This document shows positions 1-64,000 of a stretch of DNA of 64,000 nucleotides, one piece after another. Positions within the stretch are counted from its first letter, which is position 1, and every line of letters begins with the position of its first letter. The notes under the pieces were generated by a model, which worked only from the letters and a program-made list of their open reading frames with translations, made no database searches and was not told the DNA's origin. A program made the position numbers and the translations under genes. The stretch lies in assembly GCF_030655665.1 (NCBI RefSeq), contig NZ_JAUSPQ010000006.1, positions 248,001 through 312,000 on the forward strand, read 5' to 3'. The stretch is from Methanocorpusculum sp. Its GTDB lineage: Archaea > Halobacteriota > Methanomicrobia > Methanomicrobiales > Methanocorpusculaceae.

Positions 1-103
1 CCGTGAACATGCACGGACCGGTAAAAAAGGAGATGGCCGGATCTTTGTTCTGCCTGTTGAGGCAGCAGCTTGGGTCAGGACCGATGATTACATCACCGGA
101 TAA
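1..103 (+). CDS. P-II family nitrogen regulatory protein, C-terminal fragment
   Basis: The reading frame from base 2 gives 33 residues and then TAA. They match the C-terminal part of P-II (GlnB/GlnK) signal proteins: the C-loop run RTGKKGDGRIFVLPVE, then a VRT near the end. P-II proteins sense 2-oxoglutarate and ATP/ADP and control ammonium channels, glutamine synthetase or, in methanogens, nitrogenase. The start and the T-loop lie outside the window, so GlnK and NifI types cannot be told apart. Amt/glnK pairing upstream is possible but not visible. High confidence in the family, none in the exact role. Confidence 0.85.
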   Translation, partial: REHARTGKKGDGRIFVLPVEAAAWVRTDDYITG

Positions 104-167
104 CCCCCTATTTATTCTTTCCTTTCTCTCAATCCAATCTTTTTTTTTAATGATCTGATAAGTCGCC

Positions 168-1382
168 TTAATCTCTCATCCTGACAGCTGGTTTTGCCAG
201 ATGCCGTCTTGATCCCGGCGGGACTTCATACCATCTTGTCTGAATAGTTCTCTCTCGGCTCTCCACATCGCGAACTCTTGCAGAACATTCCCGGCATTTG
301 TACCCCTTGTCTTTTCCTGCAGACGTCATCCGTCCGCCGCAGATCGGGCAGCGAGGAGACGAACGATGTTCCTGTTCCGTGAGCCGGTCAGGTCTGAATT
401 TTTCCAGATGAAGGATCCCTTTCTGGAAACTTCCGCAGACGGTGATCCGGTCCCCGCAGGCAAGTTCACGGACCGCGTTCCTGAAATATTTGGTTGGTTC
501 AAACGCAAACACCTGAATGCTCTCACCATTTGCGAGGATGGTGAACTGCACATGACCTCCGCGGTTCGTTCTCGGCGCTGATTCTACCACACCAAAAAAC
601 CGGTATGATTCCCCTTCAACAGGTCCCCCATAGGGGAGGGAAAGGAGATGAGCATCCGTTCCCTGATTTGTTTCCCAGATTTGAGAGAATGCCGGCTCTT
701 CGGTATCCAGAAACCCAGTCGCTTTTTCGACCCACTCGGGAGTATCCCCGCGGATCCCGTACAACACCGGGTCTTTTCCATGAGGAACACAGACGATATC
801 TCTCCGAATAAAATCCACCGTGTCCCATGTGTGTGGCGCCGTTTTATCCTCTGAAGTAAAAAATCCTTCTTTTTCAAAGATACGTGGAGTCCCGAGCACG
901 TCTGCCTTTCGGTATGCAAGACATTCAAAGGTTTTGTCCGGGAGGACCGACGAGACGGCTGCCAGTGCCCCAATCAATCCTCTGCCGTTTTTGTATCCTT
1001 TATACAACGCCCCGATCCTTTCCAGCCGCGAGACCGTCTCTTCGATTGTGCAGAATCTCTGCAGAGTCTGAAAATAAAATGCAGGGTCCGGAGGAGAATC
1101 GACCACAACAACGCCGGGATTCGTTTTTTCGCAGTCGAATTGTGCGAACCGGTCCACAAACCCACAGGCAATGTCAAAAACGGTTTTTGGATCGCCCCCC
1201 AAGATCTCGATACATATTGCCGCGTTACCCCGCGTTTTCCAAATGACGTTTGGATTCAGCCTGACAAGACGATGGTTCGTGACCTCATACCCCAAGCGTT
1301 CCAGCTCATCGGCTATCAACGCCCCAAGGTACGTCGTACACATCCCGTCAGGTGAATCCGTGTCATCAAGCCCGAGTAACAT
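168..1382 (-). CDS. tiaS: tRNA(Ile2) 2-agmatinylcytidine synthetase TiaS
   Basis: A 404-residue protein that starts with the diagnostic LLGLDDTDSPDGMCTTYLG segment of TiaS. TiaS uses ATP to attach agmatine to C34 of tRNA-Ile(CAU) so that it reads AUA; it is an archaeal hallmark. The central part is the catalytic region; an OB-fold-like section follows (about 290-360), and the C-terminus has a zinc ribbon (CPICGG...CREC). I use the ATG at 1382 because the TiaS N-terminal motif begins exactly there; the longer open frame to 1658 runs into the divergent gene and is spurious. The agmatine substrate comes from arginine decarboxylase, and a pdaD gene is present at 42548-43048. Confidence 0.95.
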   Translation of the reverse strand: MLLGLDDTDSPDGMCTTYLGALIADELERLGYEVTNHRLVRLNPNVIWKTRGNAAICIEILGGDPKTVFDIACGFVDRFAQFDCEKTNPGVVVVDSPPDPAFYFQTLQRFCTIEETVSRLERIGALYKGYKNGRGLIGALAAVSSVLPDKTFECLAYRKADVLGTPRIFEKEGFFTSEDKTAPHTWDTVDFIRRDIVCVPHGKDPVLYGIRGDTPEWVEKATGFLDTEEPAFSQIWETNQGTDAHLLSLPYGGPVEGESYRFFGVVESAPRTNRGGHVQFTILANGESIQVFAFEPTKYFRNAVRELACGDRITVCGSFQKGILHLEKFRPDRLTEQEHRSSPRCPICGGRMTSAGKDKGYKCRECSARVRDVESRERTIQTRWYEVPPGSRRHLAKPAVRMRD

Positions 1383-1431
1383 AAATGATATTATTTTATA
1401 GAACCGCATTACTATTACGATTATACATCTT
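1383..1431. promoter_or_regulatory. Divergent promoter between tiaS and HTH regulator
   Basis: Only 49 bases separate the two divergent starts. An AT-rich box (tattttata, 1391-1399) can serve as a TATA element. The spacing is so short that at least one transcript must be nearly leaderless. Confidence 0.4.
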
Positions 1432-2385
1432 ATGTCCAACGACAGACTCCTCCAAAATGTGGTCAGTATCCTTCTGATGACTGGATACAATGTCTCGGAA
1501 CGATGCGAAATTCGTCCGAGAAGTTTCGACCTTATGACATCAAAGGGAGAGAATCTGCTGGTTATCAAAGTAGTTTCACAGATCGATAGTGTAAACGAAG
1601 ATATTGCCTGGGACCTGGATATGATCGCCCGGCATCTCCACGCGGTCCCGCTTATCATCGGGGAGCGCGCGCGTGATGTCGCTCTGGAACGGGGGGCGAT
1701 CTATCTCAGATATGGGATCAACGCCGTTTCGTCTTCCACTCTGTATGATTATCTTGCAGAAGGCGAACTCCCTCTGGTGTATGCTTCACCGGGAGGTCTG
1801 TATGTGAACATCGATGCAGAGAGACTTCGAAACCTCCGTGAAGAACAGTCGATGTCTCTTGGCGATCTTGCCCATGCATTAGGTGTTTCCCGACGGACGA
1901 TCAGCAAGTACGAAGGGGGGATGGGTACGACCCTTGAGATGGCGATGCGGCTCGAGGAATTTTTCAACGATGATATCGTGATGCCGATCGATCTGCTGCA
2001 TTACACGCCTGCCGAAGAGGAACGTGTCCCGGCATCGCTTGCCTCCGGTCATAATCCGGAATCCGATGCTCTGCCGAAAAGACCCGAGGATCATCTCAGG
2101 TCGATAGGTATCAATGTGCAGGAACTTAGAAGGTCGCCTTTCCACGCATTTGCGGTGTTTGAAAACAAAACGATCCTTACCTGTTACGGATCTCCGCAGA
2201 AAACCGTTCAGCGGGCAGAACTTGTGGGCAATATCTCCCAAATCACCGGCACCCATTCATTGTGTGTGGTCTCTGATTATCGGAAAGAAAAGATGATCGG
2301 CAAAACGCTCGTGATAGGTGAAGAGCGTCTCAAGGATGTGGAGGACGGCGAGGATCTTCTGGAGATGGTGATCGATGAGAAATAA
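1432..2385 (+). CDS. Archaeal HTH-type transcriptional regulator (COG1395-like)
   Basis: 317 residues. The N-terminal 110 or so residues resemble a restriction-endonuclease-like fold region found in this archaeal family (DRLLQNVVSILLMTGYNVSE...). They are followed by a Cro/XRE-type helix-turn-helix at about 128-180 (LRNLREEQSMSLGDLAHALG, then VSRRTISKYEGG). The C-terminal 110 residues form a further family-specific domain. The family is widespread in methanogens as a 'putative HTH-type transcriptional regulatory protein'; its targets are unknown. It is divergent from tiaS and followed by the nickel genes, but a 109-base gap with its own promoter argues against cotranscription with nikMN. Confidence 0.85.
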   Translation: MSNDRLLQNVVSILLMTGYNVSERCEIRPRSFDLMTSKGENLLVIKVVSQIDSVNEDIAWDLDMIARHLHAVPLIIGERARDVALERGAIYLRYGINAVSSSTLYDYLAEGELPLVYASPGGLYVNIDAERLRNLREEQSMSLGDLAHALGVSRRTISKYEGGMGTTLEMAMRLEEFFNDDIVMPIDLLHYTPAEEERVPASLASGHNPESDALPKRPEDHLRSIGINVQELRRSPFHAFAVFENKTILTCYGSPQKTVQRAELVGNISQITGTHSLCVVSDYRKEKMIGKTLVIGEERLKDVEDGEDLLEMVIDEK

Positions 2386-2420
2386 TACGTTTTTTACAAT
2401 CTGGATGTTAAAATAATACC

Positions 2421-2473
2421 TTTTATATCAACTCGCACGCGTAGTAACACTTATTACATAATACGTGTTATTG
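2421..2473 (+). promoter_or_regulatory. nikMN promoter with inverted-repeat operator (candidate NikR site)
   Basis: A TATA box (ttttatat, 2421-2428) is followed by an inverted repeat: TAGTAACAC at 2442-2450, a 14-base spacer, GTGTTATTG at 2465-2473 (core TAACAC/GTGTTA perfect). The repeat lies where transcription should start, a typical repressor position for archaea. The same half-site recurs in the chlID/cobN intergenic region (57131-57161). NikR is encoded just downstream and is the obvious candidate; binding is an inference. Confidence 0.6.
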
Positions 2474-2481
2474 TAATATAC

Positions 2482-2487
2482 AGGTGA
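2482..2487 (+). promoter_or_regulatory. Ribosome binding site that fixes an ACG start for nikMN
   Basis: AGGTGA is a full match to the archaeal anti-Shine-Dalgarno sequence. It is followed after 7 bases by ACG at 2495. No ATG, GTG or TTG lies in frame between the upstream stop (TAA at 2474) and the conserved His codon, so this site decides the start. Confidence 0.7.
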
Positions 2488-2494
2488 AAACACT

Positions 2495-3478
2495 ACGCAC
2501 ATACCTGATTTTCTGTTTGGTTATAGCGGACTCGGCGTCCCAATTGGTATCGTATTCTGGATAATTGCTCTTGTCTTTATTGCTCTTGCAATAAACTGGG
2601 CAAGGAAAAATCTTGACGAATCTAAAATCCCGATCCTTGCGGTCATCGCCGCAGGCATTTTTGCCCTTCAGGCATTCAATCTTCCTACCGGTTTTGGTGT
2701 ATCTGGACATTTAGTCGGCGGTGCTCTCGCAGCCATCATTCTCGGCTCGCCTTTTGCTGCTGTATTTATTTTGACGATCGTTCTTGTCATTCAGGCACTC
2801 ATCTTCGGTGACGGCGGAGTCCTGGCACTTGGTGCAAACATCATCAATATGGGTGTTGTTGCAGGATTTGTCGGATTTTACTCATTCAAAGGACTCAGAT
2901 CAGCTCTTCCAAAGCTTCCTCTCGCGGGAGCAGCAGGTATAGCAGCATGGCTTGCGTGTGTTATCGCTGCCTGTTGTGCCGCTGTTGAAATCGCCATTCT
3001 CGGCGCTGTTCCGATCTCGGTCGGTCTTCCGACAATGTTTATCTACCACGCGATCATCGGTATCATTGAAGGTATCATAACTGCGGTTGTGGTAACGCTT
3101 GTCTTCACCGTTCGCCCGGAACTGACGGGAGATACGACGAAAAAGGCTGTCCCGATCAAGAAGTTCCTTGTTGCTGGTCTTGTCATCGCTCTCATTATCG
3201 GGGGCTGTGCGGTCTTATTCGCATCAGGCGATCCGGACGGACTTGACAGCACACTGCTTGTGAGTGGAGGCGTTAAAGAAGTATTTGCTCCGGCAACGGG
3301 AGAAGAGATCATTGAAGCTGAAGATCCGATCGGATGGTCGGCGCCAATGCCTGATTATGCTCTCGGAGATAGTATGGCCGGTGGAATAATAGCCTTGATC
3401 ATAGGAATCTTTGCAGCTCTCGTTGTAATTCTCCTCGCGGCGAAGATCGTCTACTCCTCCTCAGGGAAGAGTAGTTAA
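2495..3478 (+). CDS. nikMN: Nickel/cobalt ECF permease, NikM-NikN (CbiM-CbiN) fusion type, ACG start
   Basis: 327 residues if translation starts at ACG 2495. The product then begins (M)HIPDFL, the CbiM/NikM N-terminus in which the N-terminal amine and His2 bind the metal. A second expected ligand lies in SGHLVGG (His72). Multiple membrane helices cover about 15-230; a CbiN-like part follows (GDPDGLDSTLL, then a final helix at about 295-320). In the family, this S-component captures Ni2+ or Co2+ and works with an ECF T-protein and ATPases (NikQ/NikO), which are absent here. The operator and neighbouring nikR favour nickel. Starting at the first normal start codon (TTG, far inside) would delete the metal site. 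Annotation pipelines will probably truncate this gene. Confidence 0.85.
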   Translation, partial: THIPDFLFGYSGLGVPIGIVFWIIALVFIALAINWARKNLDESKIPILAVIAAGIFALQAFNLPTGFGVSGHLVGGALAAIILGSPFAAVFILTIVLVIQALIFGDGGVLALGANIINMGVVAGFVGFYSFKGLRSALPKLPLAGAAGIAAWLACVIAACCAAVEIAILGAVPISVGLPTMFIYHAIIGIIEGIITAVVVTLVFTVRPELTGDTTKKAVPIKKFLVAGLVIALIIGGCAVLFASGDPDGLDSTLLVSGGVKEVFAPATGEEIIEAEDPIGWSAPMPDYALGDSMAGGIIALIIGIFAALVVILLAAKIVYSSSGKSS

Positions 3479-3484
3479 CTCCTC

Positions 3485-3491
3485 TTTTTTT
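3485..3491 (+). terminator. T-run terminator after nikMN
   Basis: A run of seven T directly after the nikMN stop, the usual archaeal intrinsic termination signal; no stem is needed. Confidence 0.4.
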
Positions 3492-3570
3492 CATCCAAAG
3501 TACGTACAACCCCTTCATTAATTCAGATTATGTAAGAACTCTAATATAGGGATACGACAAATACTTCAAT

Positions 3571-3990
3571 ATGGTTGGAGAGTCGGATCTTTCACGTATT
3601 GGTATTTCGCTGCCTGAGAATCTTCTGAATAAATTTGATGATATCATCGGGAAACGCGGATATTCTTCAAGATCGGAGGGGATCAGGGATGCGATCCGTT
3701 CCTATATCACGTATTATGAATGGATGAATGACGTTTCGGGAGAACGCCAGGGTGTCATTACGATGGTCTATGATCACGATCACCGCGGTCTTATGGAAGC
3801 GATCACGGAGATCCAGCATGGAAACAGACATATTGTCCAGTCCACTATCCATTCACATGTCAGTGATGAACGGTGTCTTGAGGTCATTCTTGTCCGTGGT
3901 CAGGGCGAACAGCTCAAAACGCTTGCAGAGCGCCTTATGTCTCTCAAAGGTGTTGAGTCAGTGAAACTGACAACAATAAAAATCGACTGA
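3571..3990 (+). CDS. nikR: Nickel-responsive regulator NikR
   Basis: 139 residues: an N-terminal ribbon-helix-helix DNA-binding domain (LSRIGISLPENLLNKFDDII, about 7-48) and a C-terminal ACT-like nickel domain. The four high-affinity Ni ligands are all present as His83, His94, His96 and Cys102, with exactly the spacing of E. coli NikR (76, 87, 89, 95). NikR represses nickel uptake when nickel is plentiful. It sits 92 bases after nikMN with a TATA-like ctaatatag at about 3541, so it may have its own promoter. Candidate targets in this window are the nikMN promoter and the chlID/cobN divergent promoter. Confidence 0.95.
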   Translation: MVGESDLSRIGISLPENLLNKFDDIIGKRGYSSRSEGIRDAIRSYITYYEWMNDVSGERQGVITMVYDHDHRGLMEAITEIQHGNRHIVQSTIHSHVSDERCLEVILVRGQGEQLKTLAERLMSLKGVESVKLTTIKID

Positions 3991-4019
3991 TACATTATCG
4001 TCGTAATAAAAATAATCTC

Positions 4020-5159
4020 TTATTTATTCGTTTTTTGCTTCAGAGAAGCTCTGTCTATCAACGTATTCAGCACGCTCTCGATAAACAGAATCCCACCCTC
4101 GACCCCGGCAATTGGCCGTGCCGCTATCGAGACCCTGCTTCGGTCGGGCGGCGTGATCCCGAGGAATGCGGCGTTGGGATGGGCATTTGCTTCAAATGTT
4201 GATCCTAGAATAAGGTCAGGAGCGCAGTCAGCAATCTGCCTGGTGATCTTCGTCAGATCGGTTTCACAGGGAATAGATACTGCATCACTGTTTCGTGCAA
4301 GGATTACCGGGACCTCGGAGCCAAAATAATGTTCCATCATCACTGTGGCGAACACTGCGTAACTCTCCTGAGCGCAGACGGCCACGACCGGCGGTTCATA
4401 TTTTCGGAGATACTTGTCGCATGAATAAAAAATCTGCTCGTCAGCGCGTTTCCATTCCTCAAAAACCGGATCTGTATCTGCGTTCGGGAATGTATCTGCG
4501 AGTTTTGCACAGGTCTCTTTCAGATTGGAGAACAGAAATGAACCAAGCATCGTTCCGATTCCCGACGGGTACGACGGATTTACCGATACGGTATGGAGAG
4601 CCGCTCCCTGCCGGAGATTTTCATAGCTGTCTTTCGCGAATCGGACGGCCACCGGGATTCCCATTTGTGAGAGAAGCCGCTCGGCTTCGTGGAGATTTCC
4701 CCGCCAAAAGAGATCCAAAAGAGAAACCCCGTCGATGTTCACGCCTTCGCGCGATGGATCCGTCTTGATCCCGAGACTGTCGAAGGCGATCTTCGCTCCC
4801 TTCTCAACATTCCCGATAAATCCGGGAGCGTCGACAAAGATCCCTTCCCCTCCGGAAAACGCCCCCGAGAGATCATCGCCGGTAAGTGCCGGGATACAGG
4901 TGTTCAAAATGGCGATCGGTTTGTTCGACGTCGAAAGATTGCTCACGACTTCTCTCAGGCGGTTTACCGTCCCGAACACGATCTCCGACTCCAGGAGATA
5001 GGTGCTGAACAGCGGGACCTTCAGCAGTGACCGTGGATAATAATAGCAGCCTGAAGAGCCGTGGATAAGCACGTTGATCCCGGAAATGCCGGCAAGGACT
5101 GAACAGGCCCCTGTCATGGCGCACGGCCAGACCGGATTCACACACAGCCTTTCATCCAT
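4020..5159 (-). CDS. Nitrogenase-like protein, NifK/NifE-type subunit, function unknown
   Basis: 379 residues. The N-terminus aligns by eye with the P-cluster half of NifK: NPVWPCAMTGA (Cys13), IHGSSGCYYYPRS (Cys38) and LNTCIPALTGDDL (Cys88). The Cys spacings of 25 and 50 compare with 25 and 58 in NifK. The protein is much shorter than NifK (about 500 or more residues). It is the last gene of the nitrogenase-like operon and overlaps the NifD-like gene by 8 bases, so the two are probably coupled and form a heteromer. F430-forming CfbD is a single homodimeric subunit and does not come as a pair, so this is not standard CfbCD. No nifE, N or B is nearby. Substrate unknown. Confidence 0.85.
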   Translation of the reverse strand: MDERLCVNPVWPCAMTGACSVLAGISGINVLIHGSSGCYYYPRSLLKVPLFSTYLLESEIVFGTVNRLREVVSNLSTSNKPIAILNTCIPALTGDDLSGAFSGGEGIFVDAPGFIGNVEKGAKIAFDSLGIKTDPSREGVNIDGVSLLDLFWRGNLHEAERLLSQMGIPVAVRFAKDSYENLRQGAALHTVSVNPSYPSGIGTMLGSFLFSNLKETCAKLADTFPNADTDPVFEEWKRADEQIFYSCDKYLRKYEPPVVAVCAQESYAVFATVMMEHYFGSEVPVILARNSDAVSIPCETDLTKITRQIADCAPDLILGSTFEANAHPNAAFLGITPPDRSRVSIAARPIAGVEGGILFIESVLNTLIDRASLKQKTNK

Positions 5160-6207
5160 GGAGGATCGCCCTCCTCCAGAGATAGAGCATCTTCATTGTC
5201 CCGGATACCCCGACAGGCAGATAGAACGGCAGTCTCACTTTGATTCCCTTGGGAGACTCGGTCATCCCAAGGCGTTTTAGCGCTTCCCGTGCCACGGCAA
5301 GTGTTCCTTCGAACGGTTCGACCCCGAGGCAAACCTCGCTCTCGGAGAGATTTGCAAATCGTTCGAGCATCATTTTCTGGTGTTCAGTCTCTTTCGAAAT
5401 CGCTTCTGCGATAACGTCTGCAGAAAGTCCGCAGGCTTTTCCGGTCTCCTGCAAAAATGCGATCGAACCTGAGAGTCCCCGTGGAAACTCGCCGATCACC
5501 GGTCGGTTGAATCTCTTTCCAAGTTCACGTCCCGCATCTGCGCAGCGTCCGTCTCGTAAAATAAAACAAGAGACTGTTCCAAGTTTTCGGAGATCCGCTA
5601 TCCCGGCATTTCTGCAGAATCTGACCGTGACGGTAAGGTCCAGCAGATCGAGCAGCCGACTCACCTCGGCAAAATTCTCCTCGACCTCGGACTCCAGATT
5701 TTTTTCCCCGATGATTCCAACAGTCCCAGGAATCGGTTCGGCAGGCGCTGCCAGAGTTGAAAGTCCGATCAGTGCAGCGTTCTCCCCGTCCTTTGCACTC
5801 CCTCCAAGGAACCCGGATGTTGGAATATAGAGGGCCGACGCAGCATACGGATGTTCCCGGCAGACGGCCAGACAGTCATCGCCGATCGTTTCCGGCACGC
5901 AGGATGTAACTACGATGATCAGCTCCGGATGTTTCTCTGCTGCACGGTCAAGAGCCTGATTAAGACAGGCCTCTCCGCCGAAGATGACATCTTTGTCAGA
6001 AAGACCCGAGACCAGGATCTCAGGGACGATTTTCGTCTCCGCTTCGTTCATCAATGCATGGAGCATGGAAAATGTCTGATGGGCACAGCCTTTCGGGGCG
6101 TGAACTACCGTTACTGCCCCGGGAATAAAACAGGCGACGGAAAGGGCACCTGTGAGGGTGCACCCTGCCATCCTTGACTCAGAGATATTCTCTTGCAAGT
6201 TCTTCAA
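5152..6207 (-). CDS. Nitrogenase-like protein, NifD-type subunit, function unknown
   Basis: 351 residues. It carries the three P-cluster-type cysteines of NifD: Cys16 ([10 protein letters not shown]), Cys41 (HAPKGCAHQ) and Cys103 ([13 protein letters not shown]), spaced 25 and 62 (26 and 66 in NifD). The stretch [19 protein letters not shown] mirrors the NifD 'DIVFGG' region. It is short and lacks an obvious C-terminal cofactor-binding region, so a FeMo-type cofactor is doubtful. The start at 6207 overlaps the NifH-like gene by 29 bases; Met13 (6171), just after that gene's stop, is an equally good start. Neighbours: NifH-like upstream, NifK-like downstream, nickel genes beyond. Confidence 0.85.
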
Positions 6208-6985
6208 GTTCCTCTAATTCGAGCGGTGTCGGGATCCTGAGATCAGTGTTATCCAGCATCGTTTTTGCACAGTCACGGTAAACAGCCGCCTGCTCGGATG
6301 TCGGGTCGTGTTCGATGACCGTCATCTGATTCACTTCCGCTGTCCTGACCGAGTTGCTCCGCGGAATATAACAGATAAGCTTTGACCCGATCCTTTTTGC
6401 AAATTCCTCGACGAGTTCCTGTTCGTTCTCCATATTTCTCGCGTTGCAGATCACACCGGCAAGCCGGCATTTCGCGGTGCTTCGCTCCGATATCCGGGCT
6501 ATCGCTTTACAGATATTATTCGCCGCATAGAGACTCATCAATTCCCCGCTTGTCACAAGATAGACCTCTTGTGCATATCCGTCTCTCATCGGCATCGCAA
6601 ACCCTCCGCAGACGACATCGCCAAGAACATCATATACTATTACGTCCCCATAGAGCGAATTCATTTTTTCCAGAAGCTGGAACGTTGCAATGATCCCCCG
6701 ACCCGCACACCCGATCCCCGGCTCAGGTCCTCCTGCCTCGACACAGCGGATGTTCCCAAATCCCTGATAGATTATGTCCTCACTTTTGATCTTCTTCTGA
6801 TCATACATCTGTTCAAGAACGGTCGGGATCCAGCGTCCGTGCATGAGCATACGGGTACTGTCATGTTTCGGGTCACAGCCAATCTGCATGACATCCAGGT
6901 CCATCTCCGAAAATGCCGCCGAAAGATTTGCCGATGTAGTGGATTTTCCAATACCTCCCTTTCCATAGAGGGCGATCTGTCTCAT
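6179..6985 (-). CDS. NifH-like reductase of the nitrogenase-like operon
   Basis: 268 residues, the usual NifH length. P-loop GKGGIGKST (8-16), CDPKHDST (37-44), and both [4Fe-4S] ligands: Cys93 in [13 protein letters not shown] and Cys126 in [14 protein letters not shown]. In the family the homodimer bridges a cluster between its subunits and passes electrons to the DK-like partner with ATP hydrolysis. It leads the operon; a TATA-like ttatatg lies upstream on this strand. The match to NifH motifs is very close, but the partners are short and no nif cofactor genes are present, so I place it with the uncharacterised nitrogenase-like (group IV-type) reductases, not with nitrogenase. Confidence 0.9.
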
Positions 6986-7067
6986 TCCCGTATATATTGA
7001 TTTGCAGAATACATATAATTTGAGTTAAATCCATGTTGTCTGGTCAGGAGACCGAACCTTCATGCTA

Positions 7068-8552
7068 TTATTCATCTCTCTTACGTGTGCCTTTTTGCGT
7101 ATCGAATCCCCGAAGGATACCCCATATCAGAATAAGCACCGGGATAATTTCCAGTCTGGTGATCCACATAACAAAGATAATAATGACTTTCGAGTAATCC
7201 GGCATCAGAGGTCCGATAACTCCGGTCGAGCTGCCGTTGTTTCCAATACAGCTGCAGAGATCATAGATCGTACCGGCGAGATTCTGCGAAAAGTACGGGT
7301 CGTGCAGGAGCACGATCAGTGTTCCGATCATGAGCAAAACATACAGCAGTATCACAAGAAGGGATTTTGTGATCAGTGTTTCCCCCGCTTTTCCGTAGAG
7401 AGGTTTTCCGTCGTGACGTATCGGGACCACTGCACGCGGACTCTGCAGCGTCTTTCTGAACCACCAGCTAAATGCTTCGAACATGATCTGGATACGATTC
7501 AGTTTGATACCTCCCGATGTACTTCCCTGGCCTCCTTCGATCATAAGGAATATCGAAAGGAACAGGATCGGCGCCATTCCCCAGCCGGCAAAGGTCGTGT
7601 TCTGGAATCCGGTAGAACTCACGACCGAACTGGCCATGAAGAGACTTTCCCGAAGGGTGTCCATGAGAGGCATTCCTGCGGTGAAAAGTTCAACGATCAA
7701 AACCGCTGAAACCAAAATGAACACGCCGATCAACATGTGCAGGATCCGGTCGTGCAGGATCTCCCGAAACGATCTGCTGACATATATCACATAATAGAGC
7801 CGGAACGGGATCGCTCCGGCGAGCATGATCGGAACCAAAACCATTTCGAGCGCAAAATTGTTAAAGTGTGTAATACCATCGGCATATATTGACATGCCTC
7901 CTGTGGCGATCGCACAAAAGGCAATGTTGACTGCGTCCCAGAGACTGAGTCCCGTCAGAAGAATTGCGAGAATCGCAATCAGCGTTAACGTGAGGTAGAT
8001 TTTCCACATCTGAAAAGCCGTCGCGATCACGCTCGGCATGAATGATTCCGATCCGCCTTCGGAGCGGTAGAGATTCTGGGTGACCAGTCCTGAGCGGCTT
8101 GCAACCGTCAGCGTGAATGCGACGATCCCGAGACCGCCGATCCACTGCATCAGTGAACGCCACAGAAGAATGGTGTTCGGCCAGTCTTCCAGATTCGTTG
8201 CAAGGGAAAATCCTGTCGCGGTCCACGCCGACATGGATTCGAACACAGCATCGAGGAATGGCATGCCTGCAAAAATGAAGGGAAAACATCCAAGAAATCC
8301 GACCAGAGCCCAGATAACAGCGGTCGCGGAGATCGAGAGACTTGCTCTCGGGGGTTTCGTGTTTTTCGGCAGAAGGTGAAGTAAACCGCCAATCCCCAGC
8401 ATCGCGACCGTGGAAGTTGCCATCCAGGGAAGAGCATACCATTCCTGATAGAGACACCCGACAATGATCGGAAGAAGTGTGGCGGCACCTATGAGCAGAA
8501 GTACTGACCCGATATCACGACCAATCGCCGGAAGTTCCCTGAGATACCCCAT
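7068..8552 (-). CDS. trkH: TrkH/KtrB-type potassium transporter membrane subunit
   Basis: 494 residues, of TrkH length, with about ten membrane helices. It shows the repeated pore-loop signatures of the family, such as SAWTATGFSL, AIATGGMSIY, ASSVVSSTGF and GNNGSSTGVIG. TrkH subunits take up K+ and need a cytosolic TrkA-type regulator, which is not in this window. It is transcribed alone, in the same direction as the nitrogenase-like operon but separated from it by about 80 bases. Confidence 0.92.
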   Translation of the reverse strand: MGYLRELPAIGRDIGSVLLLIGAATLLPIIVGCLYQEWYALPWMATSTVAMLGIGGLLHLLPKNTKPPRASLSISATAVIWALVGFLGCFPFIFAGMPFLDAVFESMSAWTATGFSLATNLEDWPNTILLWRSLMQWIGGLGIVAFTLTVASRSGLVTQNLYRSEGGSESFMPSVIATAFQMWKIYLTLTLIAILAILLTGLSLWDAVNIAFCAIATGGMSIYADGITHFNNFALEMVLVPIMLAGAIPFRLYYVIYVSRSFREILHDRILHMLIGVFILVSAVLIVELFTAGMPLMDTLRESLFMASSVVSSTGFQNTTFAGWGMAPILFLSIFLMIEGGQGSTSGGIKLNRIQIMFEAFSWWFRKTLQSPRAVVPIRHDGKPLYGKAGETLITKSLLVILLYVLLMIGTLIVLLHDPYFSQNLAGTIYDLCSCIGNNGSSTGVIGPLMPDYSKVIIIFVMWITRLEIIPVLILIWGILRGFDTQKGTRKRDE

Positions 8553-8634
8553 TTGTAGTACAATTAGGTGTTTGATAATAATAGTCGTTCCCAGAAAAAG
8601 CTTTCAGGAATAAAAAAATAAATGGAGAGAAAGT

Positions 8635-9018
8635 CTATACTTCCTTGACCCAGAGTCCGTGCTGATTACAGTACTCACATGCTTTCTTTGCCTTTGCCGT
8701 GGTCTTTACTATCATCTCGGGTTTCTCTCCTGGCACAAGGAACTTCTCGTGAACGATCTCATCATCGGTTTTGAGAGCGACCCAGGTGATGTAGTGTTCA
8801 TCAACCATTGGGTGAGCGACCGAACCGACGGCCACTTTGTAGCCTCCCGGGACCGTTTCGATGACCGGGACATGTTTTTCGACCGAGGCGTCAGTACTGT
8901 TTTCTGCAAGCAGGTTCATCGGCTGGCCGCAGCAGACAAGCTGCCCTTTGCCTTTTCCAATTACTCTGACCGTGTTTCCGCAGATAGCACATTTGTAGAT
9001 TTCTTTTGCCTGTGTCAT
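8635..9018 (-). CDS. dfx: Desulfoferrodoxin (superoxide reductase, 2Fe type)
   Basis: 127 residues. Centre I, a desulforedoxin-like FeCys4 site, uses Cys10, Cys13, Cys29 and Cys30. Centre II, where superoxide is reduced, has EKH (Glu47, Lys48, His49), His69, His75, Cys117 and His120; all catalytic residues are present. The enzyme reduces superoxide to peroxide with electrons from rubredoxin, which is encoded upstream (10269-10424) together with the flavodiiron protein FprA. It lies 59 bases after fprA and may have its own promoter (tttttattt, about 9040); a CTTAGG motif just before the start resembles half of the rubredoxin-leader palindrome. Confidence 0.96.
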   Translation of the reverse strand: MTQAKEIYKCAICGNTVRVIGKGKGQLVCCGQPMNLLAENSTDASVEKHVPVIETVPGGYKVAVGSVAHPMVDEHYITWVALKTDDEIVHEKFLVPGEKPEMIVKTTAKAKKACEYCNQHGLWVKEV

Positions 9019-9077
9019 ACTAGAATCTTAGGTCAAACGTAAATAAAAACGTACGTATCGGGGAATAAAAAAGAGAA

Positions 9078-10262
9078 TCAGAGCGTTTTATGACGCTCTT
9101 CAATAGAATCTGCAAGTTTGTGCAGAGCTTCGATCGCCGGTTCATCCGGGAGACCCTTGATGTACACCGGTTCAAGCATTTCGGCTCCGAGAGGAGACAG
9201 CATCTCGGCAAGATAGTTCACGGCATTGGTTCCCCAGCCGAATGAACCGATCACGCCAAGGTACTTAGCTTTCGGACGAAGTGCTCTGACCAGATATGCA
9301 GTATTTACTGCAACCGGGTGAGGGCCGAAGAGAACGGTCGGTGTTGCAAGAATAATTGTGGCTGCATCAACGATCGCACTGCCAAGTACACCGGTGTCCG
9401 TTTCAAGAAGATTGTACTGCTGAACGGGGATCCCGCGCTGAACAAGATCGTCAACCAGGAAATCCACCATCATTTTGGTACTGCCGTGCATGGATACATA
9501 CCCGACAACGACCGCGTTCTTTGGCGTGTCAGATGACCATTCCCGATACAGATCAATGATCTTTGCGGGAAGTTTCAGGACTGGACCATGACTTGGACCG
9601 ATAATGACCGGCGCGATCTCATCGATCAGTGCAAGATACTCGCGGACCGATGCCCTGAAAGGCATCATGATCGCTGCATAGTAGCGTTTTGCTGCCTCCA
9701 GATATTCGGGAAGATCATTATCCTGGAAAAGTGTCGGGGATGCGTAGTGGGTACCAAGGAAATCCGAGGTGAACAGAACTTTGTCTTCGACCACTTCTGC
9801 AAACATCGTGTCGGGCCAGTGGACCCAGGGAGCGAGATAGAACTTCAGCGTCTTGTCGCCAAGAGAAAGTGTCTCTATGTCCCCGATAACGATGAACCGC
9901 TCTTCGAGTTCTTCCAGATGATGCATAGCCATCAGAAGTCCTTTACAGACCTCGTTTGTGACGACCTTCACCATCGGATACACTTCGAGAAGCAGCGGAA
10001 GCATGCCTGAATGATCCTGCTCAGCGTGCAGACAGACGACGTAATCCAGAGAATGCTGGTCCAGCCGCATAAGATTGGTGATGAACTCTGCTTCTTCGTG
10101 GGGTTCACCAGTATCAACAAGGGCGGTCTTTTCGCTTCCTTTTACGAGGTAAGCGTTATAACTGCTTCCTCTCGGTGTCGGCATGATCGCATCAAAGTAC
10201 CGGAGGTCCCAGTTGATCGTACCGACCGCATAGATATTTTCAACAATCTCGCGGGCTGCCAT
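9078..10262 (-). CDS. fprA: F420H2 oxidase / flavodiiron protein FprA
   Basis: 394 residues: an N-terminal metallo-beta-lactamase-like diiron domain (HAEQDHSG motif at about 79-86, later DFLGTHY and GPSHGP segments) and a C-terminal flavodoxin domain (GYVSMHGSTKMMVDFL, about 255-270). In methanogens FprA reduces O2 to water with F420H2. It follows the rubredoxin gene by 6 bases, so the two are cotranscribed, and the superoxide reductase follows. Together they form a compact oxygen-detoxification unit. Confidence 0.93.
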   Translation of the reverse strand: MAAREIVENIYAVGTINWDLRYFDAIMPTPRGSSYNAYLVKGSEKTALVDTGEPHEEAEFITNLMRLDQHSLDYVVCLHAEQDHSGMLPLLLEVYPMVKVVTNEVCKGLLMAMHHLEELEERFIVIGDIETLSLGDKTLKFYLAPWVHWPDTMFAEVVEDKVLFTSDFLGTHYASPTLFQDNDLPEYLEAAKRYYAAIMMPFRASVREYLALIDEIAPVIIGPSHGPVLKLPAKIIDLYREWSSDTPKNAVVVGYVSMHGSTKMMVDFLVDDLVQRGIPVQQYNLLETDTGVLGSAIVDAATIILATPTVLFGPHPVAVNTAYLVRALRPKAKYLGVIGSFGWGTNAVNYLAEMLSPLGAEMLEPVYIKGLPDEPAIEALHKLADSIEERHKTL

Positions 10263-10268
10263 GAGCGT

Positions 10269-10424
10269 TTACACCTTTTTGAACTGCGATTTGCTGGCGC
10301 CGCAGACAGGACACTTCCATGTGTCCGGAAGCGATTCAAAAGCGGTTCCTGGCGGGTACATGATACCTGCACCTTTTTCAGGGTCGTAGACGTATCCACA
10401 GACCGAGCAACGGTATTTGTCCAT
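10269..10424 (-). CDS. rub: Rubredoxin
   Basis: 51 residues. [20 protein letters not shown] begins the protein and KCPVCGAS lies near its end. Four iron ligands: Cys6, Cys9, Cys38, Cys41. It has the typical 50-54 residue rubredoxin length and the conserved YxYDPxxG and DTWKCPVCG elements. An AGGAAGGAT-type ribosome binding site precedes the ATG. It donates electrons to superoxide reductase and possibly FprA, encoded just downstream. Confidence 0.96.
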
Positions 10425-10438
10425 TTTTATCAATCCTT

Positions 10439-10453
10439 CCTTAGTTTCTAAGG
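10439..10453. promoter_or_regulatory. Perfect palindrome in the rubredoxin leader
   Basis: CCTTAG-TTT-CTAAGG, arms of 6 with a 3-base centre, lies between a TATA-like ttataa (about 10479-10486, minus strand) and the rubredoxin start, near the expected transcription start. It is a candidate operator for the oxygen-defence operon. No regulator is identified. Confidence 0.45.
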
Positions 10454-10549
10454 CATTACAATAATTCGAGCCTCAAGGTTATAAGTGCTTTCTATAGGAT
10501 AATTTAGCCGTAATATTAACATCTGTAAACGCCAATTAACAACTACACT

Positions 10550-12193
10550 ATGGCGAGTGTAAGTCTTCGAAGATATGGTCAGATCGCTGATGTATTAGTC
10601 AAATATGGGTTTGGGTACTTCATCAACGAACTGTTTCCCGGTTTTATCAATACGAAAAAAACAGCTGTTGAGGAGTACAGCGGATACTCGACGTACGTCA
10701 GGGTCCGTATGGCCCTTGAAGAACTGGGTCCCACGTTTGTAAAATTCGGTCAGCTCATGAGCACGAGAACTGAACTGTTCCCTGCCGAAATGATCGACGA
10801 GCTGTGCAAACTGCAGGACAGGGTGGGCGTGGTCCCGTTTGATGAAGTCATCCCCACGCTGGATGAATACATCCCCGACTGGCGTGACGTTTTCACCTCA
10901 GTCGATCCAAAACCCCTTGCTGCTGCCTCTATCTCGCAGGTGTACCGGGCCGTAATGCAGGACGGGACCATTCTTGCCCTGAAGATCCAGCGTCCCCGGA
11001 TCACAGAAAGGATCGAACAGGATGTCGTTCTCCTTCGATCCATCGCCCAGCTGCTTGAAGACAAACGCCCGGAACTGCGTATGTATAATCCGGTCTCTCT
11101 TGTCGACGACTTCACCACACAGATCAGAAAGGAACTGGACTTCAACCGTGATGGTATGAATGCCGAGCGCCTCGCCCGGAACATGAGACTTTCCGGCATC
11201 CCCGGCATAAAGGTCCCGAAGATCTACTGGGACTTCTCCGGAAAAGAGCTGCTTGCCATGGAATTTGTTGCCGGATGCAGAAGCGACGACATCGATGCGA
11301 TCATTGCGATGGGCATGGATCCAAAAGAGCTGTCAAGCCGTGGTCTGAAAGCCTTCATGGTCCAGATCTTCCAAAACGGTTTCTATCACGGCGATCCGCA
11401 CGCAGGAAATCTCCGGATCTCGCCGTCCGGCGACCTGGTCTTCCTCGACTTCGGCGTCTGCGGAGTCGTGATGAAGGATATGAGAAACAAATTCATCTCG
11501 CTTATCCTCGCGCTCCTTTCTGCCAACACCGACATGACCATCCGGTACATCAAAAATCTGGGTGTTCAGATCCCTCAGACTGGTATCGACGAATTCCGGG
11601 GAGAGCTGTATCTGGCTCTCCAGGATTACAAAGAGATGGGTGCCCAGGTGAACTTCTCCGGTCTCCTCGGCTCTATCCAGGATTTGTTCCAGAAAAACAA
11701 CATCCGTGTTCCGCCAAACATCATGCAGCTCTTAAAAGCCCTGATGCTTGTCTCCAATGTTGCCTTCACCCTTGATCCGGATCTTGAATTCACCAAAGAA
11801 GTGGAACCTTTCTTAAAGCAGATCGTGGCAGATGAGATGAAGGACCCTGCCAACCTGCAGAAAAAGATGCTGGATGCCAAAGTCAGACTCGAAGATCTTG
11901 CCCGGGTCCCTCGGCAGCTCGGCTCGGTTCTCGAGATGGCTTCGGAAGGAAAACTCAAAGTGGATATCTCTGCTAAAGAGGTCACGCAGCTGAGTAAAAC
12001 GATCGAAAGTTCCGTTGATAAACTGGTTATCGGGCTGATCCTTTCTGCGATCGTGATCGGTTTGTCGCTTGTGATGATGAGTCAGACTTTTACGGTCGAA
12101 TTTGTCCCGATCATCGCCTATATCATCGCTGTTTTAGTTATCATCGTGATCTTCTACAAGATGCGAAGTCGAGGCAAAAAACACGATGATTAA
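10550..12193 (+). CDS. UbiB/AarF (ABC1) family atypical kinase
   Basis: 547 residues. It has the family's KxGQ motif (VKFGQLMSTRTELFP, about 64-78), an alanine-rich loop in place of the P-loop (AAASISQVYRA), and the kinase-like catalytic set GDPHAGNL and FLDFG. Two C-terminal membrane helices (about 487-535) anchor it, as usual in the family. UbiB/Coq8 proteins are ATPases needed for ubiquinone synthesis, but methanogens of this group are not known to make quinones. Its job here is therefore unknown and may concern other isoprenoid lipids. It is followed by a radical SAM gene on the same strand after 94 bases with a T-run in between. Confidence 0.92.
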   Translation: MASVSLRRYGQIADVLVKYGFGYFINELFPGFINTKKTAVEEYSGYSTYVRVRMALEELGPTFVKFGQLMSTRTELFPAEMIDELCKLQDRVGVVPFDEVIPTLDEYIPDWRDVFTSVDPKPLAAASISQVYRAVMQDGTILALKIQRPRITERIEQDVVLLRSIAQLLEDKRPELRMYNPVSLVDDFTTQIRKELDFNRDGMNAERLARNMRLSGIPGIKVPKIYWDFSGKELLAMEFVAGCRSDDIDAIIAMGMDPKELSSRGLKAFMVQIFQNGFYHGDPHAGNLRISPSGDLVFLDFGVCGVVMKDMRNKFISLILALLSANTDMTIRYIKNLGVQIPQTGIDEFRGELYLALQDYKEMGAQVNFSGLLGSIQDLFQKNNIRVPPNIMQLLKALMLVSNVAFTLDPDLEFTKEVEPFLKQIVADEMKDPANLQKKMLDAKVRLEDLARVPRQLGSVLEMASEGKLKVDISAKEVTQLSKTIESSVDKLVIGLILSAIVIGLSLVMMSQTFTVEFVPIIAYIIAVLVIIVIFYKMRSRGKKHDD

Positions 12194-12195
12194 CC

Positions 12196-12203
12196 TTTTT
12201 TTT
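12196..12203 (+). terminator. T-run terminator after the UbiB-like gene
   Basis: A run of eight T directly after the stop codon. Confidence 0.4.
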
Positions 12204-12287
12204 ACCGTCAATTCGTGACAACAAGTATATCAAAGAGAAGGAATGATAATTATAGTTATTCACTACCCCTTTGGGAGTTAACCAATA

Positions 12288-13703
12288 ATGACGCATACTA
12301 CGTTAAAAGAAAAATTACAGATGCTCGGTATCAAGCGTGTTCTTAGTTACCTTGATTCCGACCCTGACAAAAACATTCCAAAGCTCCTTAAGTGGGTCGA
12401 GCTCCTGGACAGAAACAACACGCTGGACGGTCCTCTTCCCACCGTGAAACGTGTGCTCTCCGACAAAGACGGAGTTTGGTACAAGTTCATCAAAGATCTT
12501 TACACCGATATCGATCCCGGGGTCCGAAAACGGATCTTCGAGAATTTTATCGTCAATGCTGTTGTTCTCGGCAGAGACAAGAAGATCAAACTCAGAGATG
12601 AGGAAGGATGCAACATCCCCTGGGCCATTCTGATGGATCCGACCAGTGCCTGCAATCTGAAATGTATCGGATGCTGGGCAGCTGAGTACGGCAACCGGAT
12701 GAATCTGTCCCTCGAAGAATGGGATTCGATCATTGAGCAGGGAAAAGCCCTTGGTACCTACTTCTTCCTCTACTCGGGCGGAGAACCTCTTGTCCGGAAA
12801 AAGGATATCATCAAGATGTGCGAAAAGCACAGTGACTGTATTTTCCTTTCCTTTACGAACGGCACGTTAATCGACGAGGCATTCGCCGACGAGATGCTCA
12901 GAGTCGGCAACTTTGTTCCGGCGATCAGTATCGAGGGTGACGAGGCAGCGACCGACGGAAGACGCGGAGCTGGGGTCTATCAAAAAGTCATCAAGGCGAT
13001 GGCGATCCTGAAAGAGAAGAAACTCCCGTTCGGGATCTCCTGCTGCTACACGAGTGCAAACACCGATATTATCGGCAGCGATGTCTACATCGATGATATG
13101 ATCGCCCGGGGAGCAAAGTTTGCCTGGTTCTTTACCTACATGCCGGTCGGCGTTGACGCCGTTCCTGAGCTTCTGGCAACGCCTGAGCAGAGAGAGCATA
13201 TGTATCACCAGGTCAGACACATCAGAGCTACCCGGCCTATCTTTGCCATGGACTTCTGGAATGACGGCGAGTATGTGAACGGCTGTATCGCCGGCGGGAA
13301 ATTCTACCTCCACATCAATGCAAACGGCGACATTGAGCCGTGTGCATTCATCCATTACTCTGATGCAAACATCAGGACCCACACACTCCTCGAGGCATAC
13401 AAATCCCCGCTCTTTATGCAGTACCGGAAAAACCAGCCGTTCAACCAGAACCTTCTTCGTCCCTGTCCGTTACTCGACAATCCGGAGAGACTCGCTGCAA
13501 TGGTCGATGCTGCAGGGGCAAAATCCACGGATATGGTGAACCCCGAAGACGTGCACGATCTGATGAAGAAAACCGTTCCCGCTGCAGAGAAATGGGGACC
13601 GGTAGCCGACGAACTCTGGAAAGAGAATCGTGCCGAGAAGGCTGCAAAAGCCTGCTGTCCGGGCAACTGCACATGCAGCTGTCAGACTCCTGAAAAGAAG
13701 TAA
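12288..13703 (+). CDS. Radical SAM protein with C-terminal Cys-rich tail
   Basis: 471 residues. The radical SAM motif is PTSACNLKCIGCW (CxxxCxxC at about 122-129), followed by the glycine-rich SGGEPL. The order and later cysteines (GCIAGGKFYLHINANGDIEPC, then RPCPLLDNP) indicate a SPASM/Twitch-like extension that would bind further Fe-S clusters. The end is unusual: KACCPGNCTCSCQ, five cysteines in 13 residues. The N-terminal 100 residues are an all-helical region typical of a subgroup found in anaerobes. The substrate is not known. It stands alone after the UbiB-like gene. Confidence 0.85.
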   Translation: MTHTTLKEKLQMLGIKRVLSYLDSDPDKNIPKLLKWVELLDRNNTLDGPLPTVKRVLSDKDGVWYKFIKDLYTDIDPGVRKRIFENFIVNAVVLGRDKKIKLRDEEGCNIPWAILMDPTSACNLKCIGCWAAEYGNRMNLSLEEWDSIIEQGKALGTYFFLYSGGEPLVRKKDIIKMCEKHSDCIFLSFTNGTLIDEAFADEMLRVGNFVPAISIEGDEAATDGRRGAGVYQKVIKAMAILKEKKLPFGISCCYTSANTDIIGSDVYIDDMIARGAKFAWFFTYMPVGVDAVPELLATPEQREHMYHQVRHIRATRPIFAMDFWNDGEYVNGCIAGGKFYLHINANGDIEPCAFIHYSDANIRTHTLLEAYKSPLFMQYRKNQPFNQNLLRPCPLLDNPERLAAMVDAAGAKSTDMVNPEDVHDLMKKTVPAAEKWGPVADELWKENRAEKAAKACCPGNCTCSCQTPEKK

Positions 13704-13763
13704 TACTCCCAACTATTTTTCACAATTTTTAACGTGTCATATGTTTTACACTGATTACTCAGT

Positions 13764-15251
13764 ATGATCACGTTTCTCGTAGGCATTTGTATCCTTATCT
13801 TCGGCTATTTCTTCTGGAGTAAGGTTGCGGAAAAAATATTCGGGCCCGACGACCGGAAAACGCCGGCACTGAATCATCCGGACGCGGTCGAGCGTGTTCC
13901 TCTTTCCACAAGGCGGAATCTCCTGATCCAGTTGTTGAACATCGCGGGTATGGGTCCGGTCGTGGGCGTGGTCCTCGGTATGAAGTTCGGTGCGATCGTT
14001 TTTCTTCTTCTCCCGATCGGAAACGTGATCGGGGGGGCCGTTCACGATTATTATGTGGGGATGATCTCCGCGAGGAACAACGGTTCCGACATGACAAGCC
14101 TGGTCAACAAGTTTTTCGGCAGAAATGTCGGCGGGCTCTTTATTGTCCTGGTCATTCTTTCGCTCCTGCTTCTCGTTACGACGTTCACAAACATTCCGGC
14201 AAACTTCATTCAGCTGCTGCTTCCGTTCGGCGTGTCCGTTCTGATCTGTGCGGTGATCGGGATATTTGTCTATTATATCATCTCGACGATCTTTCCGATC
14301 GACAAAGTGGTCGGCAGGATCTATCCAATATTCGGCGTGGCTTTGATCGTGGTCACAGCCCTTTTGTGTATTGCATATATTCCATTTGCTTCGGATATTC
14401 CGGATATTGTTCTGACACCGGCGGGAATTGCGGCGGCATTCACCGCTCATCCTGACGGTCAGCCGATCATTCCGATGCTCTTCATCACGATCGCCTGCGG
14501 GATCCTTTCCGGGTTCCACGCGACCCAGTCGCCGATCACGTCGAGGACGATCACCTCGGAGCGTGAAGGACGACGAGTATTCTACGGTATGATGATTGCG
14601 GAAGGGATCATCGCGATGATCTGGGCGGCAGGGGCTTCGATAATTTTCACGCTCAAACCGGAGATGCTTGCGTCAACGAACGGGAACGCGATCATCTTCG
14701 AGATCCTGGATATGGTGTTTCCGACGTTTCTGATCGTGCTCGCGATAATCGTGCTGATCATCCTCGCGATCACGAGCGGGGACACGGCCCTTCGAGTCAT
14801 CCGGACCTCGGTCGCGGGCCACTTCGGATTCGATCAGTCGACGATGAGAAAACGCATCCTTCTGGCTCTTCCGTTGGTTGCCGTGATTACCATGCTTCTG
14901 TTCTGGTCAAATCTGATCCCGACCGGGTATGCGATCCTCTGGAATTACTTTTCCTGGTTCAATCAGGTCATCGCCTCGTTTGCTTTGATGACGGCGACGG
15001 TGTATCTGATCAGCAAAGGAAAACCGTTCTGGATCTCGATGATACCGGGCGTTGGTATTTTGTTTATCGTGATCTCGTTTATTTTATGGGCAAGCCCGGA
15101 ACACCTCGCAGGAGTGCCGTTTGGGATCGGCATGCCTCTTGAGATGTCGTATGTTGTATCAGGTGTCCTGACGGCGGTGATCTATGCTCTTGTGATAAGG
15201 CAGGGAAGGAAACTGAAAGCTGACAAAACCTTCTCGGCTGACGAGGAGTAG
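13764..15251 (+). CDS. cstA: CstA-family carbon starvation protein (peptide/pyruvate transporter)
   Basis: 495 residues with many membrane helices. The conserved CstA segment GGAVHDYYVGMISARNNG lies at about 90-108, with ATQSPITSRTITSE and SGDTALRV further on. Characterised bacterial members import peptides or pyruvate. The length fits the short CstA type without a long C-terminal extension. It ends 7 bases from the convergent transglutaminase-like gene. The true substrate in this archaeon is unknown. Confidence 0.9.
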   Translation: MITFLVGICILIFGYFFWSKVAEKIFGPDDRKTPALNHPDAVERVPLSTRRNLLIQLLNIAGMGPVVGVVLGMKFGAIVFLLLPIGNVIGGAVHDYYVGMISARNNGSDMTSLVNKFFGRNVGGLFIVLVILSLLLLVTTFTNIPANFIQLLLPFGVSVLICAVIGIFVYYIISTIFPIDKVVGRIYPIFGVALIVVTALLCIAYIPFASDIPDIVLTPAGIAAAFTAHPDGQPIIPMLFITIACGILSGFHATQSPITSRTITSEREGRRVFYGMMIAEGIIAMIWAAGASIIFTLKPEMLASTNGNAIIFEILDMVFPTFLIVLAIIVLIILAITSGDTALRVIRTSVAGHFGFDQSTMRKRILLALPLVAVITMLLFWSNLIPTGYAILWNYFSWFNQVIASFALMTATVYLISKGKPFWISMIPGVGILFIVISFILWASPEHLAGVPFGIGMPLEMSYVVSGVLTAVIYALVIRQGRKLKADKTFSADEE

Positions 15252-15258
15252 CTGCTTC

Positions 15259-16539
15259 TCAGAGATTCGGCGAATTCACCACGGTCTGATATACATATTC
15301 CCGATTATACGGCTCAGAAATGATGAGATTATAGATGTCTACAAACCGGTTCTGTTCGCCGACCGTGCTGCTGTACGTGGCGTAGGTACTGGTATATGTT
15401 GAGAAGTATGCCTGATATTCTGCATACAGTGTCTCATACTCTGTTTGATATGCAGTATATCCATCCCAAGCTTCATCGGCAGCTGTGAGGAGTTCGGTCT
15501 GTTCCGCTTTCAGGATATCCCACTGCTGCACATACTCGGCATATGTTATTTTATTTGACGAATAATCGCTGTTTAATTTTTTCTGCTGAGTTGTAACTGC
15601 ATTTGCCTGGTCGATATACGCATTATATGCAGAGAGTTTTGCGTCCATCAATGCCGCTAGGGAGTTGAGATCGTTCTCGTATTGGGTTATGGTCTCTTCC
15701 ATGGTCTCGAGTGTATTCGTATTTGATTCTGTTTTCGCGGAGAGTTGGTTGATCAGTTCAGCGGCTTTGTCCCGGTAGGCGAGGATCGCCTCGATCTGAT
15801 AGCCGGCGGTGTAGATTTTTGTTCCTTCTCCGGCTGTGATCACGACGGGCGTGCTTTTGAGTGAGGTCCCGTCTTCGAAGGTGAATGATTTGTCTGTTAC
15901 ATAACTATAGCTGGTTGTTTCAAGGATCGCATATCCGCCGGTATCCGGATAGGCGGTCGTGTCGGTGGTTTTGATCCCGACCGTTGCATGGCTCTCTTCT
16001 TCAAAGACAAGTAATACTGCATCATACCCGGCACGTGTGAGGAGCCCGGCAAGGAGCATGCTTTTGTCGTCGCAGTCTCCGAATTTGTCGATGACGGTTT
16101 CAACAGGATAGCGGTAGTCTTCTTTTGTCGTATACGGTATGCTCTGGACAAAGGTCGCGAGCAACTCGACATATTCGTCGTCCGTCAGACTCCATGAGGT
16201 TCTGACGTGGTCTGTCTGGTCGAGGATCTGTGCATACATTTCCTCCTGCAGGGGATCGTTTATGATATTATTATAATATTCGAGTGTTAGTATTTTGGTG
16301 TAGGGAATGGTTTTTGATCCGGCATTTCCCGCTCCTTGATAGGTGGATGCCGGAACGGAGACGAACAGGGTCACCGAGCTGTCTTTGAAGGGGAAGGTGT
16401 ATTCTGCGGCGAGGGTCCCGGTATAGGAGTCGTCCGGGTATATGTGGGGATTTGAGTTCAGATAAAAAAGATAGTATCCCGTGCAGGAGATCAGTATCAG
16501 GAAGATTACGAGGAGTATGGGGAGTATGATCTTTTTCAT
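15259..16539 (-). CDS. Membrane-anchored transglutaminase-like protein with coiled coil
   Basis: 426 residues. The N-terminal hydrophobic stretch ends LILISC, which could be a lipobox or a simple anchor; the rest is outside the cell. A transglutaminase/cysteine-protease-like core carries FGDCDDKSMLLAGLL (Cys at about 174), then EESHATVGI (His) and a following Asp. The C-terminal third (about 265-390) is a long coiled coil rich in Q, N and A. It is likely to act on surface proteins or polymers, but no substrate can be named. No operon partners. Confidence 0.75.
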   Translation of the reverse strand: MKKIILPILLVIFLILISCTGYYLFYLNSNPHIYPDDSYTGTLAAEYTFPFKDSSVTLFVSVPASTYQGAGNAGSKTIPYTKILTLEYYNNIINDPLQEEMYAQILDQTDHVRTSWSLTDDEYVELLATFVQSIPYTTKEDYRYPVETVIDKFGDCDDKSMLLAGLLTRAGYDAVLLVFEEESHATVGIKTTDTTAYPDTGGYAILETTSYSYVTDKSFTFEDGTSLKSTPVVITAGEGTKIYTAGYQIEAILAYRDKAAELINQLSAKTESNTNTLETMEETITQYENDLNSLAALMDAKLSAYNAYIDQANAVTTQQKKLNSDYSSNKITYAEYVQQWDILKAEQTELLTAADEAWDGYTAYQTEYETLYAEYQAYFSTYTSTYATYSSTVGEQNRFVDIYNLIISEPYNREYVYQTVVNSPNL

Positions 16540-16738
16540 AAGGGAACGTTGATATGTTTTTTAGCTGTTCTTCTGCTTTATATATTCTGTGTGGGCACGT
16601 TGGGTGCTGAGGATTTTTGGGAGGTCTACTAGGCAAACTGCTGTTGCTGAAGGTTTTTTCCACACGAAAATGAGATGAATGAGATAAAAAAAATCATCGG
16701 CATCTATTTCGTTCTCTTCTTCCAATTATCCAATAATC
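16540..16738. other. Intergenic, no feature
   Basis: 199 bases between divergent genes. A tttatatat box near 16580 can serve the transglutaminase-like gene. I see no other structure. Confidence 0.3.
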
Positions 16739-17287
16739 ATGATCATCAACAATCCTCAGAATAGTACAATAGTACCAACTAATTTTAGTCACTTAAGATT
16801 TGCAGTTAATTCAAGTTATGATTCCATGATTACCACTCTTAAATCAATGAAACCTTCACCGGAACTCACTTCGGAACAACAGGACCAGATATTTTTAGTA
16901 ATTGGTACTTTATTACAGTGGATTATGGTTTGTTGGGAAAGAAGAGATAAGAAAGATGGTAGCTCTCCGGATGAACAATCCTTTATGGATGCATTAAGAC
17001 AACCTAATAATTTATTGAAACATAATCATACCTTTGTGGAATTTCAATATTCATCATCTGTTATTACTGGCGGATTTAACCGTGGTGGGTTTAATCGGAC
17101 TGCTTTTAATCGGAGCATTGTTATTATTAATTATTTTTGGAAAAATTTGGATGACATTCTTGTAAAGAAAAATCATAGAAGCTATATTAAGGAATATAAT
17201 ATCCAACTTAGTGGAAAAGAAATAATTCCAACTCTGAACAAAGCAAAAGAAATCGTATTAACATCTTTGCCAGACGTAAAATCGTAA
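16739..17287 (+). CDS. Hypothetical protein, AT-rich orphan
   Basis: 182 residues. No family recognised. The sequence is hydrophilic with a helical middle (LVIGTLLQWIMVCWERRDKKDGSS) and a short repeat GGFNRGGFNRTAFNRS at about 113-128, which is three FNR units. Codon use is markedly richer in A and T than in the neighbours, suggesting recent acquisition. It stands alone between a divergent and a convergent gene. Confidence 0.55.
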   Translation: MIINNPQNSTIVPTNFSHLRFAVNSSYDSMITTLKSMKPSPELTSEQQDQIFLVIGTLLQWIMVCWERRDKKDGSSPDEQSFMDALRQPNNLLKHNHTFVEFQYSSSVITGGFNRGGFNRTAFNRSIVIINYFWKNLDDILVKKNHRSYIKEYNIQLSGKEIIPTLNKAKEIVLTSLPDVKS

Positions 17288-17350
17288 TAGAACTTTACTC
17301 ACACAAATCCTGTGGGCTGAAAATATTACCTTTACGAAATTGATGGACAT

Positions 17351-18943
17351 CTACATCAGCGGATAGCTCGCTCTAACGACACGCCCCTGCACCTCCAAAT
17401 TCCCCCGTCCCCCGCTGATCTTCGGCACATCGCCCACCGGCCCCTTGAACACCATCTCCGCTCTGAGCATGCCGATCGACTCAAACCTCATCTCAAGCCT
17501 CTCCGGCTCTCCGGCATTCGCCACGCTCTGCAGATGATTTGCGATCGACAACACCTGCATCCGGTCAAGCGTCCACTGTCTCCCGCACTCGAACAGAAAC
17601 TTCTGCAGATTCGCGTCCTTCGAAAAATCGAACGACCGGTGCTTTCGGATACCGATTTTCAGCACAAGACCGAGGACCAAAACCGCCATCGACCCGGACG
17701 TCAGCGGCGACGCGAAGAACAGTGCCAGCGTTTTCGGGAGACCTTCATACAGATACGGACACACCGCCGACGAGACCCCGATCAGAATCGGCAGGATCAC
17801 CACAAACTTCCGCCGGGGATCCAGCATCCGTGACGAAATACTCTGGATACCGGTGACCATCACAAACGTCACCGCATACAAAAGGGTCGCTCCAAGGATC
17901 GGCTTTGGCAGAATATGGAACACCCAGCCGATTGCCGGCAAAAATCCGCACAGAATCAGAAAGAACCCGAGCCCGAGCCCGATCCGTTTTGCTGCGATCC
18001 CGGTCCCGACAACAAGTCCCGTCGCTCCAGAAGATGAACCGATCCCGACCCCGCCCAACGCTCCCGCGATCGCGACCCCTGCTCCCTCCGACATCAGACC
18101 GTTTTTCAGCGTATTCTTCTCGCCCTCTTTCGTGTAGGCGTTCAGAAGCGAAATGTTTCCCACCGACTTCAACATCACGCAGATCATCGCGATCGTAAAC
18201 GGAATCAGCAGAGCGAAATCAAACGAGTAGGAGACGATTCCGATCGGATTCGGGATCCAGAACACCGAAAGGCTCGTGATCTCGAACAGCGTCTCGAGGC
18301 GGAAAACGCCCAGAAACACCGAAGCTGCCATTCCGATCACGATACCGATCAGAATTGCATAGAATTTAAAAAACCGCTTCGGGATTACGCTCAACAGGAT
18401 CGTGGCAGAAAGCGTGATAATACCGACCACGGTCGATGCCGGGTCCAAGGGGCCTGCGTCCACGCTCCCGAAAAACAGCGGAAATGCAAACGGAACGATA
18501 GCGATCCCAAGAAGAAACAAAACGACACCCGTGACCTCGTTCGGGAACACGATCCGGAAAAACTTCGTGAACCGGCTGATTACCATCTCAAAGAGTCCCG
18601 AGATGATCAGCATTCCATACAGAAGAGGAAGGCCGCCTGCCGTCGCAGCAAGAAGCGATGCCGGCAGATACGAAGAGTTCGGCACCATCGGCAGAAGGTA
18701 TCCTGCCCCCGTTTTCGCAAAAGACTGAAGGATCGTGGCGATCCCCGAGCCGATCAGGGTCGCACTGATCAGAAACATCGTCAGATCCGTTGATCCGCCG
18801 ATCGCATTGCTGATGATAACCGGATACGTCATGTACACGGCAAGGACGAAGAAATGCTGCAGGATCGTGAGAACCGTCGTTCCCAAAGGCACCCTGTCAT
18901 TGACATTGTAGATCGGTTCATCCCCCTCAGCCATTATGAACAT
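17351..18943 (-). CDS. NCS2-family xanthine/uracil permease with C-terminal extension
   Basis: 530 residues. About 430 residues of membrane helices with NCS2 signatures: VPNSSYLPAS, GIGSSSGATGLVVGTGIAAKRIG. The permease imports a nucleobase (xanthine, uric acid or uracil) with a cation. The last 95 residues (from about 435) form a soluble domain with a conserved-looking helix (QWTLDRMQVLSIANHLQSVA) and a beta-rich end, absent from simple NCS2 transporters. Start: Met1 at 18943 or Met4 at 18934. Confidence 0.85.
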   Translation of the reverse strand: MFIMAEGDEPIYNVNDRVPLGTTVLTILQHFFVLAVYMTYPVIISNAIGGSTDLTMFLISATLIGSGIATILQSFAKTGAGYLLPMVPNSSYLPASLLAATAGGLPLLYGMLIISGLFEMVISRFTKFFRIVFPNEVTGVVLFLLGIAIVPFAFPLFFGSVDAGPLDPASTVVGIITLSATILLSVIPKRFFKFYAILIGIVIGMAASVFLGVFRLETLFEITSLSVFWIPNPIGIVSYSFDFALLIPFTIAMICVMLKSVGNISLLNAYTKEGEKNTLKNGLMSEGAGVAIAGALGGVGIGSSSGATGLVVGTGIAAKRIGLGLGFFLILCGFLPAIGWVFHILPKPILGATLLYAVTFVMVTGIQSISSRMLDPRRKFVVILPILIGVSSAVCPYLYEGLPKTLALFFASPLTSGSMAVLVLGLVLKIGIRKHRSFDFSKDANLQKFLFECGRQWTLDRMQVLSIANHLQSVANAGEPERLEMRFESIGMLRAEMVFKGPVGDVPKISGGRGNLEVQGRVVRASYPLM

Positions 18944-19022
18944 GTGTTGGTTGTACTTTTATGTTAAAGCTTATCGTAGGAATAGGATTATCAATTTTTC
19001 AGACATATAAAATAGAAATCCT

Positions 19023-20123
19023 ATGAATGAGAAGCAGGAGTTTATCACCAGGATCGAAAACCAGATTCAGGTCGAAGAGGAGTATACAAAGATGCTCGAG
19101 GATGGAAAGCATCGTTTGTCCCGCTCAAAATATCTGATCCTGATTCCGCTCACTTTGTTTGTGATAGTGGCAGTGATTTCCAATATGAAATACCAGAATC
19201 CCGGCCAGATCCTCATGATCTGGATCGAAGGAAGCTTCTATCTCTACATGTTCTACTTCTTTTTGATGATGATCCCGTCAGTGGGGTCGGACGCAAAAAT
19301 AAACATCTTCGATAAAAAATTTCTGGTATATGTGCAGGAGTTTCTCAGGCTCGCAAATATTCTGCGTACCGTCCGAAAAAACCGGCTGACCCTGGTCGAA
19401 TTTTTCTGGAACTCTTTTCTCATCAATACAAAACCGCTCGTGAAAGGTTTCACCATTCTGTATCTGATCGATCTTCTCTGTGCGGTCGTCATGAAATTTT
19501 TCGACATGATCGACTGGATGATGTTCCTTCTGCTTGTTGTCCAGATCGGAGTGATCCTGATATTTTATTCAAGGATCACTGCCGCAAAACCCGGAACTCC
19601 TGGATTTTTTGTTGGGAAGCCTCTTTCCGAAAAGGAAAATACCGGAATTGCGGGTGTGAAAGCCTGGCTGTATGTCGGTATCTTTTGTCTGTTTACCTGC
19701 CTCATCATTGTGGGTGCGATGTTTTTCCCGGGCATGACGCTTGGACAATTTCTCAGCGACATCACGCTCGTTCCCGGAGAGTATCCGTTCCTTCTCGTTC
19801 TGATCCTCATAACCCAGGGTCTGATCCTGAGATATTTCCAGGGTGTCGAGAGCAGAAAACTGATGAACTCTCTTAACGAACATCACCTCTCGGTCTTAAA
19901 GGACGATCTTTTACCGCGGGTCAGCCAGGCTCACCCGGAGGATCTTACCGATCTGAAACGCGAGTTCCTGCTTTTTATCATGAACAAGCTTCTGGTCCAG
20001 GAGTTTTTCTACCGGTTCCCGGCATATGTCCTTATGCCCAATTTACTTCTGGCTCTCGATCCGGTCGCTCAGGAGATCCTGGTGAAGACCGGCGAGGATA
20101 AACATCTCAAATATATGCTGTAA
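19023..20123 (+). CDS. Hypothetical multi-pass membrane protein
   Basis: 366 residues, no family recognised. A charged N-terminal helix (about 1-35) is followed by about six membrane segments (about 36-56, 65-85, 140-160, 165-190, 222-242, 255-275) and then a soluble helical C-terminus. It converges with a Yip1-domain gene 7 bases away. No functional prediction. Confidence 0.65.
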   Translation: MNEKQEFITRIENQIQVEEEYTKMLEDGKHRLSRSKYLILIPLTLFVIVAVISNMKYQNPGQILMIWIEGSFYLYMFYFFLMMIPSVGSDAKINIFDKKFLVYVQEFLRLANILRTVRKNRLTLVEFFWNSFLINTKPLVKGFTILYLIDLLCAVVMKFFDMIDWMMFLLLVVQIGVILIFYSRITAAKPGTPGFFVGKPLSEKENTGIAGVKAWLYVGIFCLFTCLIIVGAMFFPGMTLGQFLSDITLVPGEYPFLLVLILITQGLILRYFQGVESRKLMNSLNEHHLSVLKDDLLPRVSQAHPEDLTDLKREFLLFIMNKLLVQEFFYRFPAYVLMPNLLLALDPVAQEILVKTGEDKHLKYML

Positions 20124-20130
20124 AAAAAGA

Positions 20131-20733
20131 TTAGAAGGAAGATCCACTCATTTTGAACTCCGAACCCGATCCCGATCCGGCGTAGAGTGCAGCACTCTCG
20201 GTAAGAGATGCCGTTATCACATAGGAGACGATACTCATGACGATCATCAGAATGATCGGGATGAGGATGCAGGTGAAGACCTTTTTCGGGGGGAGTTCGG
20301 TGATGGATGCAATACCGAAGATCCAGACCGGAATACACCAGAACATGACCGCTCCCTGCAGTGCGAGGCTCACAATCGGGTCTATTGTGCCGACGAGTCC
20401 AACGAGTCCGCTCAGAAGAGCCCCTATCGCGAGGATCGCGGAAGCATAACCGGTCACGGCGAGCATCTGCTTAAAGGTGCATTTCGCATAGCCCAAGATT
20501 TTAACACCGGCTAAGAACAGTCCGGCGACGACTGCCCATGAGATGAATATACCGATGATCCCCGCGACCACGGTGATGACTGCTGTGAAAATATCTCCCG
20601 GGAGAATGAAGACAACTGCAAGCAGGGAATAGATAAGCGTGATCAGCGCCGGGATCAGGAGACCTTTCGGACTCTCTTCGAAGAACTGCTTTTGATCGAA
20701 AAGCAGGTATTTGACTGCATTTTTCATATTCAT
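20131..20733 (-). CDS. Yip1-domain membrane protein
   Basis: 200 residues with five membrane helices. The pattern starts with a short soluble DQKQFFEESP leader, typical of Yip1-like (YIP1 family) archaeal proteins, and includes the LAVTGYASAILAIGALL and GIASITELPPKK segments. Function in archaea is unknown. It sits 22 bases downstream of the flavodoxin-Nudix gene on the same strand and may be cotranscribed with it. Confidence 0.7.
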   Translation of the reverse strand: MNMKNAVKYLLFDQKQFFEESPKGLLIPALITLIYSLLAVVFILPGDIFTAVITVVAGIIGIFISWAVVAGLFLAGVKILGYAKCTFKQMLAVTGYASAILAIGALLSGLVGLVGTIDPIVSLALQGAVMFWCIPVWIFGIASITELPPKKVFTCILIPIILMIVMSIVSYVITASLTESAALYAGSGSGSEFKMSGSSF

Positions 20734-20755
20734 AGATGTCGGATAATATTTCTAT

Positions 20756-21748
20756 TCAGTCACTATTAACTTTCCCCAGTGACCTTGTCAGGAGAGCGAT
20801 CGTTTTTGCATCGACGATCTCTCCGTGGGCGATCATCGCAAAAATATCAGCTTTCGGCACTTTCACGACTTCGATGATCTCGTCTTCGTCTCTTGCGCAG
20901 TCCTCGCATGGTACAAGTCCCCGTGCTTCAAAGAGCCAGAGTTTTTCCGTGCAGAATCCGGGCGTCGAGTACACATATCCTCGCGGAATATACTCATTTG
21001 CCGAGAACCGGGCTTCTTCTGCAAGCTCCCTTTTTGCACATTCCAGGGGCGTTTCATTCCCGTTATCCATGCCGCCTGCCGGGACTTCAAGGATGTATTC
21101 ATCGATCACGGCGCGATACTGTCTTATCAGATATACGTGGGTCTCATCGGTCGGGAGAATGCACACCGCCGGGACCGGCTGGACGAAGAGATAGTTCCTG
21201 TCCTTTCCATTCGGCAGGTGAACGTGCCGGGTTTCGATGGTGAGTCTGGGCGTGTCGTAGATTATTGTGCCGGTCTCCGGTTTGGCTGATCCGAGTGCTT
21301 CAAGTAATGGACGGATCTGCGCTTTGCTCACGAAATCCGCCTCATTTATCTTCAGTCTTTTCATCATCAGTTTGTTGCCGATCCCGATTTTTTTGTAATC
21401 GAGTGCTCCGCGAAGATGAAAGGTCTGGATAGTATCCTGCATTTTCCAGGAAAAATTTTTGGTACGGAGATCTTCGTATTTCTTCTTGTCTGCCGGGTCA
21501 GTCAATCCGACGGTAAAGACAATGATCTTCTTGTCCTTGATCTGTTCATAATTGTCCGAGATCAGCGCGATGCCGGCGATACACCCGACGTAAACGCCGG
21601 CTCCGTAAATGATCGTGTCGTACGGCATGAGATCATCAGGCTTGACATCATCGGCATTTTTCAGATCAGCCCCTAATTCTTCAGCGATCCATTCGGCATA
21701 CTGTTTCGTGGATCCGTATTTCGATTTATAAATGACAACTGTACTCAC
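20756..21748 (-). CDS. Flavodoxin-Nudix hydrolase fusion protein
   Basis: 330 residues from a GTG start at 21748; the open frame further upstream runs into ileS and has no domain. Residues 1-155 are flavodoxin-like (VVIYKSKYGSTKQYAEWIAE, with the FMN phosphate loop at 7-14, then YDTIIYGAGVYVG), closest to the HemG/flavodoxin_5 type. Residues 165-330 are an ADP-ribose-pyrophosphatase-like Nudix domain with the box G-x5-E-x7-REL-x-EE at 226-245. The final Gly of the Nudix consensus is Arg. The frame is continuous, so this looks like a real fusion. It follows ileS by 88 bases. The joint substrate is unknown; coupling of a flavin redox step with nucleotide cleavage is speculation. Confidence 0.82.
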   Translation of the reverse strand: MSTVVIYKSKYGSTKQYAEWIAEELGADLKNADDVKPDDLMPYDTIIYGAGVYVGCIAGIALISDNYEQIKDKKIIVFTVGLTDPADKKKYEDLRTKNFSWKMQDTIQTFHLRGALDYKKIGIGNKLMMKRLKINEADFVSKAQIRPLLEALGSAKPETGTIIYDTPRLTIETRHVHLPNGKDRNYLFVQPVPAVCILPTDETHVYLIRQYRAVIDEYILEVPAGGMDNGNETPLECAKRELAEEARFSANEYIPRGYVYSTPGFCTEKLWLFEARGLVPCEDCARDEDEIIEVVKVPKADIFAMIAHGEIVDAKTIALLTRSLGKVNSD

Positions 21749-21836
21749 GTTTATCCCTTCTTTATTCAGAATTGGTCGTGATGAGATAAGTGCTTTAGTA
21801 TCGCCGCGGCGGTCCGCCGAAAAAAAGGAGTTGGTA

Positions 21837-24800
21837 TTATTCTGCTTGGGAAATGCTGATGTGAACTTTGAGATCATCGATCTCCCAGTCCATTGCAAGA
21901 GTTGCTTCGTCAGCAGCACCGCATTCGCAGGGTTCCCCGTCCGCTACTCTGATCTTGAGGCAGTTTGCCCTGACCTCGTTTTCGATGACATCATGCTGGG
22001 AATTCACGAGAGGCATGACCCGTGCATCATCGATGACGACATCTGCTTTGATCTTTGCATCGACGGCGAGACCTGCCTGTTTTCTCATCTCCTGGATCCG
22101 GCGGATGACTTCACGGGAGTATCCTTCGGCTTCGAGTTCCGGCGTGAGGGTCACGTCAACATAGATCATGCCGTTTTCGATCGGCGAGGAGAAGATGTTT
22201 GCCGGCATCTTCTCTTCAAAGGTTATGTGCTCATCGGTAAGTTCAGCGGTAAACCCGTCCTTTTCCATTACAACTTTTCCGTCTGCCGTCAGGGAAGCTT
22301 TCAGCTGACTGCCGTTTGTTTCTTCGATGAATGCCTTGACTTTGGGCCCGTCGCGTCCGAACTGTTTGCCGATCACTTTCATGACCGGGACCGCGGTCCA
22401 GTCGAGTTTGTCCCAGATGCCTTTCACGACCGTAACGGAGCGGGCATTTGCCCGGTCACAGCACATATCGTTCATTGCCGAGATGGCGCCGGCGACCTTA
22501 TCCGATTCGGTCGCGACAACGATCTGTCCAACCGGCCAGCGCCCTTTGCGTTTTCCGTTCTGGCGGGCGTTCGAGACTGCTTCGTCGAACTCCTGAACGA
22601 TCTCCATCTCCTCTTCGAGGACCGGGTCGCGCAGTGAATCGTTTCCGCTGAACCAGTCGACCATATGGACCGATTTCGGGTCGCCTTCACATCTCAGGTT
22701 CTGGTACATTCTTTCGGTGATGTGGGGGGCGAAGGGTGCGAAGATGGTAACGAGTCTGCGCAGAACGTAATACATGGTGTCGTACGCCTGCATCTTCGAG
22801 ACCGATTCTTCTTCGAGCCACATTCTCGGTCTGACCAGCTGGACATACCAGCGGGAGAGTTCATCGAGGACGAAGGTGCTGATCGGGCGGGTCGCCCGGT
22901 GAAGGCTGCAGACCTCCATCTCTTTAGTGACCTGCTCGGCAAGAGAGTTCACGCGGGAGATGAGCCAGCGGTCTTCTCTGCCGAACTCTTTGATGTGGTC
23001 TTCCACAACTGAAGGATCCCAGCCGCCGTCTTTCGTCGCCGGTTTGTAGCTGTCGAGTGCCATATACGGGAGCGGGAATTTGTAGACGTTCCAGAGAACA
23101 TTGAACATTCGGTGGTTCGTCTTAACGCCTTCAAGGGAGAAGCGCATATCATCCCAGGGAGCATTCGCCGAAAGGATGTACTGACGCATAACATCCACAC
23201 CGAACTGTTCGATGACGTCTTCGGGTGCAATGACGTTTCCAAGACTTTTACTCATCTTTTTGCCGTTTGCGTCAAGCGCGAATCCGTGCATGAGTACAGA
23301 TTTGTACGGGGATCTGCCAAAGGCGATCGTGGAGAGGGCAAGCTGGGAATAGAACCATCCGCGTGTCTGGTCCTGTCCTTCGAGGATGAAATCCGCCGGC
23401 CAATATTTGGCGAAGTCTTCGGTCTTCTCCGGGAACCGGAGTGTTGCCCAGGATGCGATTCCCGAGTCGTACCAGACATCGAAGATGTCCGGGATACGCT
23501 TCATCGTTCCGCCGCATTCGCAAGGCATCGTGATGTCATCGACGTACGGCCGGTGGGGATCGGTCATCTTCTGACCGGAGAGCTGTTCGAGCTCTGCGTA
23601 TCTGCCGACGACATGATATTTATTACAGATCGGACAGACCCAGACCGGGATCGGGATACCCCAGTATCTCTGCCGGGAAATACACCAGTCGCGAGCCTCT
23701 TGGATCCAGTCATGGAATCTGGCGGAACCTGCCCATTCAGGGAACCAGGTGACTTCTTCCGAGATCTCTTTGAGCATCTTTTCCCTGACATCCTTTGCTT
23801 TCAGGAACCACTGTGAGGTTGCACGGTAGATGATCGGAGTCTTGCATCTCCAGCAGTGTCCGTATCGGTGAGTGATCTTCCGGACAGCAAGCATGGCGTC
23901 TCCTAAAACGTCGATGACCCCCTGATTGGTTTCGGGTGCTTTGACGTATTTTCCTGCAAAGACACCCGCTTCTTCGGTGAAGTTTCCGTTTCCGTCGACC
24001 GGGCAGACGATCGCGAGATCTTCTTTCAGACCGACGAGGTAATCGTCCCAGCCGTGACCCGGAGCGATATGGACCATTCCGGTGTTTTCCATCGCCACGT
24101 AATCGGCGATGACGATACGGTGCTCGATCTTTTCCTGAATGGGAACCGCGGAAGCGAGGGGAGAATTGTATTTTGTTCCGGCGAGTTCGGCTCCGGTCTT
24201 TGTTTCAATGACCGAGTAGTCCTGATATTTTCCGTATTTGAGGATCTGTTCAACGAGGTCTTTTGCGATCCAGAGGTCTTCGGTCTTTCCGTCTTTTACT
24301 GCCCGGCATTTTGCGTAGACAAAGTCTTTTCCAACGGCCACTGCCACGTTTGCGGGAAGGGTCCAGGGGGTTGTGGTCCAGATAACGAGGGATTCGTTCT
24401 CGGCTCCCTGAATGGGGAATTTAACGAAGATAGACGGATCGGTCTCGTCCCAGTACTCGACTTCAGCATCGGCGATCGCCGTTCCGCAGCGGGGACACCA
24501 GTTGACGACCCTGGATCCGCGTTCGAGCATCTTCTCTTCTTCGCAGCGTTTGAGGGTGTACCATGCAGCTTCGATGTATCCTTTATCGACCGTCTGATAG
24601 GGGTCGTCGAAGTCCATCCACGTCCCAAGTCCCCGGAACTGATCGCTCATCAGATCTTTGTGGGTGAGAGCGAACTCACGGCACTCTTCGATGAACTTTG
24701 CAACACCATACTTTTCGATGTCTGCTTTGTTTTTGAACCCGAGCTTCTCTTCGACTTTGACCTCGATTGGAAGTCCATGCATATCGTAACCGGCACGTTC

Positions 24801-25037
24801 GATGATATGCTGACCGGTCATCGAGTGATATCTGATGATGGAGTCTTTGAGGATCTTGTTCCAGGCAGTCCCGAGATGGATGTAGCCTGTTGTGTACGGC
24901 GGTCCGTCGACAAAGAACCACGGCTGGCCAGACTCGTGAAGTTTGCGTGTTTCACGATAGGTATTGTTTGTTTTCCAGTACTCCCGGACGTCGTTTTCGA
25001 CAACGGCTGGTACATAACTTTCTGATATTTCTTTCAC
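21837..25037 (-). CDS. ileS: Isoleucyl-tRNA synthetase
   Basis: 1066 residues, the expected length for the archaeal/eukaryal type. Class I motifs: PPYTTGYIHLGTAWNK (HIGH-type, about 46-61) and GKKMSKSLGN (KMSKS). Zinc-binding Cys pairs (CPRCGTAI; CPICNKY) and the editing domain lie between. It charges tRNA-Ile, including the agmatidine tRNA made by TiaS. Divergent from the aldehyde oxidoreductase operon. Confidence 0.98.
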   Translation of the reverse strand: MKEISESYVPAVVENDVREYWKTNNTYRETRKLHESGQPWFFVDGPPYTTGYIHLGTAWNKILKDSIIRYHSMTGQHIIERAGYDMHGLPIEVKVEEKLGFKNKADIEKYGVAKFIEECREFALTHKDLMSDQFRGLGTWMDFDDPYQTVDKGYIEAAWYTLKRCEEEKMLERGSRVVNWCPRCGTAIADAEVEYWDETDPSIFVKFPIQGAENESLVIWTTTPWTLPANVAVAVGKDFVYAKCRAVKDGKTEDLWIAKDLVEQILKYGKYQDYSVIETKTGAELAGTKYNSPLASAVPIQEKIEHRIVIADYVAMENTGMVHIAPGHGWDDYLVGLKEDLAIVCPVDGNGNFTEEAGVFAGKYVKAPETNQGVIDVLGDAMLAVRKITHRYGHCWRCKTPIIYRATSQWFLKAKDVREKMLKEISEEVTWFPEWAGSARFHDWIQEARDWCISRQRYWGIPIPVWVCPICNKYHVVGRYAELEQLSGQKMTDPHRPYVDDITMPCECGGTMKRIPDIFDVWYDSGIASWATLRFPEKTEDFAKYWPADFILEGQDQTRGWFYSQLALSTIAFGRSPYKSVLMHGFALDANGKKMSKSLGNVIAPEDVIEQFGVDVMRQYILSANAPWDDMRFSLEGVKTNHRMFNVLWNVYKFPLPYMALDSYKPATKDGGWDPSVVEDHIKEFGREDRWLISRVNSLAEQVTKEMEVCSLHRATRPISTFVLDELSRWYVQLVRPRMWLEEESVSKMQAYDTMYYVLRRLVTIFAPFAPHITERMYQNLRCEGDPKSVHMVDWFSGNDSLRDPVLEEEMEIVQEFDEAVSNARQNGKRKGRWPVGQIVVATESDKVAGAISAMNDMCCDRANARSVTVVKGIWDKLDWTAVPVMKVIGKQFGRDGPKVKAFIEETNGSQLKASLTADGKVVMEKDGFTAELTDEHITFEEKMPANIFSSPIENGMIYVDVTLTPELEAEGYSREVIRRIQEMRKQAGLAVDAKIKADVVIDDARVMPLVNSQHDVIENEVRANCLKIRVADGEPCECGAADEATLAMDWEIDDLKVHISISQAE

Positions 25038-25217
25038 GAGTTTCTTCCCTCACTCAATATGTGGGTAAATATTGGTCGTCGTTATACATAAGGGGTTTTG
25101 TGTCCCGGCGTGCTCTTCTCAGAGTCAGTTTCATTGATGCCCAAATTTTATGTGAAAATAATCCTCGATTCTAACCTTTATGAATAATGACTGCGAAGTA
25201 ACTGTTTGGTAATCATC

Positions 25218-26993
25218 ATGGACGGATATGCAGGAAACATGGTCTATGTCGATCTCTCTACCGGGGCGATAACAATCAAACCCACGCCGCCGGAACTCAA
25301 AAAGTCATATATCGGCGGACGGGGATTTGGTATCCGGCTCCTGACTGATATGGTTGACCCGAAGATCGATCCGTTGAGCGACAAGAACATTCTCGTCTTT
25401 GCAGCCGGACCGCTGACCGGCACCGGCATTCCTCTTGGGAGCAGATATGAGGTCTCGGCCGTCTCACCTCTCACTGGGACCGCGATGAGCGGTAACAGTG
25501 GGGGAGTCTTTGGCTGGAAGATGAAAAAGGCCGGGTTCGATGCGGTCGTTATCACCGGCAAATCCAAACAACCGGTCTATCTGTTCCTCGACAACGGAAA
25601 GGCCGAACTCAGGGATGCTGCTTATCTCTGGGGTAAAACCACCGGGCAGACTACCGACGCCATCATGGATGAGCTCAAGGATCCGAGTGTTCGGGTATCC
25701 TGTATCGGCCCTTCGGGAGAAAAACTCGTGCTGTTTGCCTGCATTATCAATGAAAAGACCCGTGCAGTCGGACGGGGAGGGGCCGGGGCCGTAATGGGGT
25801 CAAAGAACCTGAAAGCGATAGCAGCCAGAGGAGACCAGCCTATCAAGCCGGCGGACGAAGAACAGCTCAAGGTTGTTAAAGAGCGCGTGAAAAACAAGAT
25901 CGAGGAGAACGGGATCGCCAAGTCGCTGCACACGTACGGAACGGCTGTGCTCGTCAACATTCTCAACGAGAATTATCTCCTGCCGACCCGCAACTTCCAG
26001 ACCGCCCATTTCCCGGAGGCTGATAAGATCTCCGGCGAGACGATGGCGAAAACGATCCTCAAGAAACCCAAAGGATGTTTTGCCTGTATTGTGCAGTGCG
26101 GACGAGTGCATGAATTCGACGGCGAGACCGGAGAGGGGCCGGAGTATGAACCTGACTGGGGATTTGGTGCCGACTGCGGTATCGACGATCTAAAAATGAT
26201 CGCCCGGGCCAACAATCTCTGCAATGAGTATGGGCTCGACTCAATTTCGATGCCGACAACGATCGCATGTCTGATGGAGATGGCGGAGAAAGGGTATGTC
26301 AAACATCCGATCCGATTCGGCGATGCAAAAGGGATGCTGAAACTCGTGGAGCAGATCGCGAAGCGTGAGGATATCGGCGATGAACTTGCCGAGGGATCTT
26401 TCCGGTTTGCGACGAGATACGGTCATCCTGAACTGTCGATGAGCTCCAAGAAGCAGGAACTGCCTGCCTATGATCCCCGGGGCATTCAGGGATACGGACT
26501 TGCAGCTGCCACCTCGGTTCGAGGTGCAGATCATGTATATGCATACATGATCTCTCCGGAGATCCTCGGGGCGCCTGAGAAGATCGACCCGTACCTGATC
26601 AAGGGAAAACCCCAGTGGGTCAAGACTTTCCAGGATCTGACCGCTGCGATCGATGCACTGGGCATGTGCCTCTTTACGTCCTTTGCTCTCGGGGCAGAGG
26701 ATTACGCTGATCTTCTTACCGCGACCACGGGAGTGAAGACCGATGCAGAAGAACTGCTGAAAGTCGGCGAGCGGATATGGAATCTTCAGAAGCTCTATAA
26801 TATTCAACGCGGGTTCGGCCGCAAAGACGACACCTTGCCGGACAGGCTCCTGAACGAACCCCTGACAGAAGGTGCCCCGACAGGCCAGGTATCCCGGGTA
26901 CATGAAATGCTCGATGAGTATTATACGCTTAGAGGCTGGGACGCAGAAGGCACACCGACAAAGGAAAAACTCCAGGAACTGGGGCTGATGTAA
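25218..26993 (+). CDS. aor: Aldehyde:ferredoxin oxidoreductase family (tungstopterin enzyme)
   Basis: 591 residues from ATG 25218; a TTG 12 bases earlier is less likely. N-terminal AOR signature MDGYAGNMVYVDLSTG and GGRGFG. The [4Fe-4S] motif CFACIVQC lies at about 290-297, with the fourth Cys probably in ALGMCLFTS. The middle domain contains GPEYEPDWGFG. Members oxidise aldehydes to acids with ferredoxin using a tungsten bis-pterin cofactor. It is followed by MoeB-like and MoaD-like genes, which suggests local cofactor supply. The substrate cannot be told from sequence. Confidence 0.93.
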   Translation: MDGYAGNMVYVDLSTGAITIKPTPPELKKSYIGGRGFGIRLLTDMVDPKIDPLSDKNILVFAAGPLTGTGIPLGSRYEVSAVSPLTGTAMSGNSGGVFGWKMKKAGFDAVVITGKSKQPVYLFLDNGKAELRDAAYLWGKTTGQTTDAIMDELKDPSVRVSCIGPSGEKLVLFACIINEKTRAVGRGGAGAVMGSKNLKAIAARGDQPIKPADEEQLKVVKERVKNKIEENGIAKSLHTYGTAVLVNILNENYLLPTRNFQTAHFPEADKISGETMAKTILKKPKGCFACIVQCGRVHEFDGETGEGPEYEPDWGFGADCGIDDLKMIARANNLCNEYGLDSISMPTTIACLMEMAEKGYVKHPIRFGDAKGMLKLVEQIAKREDIGDELAEGSFRFATRYGHPELSMSSKKQELPAYDPRGIQGYGLAAATSVRGADHVYAYMISPEILGAPEKIDPYLIKGKPQWVKTFQDLTAAIDALGMCLFTSFALGAEDYADLLTATTGVKTDAEELLKVGERIWNLQKLYNIQRGFGRKDDTLPDRLLNEPLTEGAPTGQVSRVHEMLDEYYTLRGWDAEGTPTKEKLQELGLM

Positions 26994-27022
26994 AACATCA
27001 GGCCATGCTGAAGGATTCATAT

Positions 27023-27781
27023 ATGTCAAAAGAGTCTTCGGATACCCGGTTTCTGAGGCAGATCTCTCTTTTTGGAAGAGAGGGTCAGAAGAAACTTAAG
27101 GACGCCCGTATCCTTCTTGCCGGGGCTGGTGGTCTAGGTTCGGCGATCGCGACATATCTCGCGGCCGCCGGTGTTGGCTATATCCGGATCGTCGATGAGG
27201 ATGTCGTCGAGCGTTCCAACCTCAATCGGCAGATCCTATTTCATGAGCAGGATATCGGTGTATGCAAGGTTGAAGCAGCGGAAAAAACGATTCATGCACT
27301 CAACAGCGATGTCGAAGTGGATGCAGTATGTCGGCATATCGATGAGACATCTGTGGGGGATCTTGTCCAGGGGATGGATCTGATTCTTGACGGCATGGAT
27401 AATTTCGCCGCCCGCTATGTTTTGAACCGTGCCGGTCTCAATGAAAAGATCCCGTTTATTCACGGCGCCGTGAACGGATTCTACGGACAGGTAACTACCC
27501 TCATTCCCGGTGTTACCCCGTGTCTTCGCTGCATTGTTCCAACAACGCCGACCTGGGAAAAGAATGCGATCATCGGGGTGACTTGCGGAGCGATCGGCAG
27601 TGTCGAGGCTTCCGAAGCGATCAAGTATCTCACCGGAACTGGAAAATTACTCGAAAATCGGCTTCTGCTCTGGGACGGGCTTCGCGGCGAATGCGAATCG
27701 ATTCAAATCATGAACTCTCCTGACTGCACCGACTGCGGTTTTTCAGAGGGTGAACCAGATGGCCGGAGGTTTTCCGTATGA
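27023..27781 (+). CDS. moeB: MoeB/ThiF/HesA-type E1-like adenylyltransferase
   Basis: 252 residues from Met at 27023; a Met six codons earlier is possible. ATP-binding GAGGLGS with the downstream Asp (RIVDEDVVERSNLNRQ) and the catalytic-loop region are present. One Cys pair is clear (CLRC), the second is CTDC near the end; together they make the zinc site. It activates the C-terminal Gly-Gly of the MoaD-like protein encoded next, with a 4-base stop/start overlap. The partnership indicates molybdo/tungstopterin synthesis for the preceding aldehyde oxidoreductase. Confidence 0.92.
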   Translation: MSKESSDTRFLRQISLFGREGQKKLKDARILLAGAGGLGSAIATYLAAAGVGYIRIVDEDVVERSNLNRQILFHEQDIGVCKVEAAEKTIHALNSDVEVDAVCRHIDETSVGDLVQGMDLILDGMDNFAARYVLNRAGLNEKIPFIHGAVNGFYGQVTTLIPGVTPCLRCIVPTTPTWEKNAIIGVTCGAIGSVEASEAIKYLTGTGKLLENRLLLWDGLRGECESIQIMNSPDCTDCGFSEGEPDGRRFSV

Positions 27782-28056
27782 AGATCACAGTGAAAGCGTT
27801 TGCCACATTCCGTGAGGTCATGGATATGCAGATCGAGCTTGAGTTTCCGGAAGGCACGACCGTTCGCACGCTTCTTTCTGAGCTCACCGGACGATACAAG
27901 GGACTAGGTGAGATGATGTTTGCCGATCCGGATACTCTCCGGGACTTTGTCAACATCCTGAAAAACGGGAGAAACATCCATTTTCTTGCCGGTCTCGACA
28001 CTCCTCTTGATGATGGGGACATGATTGCCCTGTTCCCGCCGGCTGCCGGGGGATAA
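27778..28056 (+). CDS. moaD: MoaD-like sulfur carrier protein
   Basis: 92 residues with a beta-grasp fold pattern. It ends FPPAAGG; the terminal Gly-Gly is the site of thiocarboxylation. Overlaps the moeB-like stop by 4 bases (ATGA). Together with the aldehyde oxidoreductase this forms a three-gene operon. Confidence 0.92.
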   Translation: MKITVKAFATFREVMDMQIELEFPEGTTVRTLLSELTGRYKGLGEMMFADPDTLRDFVNILKNGRNIHFLAGLDTPLDDGDMIALFPPAAGG

Positions 28057-28270
28057 GGGCTCCCCTCGCACGAAACACGTGAAACCGGAAATAAAAATAG
28101 CTATGGATTTTTTGCGGGCATATCCGTCCTGCTTTCTTCATCCATGATACACAAGTATTTATCTACGGGGTGTGTATAAGGTAACGCAGTTATCTGTGGG
28201 AAATATCAGTAAGACTCTTTTGTCTCATTGTTTTTTTTCGTGAGCATTTATGCTCCAAGGAAATCCTATC

Positions 28271-28453
28271 ATGGAAAGAAGAAATAATTTTGGCGCACCA
28301 CGCCAGTTTAATGACGGCCCACGCGAAATGACCAAAACAGTCTGCTCAGACTGTGGAAAAGAATGCGAGGTACCGTTTAAGCCAACAGAAGGTAGACCAG
28401 TCTATTGTCAGGAATGCCTTCCAAAACACCGGACCCCACGGAACCGGTTCTAA
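28271..28453 (+). CDS. CxxC-CxxC zinc-ribbon small protein
   Basis: 60 residues from ATG 28271; an ATG seven codons upstream (28250) is possible. Two Cys pairs, CSDCGKEC and CQECLPKH, flank a conserved-looking VPFKPTEGRPVY. Small basic zinc-ribbon proteins of this type are abundant in Methanomicrobia and probably bind RNA or protein, but their function is unknown. Rich in Arg and Asn at both ends. Confidence 0.8.
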   Translation: MERRNNFGAPRQFNDGPREMTKTVCSDCGKECEVPFKPTEGRPVYCQECLPKHRTPRNRF

Positions 28454-28606
28454 TACTGTTCGGACTTAACTGTCCAAACACATCATTTTTCTAAAATCTA
28501 TTCAGTATTCTGTTTTGTGCGGTTTTCGCAATACATGTGTTTTCTCTTCTGACTACCCAACTATATCAGTCAGATTCATCAGGCAAAAAATCCAACACTA
28601 ATAATA

Positions 28607-29095
28607 ATGGAGATTCAGTTATACGGAAAAGCGGTACTTTGCAAAGTTGCCGAGCCCGTCGATACAATAACCCCTGAACTTTTAGCCGCTCTTGACGAGA
28701 TGGTCCCGATGCTCAAAGAACACCGCGGAGTCGGTCTTGCTGCCCCGCAGGTCGGGATCGGAAAACGGTTCTTTGTGATGAATCCCGGAGACAAAGTCCG
28801 CAGAGTCATCAACCCGGAGATCCTGAAAACCGGCAATGCCTTTGTCGAGATGGAAGAGGGCTGTCTCTCTGTTCCCGGCATCCATAAAAAAGTCCGCCGA
28901 TCCCGGAGGATCACGGTCAGATATACCAATGAAGCCGGCGAACTGATCGAAGAGGAGCTGAAGGATTATCCGGCTCGGGTCTTTCTGCATGAATATGATC
29001 ATCTTGACGGGATCTTATTTGTTGATAAGATCTCGCCGATCGCGAAAAAAATGATCGCAAAGCAGCTTGAGGATCTAAGTAAAAAGGAGGCGTAA
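28607..29095 (+). CDS. def: Peptide deformylase
   Basis: 162 residues. All three catalytic motifs are intact: GVGLAAPQ (41-48), EGCLSVP (84-90, metal ligand Cys86) and HEYDHLDG (128-135, ligands His128 and His132, catalytic Glu129). It removes the formyl group from N-terminal methionine in bacteria. Archaea start with unformylated Met, so the gene is unexpected. It is followed after one base by fmt on the same strand, a standard bacterial pair. Probably transferred from a bacterium. Confidence 0.96.
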   Translation: MEIQLYGKAVLCKVAEPVDTITPELLAALDEMVPMLKEHRGVGLAAPQVGIGKRFFVMNPGDKVRRVINPEILKTGNAFVEMEEGCLSVPGIHKKVRRSRRITVRYTNEAGELIEEELKDYPARVFLHEYDHLDGILFVDKISPIAKKMIAKQLEDLSKKEA

Positions 29096-29096
29096 C

Positions 29097-30026
29097 GTGC
29101 GTGTCCTATTTATGGGGACGCCTGAGTATGCCCTTTCTTCTCTTCGTGCGGTGTTTGCAGAGCATGAGATCGTCGGTATTCTGACTAGGGTCGATAAACC
29201 GAATCGCAGAGGAAACAGGATCGAGTTTTCTCCGGTGAAGGTTTTCGCACTTGAGCATGGGATCCCGGTTTTTCAGCCGGAAGATATGAAGGACCCTGCT
29301 CTCTTCGAGCAGCTGAAGGCTCTTTCTCCTGATATTTCCGTTGTGGTGGCATTTGGGATGATGATACCCGATTCGATCATCGATCTCCCGAAACACAACA
29401 CGATAAATCTGCACGGCTCGCTTCTGCCGAAGTATCGGGGAGCAGCTCCGATGCAGTATTCCGTGCTGAACGGGGATAGTGAGACCGGAGTCTCGATCAT
29501 GTACGTGACGGCTCGACTTGATGCCGGCGATGTGATCCTCTCTAAGTCTATCCCTCTGGATGAAAATGCATCTTATGGGGAAGTCCACGACCTTCTTGCA
29601 GATCTCGGGGCCGAAGCACTGATCAAGGCTCTTGAACTGGTGGAGTCAGGTCAGGTCACCAGAACTCCGCAGGATGATTTGAAGGTGACGTTTGCCCCTT
29701 CCATCTCCAAAGAGGAGTGTGTGATCGACTGGTCTCTTCCTGCCGGAACGGTTCATAACAGGATCAGAGGGCTTTCACCGATTCCTGGAGCAAATACCCG
29801 TCTTCCCGACGGAAAACTCATGAAGATCTACAAAAGTGAGAAGGTCTTCGGGGATTATACCGGAGAGCCGGGAACGGTTGTCGATGTGATCAAAAAGAAA
29901 GGACCTGTCGTGATGACGGGGGGTGGCGCTGTCTGTATCCTTTCAGCAAAACCTGAAGGGAAACGCGAGATGCCGGGTTTCGAGATCGTGAACGGGCATT
30001 ATCTCAAAGTCGGCGACTCACTCTGA
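29097..30026 (+). CDS. fmt: Methionyl-tRNA formyltransferase
   Basis: 309 residues from a GTG start, one base after the def stop. Catalytic set: Asn104, His106 in INLHGSLLPKYRGAAP (SLLP motif 108-111) and Asp142 in ARLDAGD. The C-terminal OB-like domain (about 205-305) that binds initiator tRNA is present, so the enzyme is full length. It formylates Met-tRNA with 10-formyl-THF in bacteria; whether this archaeon's initiator tRNA or its pterin cofactor would serve is open. Confidence 0.96.
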   Translation: MRVLFMGTPEYALSSLRAVFAEHEIVGILTRVDKPNRRGNRIEFSPVKVFALEHGIPVFQPEDMKDPALFEQLKALSPDISVVVAFGMMIPDSIIDLPKHNTINLHGSLLPKYRGAAPMQYSVLNGDSETGVSIMYVTARLDAGDVILSKSIPLDENASYGEVHDLLADLGAEALIKALELVESGQVTRTPQDDLKVTFAPSISKEECVIDWSLPAGTVHNRIRGLSPIPGANTRLPDGKLMKIYKSEKVFGDYTGEPGTVVDVIKKKGPVVMTGGGAVCILSAKPEGKREMPGFEIVNGHYLKVGDSL

Positions 30027-30034
30027 CCCGGTTC

Positions 30035-30045
30035 TTTTTTTTTTT
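30035..30045 (+). terminator. T-run terminator after fmt
   Basis: A run of eleven T a few bases after the fmt stop. Confidence 0.5.
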
Positions 30046-30052
30046 GGAAAAG

Positions 30053-30273
30053 GAGGAACTCGGTTTTGGGTTTGATCCAGTTCGGGAAGGGTATTGCCTG
30101 ATGTGGAAACATGAAAAAATCCCCCCGCGAATAAACGCGAATAAACGCGAATCGCATTTTTTCTGTTCCGCCCTCTTGACCTTCGGTCGCGTCCCTACGC
30201 TACGCCTGATCGGCTCCGCGTGGTCGGGACGGCGGAACGAAAAATGCTGGAAAACCCGCGTCGCGGGTTTTCT
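30053..30273 (+). repeat. Intergenic repeat family, copy A (forward)
   Basis: About 220 bases, matched by eye to copies B, C and D. From the outer to the inner end: a degenerate outer end; a variable tandem microrepeat (three units of cgcgaataaa, from about 30127); a core beginning GTTCCGCC and ending GGCGGAAC that can fold back, containing a gacc-ttcg-ggtc loop; then a perfect hairpin aaaacccgc/gcgggtttt at 30251-30270. The core is about 95% identical to copy C. Confidence 0.8.
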
Positions 30274-30357
30274 CACGAGGAATATGCAAAGATTCAGCCA
30301 CATCAATATAAAATATAGAAGGAAGTTGGACTTGGAATCACACATGTAAAATAATGA

Positions 30358-31380
30358 TTATGATTGATTTTTTGTTACTCTCTCAATATGTGTTAGATAT
30401 TCATTGATAAATTCACGATTGCTTTTATTCGTATTTAAATTCTGCAAAAATCCGAATGGTTTCCAGCCGAAAATTTTGAAATTTACCACACTACCATTCA
30501 TTCCCGTCTCTCTAAAATTTGGAAAATCATCTGTTCCTTCATCTAAAACACCTTTTCGCGGCAATAAAAAATCTGCAAGTGACCAACCACTACCACCATT
30601 ACAATGACACTGATAAACAGCCTCCTTTTTTGGGAACGAACGGAGTATCATTTCATCCTGTTTCTTTTCCAACATAAAGCGTGAATATAGTAGATAATCT
30701 CCTTCTGTGATACCAACTCCTTCGATAGTTCCGTGACCAAATATCCATATTCGTGTTGTATTATTATTCAACAGAATATCTGTTAACATCTCATTACTCG
30801 TACACAAATAAAATTGATATGCTTGGTCAAGAAGAGTAAGACCCTTAGCCAAGTCAATCGCCGTATCATCAAATGAGTCAGTAAAAATCTCTGAATTTCG
30901 TGCAAGAATGATTGCAGTGTGGTTTTCATTTGAACGATTTGAACGATTTGAACAGTATTTCTCGATATTTTTATATGATTTTTTATCCGTGGAGATATGC
31001 AATAGAGATGCACAAATAATAACCCACGGAAGAAAAACGGAGAGTTCGATCATCTCAAATTTAGGGAATATTATTAGAGCAACAATAAAAATACAAACAA
31101 TAATCGTTAGATGTACAAGGAATCGTGTTGGTTTCAAATCATAAATAAACTGAATAAACATGACACAGGTTAAAAAGATAAATACCCATGAAATACCGAT
31201 GATCCAGATAGAATTGGATGCTATAAATGGAATGGAGAAATATTCTATATGTATTGCTATCAATAAGCAACAGAACAGTAAAATACCTGTGTTAAGAAGA
31301 CATTTACGACGATATTTCATTTTTTGAGCGATAAATAAATCTTGAAAAAATTTTAGTTGATTATTTGATTCATCACTCAT
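30358..31380 (-). CDS. Membrane protein with possible caspase-like C-terminal domain
   Basis: 340 residues from ATG 31380, preceded by GTGAT. Four membrane helices (about 27-48, 57-80, 88-106, 112-129), then a soluble domain of about 210 residues. The soluble domain has IWIFGHGTIEG (His216-Gly217) and, after 40 residues, VYQCHCNGGSG (Cys258 and Cys260). This order, a hydrophobic strand ending in His-Gly and then a strand ending in Q-x-C-x-G, is the dyad layout of caspase-like (clan CD, including CHAT) peptidases. No family is recognised outright. AT-rich and bracketed by inverted repeat copies A and B, so probably mobile. The peptidase idea is an inference. Confidence 0.5.
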   Translation of the reverse strand: MSDESNNQLKFFQDLFIAQKMKYRRKCLLNTGILLFCCLLIAIHIEYFSIPFIASNSIWIIGISWVFIFLTCVMFIQFIYDLKPTRFLVHLTIIVCIFIVALIIFPKFEMIELSVFLPWVIICASLLHISTDKKSYKNIEKYCSNRSNRSNENHTAIILARNSEIFTDSFDDTAIDLAKGLTLLDQAYQFYLCTSNEMLTDILLNNNTTRIWIFGHGTIEGVGITEGDYLLYSRFMLEKKQDEMILRSFPKKEAVYQCHCNGGSGWSLADFLLPRKGVLDEGTDDFPNFRETGMNGSVVNFKIFGWKPFGFLQNLNTNKSNREFINEYLTHIERVTKNQS

Positions 31381-31389
31381 AATAATCAC

Positions 31390-31652
31390 TGCTTATGCCA
31401 TATTCCTCGGAAAAATGACAGATAACTAGAAATGATTGTCACATTTGAAATATGTCGTATTATACTAATTGTCATAGTAATCTCATTCAATTATCTGAAT
31501 ATTGGGCTCAAAACCATATAAACCCCTAACCGCCTGGTGCAATAATGCCCCGGAGAAGAGCAAAAATTCTGTTTTCTTTCAATAGAGAGGGGTACGGAAA
31601 TAAGAAATCGAACTGCTTATTCATACTAGAAACACAGGAATAATTCAGCCAA
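31390..31652. other. Intergenic, AT-rich, no gene seen
   Basis: About 260 bases between the membrane gene and repeat copy B. A catataaac box (about 31515) and a GC-rich patch (ccgcctggtgcaataatgcc) are the only marks; nothing codes. Confidence 0.3.
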
Positions 31653-31968
31653 AGAAAACCGGCGACGCGGATATTCCAGCATTTGTCCAAGAGCCGAAGG
31701 CTCTTGAGATGTCTCACGAGCTTATAGCCCGTGGATTTTCCACTCTGGCGTTCCTATCACGCGGAGCCGATCAGCCGAAGCGTAGGAACGCGGCCGAGGA
31801 TTGAAACGACGAGGATAAGAAGACAGCGTATGATAAATGCGGTTCGCGGTTGGTTTTATTCTCTTGTGTCTACACGAATGCCGTACACGAAATCGACGTA
31901 CACGAAATCGACGTACATGGTATAACGTACATCAGCTTTTTTGAATGATAGTGCACCGTGTAAGTCCT
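31653..31968 (-). repeat. Intergenic repeat family, copy B (inverted, diverged)
   Basis: About 315 bases in the opposite orientation to copy A. It retains the inner end (gaaaaccggcgacgcgg...ccagcattt), the core (ggcgttcc...cgcggagccgatcag...gcgtaggaacgcggccgagga) and the outer end caccgtgtaagtccta (31954-31969). An inserted hairpin aagagcc-gaa-ggctctt lies near 31689. The microrepeat here is two units of gtacacgaaatcgac (31884-31913). Confidence 0.75.
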
Positions 31969-31992
31969 AATTAAAAAAAAGAAGAGGAGTCC

Positions 31993-33246
31993 TCAGTCGG
32001 TTGCCATTGCTTCGACCGGGTTGAGGTTCGCTGCTTTCCATGCCGGATAGAGACCGGATATCAGACAGACGATCAGCCCGATAAGAATACCGATCGGCAC
32101 ATAGGAAAGAACCGATACCGAAAACATCGCATCGATGGATCCGATCATTGCCATCAGCATCAAAGGTGCTGCGATCAATGCAAGCAGAGTTCCGATGATT
32201 GCCCCAATTAAACCGATCAGCCCTGCTTCGTAGAGGAACATCAGCAGAATCTGGCTTCTGTAGGTTCCGATACTTCGAAGGATACCGACCTCTCTCGTTC
32301 GCTCCTTCACGCTCATCAGCATCACATTTACAATGGCCACTGCTGCGACCAGAAGGGAGATTCCGCTGATGATGGTCGTGAAGATGCTTGACATTGACAT
32401 GATATCATCGAAGACCGCCATGATCTCATATGAGTTCAGGATATAGACCGTATCATCGGAGTCTTTGTCCTCCTTACCGTTCATCTTCTTCTCGATCGCT
32501 GCGTCGATCGCATTCAGTTCCGTTGGATCATATGCCTTGACGATTACTTTGTCATAGAGACCGTGGTTGTCTCCGACAAGTCCGGTGTACCACTCGATAG
32601 ATCCGACGACCGCATTGTTTGTGGAGAATCCAAACGTCATAGCGCCGCTGTCTTCCATGATACCGACGACTCTGCACGTCACCTCCTGACCGGTCGTATC
32701 GAGCATGATCATCCGGCTTCCGATCCTGAGATCGTTATCATCGGCAAAGGTCTCGCCGACGATAACATTGGTCGATCCCCGCGGAAGAGTGCCCTGGATC
32801 AGCGTGGCAAGTTTCGTGATGTCACTCGAATCCATTCCGGATATCGTGGCCATCGTGGTCTCTTTTCCGATATATATGTACTTACTTGACGAGTACAACG
32901 GGATGAATTCGTAATCTTTGGTCACGGATTTTACTGCAGACTCGATATCCCGGAGATCTTTTGTCGAAAAGCCCGTTGTTGTCGTTCCGTCGATGACTTT
33001 TTCACCTACCGGTGTGATCGTCAGCGTGTCTGCCGTGTCGGAGATCATCGAGTTCATCTCCTCGGTAAATCCTGCGCTGATCATTCCCATTCCGCAGATG
33101 GCAAAAACACCGATGATGATACCGATCATCGAAAGGATGGTCCGAAACTTATTCAGTTTCAGGTTTCTGACCGCAAGCGAGAGGACCATTGGCGAGTAGA
33201 TCTTCTGCCATAATGATGTGTTTTCTTCACTCATCGACGATCTCAC
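31993..33246 (-). CDS. MacB-type ABC transporter permease
   Basis: 417 residues: an N-terminal membrane helix, a large extracellular MacB-like periplasmic core domain (about 60-270), and three C-terminal helices of the FtsX type (about 295-400), ending in the typical GLYPAWKAANLNPVEAMATD. Forms an operon with the ATPase (20-base overlap) and the CARDB-like protein upstream. MacB-type machines use ATP to move a conformational change across the membrane and do not necessarily carry substrates. The substrate is unknown. Confidence 0.92.
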   Translation of the reverse strand: MRSSMSEENTSLWQKIYSPMVLSLAVRNLKLNKFRTILSMIGIIIGVFAICGMGMISAGFTEEMNSMISDTADTLTITPVGEKVIDGTTTTGFSTKDLRDIESAVKSVTKDYEFIPLYSSSKYIYIGKETTMATISGMDSSDITKLATLIQGTLPRGSTNVIVGETFADDNDLRIGSRMIMLDTTGQEVTCRVVGIMEDSGAMTFGFSTNNAVVGSIEWYTGLVGDNHGLYDKVIVKAYDPTELNAIDAAIEKKMNGKEDKDSDDTVYILNSYEIMAVFDDIMSMSSIFTTIISGISLLVAAVAIVNVMLMSVKERTREVGILRSIGTYRSQILLMFLYEAGLIGLIGAIIGTLLALIAAPLMLMAMIGSIDAMFSVSVLSYVPIGILIGLIVCLISGLYPAWKAANLNPVEAMATD

Positions 33247-33907
33247 CGTCCTTGATGATCACTATACGTTCGGCGTATTCGGCCGTCTTTGGGTCATGGG
33301 TGACCATAACGACCGTTCTCCCTTGGGAGTGCAGCTCTGTCAGGATCTCCATGATCTGAATACTCATTTTTGAATCAAGATTTCCTGTTGGCTCATCGCA
33401 CAACAGAAACGTCGGATCGTTTGCGAGCGCACGTGCGATCGAAACTCTCTGCTGCTGACCCCCGGAGAGTTCGTAGGGTGTGTGCTGCATTTGACCGTCG
33501 GTCAGTCCGACCATTCTGAGAAGATCTGCTGTGCGTGTCGTCGTGTCCTTATGTCCGTGCTTTAAGATCAGCGGATACTCGACGTTTTCATATGCCGTCA
33601 AGAGACTGATCAGGTTATATTTCTGGAAGATGAATCCGATCGTCTCTCTCCTGTGCAGGGTCATCTCATCATCCGTCATCTCCAGCGTTGACTTGCCGTT
33701 GATTTTAATATCGCCGGAAGTCGGCACGTCCAGGCACCCGATCATATTCATCAGTGTCGATTTGCCCGAACCTGACGGTCCCATGATGGCCACAAATTCT
33801 CCTTTCTGAATGGAGAAATCTATGTGGTTTAATGCATGGACGTCGCCCGCAGGCATTGGATAAATTTTCGAGACGTCATGCAGTTCGACCACAGGGATCG
33901 AGTTCAT
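33227..33907 (-). CDS. MacB/LolD-type ABC transporter ATPase
   Basis: 226 residues. Walker A GPSGSGKST (about 39-47), signature LSGGQQQR, Walker B LLCDEPTGNLD and the H-loop VMVTHDP, all complete. Length and FIFQKYNLI segment are typical of the LolD/MacB class. Middle gene of the three-gene operon. Confidence 0.97.
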   Translation of the reverse strand: MNSIPVVELHDVSKIYPMPAGDVHALNHIDFSIQKGEFVAIMGPSGSGKSTLMNMIGCLDVPTSGDIKINGKSTLEMTDDEMTLHRRETIGFIFQKYNLISLLTAYENVEYPLILKHGHKDTTTRTADLLRMVGLTDGQMQHTPYELSGGQQQRVSIARALANDPTFLLCDEPTGNLDSKMSIQIMEILTELHSQGRTVVMVTHDPKTAEYAERIVIIKDGEIVDE

Positions 33908-33910
33908 GGC

Positions 33911-35086
33911 TTACTTCCGTGCAAATATTTTTCCTTTCTTCCAGGCAACAAAACCGCCGGCAAGAATGACGAGTATTACAATGACAATCAGAACGGTGGC
34001 GACCGGGCTTGACTCGCCGGTCGTCTGGGTTTCGGTGACGGCTGTAGTGATCGGAACTACTTGTTTTTGTGTATAGACGTTTCCGTTCACATCCTTATAA
34101 GTAAAGACCAGGGTCACGTTGTTGTCGATTGGGTTACTGAAGGTCACTTCAAACTCTGAAAGACCGTCCTCATCCATGGATCCTACAACGTATGACGGAT
34201 AGAGTCCTGATTTGGTCGCTCCTTCGGTCGAGACAACGAGTGCCTTTGCCGTTGTAAGTCCTGCATTGTTTACATCACCGACGATCGTGTAGGAGGATCC
34301 CGAGTTCTTCACTTCGAGGTTGTTGACGATCAGTTCAGCGCTGGTTTTGGAGATTCCTGACTCGAGAGGGATCGTGAGACTTTCGGTGTGCCAGTCGGCT
34401 CCGTTCCGGTAGGTTACATCGAAGGTGACCTCTTTCGTCTCGGCAGTTGTGGAAACGCTTAAATTCCCGCTTGCTGCTTTGTTGGCATCGATCGTTCCAA
34501 GGAAGAGCGAGGTCTGTTTGGAGGTGACTCCGGTTCCGGAGGCACTGATCTCGACTGCCTCGATCGCATTCGTTCGGAGGTTTCCGATCGTGAGGGCGAC
34601 GGTCTGTGTGGTGTCCGGCTCGAATACATCGGGACGGTTGGTGATCGAGATGGCAACACTTTGATCGTCAACGATGACGGCAAACGGATATTTCAGATAA
34701 TTCCCGTTATTGCCGCCGAAGTCCACATAAAGGACCGGATAAAAGGTGCCGGTTTCGCCTGTCGAGGTGATAGGAAGGGATAAGGTGAAGGTATCTCCCG
34801 CTCCAACGCCGCCGATCGGGTTCTGATACGGGGTCACTGATGATTTGATTCCGTCAGAGTCTTTGATGAAGATCTGATTGACCGGTATGAATTCTGTGCC
34901 GGTATTTTTAATCGTTACAGTAATGATACCCGAGTCACCCGACATCAGGGATTCTGGATACATGGAAAAATCCGTGATAACAAAGGTGGACTGGGTTGCA
35001 GCCGATACTGCTCCCGTGCCGGAGAGAATCAAAGCGCAGACGAGACATGCTGCGAGAATTATACGTCGAAGATTATTTCTGTTCAT
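33911..35086 (-). CDS. Secreted, membrane-anchored CARDB/S-layer-like protein
   Basis: 391 residues: a signal peptide (about 7-29, ending SAA), three or four beta-rich immunoglobulin-like repeats of the CARDB/COG1361 type, a Thr-rich linker and a C-terminal helix with a basic tail (about 365-391). Such proteins are often paired with MacB-type ABC genes in methanogens and may be the extracellular partner. First gene of the operon; the TetR gene is divergent, 440 bases away. Confidence 0.8.
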   Translation of the reverse strand: MNRNNLRRIILAACLVCALILSGTGAVSAATQSTFVITDFSMYPESLMSGDSGIITVTIKNTGTEFIPVNQIFIKDSDGIKSSVTPYQNPIGGVGAGDTFTLSLPITSTGETGTFYPVLYVDFGGNNGNYLKYPFAVIVDDQSVAISITNRPDVFEPDTTQTVALTIGNLRTNAIEAVEISASGTGVTSKQTSLFLGTIDANKAASGNLSVSTTAETKEVTFDVTYRNGADWHTESLTIPLESGISKTSAELIVNNLEVKNSGSSYTIVGDVNNAGLTTAKALVVSTEGATKSGLYPSYVVGSMDEDGLSEFEVTFSNPIDNNVTLVFTYKDVNGNVYTQKQVVPITTAVTETQTTGESSPVATVLIVIVILVILAGGFVAWKKGKIFARK

Positions 35087-35526
35087 GTAAGACCTTTAGA
35101 TATTTTTGTTCTTAATAAATTGTGGGTGGGGGGATAAATACTTTCTACGTGTTTGCATCATCTTTCAGTGATCATGAATTTTTCAGAATAATCTCCTGAA
35201 AAATCAAGAAATACCGTGACGTCGTTCATATACGTTCTTCGTCAAAATGTCTTATGGATGTCATGCCGGAAAGCTAATATATCGATGTGAGACTAATGAA
35301 CATCATGTCTGAATCCCTGGCATAATATTTTGTGGAGATAATCATGACTGAAATGGTACACAATATAACCCGGTAAATGGATGGATCTTGTCGCGAGCGT
35401 ATCAAAACGTGTCCCTCTGGATGCAGGTCCGCTTGTCATCACCTTGCCATGAGAAACGGGTTGAAGGACATCGGTATTTATTTCAAGTAAAAAGAAAAAA
35501 ACAGCGTTTCAACGAAAAATTACTGC
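35087..35526. other. Divergent control region between ABC operon and TetR gene
   Basis: 440 bases. The ABC operon side has TATA-like ttaataaatt near 35113-35122. Inside lie two very short frames: MTEMVHNITR after a GGAG site (35344), and a 23-residue frame from ATG 35381 to the stop at 35452 (MDLVASVSKRVPLDAGPLVI, then TLP) that reads like the end of a lost gene. Neither can be supported as a gene. An operator for the TetR regulator would be expected here, but I could not single one out. Confidence 0.35.
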
Positions 35527-36120
35527 ATGACAGATTTACACCCAAGAGACCGGAGGTTTATCAAAACGGAACGGGCAATTCGTTCCGCCTTCATCGACCT
35601 TGTCGCAAAAAAAGGCTTTGACGAGTTGTCAGTCAAAGACATAGTCGATGCCGCCGACATCGGCCGCGGGACTTTTTATCTGCATTATAAGGATAAATAT
35701 GCCCTTCTGGAGACGTTTGAGATCCAGATCGGCAATGATCTCCGGGAAATCATACGTGGAGAGGTGTTTCCGCTGACCGAGGGTCGGACTCTGACAAAAA
35801 CCGTTGTTGCTCTGTTCACGTATTTTGAAGAGAACATTCAGATAATGCGGGCACTTTTCGGAGAAAACGGATCATGTTCGTTCCAGAGCCGACTGAAAGA
35901 CCGTCTCTGGCATGATGTTTTTGCGGAAAAACTCGTCACAGTGGCTTTGCAGGATAGTTTTTCCGTCCCGCTCGAGTATCTTCTGGCATACATCAACGCA
36001 TCGCATTTCAATGTGTTTCTGACCTGGATCCAGAAAGAGGGGCCGGAACGGGAATCTCCGGACGAAATCGCCCGGATCATTCTCAAGATCAGTCTCCTTT
36101 CGCCTTATCGGATCAGATGA
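35527..36120 (+). CDS. TetR-family transcriptional regulator
   Basis: 197 residues. The N-terminal TetR helix-turn-helix is clear (FIDLVAKKGFDELSVKDIVD, then AADIGRGTFYLHYKDKYALL, about 18-58). The C-terminal ligand domain is unassigned. Divergent from the MacB-type operon, which it probably controls. Its 3' end overlaps the convergent GIY-YIG gene by 16 bases. Confidence 0.92.
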   Translation: MTDLHPRDRRFIKTERAIRSAFIDLVAKKGFDELSVKDIVDAADIGRGTFYLHYKDKYALLETFEIQIGNDLREIIRGEVFPLTEGRTLTKTVVALFTYFEENIQIMRALFGENGSCSFQSRLKDRLWHDVFAEKLVTVALQDSFSVPLEYLLAYINASHFNVFLTWIQKEGPERESPDEIARIILKISLLSPYRIR

Positions 36121-36539
36121 TGCACGGGCTTGAGTCCTGTTTTCTCAAAAGCACGGGTGATTTCCGTCTCCGGGGAGTCTTTTCGATAGAAAAGGTGTGA
36201 GTCACAGGAACAGTCGGAACAGCCGAACTTTTCCACTCTGTCTCCGCCAATGTTTTTTGCGAGAATACACTCCAGTCTCTCTTCGGTTTCTGCACAGAAA
36301 ACGCTCGTGAGGGTCACCCCACCCGCCGCCATCAGATAATCAATGTGCCATTTTGGTTTTCGGTAATGTTCATGAAAGAATTTGATGTGCCGGGTGACCC
36401 TTGAGAGTCCGCCTGAACCAAGAGCAGATCCTGCATACAGATACCAGCCTTTTTTGAATTCTGTGGGTCCGAGTGCGCCGATTCGGACCGTACACGGTTC
36501 TGCACAACTGAGGATCAGACAGTAAATGCCTTTATCCAT
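36105..36539 (-). CDS. GIY-YIG nuclease-fold protein (DUF123/Uri type)
   Basis: 144 residues. Starts with GIYCLIL and shows GWYLYAGSALG (the GIY/YIG pair) with R and H in SRVTRHIKFFH, then KPKWHIDYL and a CSDCSCDSHLF end, all typical of the DUF123 family common in archaea. Possibly a structure-specific endonuclease. Overlaps the metallo-beta-lactamase gene by 8 bases, so the two are translationally coupled. Confidence 0.85.
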   Translation of the reverse strand: MDKGIYCLILSCAEPCTVRIGALGPTEFKKGWYLYAGSALGSGGLSRVTRHIKFFHEHYRKPKWHIDYLMAAGGVTLTSVFCAETEERLECILAKNIGGDRVEKFGCSDCSCDSHLFYRKDSPETEITRAFEKTGLKPVHHLIR

Positions 36540-37134
36540 ATCTTACAACATCGTACTGCGATAAGAGAACATGGCGTTTTGCGTCTTTTACGACCGGCAT
36601 TTCATGTCCACACCAAAGCGATTCCACCGGCAGTTCTGCGATGCGGTTGATTGAGCTGATCAGTTCTGCGTGATTTCCCGTTGACAGATCAAAGCGTCCG
36701 AATGAACCGTTTGGAAAGATCGTGTCTCCAGCGATTAATGCTCCGTCCGATTCTCTAAAAAGGCAGATACTTCCGTGTGTGTGTCCCGGTGTGTGGTACA
36801 CGGTGAACTCGCCCACTTTGTCTCCGTCCTTCAGGATCTCTACCGGATACTTCGGCGGCTGTTCCCCGAACTGATTTGCGAGGCTGAGTTTTGCATCCGA
36901 TAAAAACGGCAGATCATACTCGCCGATCATGACCTTTGCACTGCAGAGCTCTGCAAGCTTCACAAGATTTACTGTGTGATCATAATGTCCGTGTGTCAGA
37001 ATGATCGTGTCGATCTGATCTTTGTATGGATATACTGCATCCGCCGATGCTGCAGCATCAAAAAGGATATTTCCGGCAATATAGGAATTTGCTCTCCAGC
37101 CTGTGCCTGAAAGCCAGATTATTGACTCGCTCAT
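36532..37134 (-). CDS. Metallo-beta-lactamase-fold hydrolase (glyoxalase II-like)
   Basis: 200 residues with the dinuclear metal motif THGHYDH (His48, His50, Asp52, His53), the later HTPGHTHGS (His about 115), GDTIF and a final GHE. A small soluble hydrolase, likely to act on a thioester or similar; the substrate is unknown. First gene of a two-gene unit with the GIY-YIG protein; divergent from thiC. Confidence 0.9.
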   Translation of the reverse strand: MSESIIWLSGTGWRANSYIAGNILFDAAASADAVYPYKDQIDTIILTHGHYDHTVNLVKLAELCSAKVMIGEYDLPFLSDAKLSLANQFGEQPPKYPVEILKDGDKVGEFTVYHTPGHTHGSICLFRESDGALIAGDTIFPNGSFGRFDLSTGNHAELISSINRIAELPVESLWCGHEMPVVKDAKRHVLLSQYDVVRYG

Positions 37135-37214
37135 ACTCAGATATCTTCGTTACTCAGGTTTAACTTTCTTTGTATAACCTATAATGCGAAAGGAAACCAA
37201 CTAGGTAGGTACAT

Positions 37215-38480
37215 ATGCACTCCATCATCCAGAGCTGCCTTCACGGAGATTTATCCGGAGTTGTCGAGGCTGCAAAATCCGAGGGAATGACGCCGGAGGC
37301 TCTTTCCAGAAATATCATCGCAGGTCGGACCATTCTTCTGAAAAATGAGGCGCGTGAATATAATCCTTGTGCGATCGGCGAAGGAGCGACCGTCAAGATC
37401 AATGTAAATATCGGGACGTCCGGCGTCACCTGCGATCCGGCAAAAGAATTGGTAAAAGCTCAGGCTGCAATTGACAACGGCGCTGACGCAATAATGGATC
37501 TTTCGACAGGCGGGGACCTTCCTGCAATGAGAAAAGAGATCCTCAAACTCGGTATCCCGGTTGGGACCGTTCCGATCTATGAAGCAGTCCGCCGTGCCGG
37601 AAACGTGGTCGACCTGACGGCCGATATCCTGTTCTCCGTGATCATCGATCAGGCAAAACAGGGAGTTGATTTCATGACGCTTCACTGCGGTGTCAATCTC
37701 GAGGTTCTGGATGCTCTGACTCTCGATCCCCGGGTGATGGGGGTCGTCTCACGCGGAGGATCGTTCCATACGGCAATGATGCTTTCAAGCGGCGAGGAGA
37801 ATCCGCTCTATAAAGAATATGATTATCTTCTTGAGATCCTTGATGAATACGATATCTCTCTGTCGCTTGGCGACGGTATGCGTCCGGGAGCCTATGTCGA
37901 CTCAACGAAACTTGCCAAGTCCCAGGAGTATCTGACGCTTGGAAAACTTGCCAGACGTTCTCGGGACAAAGGGGTCCAGCGAATGATCGAAGGTCCGGGG
38001 CACATGGACTATAACGAGATCTCCTACAATGTCAAAATGATCAAGGAGATCACGGACTTCGCGCCGCTGTATCTTTTAGGTCCGCTGGTCACGGATATCG
38101 CTCCAGGGTATGATCATATCACGGGTGCGATCGGCGGGGCAGCTGCAGCGTGTGCCGGAGCGGATTTCCTGTGCATGGTTTCCCCTTCAGAGCATCTCGC
38201 TCTCCCAAATGTAGATGACATCATCGAGGGTACCCGGGTCTGTAAAGTCGCAGCTCACGTCGGCGATCTTTCCCGCAGGAGGAATGCTGAACTTCCCCGT
38301 CAGACAAAGATGGCTGAAGCCCGCAAAAATCTCGACTGGCAGGCGCAGTATGACCTCTCACTGTTTGGCGAACATGCAAAAGAGATCCACGATCGGGATG
38401 GGGAGTGCGAGACCTGTTCGATGTGCGGGGACCTTTGTGCGATAAAGATAGTCGAACAAGCTCTGCAAAAAAAGATCTAA
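37215..38480 (+). CDS. thiC: Phosphomethylpyrimidine synthase ThiC
   Basis: 421 residues, of the shorter archaeal length. The C-terminal radical SAM cluster motif CETCSMCGDLC (Cx2Cx4C type) is present, as are GPGHMDYNEI and other core segments. It converts aminoimidazole ribotide to HMP-phosphate for thiamine. A GGTAGGT ribosome binding site precedes the ATG. I see no TPP riboswitch in the 80-base leader. It overlaps the convergent regulator gene by 4 bases. Confidence 0.97.
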   Translation: MHSIIQSCLHGDLSGVVEAAKSEGMTPEALSRNIIAGRTILLKNEAREYNPCAIGEGATVKINVNIGTSGVTCDPAKELVKAQAAIDNGADAIMDLSTGGDLPAMRKEILKLGIPVGTVPIYEAVRRAGNVVDLTADILFSVIIDQAKQGVDFMTLHCGVNLEVLDALTLDPRVMGVVSRGGSFHTAMMLSSGEENPLYKEYDYLLEILDEYDISLSLGDGMRPGAYVDSTKLAKSQEYLTLGKLARRSRDKGVQRMIEGPGHMDYNEISYNVKMIKEITDFAPLYLLGPLVTDIAPGYDHITGAIGGAAAACAGADFLCMVSPSEHLALPNVDDIIEGTRVCKVAAHVGDLSRRRNAELPRQTKMAEARKNLDWQAQYDLSLFGEHAKEIHDRDGECETCSMCGDLCAIKIVEQALQKKI

Positions 38481-40627
38481 ATTACTTCTCCGGATGAGAC
38501 GATGCCGGAGATACTTCCGCAGTCTTCACGGAGCAGGGTGTTTCTCCACCTGAGAAGCTTCTCAGTTCCGTCTTTACAACGGACCGCTCCTTCATAGACA
38601 TGATCGTCATCATGGATATTTCCGGCAATGATCTTCTGGAAAGATTCAAACCTCTTTTGCGAGCAGTGCTCCGGGATCACGGTCGTGAACCAGTTTTTTC
38701 CCATCAGATCCGCCTCGGTGTAGCCGAGGATCTTCGTGCCGTATCGGTTCAGCATCTCTACATTTCCGTCCCGGTTCACAACGACAAGCAGGACGCCTGC
38801 CACATCAAGATAACTTCTTGTCCGGTCGCGTTCCCGCCGGAGTTCTTCCTGAACAAGACACCGGGATGCAACCGTACTGATCTGGAATGCTGTCGATAAA
38901 AGCAGGGTTCTGCGCACAGTGTCTAGTGGGAGTGCCGTTTTTGATCCGAGGATCACACAGGCAACTGCTCTGCTCTCGAAGATGACTGGCATTAATATCA
39001 GCGATTTTGCCTGATCCATCGGGGAAATGGTGTTTTCCGGCAGAAGCTTCATCCGGTGTTTGTCAAAGATGACTGGCTCTCCTTTTCGAATGATCCGGTG
39101 AATGATCGAATCGGTATGGATCGCCGGGATGAACCTGCCGTTCTTTGCCCGGAACAGCGTGTAATCATCAAAGATACTCCGCTGATATACTGCAACCGAT
39201 TCGAATCCGGAAATTTTCGGGAGCATATCTAGGAGCGGGTCCCACATCTCCTGTGTCGTGGATACACCTTCAAGAATGAAAGCAAGCTCCCGGCTCATCA
39301 TCTGCCGCTGCCGGTCTGCATCCTCTTCGGTGATGTCGTTGACGATTGTCAGCAGATACTGACGATCGACCGAGAGTTTCATCGGGATGACCCGGGCAGA
39401 GATGTATCTGGTTTCTCCGTTCACCACGATCCGGTCTTCGGGGACCCGGACCTCTTTCCCGGTAGAAGCCACCGTATCGTGTGCTTCGGTCAGCCGGACC
39501 GACCCTATTTTTGCCAGGATCTCTTTTGAGGTCATCAGGGAGAGTTCAGCTCTGGACTTCTGCAGAAACCTTTCAGCAGATTTGTTGACATAATAGTATT
39601 CCCGGGATTCCATGCCGATCACGGTGATGATCGCAGGAATGTTGTTCATCACGGAGTCCAGAAAACGTTTCCACCGTTTTGCCCCAAGTTCAGCATCTCT
39701 CCGGTCGGTAACATCGCGAAGAGCGCCGTTGTATCCAAGGAAGATGGATTCCTCTTCTTCAAGAAGGACAGGGGATCCGGAAAATTCGCAGTAGATTTTT
39801 CTTCCGTCTTTGCAGATGAAGGGAAATTCGGGGAGTGTGAATCCGTTTTCCCGGGAGACTGCCGAGGCGAGTTCCCACTCGAAGCGGGATGCTGCCCCGG
39901 TCGGCATGAACTCAGAAAGTTTCCGGCCGATAAGATCCTCCGGAAGGTATCCGGTCACTTCGGTAAGCTGGGGGCTGATGTACTGGATGCCGAACGTTTC
40001 ATCCATGGACCAGATGACGTCATGGATCGTTTCAACGAGACGCCGGAACATTGCCTCGCTTTGTTCGAGCGCGGCCTCGGAGTTTACGTTTTCCGTGATA
40101 TCGTCCCAGACGACGGTAACTCCAGGTCTGCCGTCGGAAAGGACCATGGGATAGATCCGCTGGTCCAGGAAACAATTTGTCCCGTTTTTCAAAAGGCGCA
40201 GTTCACTTCTGACCATCTCGCCCCTGAGAGCAGCTCTGATCTGATCAGTCAGGACGTCGTTGCAGAACGTCTTACAGGCACTGTCATATACATATTTCCC
40301 GACGATATCGTCGGTTTCTGCGGAAAGGAACGATAATAACGATTCATTTGCCTGAATAGCCTTCAGATCGGCGTCGATCAGGAGGACCATCTCGGATGAG
40401 AGATTGAGCATTGCTGATACGGGGACCCGTTTTGATAAGAAAAACACCTTGGCTTTTCCAAACGTGCGCATCTCGACCCGCCCGGACACGAGCAGGTTAT
40501 CCATGTATCGTGCTATGGTGTTTCGGTTCAGGTGCGTGGCGTCGGCAATTTCTGTGACTGACATCCCACGGGGATTCTCTCGTAAAAGTGTGAGAATTTC
40601 GGAGAAATCGCCTGTCTGCTCGACCAT
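38477..40627 (-). CDS. HTH-multiPAS-GAF sensory regulator without kinase domain
   Basis: 716 residues: an N-terminal winged helix-turn-helix (about 1-68, TEIADATHLNRNTIARYMDN), then PAS domains at about 75-190, 190-320 and 330-440, a GAF-like domain at about 450-600 and a last PAS at about 610-716. No histidine kinase or receiver follows, so it is a one-component sensor in which PAS/GAF domains would control the DNA-binding domain directly. Such architectures are common in Methanomicrobiales; ligands are unknown. A palindrome with direct repeats lies over its promoter (40676-40721), suggesting self-control. Confidence 0.85.
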   Translation of the reverse strand: MVEQTGDFSEILTLLRENPRGMSVTEIADATHLNRNTIARYMDNLLVSGRVEMRTFGKAKVFFLSKRVPVSAMLNLSSEMVLLIDADLKAIQANESLLSFLSAETDDIVGKYVYDSACKTFCNDVLTDQIRAALRGEMVRSELRLLKNGTNCFLDQRIYPMVLSDGRPGVTVVWDDITENVNSEAALEQSEAMFRRLVETIHDVIWSMDETFGIQYISPQLTEVTGYLPEDLIGRKLSEFMPTGAASRFEWELASAVSRENGFTLPEFPFICKDGRKIYCEFSGSPVLLEEEESIFLGYNGALRDVTDRRDAELGAKRWKRFLDSVMNNIPAIITVIGMESREYYYVNKSAERFLQKSRAELSLMTSKEILAKIGSVRLTEAHDTVASTGKEVRVPEDRIVVNGETRYISARVIPMKLSVDRQYLLTIVNDITEEDADRQRQMMSRELAFILEGVSTTQEMWDPLLDMLPKISGFESVAVYQRSIFDDYTLFRAKNGRFIPAIHTDSIIHRIIRKGEPVIFDKHRMKLLPENTISPMDQAKSLILMPVIFESRAVACVILGSKTALPLDTVRRTLLLSTAFQISTVASRCLVQEELRRERDRTRSYLDVAGVLLVVVNRDGNVEMLNRYGTKILGYTEADLMGKNWFTTVIPEHCSQKRFESFQKIIAGNIHDDDHVYEGAVRCKDGTEKLLRWRNTLLREDCGSISGIVSSGEVI

Positions 40628-40675
40628 TACTCTTTATTCGACTCCTGAAATTATAATGCTTTGCACTGTGCGAGG

Positions 40676-40721
40676 CATCAATGCACAACATCAATGCTGT
40701 GCATTGGGAGTTATATTTAAA
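40676..40721 (-). promoter_or_regulatory. Promoter and operator-like repeats of the HTH-PAS gene
   Basis: On the minus strand a TATA box (tttaaatata, 40711-40721) is followed by a perfect inverted repeat AATGCACA (40680-40687) / TGTGCATT (40698-40705), which covers the expected start of transcription. CATCAATGC also occurs twice in direct orientation (40677-40685 and 40690-40697, the latter running into the arm). Confidence 0.5.
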
Positions 40722-40744
40722 TACAAGAATAACAAATAGTAATG

Positions 40745-40905
40745 TAGCAGCTTGTGAGAAGAGCACAAGCGGCAAACAGACCCGTGAACAAAATCAGTTC
40801 TGTAAAATGGGAAACAAGGACACCACACACACCGGCCTTTTCCACAGAATATACACCTCACAAACACACACCACACCACTACTGTTTTCGGGTCTGTTCA
40901 ATAAA
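40745..40905. ncRNA. Possible structured RNA or regulatory region
   Basis: Two perfect inverted repeats: GCTTGTG/CACAAGC (40750-40770, loop of 7), and AACAGACCCG (40775-40784) pairing with CGGGTCTGTT (40889-40898) around about 100 bases. The strong TATA-like box at 40711 could also drive rightward transcription into it. No coding frame is convincing in 40628-41109. The rest of the gap shows a further small hairpin aacag-ctgaa-ctgtt near 41005. Confidence 0.3.
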
Positions 40906-41109
40906 AAAATACTCATGTTAATGACACGTACCACTCTCTTAAAACCTCTCCAAAATTTTTAATGTGTTTTTCCCTTCTTTGCCGGAAGCGGAAAAACATT
41001 CAAACAGCTGAACTGTTTTCAATGTTTTTTTGTATGCCTGCTTAATCTAGGTCGGCCTGCACAAAGGGTCTTCAATTTCAAAAAAAGTGTTAGGGTGCTC
41101 CTTCCGCTT

Positions 41110-42513
41110 TCAGGGGCAGGAGTAGGAGTCTACCATTTCTATACAGCGGTTGTCCTCTTCTTCTCCCGGTATCGCGACCGGGTATCTTCCGGTAAGACAG
41201 CCAAGACAGAGATCTTCCCGCGGGATGCCGATCGCCTCTATAAGTCCATCGAGGGAGATGTAAGCAAGACTGGTTGCCTGGATCTCCTTCTCCACCTCTG
41301 AAACGGATTTCGTTGACGCGATCAGCTCATCCCGTGTGGGAAAATCAGTTCCGAGATAACATGGAGCGATGATCGGCGGGGATGCGATCCTCAGATGGAT
41401 CTCCCTTGCACCGAATTCACGCACAAGCGACAGGATCTTCTTCGAGGTCGTCCCTCTCACGATACTGTCATCAACGAGAACCACGGATTTGTCTTTGATA
41501 TGTCCGCGGACCGGATTCAGTTTCATCCGAACGGCGATCTCGCGTCTCTCCTGTGTCGGCATGATGAATGTTCGTCCTGTGTACCGGTTTTTGATCAGGG
41601 CTTCACGGAACGGGATACCCGATTCGCTGGAAAATCCGGTCGCGGCCGCGGTACCGGAATCCGGGACCGGTGAGATAAGGTCTGCTTTTGCCGGGGCTTC
41701 TTTTGCGAGCAGTGCTCCGGTCTTTCTGCGCACGTCATAGACCGATACACCGTCGATTACTGCATCTGCCCGTGCGAAGTAGACGTACTCGAACATACAG
41801 TGAGCACAGGATCTTGCCTTCATCATCTTTCGGGAAAATACTTCCCCTTCCTGAAGTCTGACGCTTTCTCCGGGGGCAATATCCCGCACGAACTCTGCAC
41901 CGATCGCATCCAGCGCCACACTCTCGGAAACAAGGATATGACCGCCCGTCTCCGTCTTTCCGAGACAAAGCGGTTTTATCCCAAGCGGATCGCGGAACGC
42001 ATACAATGTTCCGTCCAGCATAAAGATCACGACATACGACCCGCTGATCATCCGCATGCAGTAACTGATCGCTTCGTCGGGCGTGTGATCATGAATGATC
42101 TCATTTGCGAGGATCGCGGCGATGACCTCAGTATCCGACGTCGTGGAAAAAACGTGCCCATGTCCTTCGTACTCGTATCTGAGTTCGTCGGTATTTATCA
42201 GATTCCCGTTGTGTACGAGAGATAGCGAATGTCCCCGGAACATAAAATGGAAAGGCTGGATGTTTTCCGGCTTCGACCCGCCGGTCGTTGGATATCTTAC
42301 GTGACCAATACCGGTCGTTCCGATCAAACTTTCGAGAACAGGTCCGCTAAACACCTCGGACACGAGTCCGTATCCTTTGTATTTGTGTACGGTTTCACCA
42401 TCATACGTGAAGATACCGGCACTCTCCTGACCTCGGTGCTGGAGTGCATATAATGCCAAGTATAATGATCCCGATACTTCTGTCGTATCGGTAATTCCTG
42501 CGATGCCGCACAT
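41110..42513 (-). CDS. purF: Amidophosphoribosyltransferase PurF
   Basis: 467 residues from ATG 42513, chosen because Met-Cys-Gly-Ile exposes the catalytic Cys2 after Met removal; the open frame extends 21 codons further upstream without meaning. N-terminal glutaminase (CGIAGI, ALQHRGQESAGI), C-terminal PRPP-binding VVLVDDSIVRGTTS. It makes phosphoribosylamine, the first step of purine synthesis. It follows pdaD by 34 bases on the same strand. Confidence 0.97.
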   Translation of the reverse strand: MCGIAGITDTTEVSGSLYLALYALQHRGQESAGIFTYDGETVHKYKGYGLVSEVFSGPVLESLIGTTGIGHVRYPTTGGSKPENIQPFHFMFRGHSLSLVHNGNLINTDELRYEYEGHGHVFSTTSDTEVIAAILANEIIHDHTPDEAISYCMRMISGSYVVIFMLDGTLYAFRDPLGIKPLCLGKTETGGHILVSESVALDAIGAEFVRDIAPGESVRLQEGEVFSRKMMKARSCAHCMFEYVYFARADAVIDGVSVYDVRRKTGALLAKEAPAKADLISPVPDSGTAAATGFSSESGIPFREALIKNRYTGRTFIMPTQERREIAVRMKLNPVRGHIKDKSVVLVDDSIVRGTTSKKILSLVREFGAREIHLRIASPPIIAPCYLGTDFPTRDELIASTKSVSEVEKEIQATSLAYISLDGLIEAIGIPREDLCLGCLTGRYPVAIPGEEEDNRCIEMVDSYSCP

Positions 42514-42547
42514 GTTGTATAAATATTGGCTGTATTCAGATATAGGT

Positions 42548-43048
42548 TTAACAGATGAAGACCGCAGTTGCGACAACGGTCGTCCAGTTGCCGCTCTGGT
42601 CCGTCTCTGCAGAAATACTGATATTGCTGGTTTTCAGGATATTCCCGCCCTGTTTTTGCATAATGGTATCCAGCATCGTTCTTGCGAGTTCCTCGGCATA
42701 TGCTCCGCACTCCTTTTCGGACATCCCGATGCAGTGATGCTCCGAAAGATATCCATGCTGTTTGTCATGAATCTGCGGTACTGCAAGTCCGATAGCTGCG
42801 GATATTTTTAGATTCGGCTCGTTTGATGCGTTTTTCGCCATAACACAGTAGACGATCTCTCCCGATTTCAGGGCGGCGAGCCCCTCATCGCGCGAGACGA
42901 TATCAGCATCCGGCGGCATGATGGACGATACATACACCAGATTGAACGGGGCGATTCCTGCGTTTCTGAGGGCCATCTCGAACGATACGAGCTGATCTTT
43001 ATGAACACCCCGGCCTCGGGTAAAAAATACTTTTGCGGGAACTACCAT
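42548..43048 (-). CDS. pdaD: Pyruvoyl-dependent arginine decarboxylase
   Basis: 166 residues, the family's length. The self-cleavage site is YVSSIMPP, giving a pyruvoyl group from Ser42. It makes agmatine for polyamines and for TiaS. Encoded upstream of purF on the same strand; a possible two-gene transcript. A regular archaeal housekeeping gene. Confidence 0.96.
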   Translation of the reverse strand: MVVPAKVFFTRGRGVHKDQLVSFEMALRNAGIAPFNLVYVSSIMPPDADIVSRDEGLAALKSGEIVYCVMAKNASNEPNLKISAAIGLAVPQIHDKQHGYLSEHHCIGMSEKECGAYAEELARTMLDTIMQKQGGNILKTSNISISAETDQSGNWTTVVATAVFIC

Positions 43049-43238
43049 CGTAGTTAATTGGTCTCATTAACTAGCTCTTAAGCGTTTGGTTCAGAAAGCC
43101 AACATTAACTCAGCGTTCAATGAAGTGAATTAAATACGGGTATGTCCAATTAATTCTTACGTACAAAAATTCAGTTGGGGTATTATGTATCCCAATCTGG
43201 CTTTTTGAACAATGCACCAGTAATCGAGGGATTAATTG

Positions 43239-45449
43239 ATGGCGGATTCAGTAGTTGACAGTATTTTAGCGGCAAGATATTACCGCACCGGTGAGGCATC
43301 TTTCGAAGATGTCTGTAGACGAGTTGCAGATGCATTGGGTGAAACACCGGAAGAGACGAAGGAATACTTTGACGCCATGATGTCATTGTCATTCCTTCCC
43401 AACTCTCCTACACTGATGAACGCAGGAACACCGCTAGGGCAGCTATCAGCCTGCTTCACCCTGCCGGTGAATGATTCCCTGCCGGAGATTTTTGATGCGA
43501 TCCGCTGGGGAGCGATCATCCACCAGTCGGGAGGAGGAACAGGATACAACTTCTCCCACCTGCGTCCCGAGGGGTCACCCGTCCGTTCAACGGACGGTGT
43601 GGCCTCCGGTCCCGTCTCCTTTATGCGGGTGTTCAATGCCGCGACAGATGTCATAAAACAGGGCGGCAGAAGACGCGGGGCAAATATGGGTATCCTGAAT
43701 GTCTGGCACCCGGACATCCTGAAGTTCATCAAAAGCAAAGCCAAGGAAGGCGACTTCAGTAACTTCAACATCTCCGTGATGGTCTCGGATGCATTCATGG
43801 ATCATGTCGCGAAAGGTGAGATGGACAAAGTCTGGGTAACCAACACCGAATCGGCCGATATCACGGTCGGAGAGATTTGGAATGGGATCGTTGACGGCGT
43901 CTGGAAGAACGGCGAGCCCGGAATTCTTTTCTACGATACCATCAATCAGAAAAATCCCACCCCCAACCTTGGCGAGATCGACACCACCAATCCCTGCGGG
44001 GAACAGCCTCTCCTGCCGTTCGAATCCTGTGTTCTGGGCAGTATCAACCTGGCAAAATTCATCCGTGCCGACGGTCTGAACTACGAAGCTCTCGATAAAA
44101 TGACCAGAATGGGTGTCAGATTCCTTGATGCCGTCATCACGAAAAACGTCTTCCCGATCCCTGAGATCCGTGAAGCGACCAATCGTACACGAAAGGTCGG
44201 TCTCGGTCTGATGGGTGTTCACGATGCAATGCTCATGCTCAGGATCCCTTACGACTCTGAAGCCGGCAGAAACTTCTGCATCGAAGTGATGGAGAGGGTC
44301 AATAACGTTGCCGTCGAAGAGTCAATCATTCTCGGCAAAGAGAAGGGAACATTCCCTGCATATGAAGGAAGTGTCTGGGATAAGAAGGGGATCATCATGC
44401 GAAACGCTGCTCTCACCACGATCGCGCCGACCGGAACGATCTCCCTTCTTGCAGGCTGCTCGTCCGGTATCGAACCGGTATTCTCGTTTGCCTACACCCG
44501 CCGGAACACGGTCGGCAAAACATTCGTGATGGTCCATCCGTACTTCGAATCGGAACTCAGGCGTGTCATCACGTCGATGGGTCTTACGGGCGCCGAAGCA
44601 GAAGCAAAACGCGACGAGGTCATCAACCATGTGCATGAAACCGGATCGGTCCAGGATGTTGATTGGCTGCTCGACTCATTCAAAGCCGTCTTCAAGACCG
44701 CTCTGGACATCGGATGGAAGGATCATGTCTTAATGCAGGCGGCATTCCAGAAACATGTTCACGCCTCGATCTCGAAAACGATCAACATGCCAATCTCCGC
44801 ATCGAAAGAGGATGTCGAAAAGGCAGTCATTCTTGCATGGAAGGAAGGTATCAAAGGCATGACTTTGTACCGTACCGGGTCCCGGGAGGATGTTGTTCTC
44901 GCTCTCGAGAAGCAGGATACGGCGATGCCCGCCGACGTCCCGGCGATGCCGGTCCCGGGTGTCGTCCCGCAGTTACTCTTCACCCGCCCGCGGGAACTCG
45001 TTGGAAGAACCTTCCTTGCGCAGTCCGGCTGCTGCCGTCTGTATATCACGGTCAACACCATGGATGGAAAACCAATGGAAGTCTTCATCCGAACCGTCGG
45101 AGCCGGATGCGAGGCAAGCAGCAATGCACTTGGCCGCAGTATCAGCACAGGTTTACAGAACGGTGTCCCGTATGAGAAGTTTGTGAAACAGTTTGCGAAA
45201 GTGAACTGTGTCTCGGCGATCAAGAATAAAAACTCTGAGGGTATGTCCTGTGCCGATGTTGTGGGAAAATGCATCGAACTTGCGGCAACCAATCAGGCGA
45301 TCACCACACTGGACAACTGGTCGCTGACCCCGGTGACGCCCGGAGAAAAGAAGAACCCGCCGTGCCCCGAGTGCGGCGAGCCTCTGGATTTCGGCGAGGG
45401 CTGTAATATGGGCATCTGCAAACACTGCGGATGGAGCGGCTGCAGCTGA
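43239..45449 (+). CDS. nrdJ: Adenosylcobalamin-dependent ribonucleotide reductase (class II)
   Basis: 736 residues from ATG 43239 (the TTG just before is ignored). Substrate and radical motifs include NSPTLMNAG, QLSACF, NPCGEQPLLPFESC and APTGTISLLAGCSSGIEP. The C-terminal domain ends in two CxxC-type pairs (CPECGEPL...CKHCGWSGC), typical of NrdJ of archaea. It makes deoxynucleotides and needs B12, a demand that fits the cobalamin/metal genes elsewhere in the window. Transcribed alone; a T-run follows. Confidence 0.97.
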   Translation: MADSVVDSILAARYYRTGEASFEDVCRRVADALGETPEETKEYFDAMMSLSFLPNSPTLMNAGTPLGQLSACFTLPVNDSLPEIFDAIRWGAIIHQSGGGTGYNFSHLRPEGSPVRSTDGVASGPVSFMRVFNAATDVIKQGGRRRGANMGILNVWHPDILKFIKSKAKEGDFSNFNISVMVSDAFMDHVAKGEMDKVWVTNTESADITVGEIWNGIVDGVWKNGEPGILFYDTINQKNPTPNLGEIDTTNPCGEQPLLPFESCVLGSINLAKFIRADGLNYEALDKMTRMGVRFLDAVITKNVFPIPEIREATNRTRKVGLGLMGVHDAMLMLRIPYDSEAGRNFCIEVMERVNNVAVEESIILGKEKGTFPAYEGSVWDKKGIIMRNAALTTIAPTGTISLLAGCSSGIEPVFSFAYTRRNTVGKTFVMVHPYFESELRRVITSMGLTGAEAEAKRDEVINHVHETGSVQDVDWLLDSFKAVFKTALDIGWKDHVLMQAAFQKHVHASISKTINMPISASKEDVEKAVILAWKEGIKGMTLYRTGSREDVVLALEKQDTAMPADVPAMPVPGVVPQLLFTRPRELVGRTFLAQSGCCRLYITVNTMDGKPMEVFIRTVGAGCEASSNALGRSISTGLQNGVPYEKFVKQFAKVNCVSAIKNKNSEGMSCADVVGKCIELAATNQAITTLDNWSLTPVTPGEKKNPPCPECGEPLDFGEGCNMGICKHCGWSGCS

Positions 45450-45476
45450 GAATTTGCAAACATCTATGCATCCCTC

Positions 45477-45485
45477 TTTTTTTTT
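45477..45485 (+). terminator. T-run terminator after nrdJ
   Basis: Nine T in a row shortly after the stop and just before repeat copy C. Confidence 0.4.
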
Positions 45486-45489
45486 AAGT

Positions 45490-45704
45490 AGGACTTACGC
45501 GGTGTTGATTCAATTCTGGAAGGAGTTGATCGGGTGTGGATGTATGAAAATTCCACCGCGAATAATCGCGAATCTCCACGAATCGCATTTTTCCTGTTCC
45601 GCCCTCTTGACCTTCGGTCGCGTCCCTACGCTCCGCCTGATCGGCTCCGCGTGGTCGGGACGGCGGAACGAAAAATGCTGGAAAACCCGCGTCGCGGGTT
45701 TTCT
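45490..45704 (+). repeat. Intergenic repeat family, copy C (forward)
   Basis: Best-preserved forward copy. Outer end aggacttacgcggtgttgat; a ccaccgcgaat microrepeat zone; core GTTCCGCC...GGCGGAAC with ctcttgaccttcggtc; inner hairpin aaaacccgcgtcgcgggtttt at 45682-45702. Followed by only 52 bases before the inverted copy D. Confidence 0.85.
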
Positions 45705-45756
45705 TTAAAGAATCTCTAACACTTACAATAACAAACCAGATATGTATTTTTTCCGG

Positions 45757-45990
45757 AGAAAACCCGCGACGCGGGTTTTCCAGCATTTTCCACGCTGGCG
45801 TTCCGGCCACGCGTAGCCGATCAGGCGGAGCGTAGGAACGCGGCCGAGGAGTGAAACGACGAGGACAAGACGACAGCGTGAGGAAAATGCGATTCGCGTA
45901 GATTCGCGTAGATTCGCGGTGGAATTTTCATACATCCACACCCAGCCATACTCTTCCAAATTGGATTAAGATTAACACCGTGTAAGTTCT
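45757..45990 (-). repeat. Intergenic repeat family, copy D (inverted)
   Basis: Reverse orientation relative to C: hairpin aaaacccgcgacgcgggtttt at 45760-45780, the variant core ending gtgaaacgacgaggacaaga, three units of gattcgcgta (45891-45917), then gcggtggaattttcatacatcc and the outer end caccgtgtaagttct (45976-45990). Together with C it makes an almost closed inverted pair. Confidence 0.85.
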
Positions 45991-46013
45991 ATCAAAAGCA
46001 TAGTGTCGATAGT

Positions 46014-46748
46014 ATGAAAGGATGTATTACTGTGTGTCGGATTAAAACCAGTCTGGAATTAAAGTTCAGCTCTATCTCACCAAAGGGATGGAATATTATC
46101 TTTGGAGCAATATATGGTGTTTTTGCAATAATTGTCGTTTTGCTGTTGTTCGGTATTGTGATTATTTTATTGAAACCTTTTGAGTTAAATGATGCCGCAA
46201 TCGTTGCGTGTTCTGGTAGTGTTGTGATTGGAATTATCGCACTATTTACTCTTATAGTAACTTCAGTTAATAGTGAAAATGCACAAAAAACTTCGTATAT
46301 GCCTTTTATCCTCATGGATTTTGGGAATAAGGATTCGAGTAAAGATATTTTTCATTCAGACGGGGAGTTTCGGGTCACTCTTGAAAGTGATAATAGTGCC
46401 TCTAACCTCCTCCCAGAAATTACTCGCGGGCAATTGCCTTACGTGCAAGAGACTCGCCGTCTTAAAGATCATTTAGGGTGGGCAATCTCTCTCAAAAATA
46501 TCGGAAATGGGACTGCACACAGTATCTCGCTCAAAGTAAATAATGCTGAAATATTTTCCAGTCAAGTCTTGGAAAAGGGACAGATCCTTTCAGGATATTG
46601 TTATGTTCCAACCGATATGGTGGATACAGATCTGCATGTTGTCCTCACGTTTGAAGATATGATGAACAATAAATACGTGCAGGAACATGATTATTGTAAA
46701 CATCCCGTGGGTATGCCAACAATATCACTAGGAAAACCACAGGGATAA
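46014..46748 (+). CDS. Hypothetical two-helix membrane protein
   Basis: 244 residues, no family recognised. Two membrane helices (about 28-54 and 60-84) are followed by a 160-residue soluble part with a beta-rich pattern (AISLKNIGNGTAHSISLKVN) like proteins that carry an Ig-like or sensor domain. The base composition is AT-rich compared with the neighbouring genes, and repeat copy D ends just upstream, so it is likely part of the accessory island. Confidence 0.55.
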   Translation: MKGCITVCRIKTSLELKFSSISPKGWNIIFGAIYGVFAIIVVLLLFGIVIILLKPFELNDAAIVACSGSVVIGIIALFTLIVTSVNSENAQKTSYMPFILMDFGNKDSSKDIFHSDGEFRVTLESDNSASNLLPEITRGQLPYVQETRRLKDHLGWAISLKNIGNGTAHSISLKVNNAEIFSSQVLEKGQILSGYCYVPTDMVDTDLHVVLTFEDMMNNKYVQEHDYCKHPVGMPTISLGKPQG

Positions 46749-46820
46749 TTGGGACCTGGACATACTTTTTTTCATCCCTGCCTAATTTTCCGGATGTCGG
46801 AGTATCTCCGTTTCTGGTAA

Positions 46821-47888
46821 TTACAACCCTGTCCTCTTAAAAAGTCCGAGACACCGTTTCTTATACTCATCCTCCGTGATGATCCCGTTCTCCCGCAGAT
46901 ACTTCAGCGCCTCGAGGGATTTATCGATCGCCTCATCGTCCAGCCCCTCCCGCGGCTCCAGCGTCATCGGGGAAACGGTCCTTGGCTCTGGAGGTCTGGG
47001 GATATCCTGTCTCTTCGAGACATACACCTCCGAGTCATCATCCGCCGGCAGACTCTTTGGATCATCATTAAGATGTTTATACCGCCCGCCGCCGACCCGG
47101 GTCCTTCCTCCCGGCAGGATCATCGCATCTCCTTTCCCCTCATCATGCCACTGATCGTCCATCTTCCCGGAATCGGTATCGAACACGATCACATCATTCA
47201 GGGGGACCTCGGTCTTCTCCTTAACCTCCACCGGGGGTTCCGTTGATTCGATCATCCGGGATACTCGGGTGGCTTTTGCCTCCTCCTGATCTTTCTCCGA
47301 AATCGTGTTCTTCCCTTCGAACACATCCTCTCCCGTCTCCTTCCCCTCAGGGAAATGGGAAAACAGGCTCTCTGTCGGCTCATTGCCTGACCCCGGCATC
47401 GGTGTATCTTCAAACACATCGTCCTCTCCGGTGTCAGAAAGAACTGCCGGTCCTGGTTCTGTCTCTCTCAGAATATACTCCTCGGTGAGAAAATTGCGTT
47501 TTACGGCGATCTCCCAGTTCCCGCCGGCTCGCATATTCATCATCTCGCGAAGTGAAAGAAGCGCAGCCCTCACCTCCTCCACCGAATTTTTCACGCTGTG
47601 GAAAATATATTTGTCCTTATTCACTGTTTTTATTGTCAGCGTCGGGGCAACCGCCGTCGGAAACCTGACTGACGCCTCCAGCAGATCGATATAGTTCATC
47701 TCATAGATCCGGTACACCGTCTCCCGTTCGGGATATCCCCAGATCATGCGAAGACGCGTAAGAAGGATCGGGATCAGAAATTTATCCTTACTCCGTGCGT
47801 ATATCACATTCAGGACCTCTTCGGTCCGGGGAATGTCATCCAGGATCTCGATAGGGAGGTCATATTGATATAATACTTCGTGACGCAC
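46821..47888 (-). CDS. Hypothetical protein with SHOCT-like C-terminus
   Basis: 355 residues. The N-terminal 120 residues may form a PH-like domain (VAPTLTIKTVNKDKYIFHSV); a long low-complexity acidic linker (about 145-300) follows; the last 35 residues match the SHOCT pattern (LEALKYLRENGIITEDEYKK). SHOCT tails occur in many proteins and point to oligomerisation. No specific function. Separated from the thermosome gene by 106 bases. Confidence 0.6.
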   Translation of the reverse strand: MRHEVLYQYDLPIEILDDIPRTEEVLNVIYARSKDKFLIPILLTRLRMIWGYPERETVYRIYEMNYIDLLEASVRFPTAVAPTLTIKTVNKDKYIFHSVKNSVEEVRAALLSLREMMNMRAGGNWEIAVKRNFLTEEYILRETEPGPAVLSDTGEDDVFEDTPMPGSGNEPTESLFSHFPEGKETGEDVFEGKNTISEKDQEEAKATRVSRMIESTEPPVEVKEKTEVPLNDVIVFDTDSGKMDDQWHDEGKGDAMILPGGRTRVGGGRYKHLNDDPKSLPADDDSEVYVSKRQDIPRPPEPRTVSPMTLEPREGLDDEAIDKSLEALKYLRENGIITEDEYKKRCLGLFKRTGL

Positions 47889-47994
47889 GGAAAAATTCCT
47901 CGAATACTACTATACCATTAGTGTCTGAAAATAGTTAAAGTTCGTGAATGATGAAAAAATGATGGGGGAGTATTCTCCCGGGGCATATCTGCCT

Positions 47995-49650
47995 TTACAT
48001 CATTCCTGGGGGCATGCCGCCCATTCCGCCCATGCCTCCGCCCATCGCGGCCATCTCTTCGGGGGATGGTCCGGCTGACTTTGCGGATGCGATGACATCA
48101 TCGATTCTGAGAATCATGACTGCGGCTTCTGCTGCTGAGGAAATTGCCTGGGTCTTCACACGGAGCGGCTCAACAACGCCTGCTTCCCACATGTCGACTG
48201 CCTTTCCTTCATAGACATCAAGACCATAGGTCTTCTTGCCTTTCTCGTGGGCTGCACGGAGCTCTACGAGTTTGTCGATCGGGTCGAGACCTGCGTTCTC
48301 TGCAAGGGTTCTCGGGATAATTTCCAGTGCGCCTGCGAATGCTTCGATTGCGAGCTGGATACGTCCACCCTGGGTTGCTGCGTATTCGCGGAGCCTGAGG
48401 GAGAGCTCAACTTCCGGTGCGCCTCCTCCGGCGACAACTTTCTTGTCTTCAACGACACAGGCAACGACACGGAGTGCATCTTCGAGAGCACGACCGAGCT
48501 CGTCAACAACGTGGTCGGTTCCGCCTTTGATGATGATCGAGACTGCTTTGGGGTTCTTGCATTTCTCAACGAAGATCATCTCTTCGCCGCCGACTTTACG
48601 CTCTTCGACGATACCTGCAATACCAAGTTCATCACCGGAGATTGCGTCGATCGAGGAGATAAGTGCTGCGCCGGTTGCACGTGCAAGTTTTTCCATGTCG
48701 GATTTCTTTACACGGCGGGCTGCAAAGATACCTGCTTTGGAGAGGTAGTGCTGTGCAATGTCGTCGATACCTTTCTGACAGAACAGGACATTTGCGCCGG
48801 ATGCTTTGATCTTCTCGACGATGCTCTTGATCATACGCTCTTCCTCATCGAGGAACATCTGGAGCTGATCTGGGGAGGTGATGGAGATCTCTGCGTCGAC
48901 TTCGGTCTTCTTGTATTCGACTGCAGCGTTCAGAAGCAGGATCTTTGCGTTCTTGACGGTCTTCGGCATGCCCGGGTGGACACGTTCTTTGTCGATGATC
49001 ATGCCTTCGATGATCTCGGACTCGTCGATCGATCCGCCGACACGTTTCTCGACTTTGACGTTTTCAGTGTCAACAGTTCCGTCTGCGTCTGCAACGAGTG
49101 TGATTGCACGGACGATAAGGTCACAGAGTTTATCCTTGGAGGATTCTGCATTCTTACCGGTCATTGCGGTTGCGGCGATCTTTGCAAGGATCGCGGTGTC
49201 TTTTGCCTTGACGTCGATTGAAATGGTTTTGAGAAGTTCCTGTGCTTTCTCTGCTGCCTGTCTGTATCCAAGAGTGATAACGGTCGGGTGGATGTCCATC
49301 TCGAGAAGCTCTTCAGCTTTCTTTAAGAGTTCGCCTGCAATGATGACTGCGGTGGTGGTTCCATCTCCGACTTCGTCATCCTGGGTCTTTGCGATCTCAA
49401 CCATCATCTTTGCTGCCGGGTGTTCGATGTCCATCTCTTTGAGGATGGTGACACCGTCATTGGTGATGACGACATCTCCGATGGTATCAACGAGCATCTT
49501 GTCCATTCCTTTCGGACCAAGGGTGGATCTTACGGCTCCTGCCACAGCTTTTGCTGCTGCGATGTTCATGCTCTGTGCATCCCGTCCGCGAGTACGGTTT
49601 CCTCCTTCTTTGAGGATATAAATTGGCTGTCCGCCAAGTTGTGCTGACAT
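47995..49650 (-). CDS. thsA: Thermosome subunit (group II chaperonin)
   Basis: 551 residues. ATP-binding motifs [19 protein letters not shown] and GDGTTTAV are complete. The C-terminus ends in a GGM repeat ([15 protein letters not shown]). Assembles into double rings that fold proteins with ATP. The ATG follows a strong AGGTGAT ribosome binding site. Which paralogue (alpha, beta) cannot be decided. Confidence 0.98.
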
Positions 49651-49966
49651 AGTATAATCACCTATACCCTGTTTTGACAGAGTAATGTATGGAATATGTT
49701 GTTTAGTAGTTCTATATAAACATGATTATTTTTAGTGACTATCGGCGAGGTTTCCGCGGAGTATCCCCAAGACGTAATGAAGGATATCCGATACGCGCCG
49801 AAGAAAAAAGAGCTTTGGAGGTTTGTGATACCGATCTCCGGACGGATGTCTTTCGTTCTTTTAATCATTGGGGATCCTGTCTTTGCAGGCAGTAATGAAT
49901 CTGGTTTTCTTTCTCTCGTTTGGACTGCCTCGAAATTGTTGATCATCCAGTAACGGATATGCAGTA
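49651..49966. promoter_or_regulatory. Thermosome promoter and leader; rest empty
   Basis: On the minus strand a TATA box tttatatag (49712-49720) lies about 62 bases upstream of the thermosome ATG. Nothing else is supported in this 316-base gap; the open frames on both strands lack codon bias and any homology I recognise. Confidence 0.6.
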
Positions 49967-50392
49967 TTATACCAGAATTTCACCTGATGAAACAAGCGAT
50001 TGTGATTCTATGTCGTAGAACTGGTATGTGATGTATTCTCCAGGCGAGGCCAGTGTACTCGTATCAAATGAGATCAGTATCCGGTCCGCTACCTGTATGG
50101 AATTTCCGCCGGTGCTTGTAAACGAGGATGCATTCAACGGAATGCTTCGTGTCAGGTTGTCGCGAATCCCGAGAATGAGTTTCAGGTTGGAAAGAGCGAT
50201 GGGATCTCCTGCACGGTGCTCGAAGATAAGATCGTTTCCGGAGTATCCGGCAAACACGAGCTCAGCAGAGACGGGTGTCTTGTTATCACTGATAAGTCCC
50301 GAGGCGCTTGCTCCGACAATACTTACGAGAAGGATGGTTACGACAAGCATGATCATCACACCAACCACCTCGGAAACGGCGTCATCGGTCAT
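49967..50392 (-). CDS. Archaeal type IV pilin-like protein
   Basis: 141 residues. Starts MTDDAVSEVVGVMIMLVVTILLVSI: a short acidic leader before a hydrophobic helix, the class III (archaeal) pilin signal cleaved by PibD/EppA-type peptidases. The remainder is a beta-rich head. Last of three pilin-like genes of the pilus operon; overlaps the previous one by 4 bases. Confidence 0.8.
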   Translation of the reverse strand: MTDDAVSEVVGVMIMLVVTILLVSIVGASASGLISDNKTPVSAELVFAGYSGNDLIFEHRAGDPIALSNLKLILGIRDNLTRSIPLNASSFTSTGGNSIQVADRILISFDTSTLASPGEYITYQFYDIESQSLVSSGEILV

Positions 50393-51147
50393 CGGACACT
50401 CACCGTTCCCGAAATATTGGTAAGCGTAACAGCCGTCGTATTCGCTGCTGTATACCAGATGTCTTCATTGAATCGAATCGTTTCTCCCGGTGCAAGAGTG
50501 AGTGCCGTCTGATTTTTCGCAGCGGCGATGTCCAGCTTGACCGATCCTGATCCGGTCACGTAATCCGCTTTAGGCTCTGCATTAAGATTGGTTAGCGTAA
50601 TCGTTGCAGTATTGTTTCCGATTTCCAGTGACGCCTTCATCGCATCGATCCAGGATTCGGTATGAGTATCAGCGTATGAATCGCCGTCGAAAACGGTAAG
50701 ATACGCCGGGGTCTGTATTGATCCAAGCGTCACCCAGACAAGTCCTTTTTCGTAGAGATACCCTTGCGGTTTCCAGACGGTTAAGTACGGCGTGTAACTC
50801 ACGTTCACCGTCGTCAGGGCGATCTCGTTACTGCCTACATGGAGCGTTCCAAGAGATACGTTTTGGATCTCCACGGTCCCGCTTGATGTGGACGGCGAGA
50901 GCAGGATATCTCCGCCGCCAAGTTTGAATGTTTCGGAGAACACGGCGCTGCGGTCAAGGGCATACACCGAATCGACATCTCCTGAAAACCGCATGAATGC
51001 TTCTTCAACATCTTCTGAATGGAGGATCTCAGCGTTTTGCTTCAGCCCCGGAAGGTAGGTTGCAGAAAATGATGCCATGCAGATCGCAAGGATCGCTAAG
51101 ATCAGCATCACGGAAACCACCGTTGATACCCCTGCATCATTTTTCAT
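50389..51147 (-). CDS. Pilin-like secreted protein
   Basis: 252 residues. N-terminal signal MKNDAGVSTVVSVMLILAIL of the archaeal pilin type, then a long beta-rich head with several NxT/S sites for N-glycosylation. Middle of the three pilin-like genes, overlapping both neighbours by 4 bases. A candidate minor pilin or adhesin. Confidence 0.75.
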   Translation of the reverse strand: MKNDAGVSTVVSVMLILAILAICMASFSATYLPGLKQNAEILHSEDVEEAFMRFSGDVDSVYALDRSAVFSETFKLGGGDILLSPSTSSGTVEIQNVSLGTLHVGSNEIALTTVNVSYTPYLTVWKPQGYLYEKGLVWVTLGSIQTPAYLTVFDGDSYADTHTESWIDAMKASLEIGNNTATITLTNLNAEPKADYVTGSGSVKLDIAAAKNQTALTLAPGETIRFNEDIWYTAANTTAVTLTNISGTVSVR

Positions 51148-51548
51148 GGTACGACCCCCGAAAAGATGGTCGACCGTTGTGTCGAAAGACGGACTTCATC
51201 TCCCGGTGAAAGCGATTCAACTGTGTACGTAAGGCATCCGCCGAGTTGGAAAATTTCCGTTGGATACCCAGTTTGATTTGTGAGGGACACAAAGGTAACG
51301 TTACGTTTCTCGATTCCGTTATACACAGCGATCGTGAGGTCATCTTTGTCGATCCAGTCCCCTCCTTTATGCCAGAGGTAAATCGTTTCCGTAGGTACGG
51401 AAGGGTTCATTCCTACATTTACGACCTCTTCACGATCGCCGGGAATGAGACCGAGAATCGAGACCGCAAAGACCGATACCAGAACCAGAGCTATTACCAG
51501 AAGCAACATCTCACCCACAACACTCGTAACTCCATCATCTTTTTTCAT
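51144..51548 (-). CDS. Pilin-like protein
   Basis: 134 residues with the pilin-type start MKKDDGVTSVVGEMLLLVIALVL (charged leader, Gly, hydrophobic helix with a Glu at position +5-like). The head is short and beta-rich. Follows the TadC-like gene by 12 bases. Confidence 0.78.
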   Translation of the reverse strand: MKKDDGVTSVVGEMLLLVIALVLVSVFAVSILGLIPGDREEVVNVGMNPSVPTETIYLWHKGGDWIDKDDLTIAVYNGIEKRNVTFVSLTNQTGYPTEIFQLGGCLTYTVESLSPGDEVRLSTQRSTIFSGVVP

Positions 51549-51560
51549 TTTTCCTTCCTC

Positions 51561-53339
51561 CTAGATCAGATACACAAAGGTTATGATCGTCATGATCAAC
51601 ATCACAATCGAATGTTTCAAACCGGCAAGAATCGTATTCGAAGACAACTGACCCGCCATGATTCCGGAGAAAAAGGCGAGGATAATTCCAATGTGGAACA
51701 TGTCGAGTTTGTTTGCCGTAAGATCAAACGAGATATTGAATGAGGAAAAACTCGAAATGAACGCGACATTCATTTCATATGCAGCGAATAGATAGATCCC
51801 GAATGAGAGGTAGATCACCGCGAGGTACACAAACGAGACGTTCATCCGCTTGTTCTTCATTTTTAGATAATGCTCAAGATCGGCCACTGCGATGCCGAGG
51901 ATCTCCCGGATATAATCCGTGACCTCACTTGCCTTGACGAGAAGCGAGATCGCCCGCTTTACCGTAGTAAGGCCGATGCGTTCCTCCATCCGAACAAGTG
52001 CCCCCGACAGGGATGATCCATATTTCAGTTCTTCTGCCACAATCGAAATCTCTGTTGAGAGAACGCCGCTCTTATGTCCTGCTATCATGCCAATAGCACC
52101 CGGGAGCGTCATACCGATATCCCGCATATCAGCTATCTCCCGGAGAAATTCCGGAAGCTGTTTTTCGATACGGGTGACATAGCGATTTCGAAGTTCGTAG
52201 GCTGCCATCAGGGGAAAGATAGCCGCGATAATGAGGGAACTTAGCAGAACCTGAAGGGTAAAGACCGGAAAGATGTCCGCAAATATGCCGACATACCAGA
52301 GAAGAAAAACGATAAACGTAAGAATCCCCCCCATTACAGCAGCTATAGAATAGTCTGCAATGAAAAATTTGAGCGGATGCCGGAAGATTTCCTGTATCTT
52401 CAATAGATGTTTCCTTTTTTTGATCTGCCTGAGATATTTTTCGTCATCCGGGTGATGACCGGCGGCGAGAATCTCTTTGCTGTATTCGGTTTCGGTGATT
52501 TCTTTTCTTGTGATCTTGAGGTTATCCGGCGGGAGAATGATGTAGAGAATCACGATCAGAACTATTGCCCCAAGAGGGAGACCGATATACATAAGAGGCA
52601 TGATGTTTCCGAGAGTGTTTTGACCAGTGAGATTCTGGGCAACAAGCATAATAATAATAGCAATGGGTCCCGCAAGGAATGCGGTTACATAAACCTCGGC
52701 GATCATTTCCAAAAACTGCAGGAGTGAGTCCATCTCATTTCGTGCGATTTCCCGGTACCCTTCCGACTTTGCATTGAAAAAAGCCGTGAGATTGCCTCCG
52801 CTCCGGTGAACGAGAAGGAGATCATTTAAAAGCTCCCGAAAATTATCGGAAGGGGTGATCTTTTTTGTCGCTTCGATTGCAGAAACGAGGTCCATGCCGA
52901 ATAATTCCACATCGCGAACAATCAGACCGCATTCTTTGGAGACTTCACCATAAAGATCGTCTGCTTCGAAAACGCTTTTGAAGATATCGTAGAGAGGGAT
53001 CGTTGAAGACAATGCCTGCATATAGGTGATGGCATACGGCAGATCGAGATCGATTTTGCTTTTTCTCCCGCCAGCTTCAAGGTTCGGGTAGTAGATGAGA
53101 GCAAAAAAAATCCCTGTAGGTACAAGGAAAAGAATGAGAATGAAGAGGAACCAGTTTGGAATGAATGATAAAATGGGTTGCTCTATTTTGAATAGATAAA
53201 GAAGGAGCCCGAGAACTGCGATGGAAACAAGAGAAAAAACTGCCGCAAGTACTGACGTCAGCAGATACTTTTTTGCCGGTTTTGCGATATGGGCCGCCTG
53301 CAGATTTCTGGTGAGATTATTCAGGTTCATTTGTCTCAT
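51561..53339 (-). CDS. Type IV pilus/TadC-like membrane platform protein
   Basis: 592 residues: two type II secretion F-type domains (about 100-265 and 380-500), with membrane helices at 28-80, 210-275, 325-375 and 525-590. Archaeal PilC/ArlJ-like double-domain layout. It anchors pilus assembly and overlaps the ATPase gene by 4 bases. Confidence 0.9.
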   Translation of the reverse strand: MRQMNLNNLTRNLQAAHIAKPAKKYLLTSVLAAVFSLVSIAVLGLLLYLFKIEQPILSFIPNWFLFILILFLVPTGIFFALIYYPNLEAGGRKSKIDLDLPYAITYMQALSSTIPLYDIFKSVFEADDLYGEVSKECGLIVRDVELFGMDLVSAIEATKKITPSDNFRELLNDLLLVHRSGGNLTAFFNAKSEGYREIARNEMDSLLQFLEMIAEVYVTAFLAGPIAIIIMLVAQNLTGQNTLGNIMPLMYIGLPLGAIVLIVILYIILPPDNLKITRKEITETEYSKEILAAGHHPDDEKYLRQIKKRKHLLKIQEIFRHPLKFFIADYSIAAVMGGILTFIVFLLWYVGIFADIFPVFTLQVLLSSLIIAAIFPLMAAYELRNRYVTRIEKQLPEFLREIADMRDIGMTLPGAIGMIAGHKSGVLSTEISIVAEELKYGSSLSGALVRMEERIGLTTVKRAISLLVKASEVTDYIREILGIAVADLEHYLKMKNKRMNVSFVYLAVIYLSFGIYLFAAYEMNVAFISSFSSFNISFDLTANKLDMFHIGIILAFFSGIMAGQLSSNTILAGLKHSIVMLIMTIITFVYLI

Positions 53340-54979
53340 CTCCGTTCAGATAGAACGAGGTCCTGAATCGCGGTCTCCACCTCAAGAGGAGTTGTTATTT
53401 CGTTTAACCTAAGTTGATCAAGGGTATTTTTCCTATTCATGAGCCGCTTTTCGAGTTCATCTTTGGACCAACCATTCTGATAAGCAATACTGTCAAAGAC
53501 CTTTGACTCTTCAAAGATTTTGACGAATGAGTCGGTTTTATGATCCCAGATAAAAAGCGGTTTACAGATGATTTTTTCGTCGTTGGTTGAGATTTCGTGG
53601 AGTGATAAACAGCGCCGGAATCCTTTTCCTTCACCGTAAAGCAGACCCTGAATGACGATGAGGTCGAGAGCTCCAAACATGGCAATAGGCACATTGATGG
53701 GATCGTTGGTCAATCGGTTGACTGTTTCGTTGACATTCCCGGCGTGAAGTGTTGAAAACGTTGTGTGACCGGTGTTCATTGCCTGAAATAGTGTCTGTGC
53801 TTCGGGTCCTCTGACTTCTCCAACGATGATGTATTCCGGCCGCTGACGAAGTGCGGCCCTGAGGAGTGAGAACATGTCGATGTTTCCGGCAGAGACCGAC
53901 GCAGTGCTTTCACGGGTCCGCATGGGAAGCCAGTTGATGTGGGGGAGCTGGATTTCACGTGTGTCTTCGATAGAAACAATTTTTGCGACATCGGGGATAA
54001 AGAACGAGGCTGCGTTCATTGTCGAGGTCTTGCCGCTTGCCGTGCCTCCTGCGATAATCATACTTTTTCTGTTTTCGACGGCGAGCCAGATGTATGCCAT
54101 GAGTTCACTGCTGTATGTCCCTCCGGCGACCAGATCTGCGGGGGTCATAGGATCAGCTTTGAATTTCCGGATCGTGAACGAACTTCCCTTGGATGAGATA
54201 ATGTCCGAATAGGTAATTTGCGCACGCGAGCCGTCGGGAAGAGCGGCATCTACCAGCGGGGTTGTGAGAGATAACTGTTTTCCAGCTTTCTGGGCAAGTT
54301 TCAGTACGAATTTGTTGAGTTCGATTTTTTCAAATATACAGTTCGTTTCGATATTACCGAATCTACTGTGATAGAGGAAGACGGGGATGTCCGCCCCATT
54401 GCAGGTGATGTCTTCGATCTTTTCATCGTGGAGGAGCGGATCAAGTTTTCCATAGCCAAGGAAGTTTCGGTAGAGATAGTAGATGAGTATTTCGACCCTT
54501 TCCGAAGAGATCTCTTTGTCGAAGGAGGTGATCGTTTTGATGAGAAGGTCCCGATCCATGCGTGCTTCATCACGTTTGCGGGGAGAGTCGTAGATGAGGG
54601 TGGATCGCAGGTACTCAAAGCTTTCTTCAAGGATCGCATACTCTTTTTCGCAGAGTTTTGGTTCAGTGATGAGGTAGCGTATATGATTTTTTCGGTCTTT
54701 GAGAATCGTTACGTATGCGTGGGGGGGAGTGAGCCAGTACTGGTCGAGAATTATATCGTTTGTTTCACAGGGGGGGATCTCTAAAACAACCGGGGGGGTT
54801 TCAAATATGATGGCGGAACTCTTTTTTCGGAAGAAACGTGGGAACTTTACGTCTGATTTTTTCTCTTTCTCCTCTGTTTCGACTGGTTTTTTGAAGAAAC
54901 GGGAGCGGATCCTGGTCCTGAGATGTTTCTGTTTTTCCTTCCGGGCCTCTTGGGGTTTCATGCAAGTTTCCTTTTTCAA
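53336..54979 (-). CDS. Type II/IV secretion-system ATPase (GspE/TadA/PilB family)
   Basis: 547 residues. Walker A AGGTASGKTST (about 313-323), Asp box RESTASVS..., Walker B EYIIVGEVRG and His box TGHTTFSTLHA are all visible. The basic N-terminal 50 residues are family-typical. It powers pilin assembly. First gene of a five-gene operon (ATPase, platform, three pilin-like proteins). No archaellum genes are nearby, so this is an adhesion-type pilus. Confidence 0.93.
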   Translation of the reverse strand: MKKETCMKPQEARKEKQKHLRTRIRSRFFKKPVETEEKEKKSDVKFPRFFRKKSSAIIFETPPVVLEIPPCETNDIILDQYWLTPPHAYVTILKDRKNHIRYLITEPKLCEKEYAILEESFEYLRSTLIYDSPRKRDEARMDRDLLIKTITSFDKEISSERVEILIYYLYRNFLGYGKLDPLLHDEKIEDITCNGADIPVFLYHSRFGNIETNCIFEKIELNKFVLKLAQKAGKQLSLTTPLVDAALPDGSRAQITYSDIISSKGSSFTIRKFKADPMTPADLVAGGTYSSELMAYIWLAVENRKSMIIAGGTASGKTSTMNAASFFIPDVAKIVSIEDTREIQLPHINWLPMRTRESTASVSAGNIDMFSLLRAALRQRPEYIIVGEVRGPEAQTLFQAMNTGHTTFSTLHAGNVNETVNRLTNDPINVPIAMFGALDLIVIQGLLYGEGKGFRRCLSLHEISTNDEKIICKPLFIWDHKTDSFVKIFEESKVFDSIAYQNGWSKDELEKRLMNRKNTLDQLRLNEITTPLEVETAIQDLVLSERR

Positions 54980-55134
54980 TATCCATTTAATTTGTAAATG
55001 TTAATTATTTGTGTTGAATATTTATTATTTACTTATTGAAATAATTTACTCTTTCTCATTATTTTTAGATTCATATTTATTTGTGTTGTCATCTATATTA
55101 ATTGATGTATGCTCATGGGTTTTACTCGGGCATA
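54980..55134. other. AT-rich gap between pilus operon and chelatase gene
   Basis: 155 bases, very AT-rich (taatttttag...attgatgt). Contains several TATA-like boxes for the pilus operon on the minus strand; nothing else. Confidence 0.4.
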
Positions 55135-57054
55135 TTAAACACAAATCCCTGAAGCAATTTCATCGAGTTTCATATATTTTGCCCCCATCATTTTTGCGAG
55201 TTTTTCCGCATATCCAAGTCTGACGAGTCCTGCTTCACTGTCGAGCATAAGAGATGGTATTTTTGCTTTCTGGATACGGTCTGCTATTTTCTTTAGTTCA
55301 TCCAGAGGTTTTTCCGCAGCAGAACTGACATTTGCTTTTCCATCCGAGATAAGAATCAATAGGGGTTTTGTTTTCGGATCGCGACGTATCTCCTGAGATA
55401 GCACATCAAAACCCATCTGCAAACCTTTTCCGAGGGGGGTTCTGCCGCCGGTCGGAATTACTTTGAGTTTTGTTTCCGCGAGGTCGACACTCGATGTGGG
55501 AGACAGGAGAAGATCGGCGCAGTCGCCGCGAAATGTGACGATCCCAACCTTATCGCGTTTCTGATATGCATCGATCAAAAGGGAAAGGACTGCACCTTTT
55601 ACTGCAGACATTCGTTTTTTCACACCCATACTGCCACTTGCGTCCACTACAAATATGATGGTGTTCCCCGTCTTTTCTTCCATGACACGTTCCCGGATGT
55701 CAGAACTGCATATCGTCACAGCAAGATTGCCATCTCGCGATTTCTGATGGGGGGCAGCCGCACGCAGTGTTGCGTCAAGAGCTATCGTCTTTGGTTTTTC
55801 AGGCGGGATCCTGCTGTTTGTATACTTACCGTTTTCACTTTCCGTAGCCGTTCTGCGCCCCGTGCTTTCCCGTACAATATCGTCGATTCTCAGTTGCGGG
55901 GTTAATTCCGATGGTTTTTTCTGAAAAGACGAGTCAGGAGCAAATTGTGTCGTTTTATCAGATTCCGGCATCTCTGATTTTAGGGATGGGTCCTCTGACT
56001 CGTAAGCTGATCCATCTTTCGGCTGCATTTTTGATTTTTCTATAGAATCATTTATAGAATCCTCATTGAGACTCTCATTTGAAAAGGGAGTCTTTTTCAT
56101 TCGATGAGTCAGTACGAGTTGTGCGGCCTCCCTGACATCATCTTCATCAGGCTCGTTTTTCCCATAATATGCCGCTAACGTTTTTACGACTTTCATCATC
56201 GTAATATCGCCCCGGTGTCCGTCAACTCCTGCATCGATACATATCTGCACAATCATTCTCAGGAGCGTAGACGGGATTGTTATCTTCGGCAGCATTTCCT
56301 GGGCTGTGGTTATTGTATCTGCCAAATCTTTTTCAGATATTGCCCATTTTGCCGAAAATGCCTGCGGATCACTCTCGAAGTCCATCCGCCTGCGGATGAT
56401 TTCCAGGCGTGTATCCGGATTTCGGATACCTTCTATCTCCACACAAAGACCGAATCTGTCTAATAGCTGGGGACGCAGATCTCCCTCTTCCGGATTCATG
56501 GTACCAACCAAAAGAAAAGCTGAAGGGTGAATAAAGGACACACCTTCCCGTTCAACAATGTTGATTCCCATTGCAGCTGCATCAAGTAAAACATCAACAA
56601 TATGATCGTTGAGGAGGTTCACTTCATCAACGTAGAGGATATTTCTATGGGCAAATGCAAGTATTCCCGGCTCAAACTGTTTATCCCCGGTCTTAATCGC
56701 AGCACTGATATCAAGACTCCCGACGACCTTATCCTCTGTCGCAGATATCGGAAGTTCGATAACCTGCATCTTTCTTTTTGCGATTTGGAGGTCCTCTTTT
56801 TTCCGACATTCTTCACACATTTCATCAGGACGTTCCGGATCGCAGCCAAACATACATCCAAGGACCACAGCGTGTTCCGGAAGAAGAGCTGCAAGAGAAC
56901 GGACCGCGGTTGATTTTGCAGTACCGCGCTCTCCTTTGATGAGGACACCGCCAATTCCCGGATTGATTGCGTTGAGTATGAGGGCCTTTTTCATTGCACT
57001 CTGCCCGACGATGGCAGTAAACGGGTAGAGTGAACGGAGATGTATCTCGGACAT
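55135..57054 (-). CDS. ChlI-ChlD fusion: AAA+ and VWA chelatase subunit
   Basis: 639 residues. An AAA+ half (about 10-330) with Walker A GERGTAKST (about 41-49), a four-Cys insertion (CMFGCDPE...MCEEC), sensor and arginine residues; a Pro/Ser-rich acidic linker (330-420); then a VWA half with the MIDAS motif DASGSMG (about 480) and later TPLGKG and ISDGKAN. This is the motor of a Mg/Co-type chelatase; the catalytic large subunit CobN is encoded divergently 152 bases away. The pair would insert a divalent metal into a tetrapyrrole. Its promoter region carries the TAGTAACAC-type repeat shared with nikMN. Confidence 0.93.
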   Translation of the reverse strand: MSEIHLRSLYPFTAIVGQSAMKKALILNAINPGIGGVLIKGERGTAKSTAVRSLAALLPEHAVVLGCMFGCDPERPDEMCEECRKKEDLQIAKRKMQVIELPISATEDKVVGSLDISAAIKTGDKQFEPGILAFAHRNILYVDEVNLLNDHIVDVLLDAAAMGINIVEREGVSFIHPSAFLLVGTMNPEEGDLRPQLLDRFGLCVEIEGIRNPDTRLEIIRRRMDFESDPQAFSAKWAISEKDLADTITTAQEMLPKITIPSTLLRMIVQICIDAGVDGHRGDITMMKVVKTLAAYYGKNEPDEDDVREAAQLVLTHRMKKTPFSNESLNEDSINDSIEKSKMQPKDGSAYESEDPSLKSEMPESDKTTQFAPDSSFQKKPSELTPQLRIDDIVRESTGRRTATESENGKYTNSRIPPEKPKTIALDATLRAAAPHQKSRDGNLAVTICSSDIRERVMEEKTGNTIIFVVDASGSMGVKKRMSAVKGAVLSLLIDAYQKRDKVGIVTFRGDCADLLLSPTSSVDLAETKLKVIPTGGRTPLGKGLQMGFDVLSQEIRRDPKTKPLLILISDGKANVSSAAEKPLDELKKIADRIQKAKIPSLMLDSEAGLVRLGYAEKLAKMMGAKYMKLDEIASGICV

Positions 57055-57130
57055 AGGATTATGTATTGTCGTATTACCTATTTGATATTAATCATATTTC
57101 ATACTCTGTATTTTTAATTTTATATATTTT

Positions 57131-57161
57131 TAGTAATACTAATTTTATATTGGTGTTACTA
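57131..57161. promoter_or_regulatory. Inverted repeat shared with nikMN, between chlID and cobN
   Basis: TAGTAATAC (57131-57139), a 13-base spacer containing a TATA-like ttttatat (57143-57150), then GTGTTACTA (57153-57161). Arms match at 8 of 9 positions. The half-site TAGTAACAC is identical to the left arm at the nikMN promoter (2442-2450; spacer 14). An additional isolated GTATTAC lies at 57071-57077. Confidence 0.6.
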
Positions 57162-57206
57162 TTATATTGTTAAACCAAATATATGGTATCGGGAGACGGA
57201 GTTGTT

Positions 57207-60200
57207 ATGAATATTACTGCAGTTATGTGGGATGCCTATGTCCCATTAATGAGGGAGGCGGCAGAAGACTGCGGGGCTTCCCTGAAGATTTATGCTAATA
57301 AAAATCTTGAAGAATCGCCGGAACTCTGCTCTGACGTCATCGCATCTGCAGAAAATGCCGATGTAATATTGATTTATCGAACGACGCACCGATTCTGGGA
57401 TATACTTCTCGAAGCAATGGAAAAACTCAGGGGGTGCAAACAGATTATCTGTGTCGGTCATGATATTTCATATTGGTCGTTCTCAACCGTCGAACCGGAT
57501 GTTGTAACAGAAACCTATCGCTATCTGACTAATAACGGCAGAGAAAATTTTCATAGACTGATGTTGTATCTGCAGGTACATTTTGGGGAGAAAAACACTC
57601 CTTTCCTGCCGCCGGTCGAGATTCCCTGGCAGGGCATCGTCCACCCGGATGCCGGAGACCACATCTTTCCTTCCATAGAAGAGTATCTGGCCTGGTACCC
57701 AAAAAATGAGGGAGAGCCGTACGTAGGGCTTCTGATGTCGCGTGTGGTCTGGGTATCTTCAAACCATTCCATTGAAAGAACTCTCATTGCGTGTCTGGAA
57801 AATGAGGAAAACCTGAATGTCATTCCCGTGTTTACCAACTCTATAGAGGATGATACAACCGGCTCACTGAATATTGCAGGATGTATAAGCAGATATTTTA
57901 TTCAAAATGGTATCCCTATCGTAGATGCGGTTATCAAATCCGTTTCCTTCATGGTTGGAAAAACCACCGGCAGCAGCCCTGCCGATTGGGCAAAATCCGG
58001 CACGGAATTACTTACCTCACTTAACATTCCGGTATTTCAGCCGGTTACTGCATTTTATGCGACTCTTGAGGAGTGGAGGAATTCGAACGGCCTTTCCGCA
58101 GATATTACCTGGACTATCGCAATGCCTGAATTTGAAGGGATGATAGAGCCAATTATTATCGGTTCCACACGTTCAGACAAAAGTTCAGAATATGAGCGGG
58201 TCGCCCTCTTAGAGCGATGCAGAAAAGTCGCAGCACGCGTTCGTCGGAGGGTGGATCTTCGCAGAACACCAGCTGCCAAACGCAAAGTGGTCTTTCTTTT
58301 GAATAATAATCCATGTGCCGGGGTCGAAGCAAACATCGGGAGTGCAGTTCATCTTGATGCAGTGGAAAGCGTTGTTTTGATTCTGCAGCGGATGAAAGAT
58401 GAGGGATATATCATAGATCCCCCAATCTCCGGAAAAAAACTCACAGAGATGTTCCTTGTAAAAAAAGCCATATCTGAGTTTCGCTGGACAACAAAATCTG
58501 AAATCGTTAAATCGGGAGGTACTGTCTTTCGTATGCCGAAATCCATGTATCAGAAATACTTCGATACCCTGAGTCCGGCGGTTAAAGAAAAAATGATTGC
58601 AACGTGGGGAGAGCCACCGGGAGAGGGCATGGTCTTAGATGACGAACTGCTCATAACCGGTCTTTCTTTTGGAAATGTCATAGTTGCAGTCCAGCCGAAA
58701 CGCGGATGTTTTGGGGCTCAATGTGATGGATCGGTCTGCAAAATACTACACGATCCGGAGTGTCCTCCAACACACCAGTATCTGGCAACATATTATTATT
58801 TTAGTGAGATATTCAAGGCAGATGCCATTGTTCATGTCGGCACGCACGGAAATCTGGAGTTTCTTCCGGGAAAGGGGACCGCTCTTTCAGGAAACTGCTT
58901 TCCTGATATTGCCATCGGCAAGGCACCTCTCCTCTATATTTATAATACTGACAATCCGCCGGAAGGAACTATCGCCAAACGCCGGGCCTGTGCCACTCTT
59001 GTCGGGCATATGCAGAGTGTGATGGATTCTTCTTCCCTCTACGATGAACTGGAAACGCTTGATCAACTGCTTTCTCAGTACGAAACTGCACGGCTCGACA
59101 CAGCAAGATGTCACGCTCTGCATCACATGATACTTGATGCGGCTTTTGCATCGAACTTGACACATCTTGGCATCTCTATGGATATGCCGATGGATGAGGT
59201 CGTCAGAAAATGTCATGAAGCTCTCAGCGGAATCAGAAACAGCAGGATAGATGTGGGAATGCATATTTTCGGGACATTCCCGAAAGGAGAAAAACGTATA
59301 CAGATGATATCTTCCATTCTCCGCTACGACAGCGGGGAAAAGACTGCAGCACTTCGCCCGACAGTGGCAGAAATGTATGGGCTCTCGGTATCCAGTCTCC
59401 TGCAAGATCCAGGGTCTTTCAACACAAAATTCGGCATGTCTAACGGTGCACTTATAGAGTGGCTTGATGAGATAGGTAAAACTGTCGTCCAAATGACTAT
59501 TCATGGAAATACCGCAGAGGAGATCGCTTATACCCTAAAAACCGCATCTTCCCCTCATCTGATGATACTGATGGAGAGGATTTGCGACCTTGATGCACGG
59601 ATAACCGCGTCGAGTGAGATGGATTCTCTTTTGAATGGGCTTTCAGGCGGATATATCCTCCCGGGTCCGTCGGGTCTTGCAACACGGGGACATGATGAGA
59701 TTCTTCCAAGCGGTAGAAACTTTTATTCACTCGACCCGTACCGTGTTCCAACCACTTCTGCATGGCGTGTAGGCAGTCGGCTTGCAGATGCCTGTATTGA
59801 TAAATACCTGAATGAAGAGGGCTGTTTCCCCGAAACGATCGCATTCTACTGGATGTCAAGTGATATTATGACTGCAGACGGCGAGATGATGGCGGAATTA
59901 TTTTCTCTTCTAGGCGTGGTTCCGGTCTGGGAGAAAAATGGGCAGGTGAGATCATTTTCAATACTTTCAAAAGAACAACTCACGCATCCGAGGATCGATG
60001 TGACGGTCAGGACGTCCGGGATATTGCGGGATAATTTTACGAATGCTATAGATTTGGTCGATAAAGCCGTCTCTGCAGTTGCCGGACTCGATGAGCCTTT
60101 TGAGATCAATTTCGTCCGAAAACATGTTATCCTTGAAATGGATCGGGGATCGGAGTTTTCTGCTGCAACGGCGCGTATCTTTTCGGCAAAGCCGGGTGCT

Positions 60201-61004
60201 TATATTTCGGGAGTGAGTTTAGCTGTTCTCGCAGGTGCGTGGCGTACGGAAAAGGATCTTGCTGAAATTTACATTTCTGGGAATGGTTATGCTTACGGCA
60301 ACGGAAGAAATGGGGAAAAGGCACACGAACAGTTCGCAGCGAATCTGGAAACGGTTAATGTGACCTTCAACAACACTGTGTCCGATGAACATGATCTATT
60401 GGGGTGCTGCTGTTATTACGGGAATCAGGGGGGGATGACTGTTGCATCCCGATATCTTTCAGGAAAAGAGGTGAAGGCTTATTATGGAGATACGCGGGAT
60501 GCGGAAGTAGTCACAGTTGGAACTCTTGCCGATGAACTGCGCCGTGTTGTGAGGACGAAACTGCTGAATCCAAAATGGATTGACGGAATGAAGGAACACG
60601 GTTACAAGGGAGCAGCCGATATCATGCAGCGTGTTGTCCGGGTTTACGGATGGGAGGCATCAACACAGGAAGTGGATGACTGGATATTTGATGACATCAC
60701 CGAGACGTTCGTTAACGATCCGGATATGAAACAGTTCTTTGAAGAGAACAATCCATATGCCCTGGAAGAGATATCCCGCCGGCTTCTGGAAGCAGAGAGC
60801 AGAGGATTGTGGAGTCCGAAGCCGGACGTTCTGGATAAACTTCGGGAGTCTTATGTCGAGATTGAATCGTGGCTTGAAGAGAAGGCAGGTGACGGAGAGT
60901 ATCAGGGTGGGTCTGTAGATGTTGTAACCGCTGATGAAGTCGCGGGATGGGGAGATTCTATTGCTGAAGTCATGGAGAAGATCCACAGGAGAAAAATGCA
61001 ATGA
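57207..61004 (+). CDS. cobN: CobN-type metal chelatase large subunit
   Basis: 1265 residues from ATG 57207: a GGAG site lies 5 bases upstream, and CobN proteins start like this (MNITAVMWD). An earlier ATG at 57183 adds 8 residues. Full length for CobN. The catalytic-domain landmarks (GCFGAQCDG, HVGTHGNLEFLPGKG, STRYLSGKE-like SRYLSGKE) are present. CobN/ChlH proteins bind a tetrapyrrole and receive a metal with ATP from the ChlI/D motor. Methanogens make B12 by the anaerobic route with CbiX-type chelatases and insert Ni for F430 with CfbA, so the target metal of this enzyme is not settled. It leads an operon with an ABC exporter and a binding lipoprotein; the stop overlaps the next start by 4 bases. 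Confidence 0.95.
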   Translation: MNITAVMWDAYVPLMREAAEDCGASLKIYANKNLEESPELCSDVIASAENADVILIYRTTHRFWDILLEAMEKLRGCKQIICVGHDISYWSFSTVEPDVVTETYRYLTNNGRENFHRLMLYLQVHFGEKNTPFLPPVEIPWQGIVHPDAGDHIFPSIEEYLAWYPKNEGEPYVGLLMSRVVWVSSNHSIERTLIACLENEENLNVIPVFTNSIEDDTTGSLNIAGCISRYFIQNGIPIVDAVIKSVSFMVGKTTGSSPADWAKSGTELLTSLNIPVFQPVTAFYATLEEWRNSNGLSADITWTIAMPEFEGMIEPIIIGSTRSDKSSEYERVALLERCRKVAARVRRRVDLRRTPAAKRKVVFLLNNNPCAGVEANIGSAVHLDAVESVVLILQRMKDEGYIIDPPISGKKLTEMFLVKKAISEFRWTTKSEIVKSGGTVFRMPKSMYQKYFDTLSPAVKEKMIATWGEPPGEGMVLDDELLITGLSFGNVIVAVQPKRGCFGAQCDGSVCKILHDPECPPTHQYLATYYYFSEIFKADAIVHVGTHGNLEFLPGKGTALSGNCFPDIAIGKAPLLYIYNTDNPPEGTIAKRRACATLVGHMQSVMDSSSLYDELETLDQLLSQYETARLDTARCHALHHMILDAAFASNLTHLGISMDMPMDEVVRKCHEALSGIRNSRIDVGMHIFGTFPKGEKRIQMISSILRYDSGEKTAALRPTVAEMYGLSVSSLLQDPGSFNTKFGMSNGALIEWLDEIGKTVVQMTIHGNTAEEIAYTLKTASSPHLMILMERICDLDARITASSEMDSLLNGLSGGYILPGPSGLATRGHDEILPSGRNFYSLDPYRVPTTSAWRVGSRLADACIDKYLNEEGCFPETIAFYWMSSDIMTADGEMMAELFSLLGVVPVWEKNGQVRSFSILSKEQLTHPRIDVTVRTSGILRDNFTNAIDLVDKAVSAVAGLDEPFEINFVRKHVILEMDRGSEFSAATARIFSAKPGAYISGVSLAVLAGAWRTEKDLAEIYISGNGYAYGNGRNGEKAHEQFAANLETVNVTFNNTVSDEHDLLGCCCYYGNQGGMTVASRYLSGKEVKAYYGDTRDAEVVTVGTLADELRRVVRTKLLNPKWIDGMKEHGYKGAADIMQRVVRVYGWEASTQEVDDWIFDDITETFVNDPDMKQFFEENNPYALEEISRRLLEAESRGLWSPKPDVLDKLRESYVEIESWLEEKAGDGEYQGGSVDVVTADEVAGWGDSIAEVMEKIHRRKMQ

Positions 61005-61972
61005 ATGCCATTGAAACATTTGGGCTGACGAAAAACTACGGGGATCTTTGTGCAGTAAATATACTGAATCTGAACTGTGATAATGAGATTTACGGTCTTC
61101 TTGGACCGAACGGTTCCGGAAAGACAACCACGATCAGAATGCTGACAACTCTTCTGCATCCAACTTCAGGGGCAGCTTCTGTCTGCGGATATGATGTGAT
61201 GAATGATGCGGCAAAGGTTCGCAATTGTATCAGTTATGTTCCCCAGGATATGGCTGTGGATATTCGTCTGACCGGCAGAGAAAATGTTGACTTTTTTGCC
61301 AAACTCTATGGAATCGGCAACCGCAGCGAACGAAAACGCCGTGTCGATGATGCTCTGTCCGTGATGGATCTTTCGGATCGTGCCGATGATCTAACGAAAA
61401 CCTACTCCGGCGGCATGCGCCGGAGGCTGGAACTTGCTCAGGCACTCGTCCACGAACCGGAGGTGTTGTTTCTCGATGAGCCGACAATCGGGCTGGATGT
61501 TGCAGCGCGCAGATCGATATGGGAACATATCTTTTCACTTCGCAAATCCGGTATGACGGTGCTGGTAACAACGCATCAGATGGATGAAGCTGAGCGATAT
61601 TGTGACCGGGTAGGTATTCTCAAAAAGGGGGTGGTCGTTCGGGAGGGAACCCCAACACAGCTGAAGAGTGACCTGATGAAAGATGTTATCCTCATCAGAG
61701 CAGACGGAGGTGTCCCTTCAATTTTGCCGGATGGTCTGACATTTATCGGAGATGGAGACTTGGACGGCGAATATATTTTTGCGGCAAATCACGGATCAGA
61801 GGTGCTGCCTGCTCTCCTTCGGACTTTTGAAACTGCCGGTGTTAAGGTGTTTTCTTCTTCTATTCGGGAACCGACGCTTGAAGATGTGTATATGCAGTCC
61901 TGCGGCGTCGGGACTGAGGATACGGGAGCTTTCGATGATCGCCAGTTCCGGAATCTGATGGTGAGGCGTTAA
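61001..61972 (+). CDS. ABC transporter ATPase (DrrA/ABC-2 type)
   Basis: 323 residues. Walker A GPNGSGKTT (about 38-46), signature YSGGMRRRLELA, Walker B LFLDEPTIGLD, H-loop VTTHQMDEAE. It has the DrrA-type C-terminal extension (about 225-323). Starts within the cobN stop (ATGA). Pairs with the next gene. Confidence 0.95.
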   Translation: MNAIETFGLTKNYGDLCAVNILNLNCDNEIYGLLGPNGSGKTTTIRMLTTLLHPTSGAASVCGYDVMNDAAKVRNCISYVPQDMAVDIRLTGRENVDFFAKLYGIGNRSERKRRVDDALSVMDLSDRADDLTKTYSGGMRRRLELAQALVHEPEVLFLDEPTIGLDVAARRSIWEHIFSLRKSGMTVLVTTHQMDEAERYCDRVGILKKGVVVREGTPTQLKSDLMKDVILIRADGGVPSILPDGLTFIGDGDLDGEYIFAANHGSEVLPALLRTFETAGVKVFSSSIREPTLEDVYMQSCGVGTEDTGAFDDRQFRNLMVRR

Positions 61973-61973
61973 G

Positions 61974-62702
61974 ATGTATAGGATGTTTTCATACGTGGAA
62001 CGGGATTTGAAACGCTGGATGCGGGCACCGATGAATGTTGTTTCCACACTTGCGATGCCTGCAGCCTGGCTGATTTTTGTCGGGCTGGCGATGCCCACGG
62101 CTTTTACCGACAATTATCTGGATTTTATCACGCCGAGTATTCTGGTGCTGACGATGCTTTCTGCAGGGCTTTCGGGAGGAACGAGTCTGATGTTTGATAA
62201 GGTCTTGGGATATCTGAACAAGTTTTTGTCGATGCCTGCCCCTCGTGAGAGTATTTTATTTGGGAAGATCGTTTTTATCACGATCAGGGGTCTGATCCAG
62301 GCGACGGTGATTTTGATTATTGCACTGCTGATCGGTGCGACGATCCAGCCGTGGTATGTATATCCGGCTTTTTACGGGATCTTATTCTTGTTCGGCGTGT
62401 TGATTTCTGCGTTCGGTACGACGGTTGCCCTGTATCTTGGCGAGCATGATTCGTATGCAGCGGTCCAGGCATTTATTTCGATGCCGCTTTTTTTTACGTC
62501 GAGTGCTCTGATGCCGTATTCTGCTATGCCGGACTGGCTGGCATTTTGTGCCCATTTGAATCCGGTGAGCTATGCGATTGATGCTCTGCGGGCGGCTGCA
62601 TCTGGCGAGTTTCCCTTCATGTCCGTTCTGGTCCTTCTGATCGGAACGGGTGTGATGCTGGCAGTATGCATGGTGATTTTCAGGAAAGTCACTGTTAGGT
62701 GA
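61974..62702 (+). CDS. ABC-2 type permease
   Basis: 242 residues with six membrane helices and the ABC-2 signature region (SMPLFFTSSALMPYSAMPDW, NPVSYAIDALR). Partner of the preceding ATPase, 1 base apart. DrrB-like exporters remove drugs or lipids; here the substrate may be related to the chelatase reaction, but that is only context. Confidence 0.9.
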   Translation: MYRMFSYVERDLKRWMRAPMNVVSTLAMPAAWLIFVGLAMPTAFTDNYLDFITPSILVLTMLSAGLSGGTSLMFDKVLGYLNKFLSMPAPRESILFGKIVFITIRGLIQATVILIIALLIGATIQPWYVYPAFYGILFLFGVLISAFGTTVALYLGEHDSYAAVQAFISMPLFFTSSALMPYSAMPDWLAFCAHLNPVSYAIDALRAAASGEFPFMSVLVLLIGTGVMLAVCMVIFRKVTVR

Positions 62703-62705
62703 ATC

Positions 62706-63722
62706 ATGAAAACAAAATTACTTGTTCTTGGAGTGCTTTTAGCACTGATTTGTATCGTTTGTACGGCAGGCTGCGTGGATACGCAGACTTCTGACGAGAT
62801 TGTGATCACGCAGACGGACGGGACGCCATTTACACTTCCGCATGAAGCACAAAGGATCATTCTTCTTAACTCGAATGCGGGCGAGATGTTGTATCTTTTA
62901 GGGGTTTCCGATAAGGTGGTTGGCGTGTCCCAGTCTATTCTAGATAATAAAGAACTTGGATCGATGTTTCCAAATGCGGTGAGTGTTGGTAAGTGGAATG
63001 TTCCTGATGTGGAAACGCTAGCTTCTTTATCACCGGATGTGGTGATTGCTTTTGCAAGTTCCAAACCGCAGAATGCAGATATGATCGAAGCGGCCGGTAT
63101 TCCGATTGTCTATATCGACTGTTATAAACCTACCACGATGATCTCTGATGTCACGGCACTTGGCACTCTTACCGGGAGCTCAAAAAAAGCTCGGGAGTTT
63201 GTAACGTTTTATCAGGATCAGATGGATATGATCACCGAACGTGTCCCGGATGATGTTGTTCCTCAAAGAGTATTCTGTGAAGGATACTCTGATTATGCGG
63301 CACAAGGAAAAGGGTCGGGTCTTGATCTTCTGCTGGATATCTGCGGTGCGGAGAATATCGTGAACTCTGATGTGACGGTTTCGACGACGACGGTCTCTGC
63401 CGAGTGGATCGTTACACAAAATCCGGATGTGATCATTAAAGCAACGACGAGCAATAATATGCAGGATGCAGAAAACCGTTATGTGAATCTTGTGTCGCGC
63501 ACGGGATATTCATCGATGACCGCCGTCCAGAATGAGAAGGTCTGGCTTCTCGATGCTGGTCTTGCCTACGGCCCCAGGACATTTGCCGGCGCGGTCGCCG
63601 TTGCAAAGATGCTGTATCCGGATACATTTGCGGATGTGAACATTTCCGATATCGTGGAAGAGTATAATGAGAAGTTCGGGCTGAATGTGAGCCGGGGGGC
63701 CCTGGTATATCCGGAACTTTGA
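62706..63722 (+). CDS. Metal/tetrapyrrole ABC transporter-type binding lipoprotein (BtuF/FepB fold)
   Basis: 338 residues. A signal peptide ends with lipobox TAGC (Cys at about 22). The Peripla_BP_2 core includes IILLNSNAGEMLYLLGVSDKVVGV, a long linking helix, and PDVVIAFASSKPQ. Such proteins bind B12, heme or ferric siderophores and normally serve an importer with a BtuC-type permease, which is absent; here it follows an exporter-type pair by 3 bases. Last gene of the operon. Partner mismatch is unusual. Confidence 0.9.
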   Translation: MKTKLLVLGVLLALICIVCTAGCVDTQTSDEIVITQTDGTPFTLPHEAQRIILLNSNAGEMLYLLGVSDKVVGVSQSILDNKELGSMFPNAVSVGKWNVPDVETLASLSPDVVIAFASSKPQNADMIEAAGIPIVYIDCYKPTTMISDVTALGTLTGSSKKAREFVTFYQDQMDMITERVPDDVVPQRVFCEGYSDYAAQGKGSGLDLLLDICGAENIVNSDVTVSTTTVSAEWIVTQNPDVIIKATTSNNMQDAENRYVNLVSRTGYSSMTAVQNEKVWLLDAGLAYGPRTFAGAVAVAKMLYPDTFADVNISDIVEEYNEKFGLNVSRGALVYPEL

Positions 63723-64000
63723 GACGTATCTTTCGTATCGTTACACAGACGCGCAGGGAATTTTGCTGCAGATTGGGGGAATATGCCTCCCCCATCTCTC
63801 CTCGATATGATCAATTATTATGCAGCACATCTGTTTTTCAAAAACCCCTGGTGTGTAGATTTTTAATCCGCATTTACATTAAAATAATGAAATTGGTTTA
63901 AATTTCGTGTGGCATCAATCCTTAATTCTGGATGACTCTGTCTCCGCATATTTGCTTTGACACATCATATTATTCATATTTAGTATTATTAATTATAAAT
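63723..64000. other. End of window, no gene seen
   Basis: 278 bases after the cobN operon. A T- and A-rich stretch with short runs and one small open frame lacking any support. Confidence 0.4.

Follow-up and report, generated by a model that had tools for sequence, protein, structure and literature searches.

The DNA analysed here (the window) is a stretch of 64,000 nucleotides, bases 248001-312000 of contig C6 in a 1.81 Mb Methanocorpusculum genome (G000). Near its beginning lie nikMN, whose product joins a CbiM/NikM domain to a PDGLE (NikN-like) domain, and the gene of a nickel-responsive regulator, nikR. The features that bear on the start of nikMN are the following.

2445..2470, + strand: inverted repeat TAACACTTATTA / TAATACGTGTTA, upstream of the Shine-Dalgarno sequence; putative NikR operator
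2474..2476, + strand: in-frame TAA that closes the nikMN frame upstream of the start
2482..2487, + strand: Shine-Dalgarno sequence AGGTGA, complementary to the 16S 3' end GGATCACCTCCT of the same genome
2495..2497, + strand: ACG, proposed start codon of nikMN, kept in six species
2495..3478, + strand, stop included: nikMN (PF01891, PF13190 and NF004902 over cut-off)
3571..3990, + strand: nikR (NF002169, NF003381, NF002815, PF08753 and PF01402 over cut-off)

The CbiM domain of nikMN scores 166.5 bits against PF01891, for a curated cut-off of 23.1, and the product would have 327 residues if initiated at the ACG. Although the family models themselves say CbiM, we infer that the substrate is nickel rather than cobalt because nikR adjoins the gene. 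By sequence, the protein matches the NikM/CbiM S components 4m58, 4m5b and 5x3x across most of the CbiM domain, and differs from them in its start codon and in its fused C-terminal PDGLE domain. In sequence alignment its His72 falls on His67 of 4m58, a metal ligand. A second histidine (His2) stands right after the start codon, and the HIPD motif that it opens is present in all six species with ACG. One account of the family states that the first two residues of NikM/CbiM help to bind the substrate (PMC6828968), and the start of nikMN can therefore hardly lie elsewhere.

Direct reading of positions 2482-2500 bore out the arrangement described by the first-pass annotation: AGGTGA, a spacer of 7 bases (2488-2494) and the ACG (2495-2497, + strand), immediately 5' of CAC ATA CCT GAT TTT CTG (HIPDFL). 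Codon reading likewise agreed with its statement that an in-frame stop at 2474 precedes the ACG with no ATG, GTG or TTG in between, as none of the three occurs among the six sense codons that separate the TAA (2474-2476) from the ACG (TAT ACA GGT GAA AAC ACT). The first standard start in the frame is a TTG at 2771, codon 93 counted from the ACG, and an open reading frame listing that allowed only ATG, GTG and TTG began nikMN there. The 12-base, nearly perfect inverted repeat at 2445-2470 is partly conserved across the genus in an alignment of 11 sequences and is probably a NikR site. No common RNA structure was evident by eye around the start.

Between 2386 and 5159, nikMN and nikR are followed by genes on the opposite strand, and no T component adjoins them; the three CbiQ homologues of this genome lie elsewhere (C9:22775, C6:124060 and C8:132632). 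Close to the pair, on the other strand within 4020-6985, are CfbC of the synthesis of coenzyme F430, which contains nickel (NF033200 over cut-off), and two nitrogenase-like subunits (below cut-offs), giving the surroundings the look of a nickel neighbourhood.

Distribution and origin of the ACG codon

A protein search of 25 Methanocorpusculum genomes located the 5' end of nikMN in 17, the remaining eight containing only a distant CbiM (four genomes) or nothing (four). The start codon of nikM in related species, a comparison to which the first-pass annotation had pointed, is ACG in 6 of these 17 genomes and ATG in 11. The six are the genome of the window, G005 (matching the finished M. labreanum Z), G006 (matching M. 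parvum XII), G010 (matching UBA424), G011 (matching UBA425) and G023. Among the best 80 of 222 relatives, 79 loci reach the N-terminus (the 80th, whose match begins at residue 22, was dropped); the codon before the histidine is ATG at 63 of them, TTG at 7, GTG at 6 and ACG at 3, all three belonging to the Methanocorpusculum ACG group. The CbiM paralogues whose start could be read use ATG (L002 and L004 in the genome of the window, and five in relatives), no start having been read for L003 and L108. A viral scan, in which 12 stretches matched, yielded no relatives.

The species that share the ACG are diverged: four-fold sites of the gene differ by 34-65% among five of them, and only 22 of 155 such sites are invariant in all five. 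All of the six but the window have a TGA three codons before the ACG (-9), so that no ordinary start is possible there, and the codons between TGA and ACG vary in these five (AAC or AAG, then ACT, ACA or ACC).

We then searched for the pattern of Shine-Dalgarno sequence, ACG and HIPD in other genomes. Within the order it occurs in exactly 7 of 232 genomes, the six Methanocorpusculum species and G196, by a pattern that demands GGTG upstream as well as HIPD and would miss ACG starts without these. G196 matches Methanosphaerula palustris E1-9c, which belongs to another family than Methanocorpusculum. Its nikM frame reads TGA GGT GAA ATC ACG CAC ATT CCA GAC, with a codon before the ACG (ATC) that is itself near-cognate, and remains intact for 213 residues after the ACG. 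In none of the six Methanocorpusculum species, nor in G196, does the frame contain an AUG, GUG or UUG after the last stop and ahead of the conserved N-terminus. By eye, the NikM of G196 is followed by frames resembling NikN, the ATPase and the T component, which has the look of a full nikMNOQ cluster. A different pattern, requiring Phe or Tyr at residue 7, matched G196 and one further locus, L220, which is a short frame and not NikM. Across a sample of the phylum, 8 of 392 genomes match; two of these, G411 and G450, have short frames unrelated to NikM. The stretch shared by these two genomes of another family (L254 and L255) is short, conserved and non-NikM, and reads GGTGA..ACG CAC ATC CCC GAC.

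Phylogenetic analysis suggests that the codon arose at least twice, independently in Methanosphaerula. On a tree of 81 NikM domains the distribution of ACG needs three changes, of which the starred branches force two, and a single clade of all six ACG rows (G196 with Methanocorpusculum) is rejected (AU test, p-AU 4e-78). All trees exclude G023 (broken frame) and G022 (short frame), and the 81-row tree also excludes the Methanobrevibacter loci L080-L083 and L075. Within the genus, the NikM domain is short, and the ACG rows of Methanocorpusculum do not come together as one clade on its tree. In a tree of full-length proteins rooted on four outgroups, the five ACG genes are united in a single, moderately supported clade (88/86, not starred), and a quick unrooted DNA tree places all six ACG species on one side of a branch. 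Because both of these trees group the ACG genes, a single replacement of ATG by ACG, in the common ancestor of the six Methanocorpusculum species, appears the likeliest course; an earlier gain of ACG followed by return to ATG is less likely.

Alternative readings of the 5' end of nikMN

Translation might begin at a codon other than ACG, a reading that we consider quite unlikely. The candidates are the neighbouring ACT/ACA/ACC or AAC/AAG codons, Ile3, Leu7 and the TTG at codon 93. Codon 3 is ATA, ATC or ATT, all near-cognates, in each of the six species, but a start at Ile3 or beyond would lose His2, which is invariant in the genus, and Leu7 is moreover CTA in G011. The TTG at 2771 has in its favour that it is the first standard start, but it would remove 92 residues, a stretch conserved with many synonymous changes. 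As for the codons upstream, one E. coli reporter study gives ACG 0.1-1.5% and ACT 26-33% of the activity of ATG, with values that vary with context (PMC6925171), and ACT, which outdid ACG in that reporter, occupies position -1 in four of the six. Both codons ahead of the ACG (-1 and -2) differ among species, however, whereas the ACG is constant; ACT is the weaker candidate because the -1 codon is ACA or ACC in two of the six. The wider family also speaks against a start at another place, the codon before the histidine being ATG, GTG or TTG at 76 of the 79 loci and ACG at the other three.

Alternatively, C-to-U deamination could edit the ACG of the mRNA into an AUG, which would then be decoded as usual. 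Such a change has been described for chloroplasts, where the ACG starts of rpl2, psbL and ndhD are edited to AUG (PMC9845219), and nikMN likewise bears ACG at its start site. Editing would also render the C harmless. To our knowledge, no such mRNA editing exists in archaea, which counts against this explanation, and we regard it as very unlikely.

That nikMN is decaying, with the ACG as its first lesion, is highly improbable. In its favour stands the one-contig genome G023, where the frame is broken near residue 90 into two overlapping frames (L105/L126, G023:C1 near position 1004052), but that break may be an assembly slip or a true loss, and the gene is intact over about 326 codons in the other five ACG species. 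Codon differences per species pair among these five number 80-154 synonymous and 24-47 nonsynonymous, an excess that argues for purifying selection on a living gene.

Apart from these readings, we asked whether selection keeps the ACG by comparing its C with neutral sites, taken as four-fold sites with C in G005 in eight genes present in all five species. At 167 of these 285 sites no T occurs in the other four species, and at 52 C is present in all five; across these sites, the retention of the C in the ACG does not go beyond neutral expectation. The codon's failure to return to ATG thus does not exceed what neutral sites show, which suggests no strong preference for ATG at this position.

A start at the GTG within the Shine-Dalgarno sequence, followed by a frameshift, is barely credible: all six species have a GTG in AGGTGA, but relative to the ACG it lies at -11 in the window, at -10 in the five other species and at -8 in G196, and no common slip would serve because it lies in different frames. 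The misread base that the first-pass annotation had feared is refuted, because six separate assemblies carry the ACG, as does G196, and one of the six matches M. labreanum Z, a genome reported as finished at <1 error per 50 kb (PMC3035222).

Initiation machinery and the extent of the exception

The components that would decode the ACG are ordinary. The initiator tRNA has the anticodon CAU in all 11 genomes examined (six with ACG, four with ATG, and G196), and across these genomes the molecule, with its GGG/CCC anticodon stem, is identical or almost identical. A special initiator tRNA was considered and set aside. Run over 30 loci plus 15 additional stretches, ARAGORN assigned a tRNA to each of the 46 places where Rfam has one in the genome of the window, and just one anticodon among them is CGU, that of an ordinary threonine tRNA. 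The factor aIF1 is nearly identical in the six ACG and four of the ATG species.

Upstream of the ACG, all six species have the identical AGGUGA hexamer, whose duplex is computed at -8.4 kcal/mol in each, compared with 0 to -9.6 kcal/mol (mean -4.8) in the eleven ATG species. The difference is compatible with a strong Shine-Dalgarno sequence making up for a weak start, though the comparison is of one clade with another. Three of the ATG species show the reverse of the ACG species, with little or no Shine-Dalgarno pairing before nikMN (L092, L093 and L096, in G009, G004 and G018).

To see how local the exception is, we surveyed contig C6 for frames that are 70 codons or longer and share 55% identity or more with their best match in 374 kb of G005, which gave 313 frames, some of them surely non-genes. 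Among these, nikMN alone has a long conserved coding sequence before the first start shared as ATG, GTG or TTG, with 117 identical residues and 36 synonymous differences over 120 aligned codons. A loose rule had flagged 59 of the 313, nikMN included; four others were looked at closely, and the remainder were set aside on their synonymous counts alone (7 or fewer). The four include the only two other frames with at least 10 synonymous differences, which were accounted for, one by ATGs separated by a few codons and the other by its position opposite a longer frame. For the window itself, 40 conserved frames were each compared with two to four relatives, and four were flagged, one being nikMN; the other three showed a broken alignment, a leader conserved ahead of a shared ATG, and matches only to distant ABC-type frames. 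With an ordinary initiator tRNA and aIF1, and with ATG at the start of the readable CbiM paralogues, the exception is local to nikMN.

The first-pass annotation had proposed that translation begins at the ACG, and the proposal is well supported by the fixed position of the codon, its presence in six species, one of them with a finished genome, its independent recurrence in a second lineage and the lack of any usable standard start. Taking these sequence comparisons together, we consider it likely, with a probability of roughly 0.85, that the initiator Met-tRNA starts nikMN at ACG, aided by the conserved Shine-Dalgarno sequence. In the proposed mechanism, AGGUGA would recruit the message and set the ACG in the ribosomal P site, where the initiator tRNA (anticodon CAU) would pair with A1 and G3 and tolerate the mismatch at the middle base. 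The protein would then start Met-His-Ile-Pro-Asp, presumably with methionine as the first residue, placing its free amino terminus and His2 where the family binds metal. The output would be expected to be lower than from an AUG. Efficient use of ACG in archaea is not a given, because aIF1 of Sulfolobus has been reported to favour discrimination against non-canonical starts (PMC6237735).

ACG initiation in archaea and beyond

In eukaryotes and viruses, ACG starts have been described in adeno-associated virus (AAV), in the P/C gene of Sendai virus and in mammalian cells, where the codon is a near-cognate decoded by Met-tRNAi, found by scanning and often used for an alternative product. The codon of nikMN is the same, and so would be its near-cognate decoding, but it would be the only start of the main protein and would be placed by a Shine-Dalgarno sequence. 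For archaea, one review names AUG, GUG and UUG as start codons following a Shine-Dalgarno sequence (PMC7531240). As in the initiation described there, nikMN has a Shine-Dalgarno sequence matching the 16S 3' end together with an ordinary initiator tRNA and aIF1; unlike in GUG and UUG, the mismatch in its start would fall on the second base of the codon and not on the first. No case of archaeal ACG initiation was found in the open-access literature, to which the search was confined.

A more ambitious interpretation is that the ACG of nikM is a selected translational throttle, reached at least twice, in which a strong Shine-Dalgarno sequence combined with a very weak start would keep nickel uptake down, in addition to control by NikR, perhaps with initiation that changes with metal or growth. 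We consider this doubtful: the neutral-site comparison speaks against it and lends no support to the low-efficiency control step that the first-pass annotation had suggested. If true, it would be, as far as the open-access literature goes, the first conserved ACG initiator of an archaeal main protein.

The finding also bears on annotation and on the study of initiation itself. Archaeal gene finders commonly allow ATG, GTG and TTG, and because they allow only these, genes of this kind would be missed or truncated. The start of nikM is known from protein chemistry, because the metal site includes the first residues, and the gene therefore offers a natural experiment of unusual clarity on the stringency with which archaeal initiation, whose machinery is close kin of the eukaryotic one, recognises the second base of a start codon. 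Finally, the two separate cases would provide ready pairs of ACG and ATG species for comparison.

Follow-up and report, generated by a model that had tools for sequence, protein, structure and literature searches.

An operon of cfbC and two short nitrogenase-like subunits in Methanomicrobiales: a candidate cofactor-less reductase with a P-cluster-type site

The window, that is, the whole stretch of 64,000 nucleotides of Methanocorpusculum DNA that was analyzed, carries three overlapping genes, H, D and K (Table 1). Their lengths, coordinates and overlaps agree with those in an earlier note on this DNA. Its description of conserved residues was also confirmed: in H, the P-loop and both cluster cysteines are invariant among 14 aligned homologues, and D and K each have three P-cluster-type cysteines, which are invariant in 77 D and 72 K homologues. 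The lengths of relatives favor the second TTG as the start of D. Values of dN/dS against Methanocorpusculum relatives (about 0.06 for H, about 0.12 for D and 0.09-0.19 for K) indicate that all three genes are maintained by purifying selection. Judged by this selection and by the Pfam E-values, which rule out chance matches, H, D and K are real genes.

Table 1. Features of the HDK locus in the window and positions of features at other loci (L numbers)
Feature	Position	Strand	Properties
nikMN, ECF nickel permease component	2495..3478	+	neighbor, outside the system
nikR	3571..3990	+	NikR_C match; convergent neighbor, outside the system
K, short NifK/N-like subunit	4020..5159	-	379 aa; PF00148, E 2.6e-30; P-cluster-type C13, C38, C88; cofactor cysteine absent
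D/K gene overlap	5152..5159	-	8 bases
D, short NifD/E-like subunit	5152..6207	-	351 aa from TTG (348 aa from second TTG at 6198); PF00148, E 8e-44; P-cluster-type C16, C41, C103; invariant R218 (5556-5554) at cofactor-cysteine position; domain III trimmed
H/D gene overlap	6179..6207	-	29 bases; 20 if TTG at 6198 is the start
H, NifH-type ATP-dependent reductase assigned as CfbC	6179..6985	-	268 aa; PF00142, E 5.4e-105; [4Fe-4S] cysteines C93 (codon 6709-6707) and C126 (6610-6608); P-loop GKGGIGKST
trkH-family potassium uptake gene	7068..8552	-	upstream of H
Second H-D-K-like operon, window genome	L014 3431-9676
H-D fusion and K' loci	L216, L217, L234, L283-L295
Split cobN	L216 1274-5032		two open frames, 853 and 347 aa
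Small protein beginning MLEKAGY	L208 7215-7730; L238 6624-7064; L064-L067		about 140-170 aa
Lone NifE-like genes	L219 5927-7117; L236 4044-5366; L235 498-1718; L237 7262-8539		about 400 aa

The earlier note had taken nikMN and nikR, next to the operon, as a clue to nickel. This neighborhood is not conserved: nik genes adjoin HDK in five of 88 loci, all from Methanocorpusculum, and the nickel link was rejected as a functional clue on this ground. The trkH-family gene is syntenic with HDK in 59 of 102 loci. No conserved partner gene was found downstream of HDK in the loci compared, outside Methanoregulaceae-type genomes, and the control rows of the neighborhood comparison revealed no tetrapyrrole genes at HDK loci. 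Methanoregulaceae-type genomes encode, downstream of cfbC or K, a small conserved protein beginning with MLEKAGY, for which a Pfam search gave no confident family. As for nikMN itself, no ATG, GTG or TTG precedes its HIPD motif; an ACG codon stands there, six bases after AGGTGA. The same arrangement is present in all six Methanocorpusculum-type sequences, several of which have an in-frame stop just upstream, and nikMN appears to use a conserved ACG start codon.

H scores 425 bits with the CfbC profile (NCBIfam NF033200, cut-off 402 bits) and 382 bits with the nifH profile, below its cut-off of 394 bits. The window genome (1.81 Mb) has three NifH-family genes in all, and H alone passes the CfbC cut-off; the genome's NifH (376 bits) and a second H, H2 (331 bits), fail it. 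A full nifHDKEN cluster (locus L015), missed by the earlier note, is encoded elsewhere in this genome, as is a cfbA-cfbE-cfbD-cfbB cluster (locus L016) whose cfbC slot is empty and whose cfbD, at 472 bits, is above the CfbD cut-off (268 bits). Hence, a search for a separate cfbCD finds only half of it, since cfbD lies elsewhere and cfbC is the H of the window. In other Halobacteriota families, cfbC is placed between cfbD and cfbB (L265, L266, L267, L278-L280), whereas it lies outside cfbA-E-D-B in every Methanomicrobiales member examined, including those that lack DK. Location in the cfb cluster is typical of CfbC and not defining.

The tree of H proteins groups those of HDK operons with the NifH-type protein of DK-less members of the order in one clade (94/93). 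Joining this clade with canonical CfbC is not rejected by the AU test (p-AU 0.587) and raises the likelihood slightly. NifH-family genes were counted at E <= 1e-60 in the 75 genomes of the order with a completeness of 90% or more. A single such gene is present in 51 of them, of which 50 carry DK and the remaining one is G047. H is the sole NifH-family gene in 50 of the 74 DK-bearing genomes. CfbD was scored in 22 genomes, 19 of them from Methanomicrobiales, and exceeds its cut-off in every one. Since most DK-bearing genomes have H as their sole Fe protein and encode CfbD at another place, H must serve CfbD; since it lies in an operon with DK, we infer that it also serves DK. By cut-off, tree and gene count, H is thus the CfbC of the genome and its only plausible one, contrary to the earlier note, which kept it apart from CfbCD. 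CfbC is predicted to deliver electrons to CfbD in an ATP-dependent manner, and the F430 pathway and DK appear to have this Fe protein in common.

The window genome also carries a second H-D-K-like operon, together with a Peripla_BP_2/FecCD/ABC (BtuCDF-type) importer. Its K2 keeps one P-cluster cysteine, and the operon resembles Mlab_1040/1039 of PMC3464626.

An alignment of 76 superfamily members, including 14 D and 14 K rows, was used to compare the metal-binding residues. All D and K rows keep the three P-cluster cysteines, CfbD rows have Ser-Cys-Cys and BchB rows Pro-Asp-Cys. At the position of the cofactor cysteine, NifD, VnfD and NifE have C, every D has R and nearly every K has N, and the L-cluster cysteine is C in all NifE rows and R in all D rows. 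The invariant R218 of D faces the FeMo-co ligand Cys275 of NifD. Moreover, the D profile aligns to NifE until D residue 320 (NifE 356), after which the 31 residues 321-351 of D face about 104 residues of NifE (357-460), so that about 75 residues of domain III, including the His442 region, are gone. The confident AlphaFold models of D (pLDDT 89.8, pTM 0.87) and K (pLDDT 93.8, pTM 0.92) show a predicted nitrogenase fold. Foldseek matched the D model with NifE, BchB, NifD and Mar (TM about 0.62-0.72 by query length) and the K model with VnfK/NifK/AnfK/NifN (TM about 0.8). As judged from the alignment, D and K are paralogues whose cysteines add up to a full six-cysteine P-cluster-type set, FeMo-co and L-cluster ligands being absent from both.

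In the subunit tree, which contained no Mar sequence, D forms one clade and K another (each 100/100), CfbD, NifD, NifE, NifK and NifN being separate clades. With the CfbD profile (TIGR03282, cut-off 268 bits), D scores 37 bits and K 27 bits. Membership of DK in the CfbD family is ruled out by these cut-offs and separate clades. The earlier note had envisaged a variant F430 pathway if both proteins belonged to the CfbD clade and no other cfbD existed; the genome has its own cfbD, and the D and K clades exclude CfbD. Its main proposal, a nitrogenase-like component of two different subunits that has a six-cysteine P-cluster-type site and is neither nif nor CfbD, is borne out by the cut-offs, the clades and the separate cfbD. 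CfbD has a very long branch, and AU tests do not reject it as sister of D (p 0.315) or of K (p 0.479). With long-branch rows removed, both subunits group with a system made of an H-D fusion protein and its partner K': the sister of D is the D half of the fusion (100/98.8), that of K is K' (92/88). The tree also contains a lone NifE-like protein, encoded near cfbB in Methanoculleus-type genomes, that retains the cofactor cysteine (LNIVxCE) along with the full set of P-cluster cysteines and forms its own clade (100/100).

The D profile was run on a sample of 394 genomes of the phylum, 84 of them from the order Methanomicrobiales. D was found in 82 of these 84 at scores of at least 353 bits and is absent in G047 and G149; the best match outside the D family reached 180 bits. 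A single-sequence query gave a match in 188 of 199 genomes of the order, some of these matches being other nitrogenase-like proteins only. These profile searches indicate that, within the phylum sample, the DK family is confined to Methanomicrobiales and nearly universal there, its carriers including Methanocorpusculum, Methanoculleus, Methanoregula, Methanofollis, Methanogenium and Methanolinea. For Methanoculleus thermophilus, natural transformation and the deletion of genes are on record (PMC9081873). Each of the 20 regions examined holds all three of H, D and K. They follow one another directly in this order save in Methanoculleus-type genomes, whose K has been relocated by a few kilobases, sometimes onto the other strand (L061-L063, L183, L196). 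One Methanoregula-type genome (G109) has two HDK operons (L281, L282) with D proteins that are 69% identical, reflecting either a duplication or a mixed bin. The short length of D and K and their missing cofactor ligands might be taken to mean that they are relics without catalytic function. We regard this as very improbable for genes under purifying selection that are near-universal in the order, whose six cysteines are invariant across 72-77 homologues and of which K was retained even after its relocation.

D and K are jointly absent from one genus-level group (g35) and from G047. In DK-less genomes, cfbC is directly followed by the small protein gene found downstream of K in DK-bearing Methanoregulaceae. 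Since the same small gene flanks either cfbC or K, DK is cleanly absent between conserved flanks. In the CfbD phylogeny, the DK-less genomes form one clade (96/91) inside the order, a pattern that fits a single loss; a later gain of DK in the other members would be less parsimonious but, the deeper nodes of the CfbD tree being weak, is still conceivable. An altered CfbD in DK-bearing genomes was considered, its profile scores looking lower, and rejected, as a single V/I column separates the CfbD of DK-bearing and DK-less genomes. CfbD being unaltered, and DK-less members keeping CfbCD, F430 can be made without DK, which is no part of its core synthesis.

This bears on the idea that DK is an auxiliary subunit of the F430 cyclase, helping CfbD or standing in for part of its work. 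The CfbD step is a six-electron reduction of Ni-sirohydrochlorin a,c-diamide. A helper would be consistent with the operon shared by DK and CfbC and with the prolonged incubation needed for CfbCD reduction in vitro (PMC7242693). However, CfbD is intact in DK-bearing genomes, and we consider such a role unlikely.

What DK reduces may be suggested by its closest relatives by both subunits, the H-D fusion and K'. Their 15 loci encode a BtuFCD-type importer (11/15), ChlD (8/15), CobN (7/15) and CbiK (7/15), so that the substrate of this sister system is probably a metal tetrapyrrole. In one of these loci, cobN is split. Taken together, the shared CfbC and the operons of the sister system point to tetrapyrroles as the likeliest class of substrate for DK. 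We give about even chances to the reading that the operon encodes a reductase that is driven by CfbC, has a P-cluster-type site but no cofactor, and acts on an organic substrate, most likely a (metallo)tetrapyrrole. Thus, of the nickel tetrapyrrole idea of the earlier note, the nickel neighborhood has fallen, while a tetrapyrrole link returns by way of the sister operons. Several points speak against a tetrapyrrole: the HDK loci themselves have no tetrapyrrole genes, the argument from the sister operons is one of guilt by association over a long branch, importers and chelatases in the sister operons could mean metal handling, and six P-cluster-type cysteines are also found in nitrogenases and archaeal NifEN, whereas CfbD and BchNB use fewer.

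According to this proposal of a tetrapyrrole reductase, CfbC would be reduced by a low-potential donor, e.g. ferredoxin, and, driven by ATP, would dock on the D-K heterodimer, probably as (DK)2. Electrons would then pass singly via the P-cluster-type Fe-S site to the organic substrate. The latter would sit where nitrogenase has its FeMo-co, in a cavity presumably vacated because D has lost the cofactor cysteine and most of domain III. Candidate conserved residues of this cavity are R184, R196, R218 and W344 in D and R161, R289 and E323 in K. Like CfbCD, DPOR and COR, the enzyme would act on a (metallo)tetrapyrrole, and the reaction would be specific to Methanomicrobiales and lie outside core F430 synthesis; a tailoring or salvage reduction of F430, of a corrinoid or of a siro-type tetrapyrrole is a candidate.

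Two other readings have to be weighed. First, DK might be a group IV enzyme in which CfbC drives the reduction of a non-tetrapyrrole substrate such as a sulfur compound, a small unsaturated metabolite or another cofactor. Nitrogenase-like enzymes of this kind exist, namely Mar (PMC12552129) and the isethionate NFL (PMC11423573), and both the retention of all six P-cluster-type cysteines and the lack of adjoining tetrapyrrole genes would agree with it. However, Mar carries an [Fe8S9C] cluster (PMC12552129), whereas D is devoid of the cofactor cysteine and of most of domain III, a loss that also weakens the carbon-sulfur alternative of the earlier note. Since, in addition, H is the CfbC of a tetrapyrrole pathway and the nearest relatives lie in tetrapyrrole chelatase operons, a non-tetrapyrrole substrate seems rather doubtful, while still a real contender. 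Second, DK might be a NifEN-like assembly or maturation scaffold, or an electron relay, for the activation of methyl-CoM reductase (MCR). NifE is the best PDB profile match of D, the MCR activation complex has L-type clusters, and NifB is essential in methanogens (PMC12176620). This role is improbable because D lacks the cofactor cysteine of NifE, and because DK is restricted to one order in the phylum sample and missing from one of its clades, whereas all methanogens need MCR activation.

Returning to a tetrapyrrole as substrate, it is conceivable, and proposed here only tentatively, that CfbC also drives a second, heteromeric P-cluster-type reductase making a previously unknown reduced tetrapyrrole nearly throughout the order. 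Such a compound may be a derivative of F430, of a corrinoid or of the siro type. To our knowledge, no earlier tetrapyrrole reductase has a six-cysteine P-cluster-type site; DK, if the proposal is true, would be the first. Modified F430s exist in other methanogens, and the enzymes for them are not known (PMC9081873); DK as an enzyme for a modified F430 is a possibility.

These results assign a likely Fe protein to a nearly universal, unassigned enzyme of a main methanogen order. The literature searched, mostly non-subscription, contained no description of the HDK operon and, most subscription papers lying outside its range, none joining CfbC and Methanomicrobiales; a 2009 comparative-genomics paper on Methanomicrobiales does not mention nitrogenase. 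Dos Santos et al. 2012 (PMC3464626) reports an importer-linked pair of M. labreanum and H-E fusions and gives no function for them. Within the nitrogenase superfamily, DK combines a full P-cluster-type site with a dismantled cofactor site, which is relevant to the divergence of cofactor-less reductases and nitrogenases. The DK-less clade provides a natural comparison group, and HDK a definite starting point in the search for tetrapyrroles specific to Methanomicrobiales.

Compared with known systems, HDK resembles CfbCD in that H is CfbC and the subunits are of CfbD size (about 350 aa), with a nitrogenase fold and no cofactor ligands. However, CfbD is a single homodimeric protein with two cysteines and a serine, whereas D and K are two distinct subunits with three cysteines each. 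NifEN and NifDK provide the best PDB profile matches (NifE for D, NifE/NifK for K), and D and K together have the six P-cluster cysteines of NifDK; unlike them, D and K are shorter and have no cofactor cysteine, D has no His442 region of domain III, no nifB/EN partner genes lie beside HDK, and H remains below the NifH cut-off. DPOR (BchNB) is likewise a cofactor-less nitrogenase-like reductase, and BchB is among the best structural matches to D. However, DPOR and COR combine three cysteines of BchN with an Asp of BchB where K has Cys, and DPOR is no sister clade of D or K in the tree. MarD has a ligand of the [Fe8S9C] cluster (PMC12552129) at a site where D has no cysteine. The yellow-node pairs of Dos Santos et al. 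2012 share the 3+3 P-cluster cysteines and the absence of FeMo-co ligands; the paper (PMC3464626) describes this class generally, and its available text does not name the CfbC-linked, order-wide family. Finally, the H-D fusion/K' system differs from HDK in that its H is fused to D, whereas H is separate here; K' lacks two of the three cysteines, all of which K keeps; and it is scattered in distribution and found in BtuFCD/CobN/ChlD/CbiK operons, genes that are absent from HDK loci.
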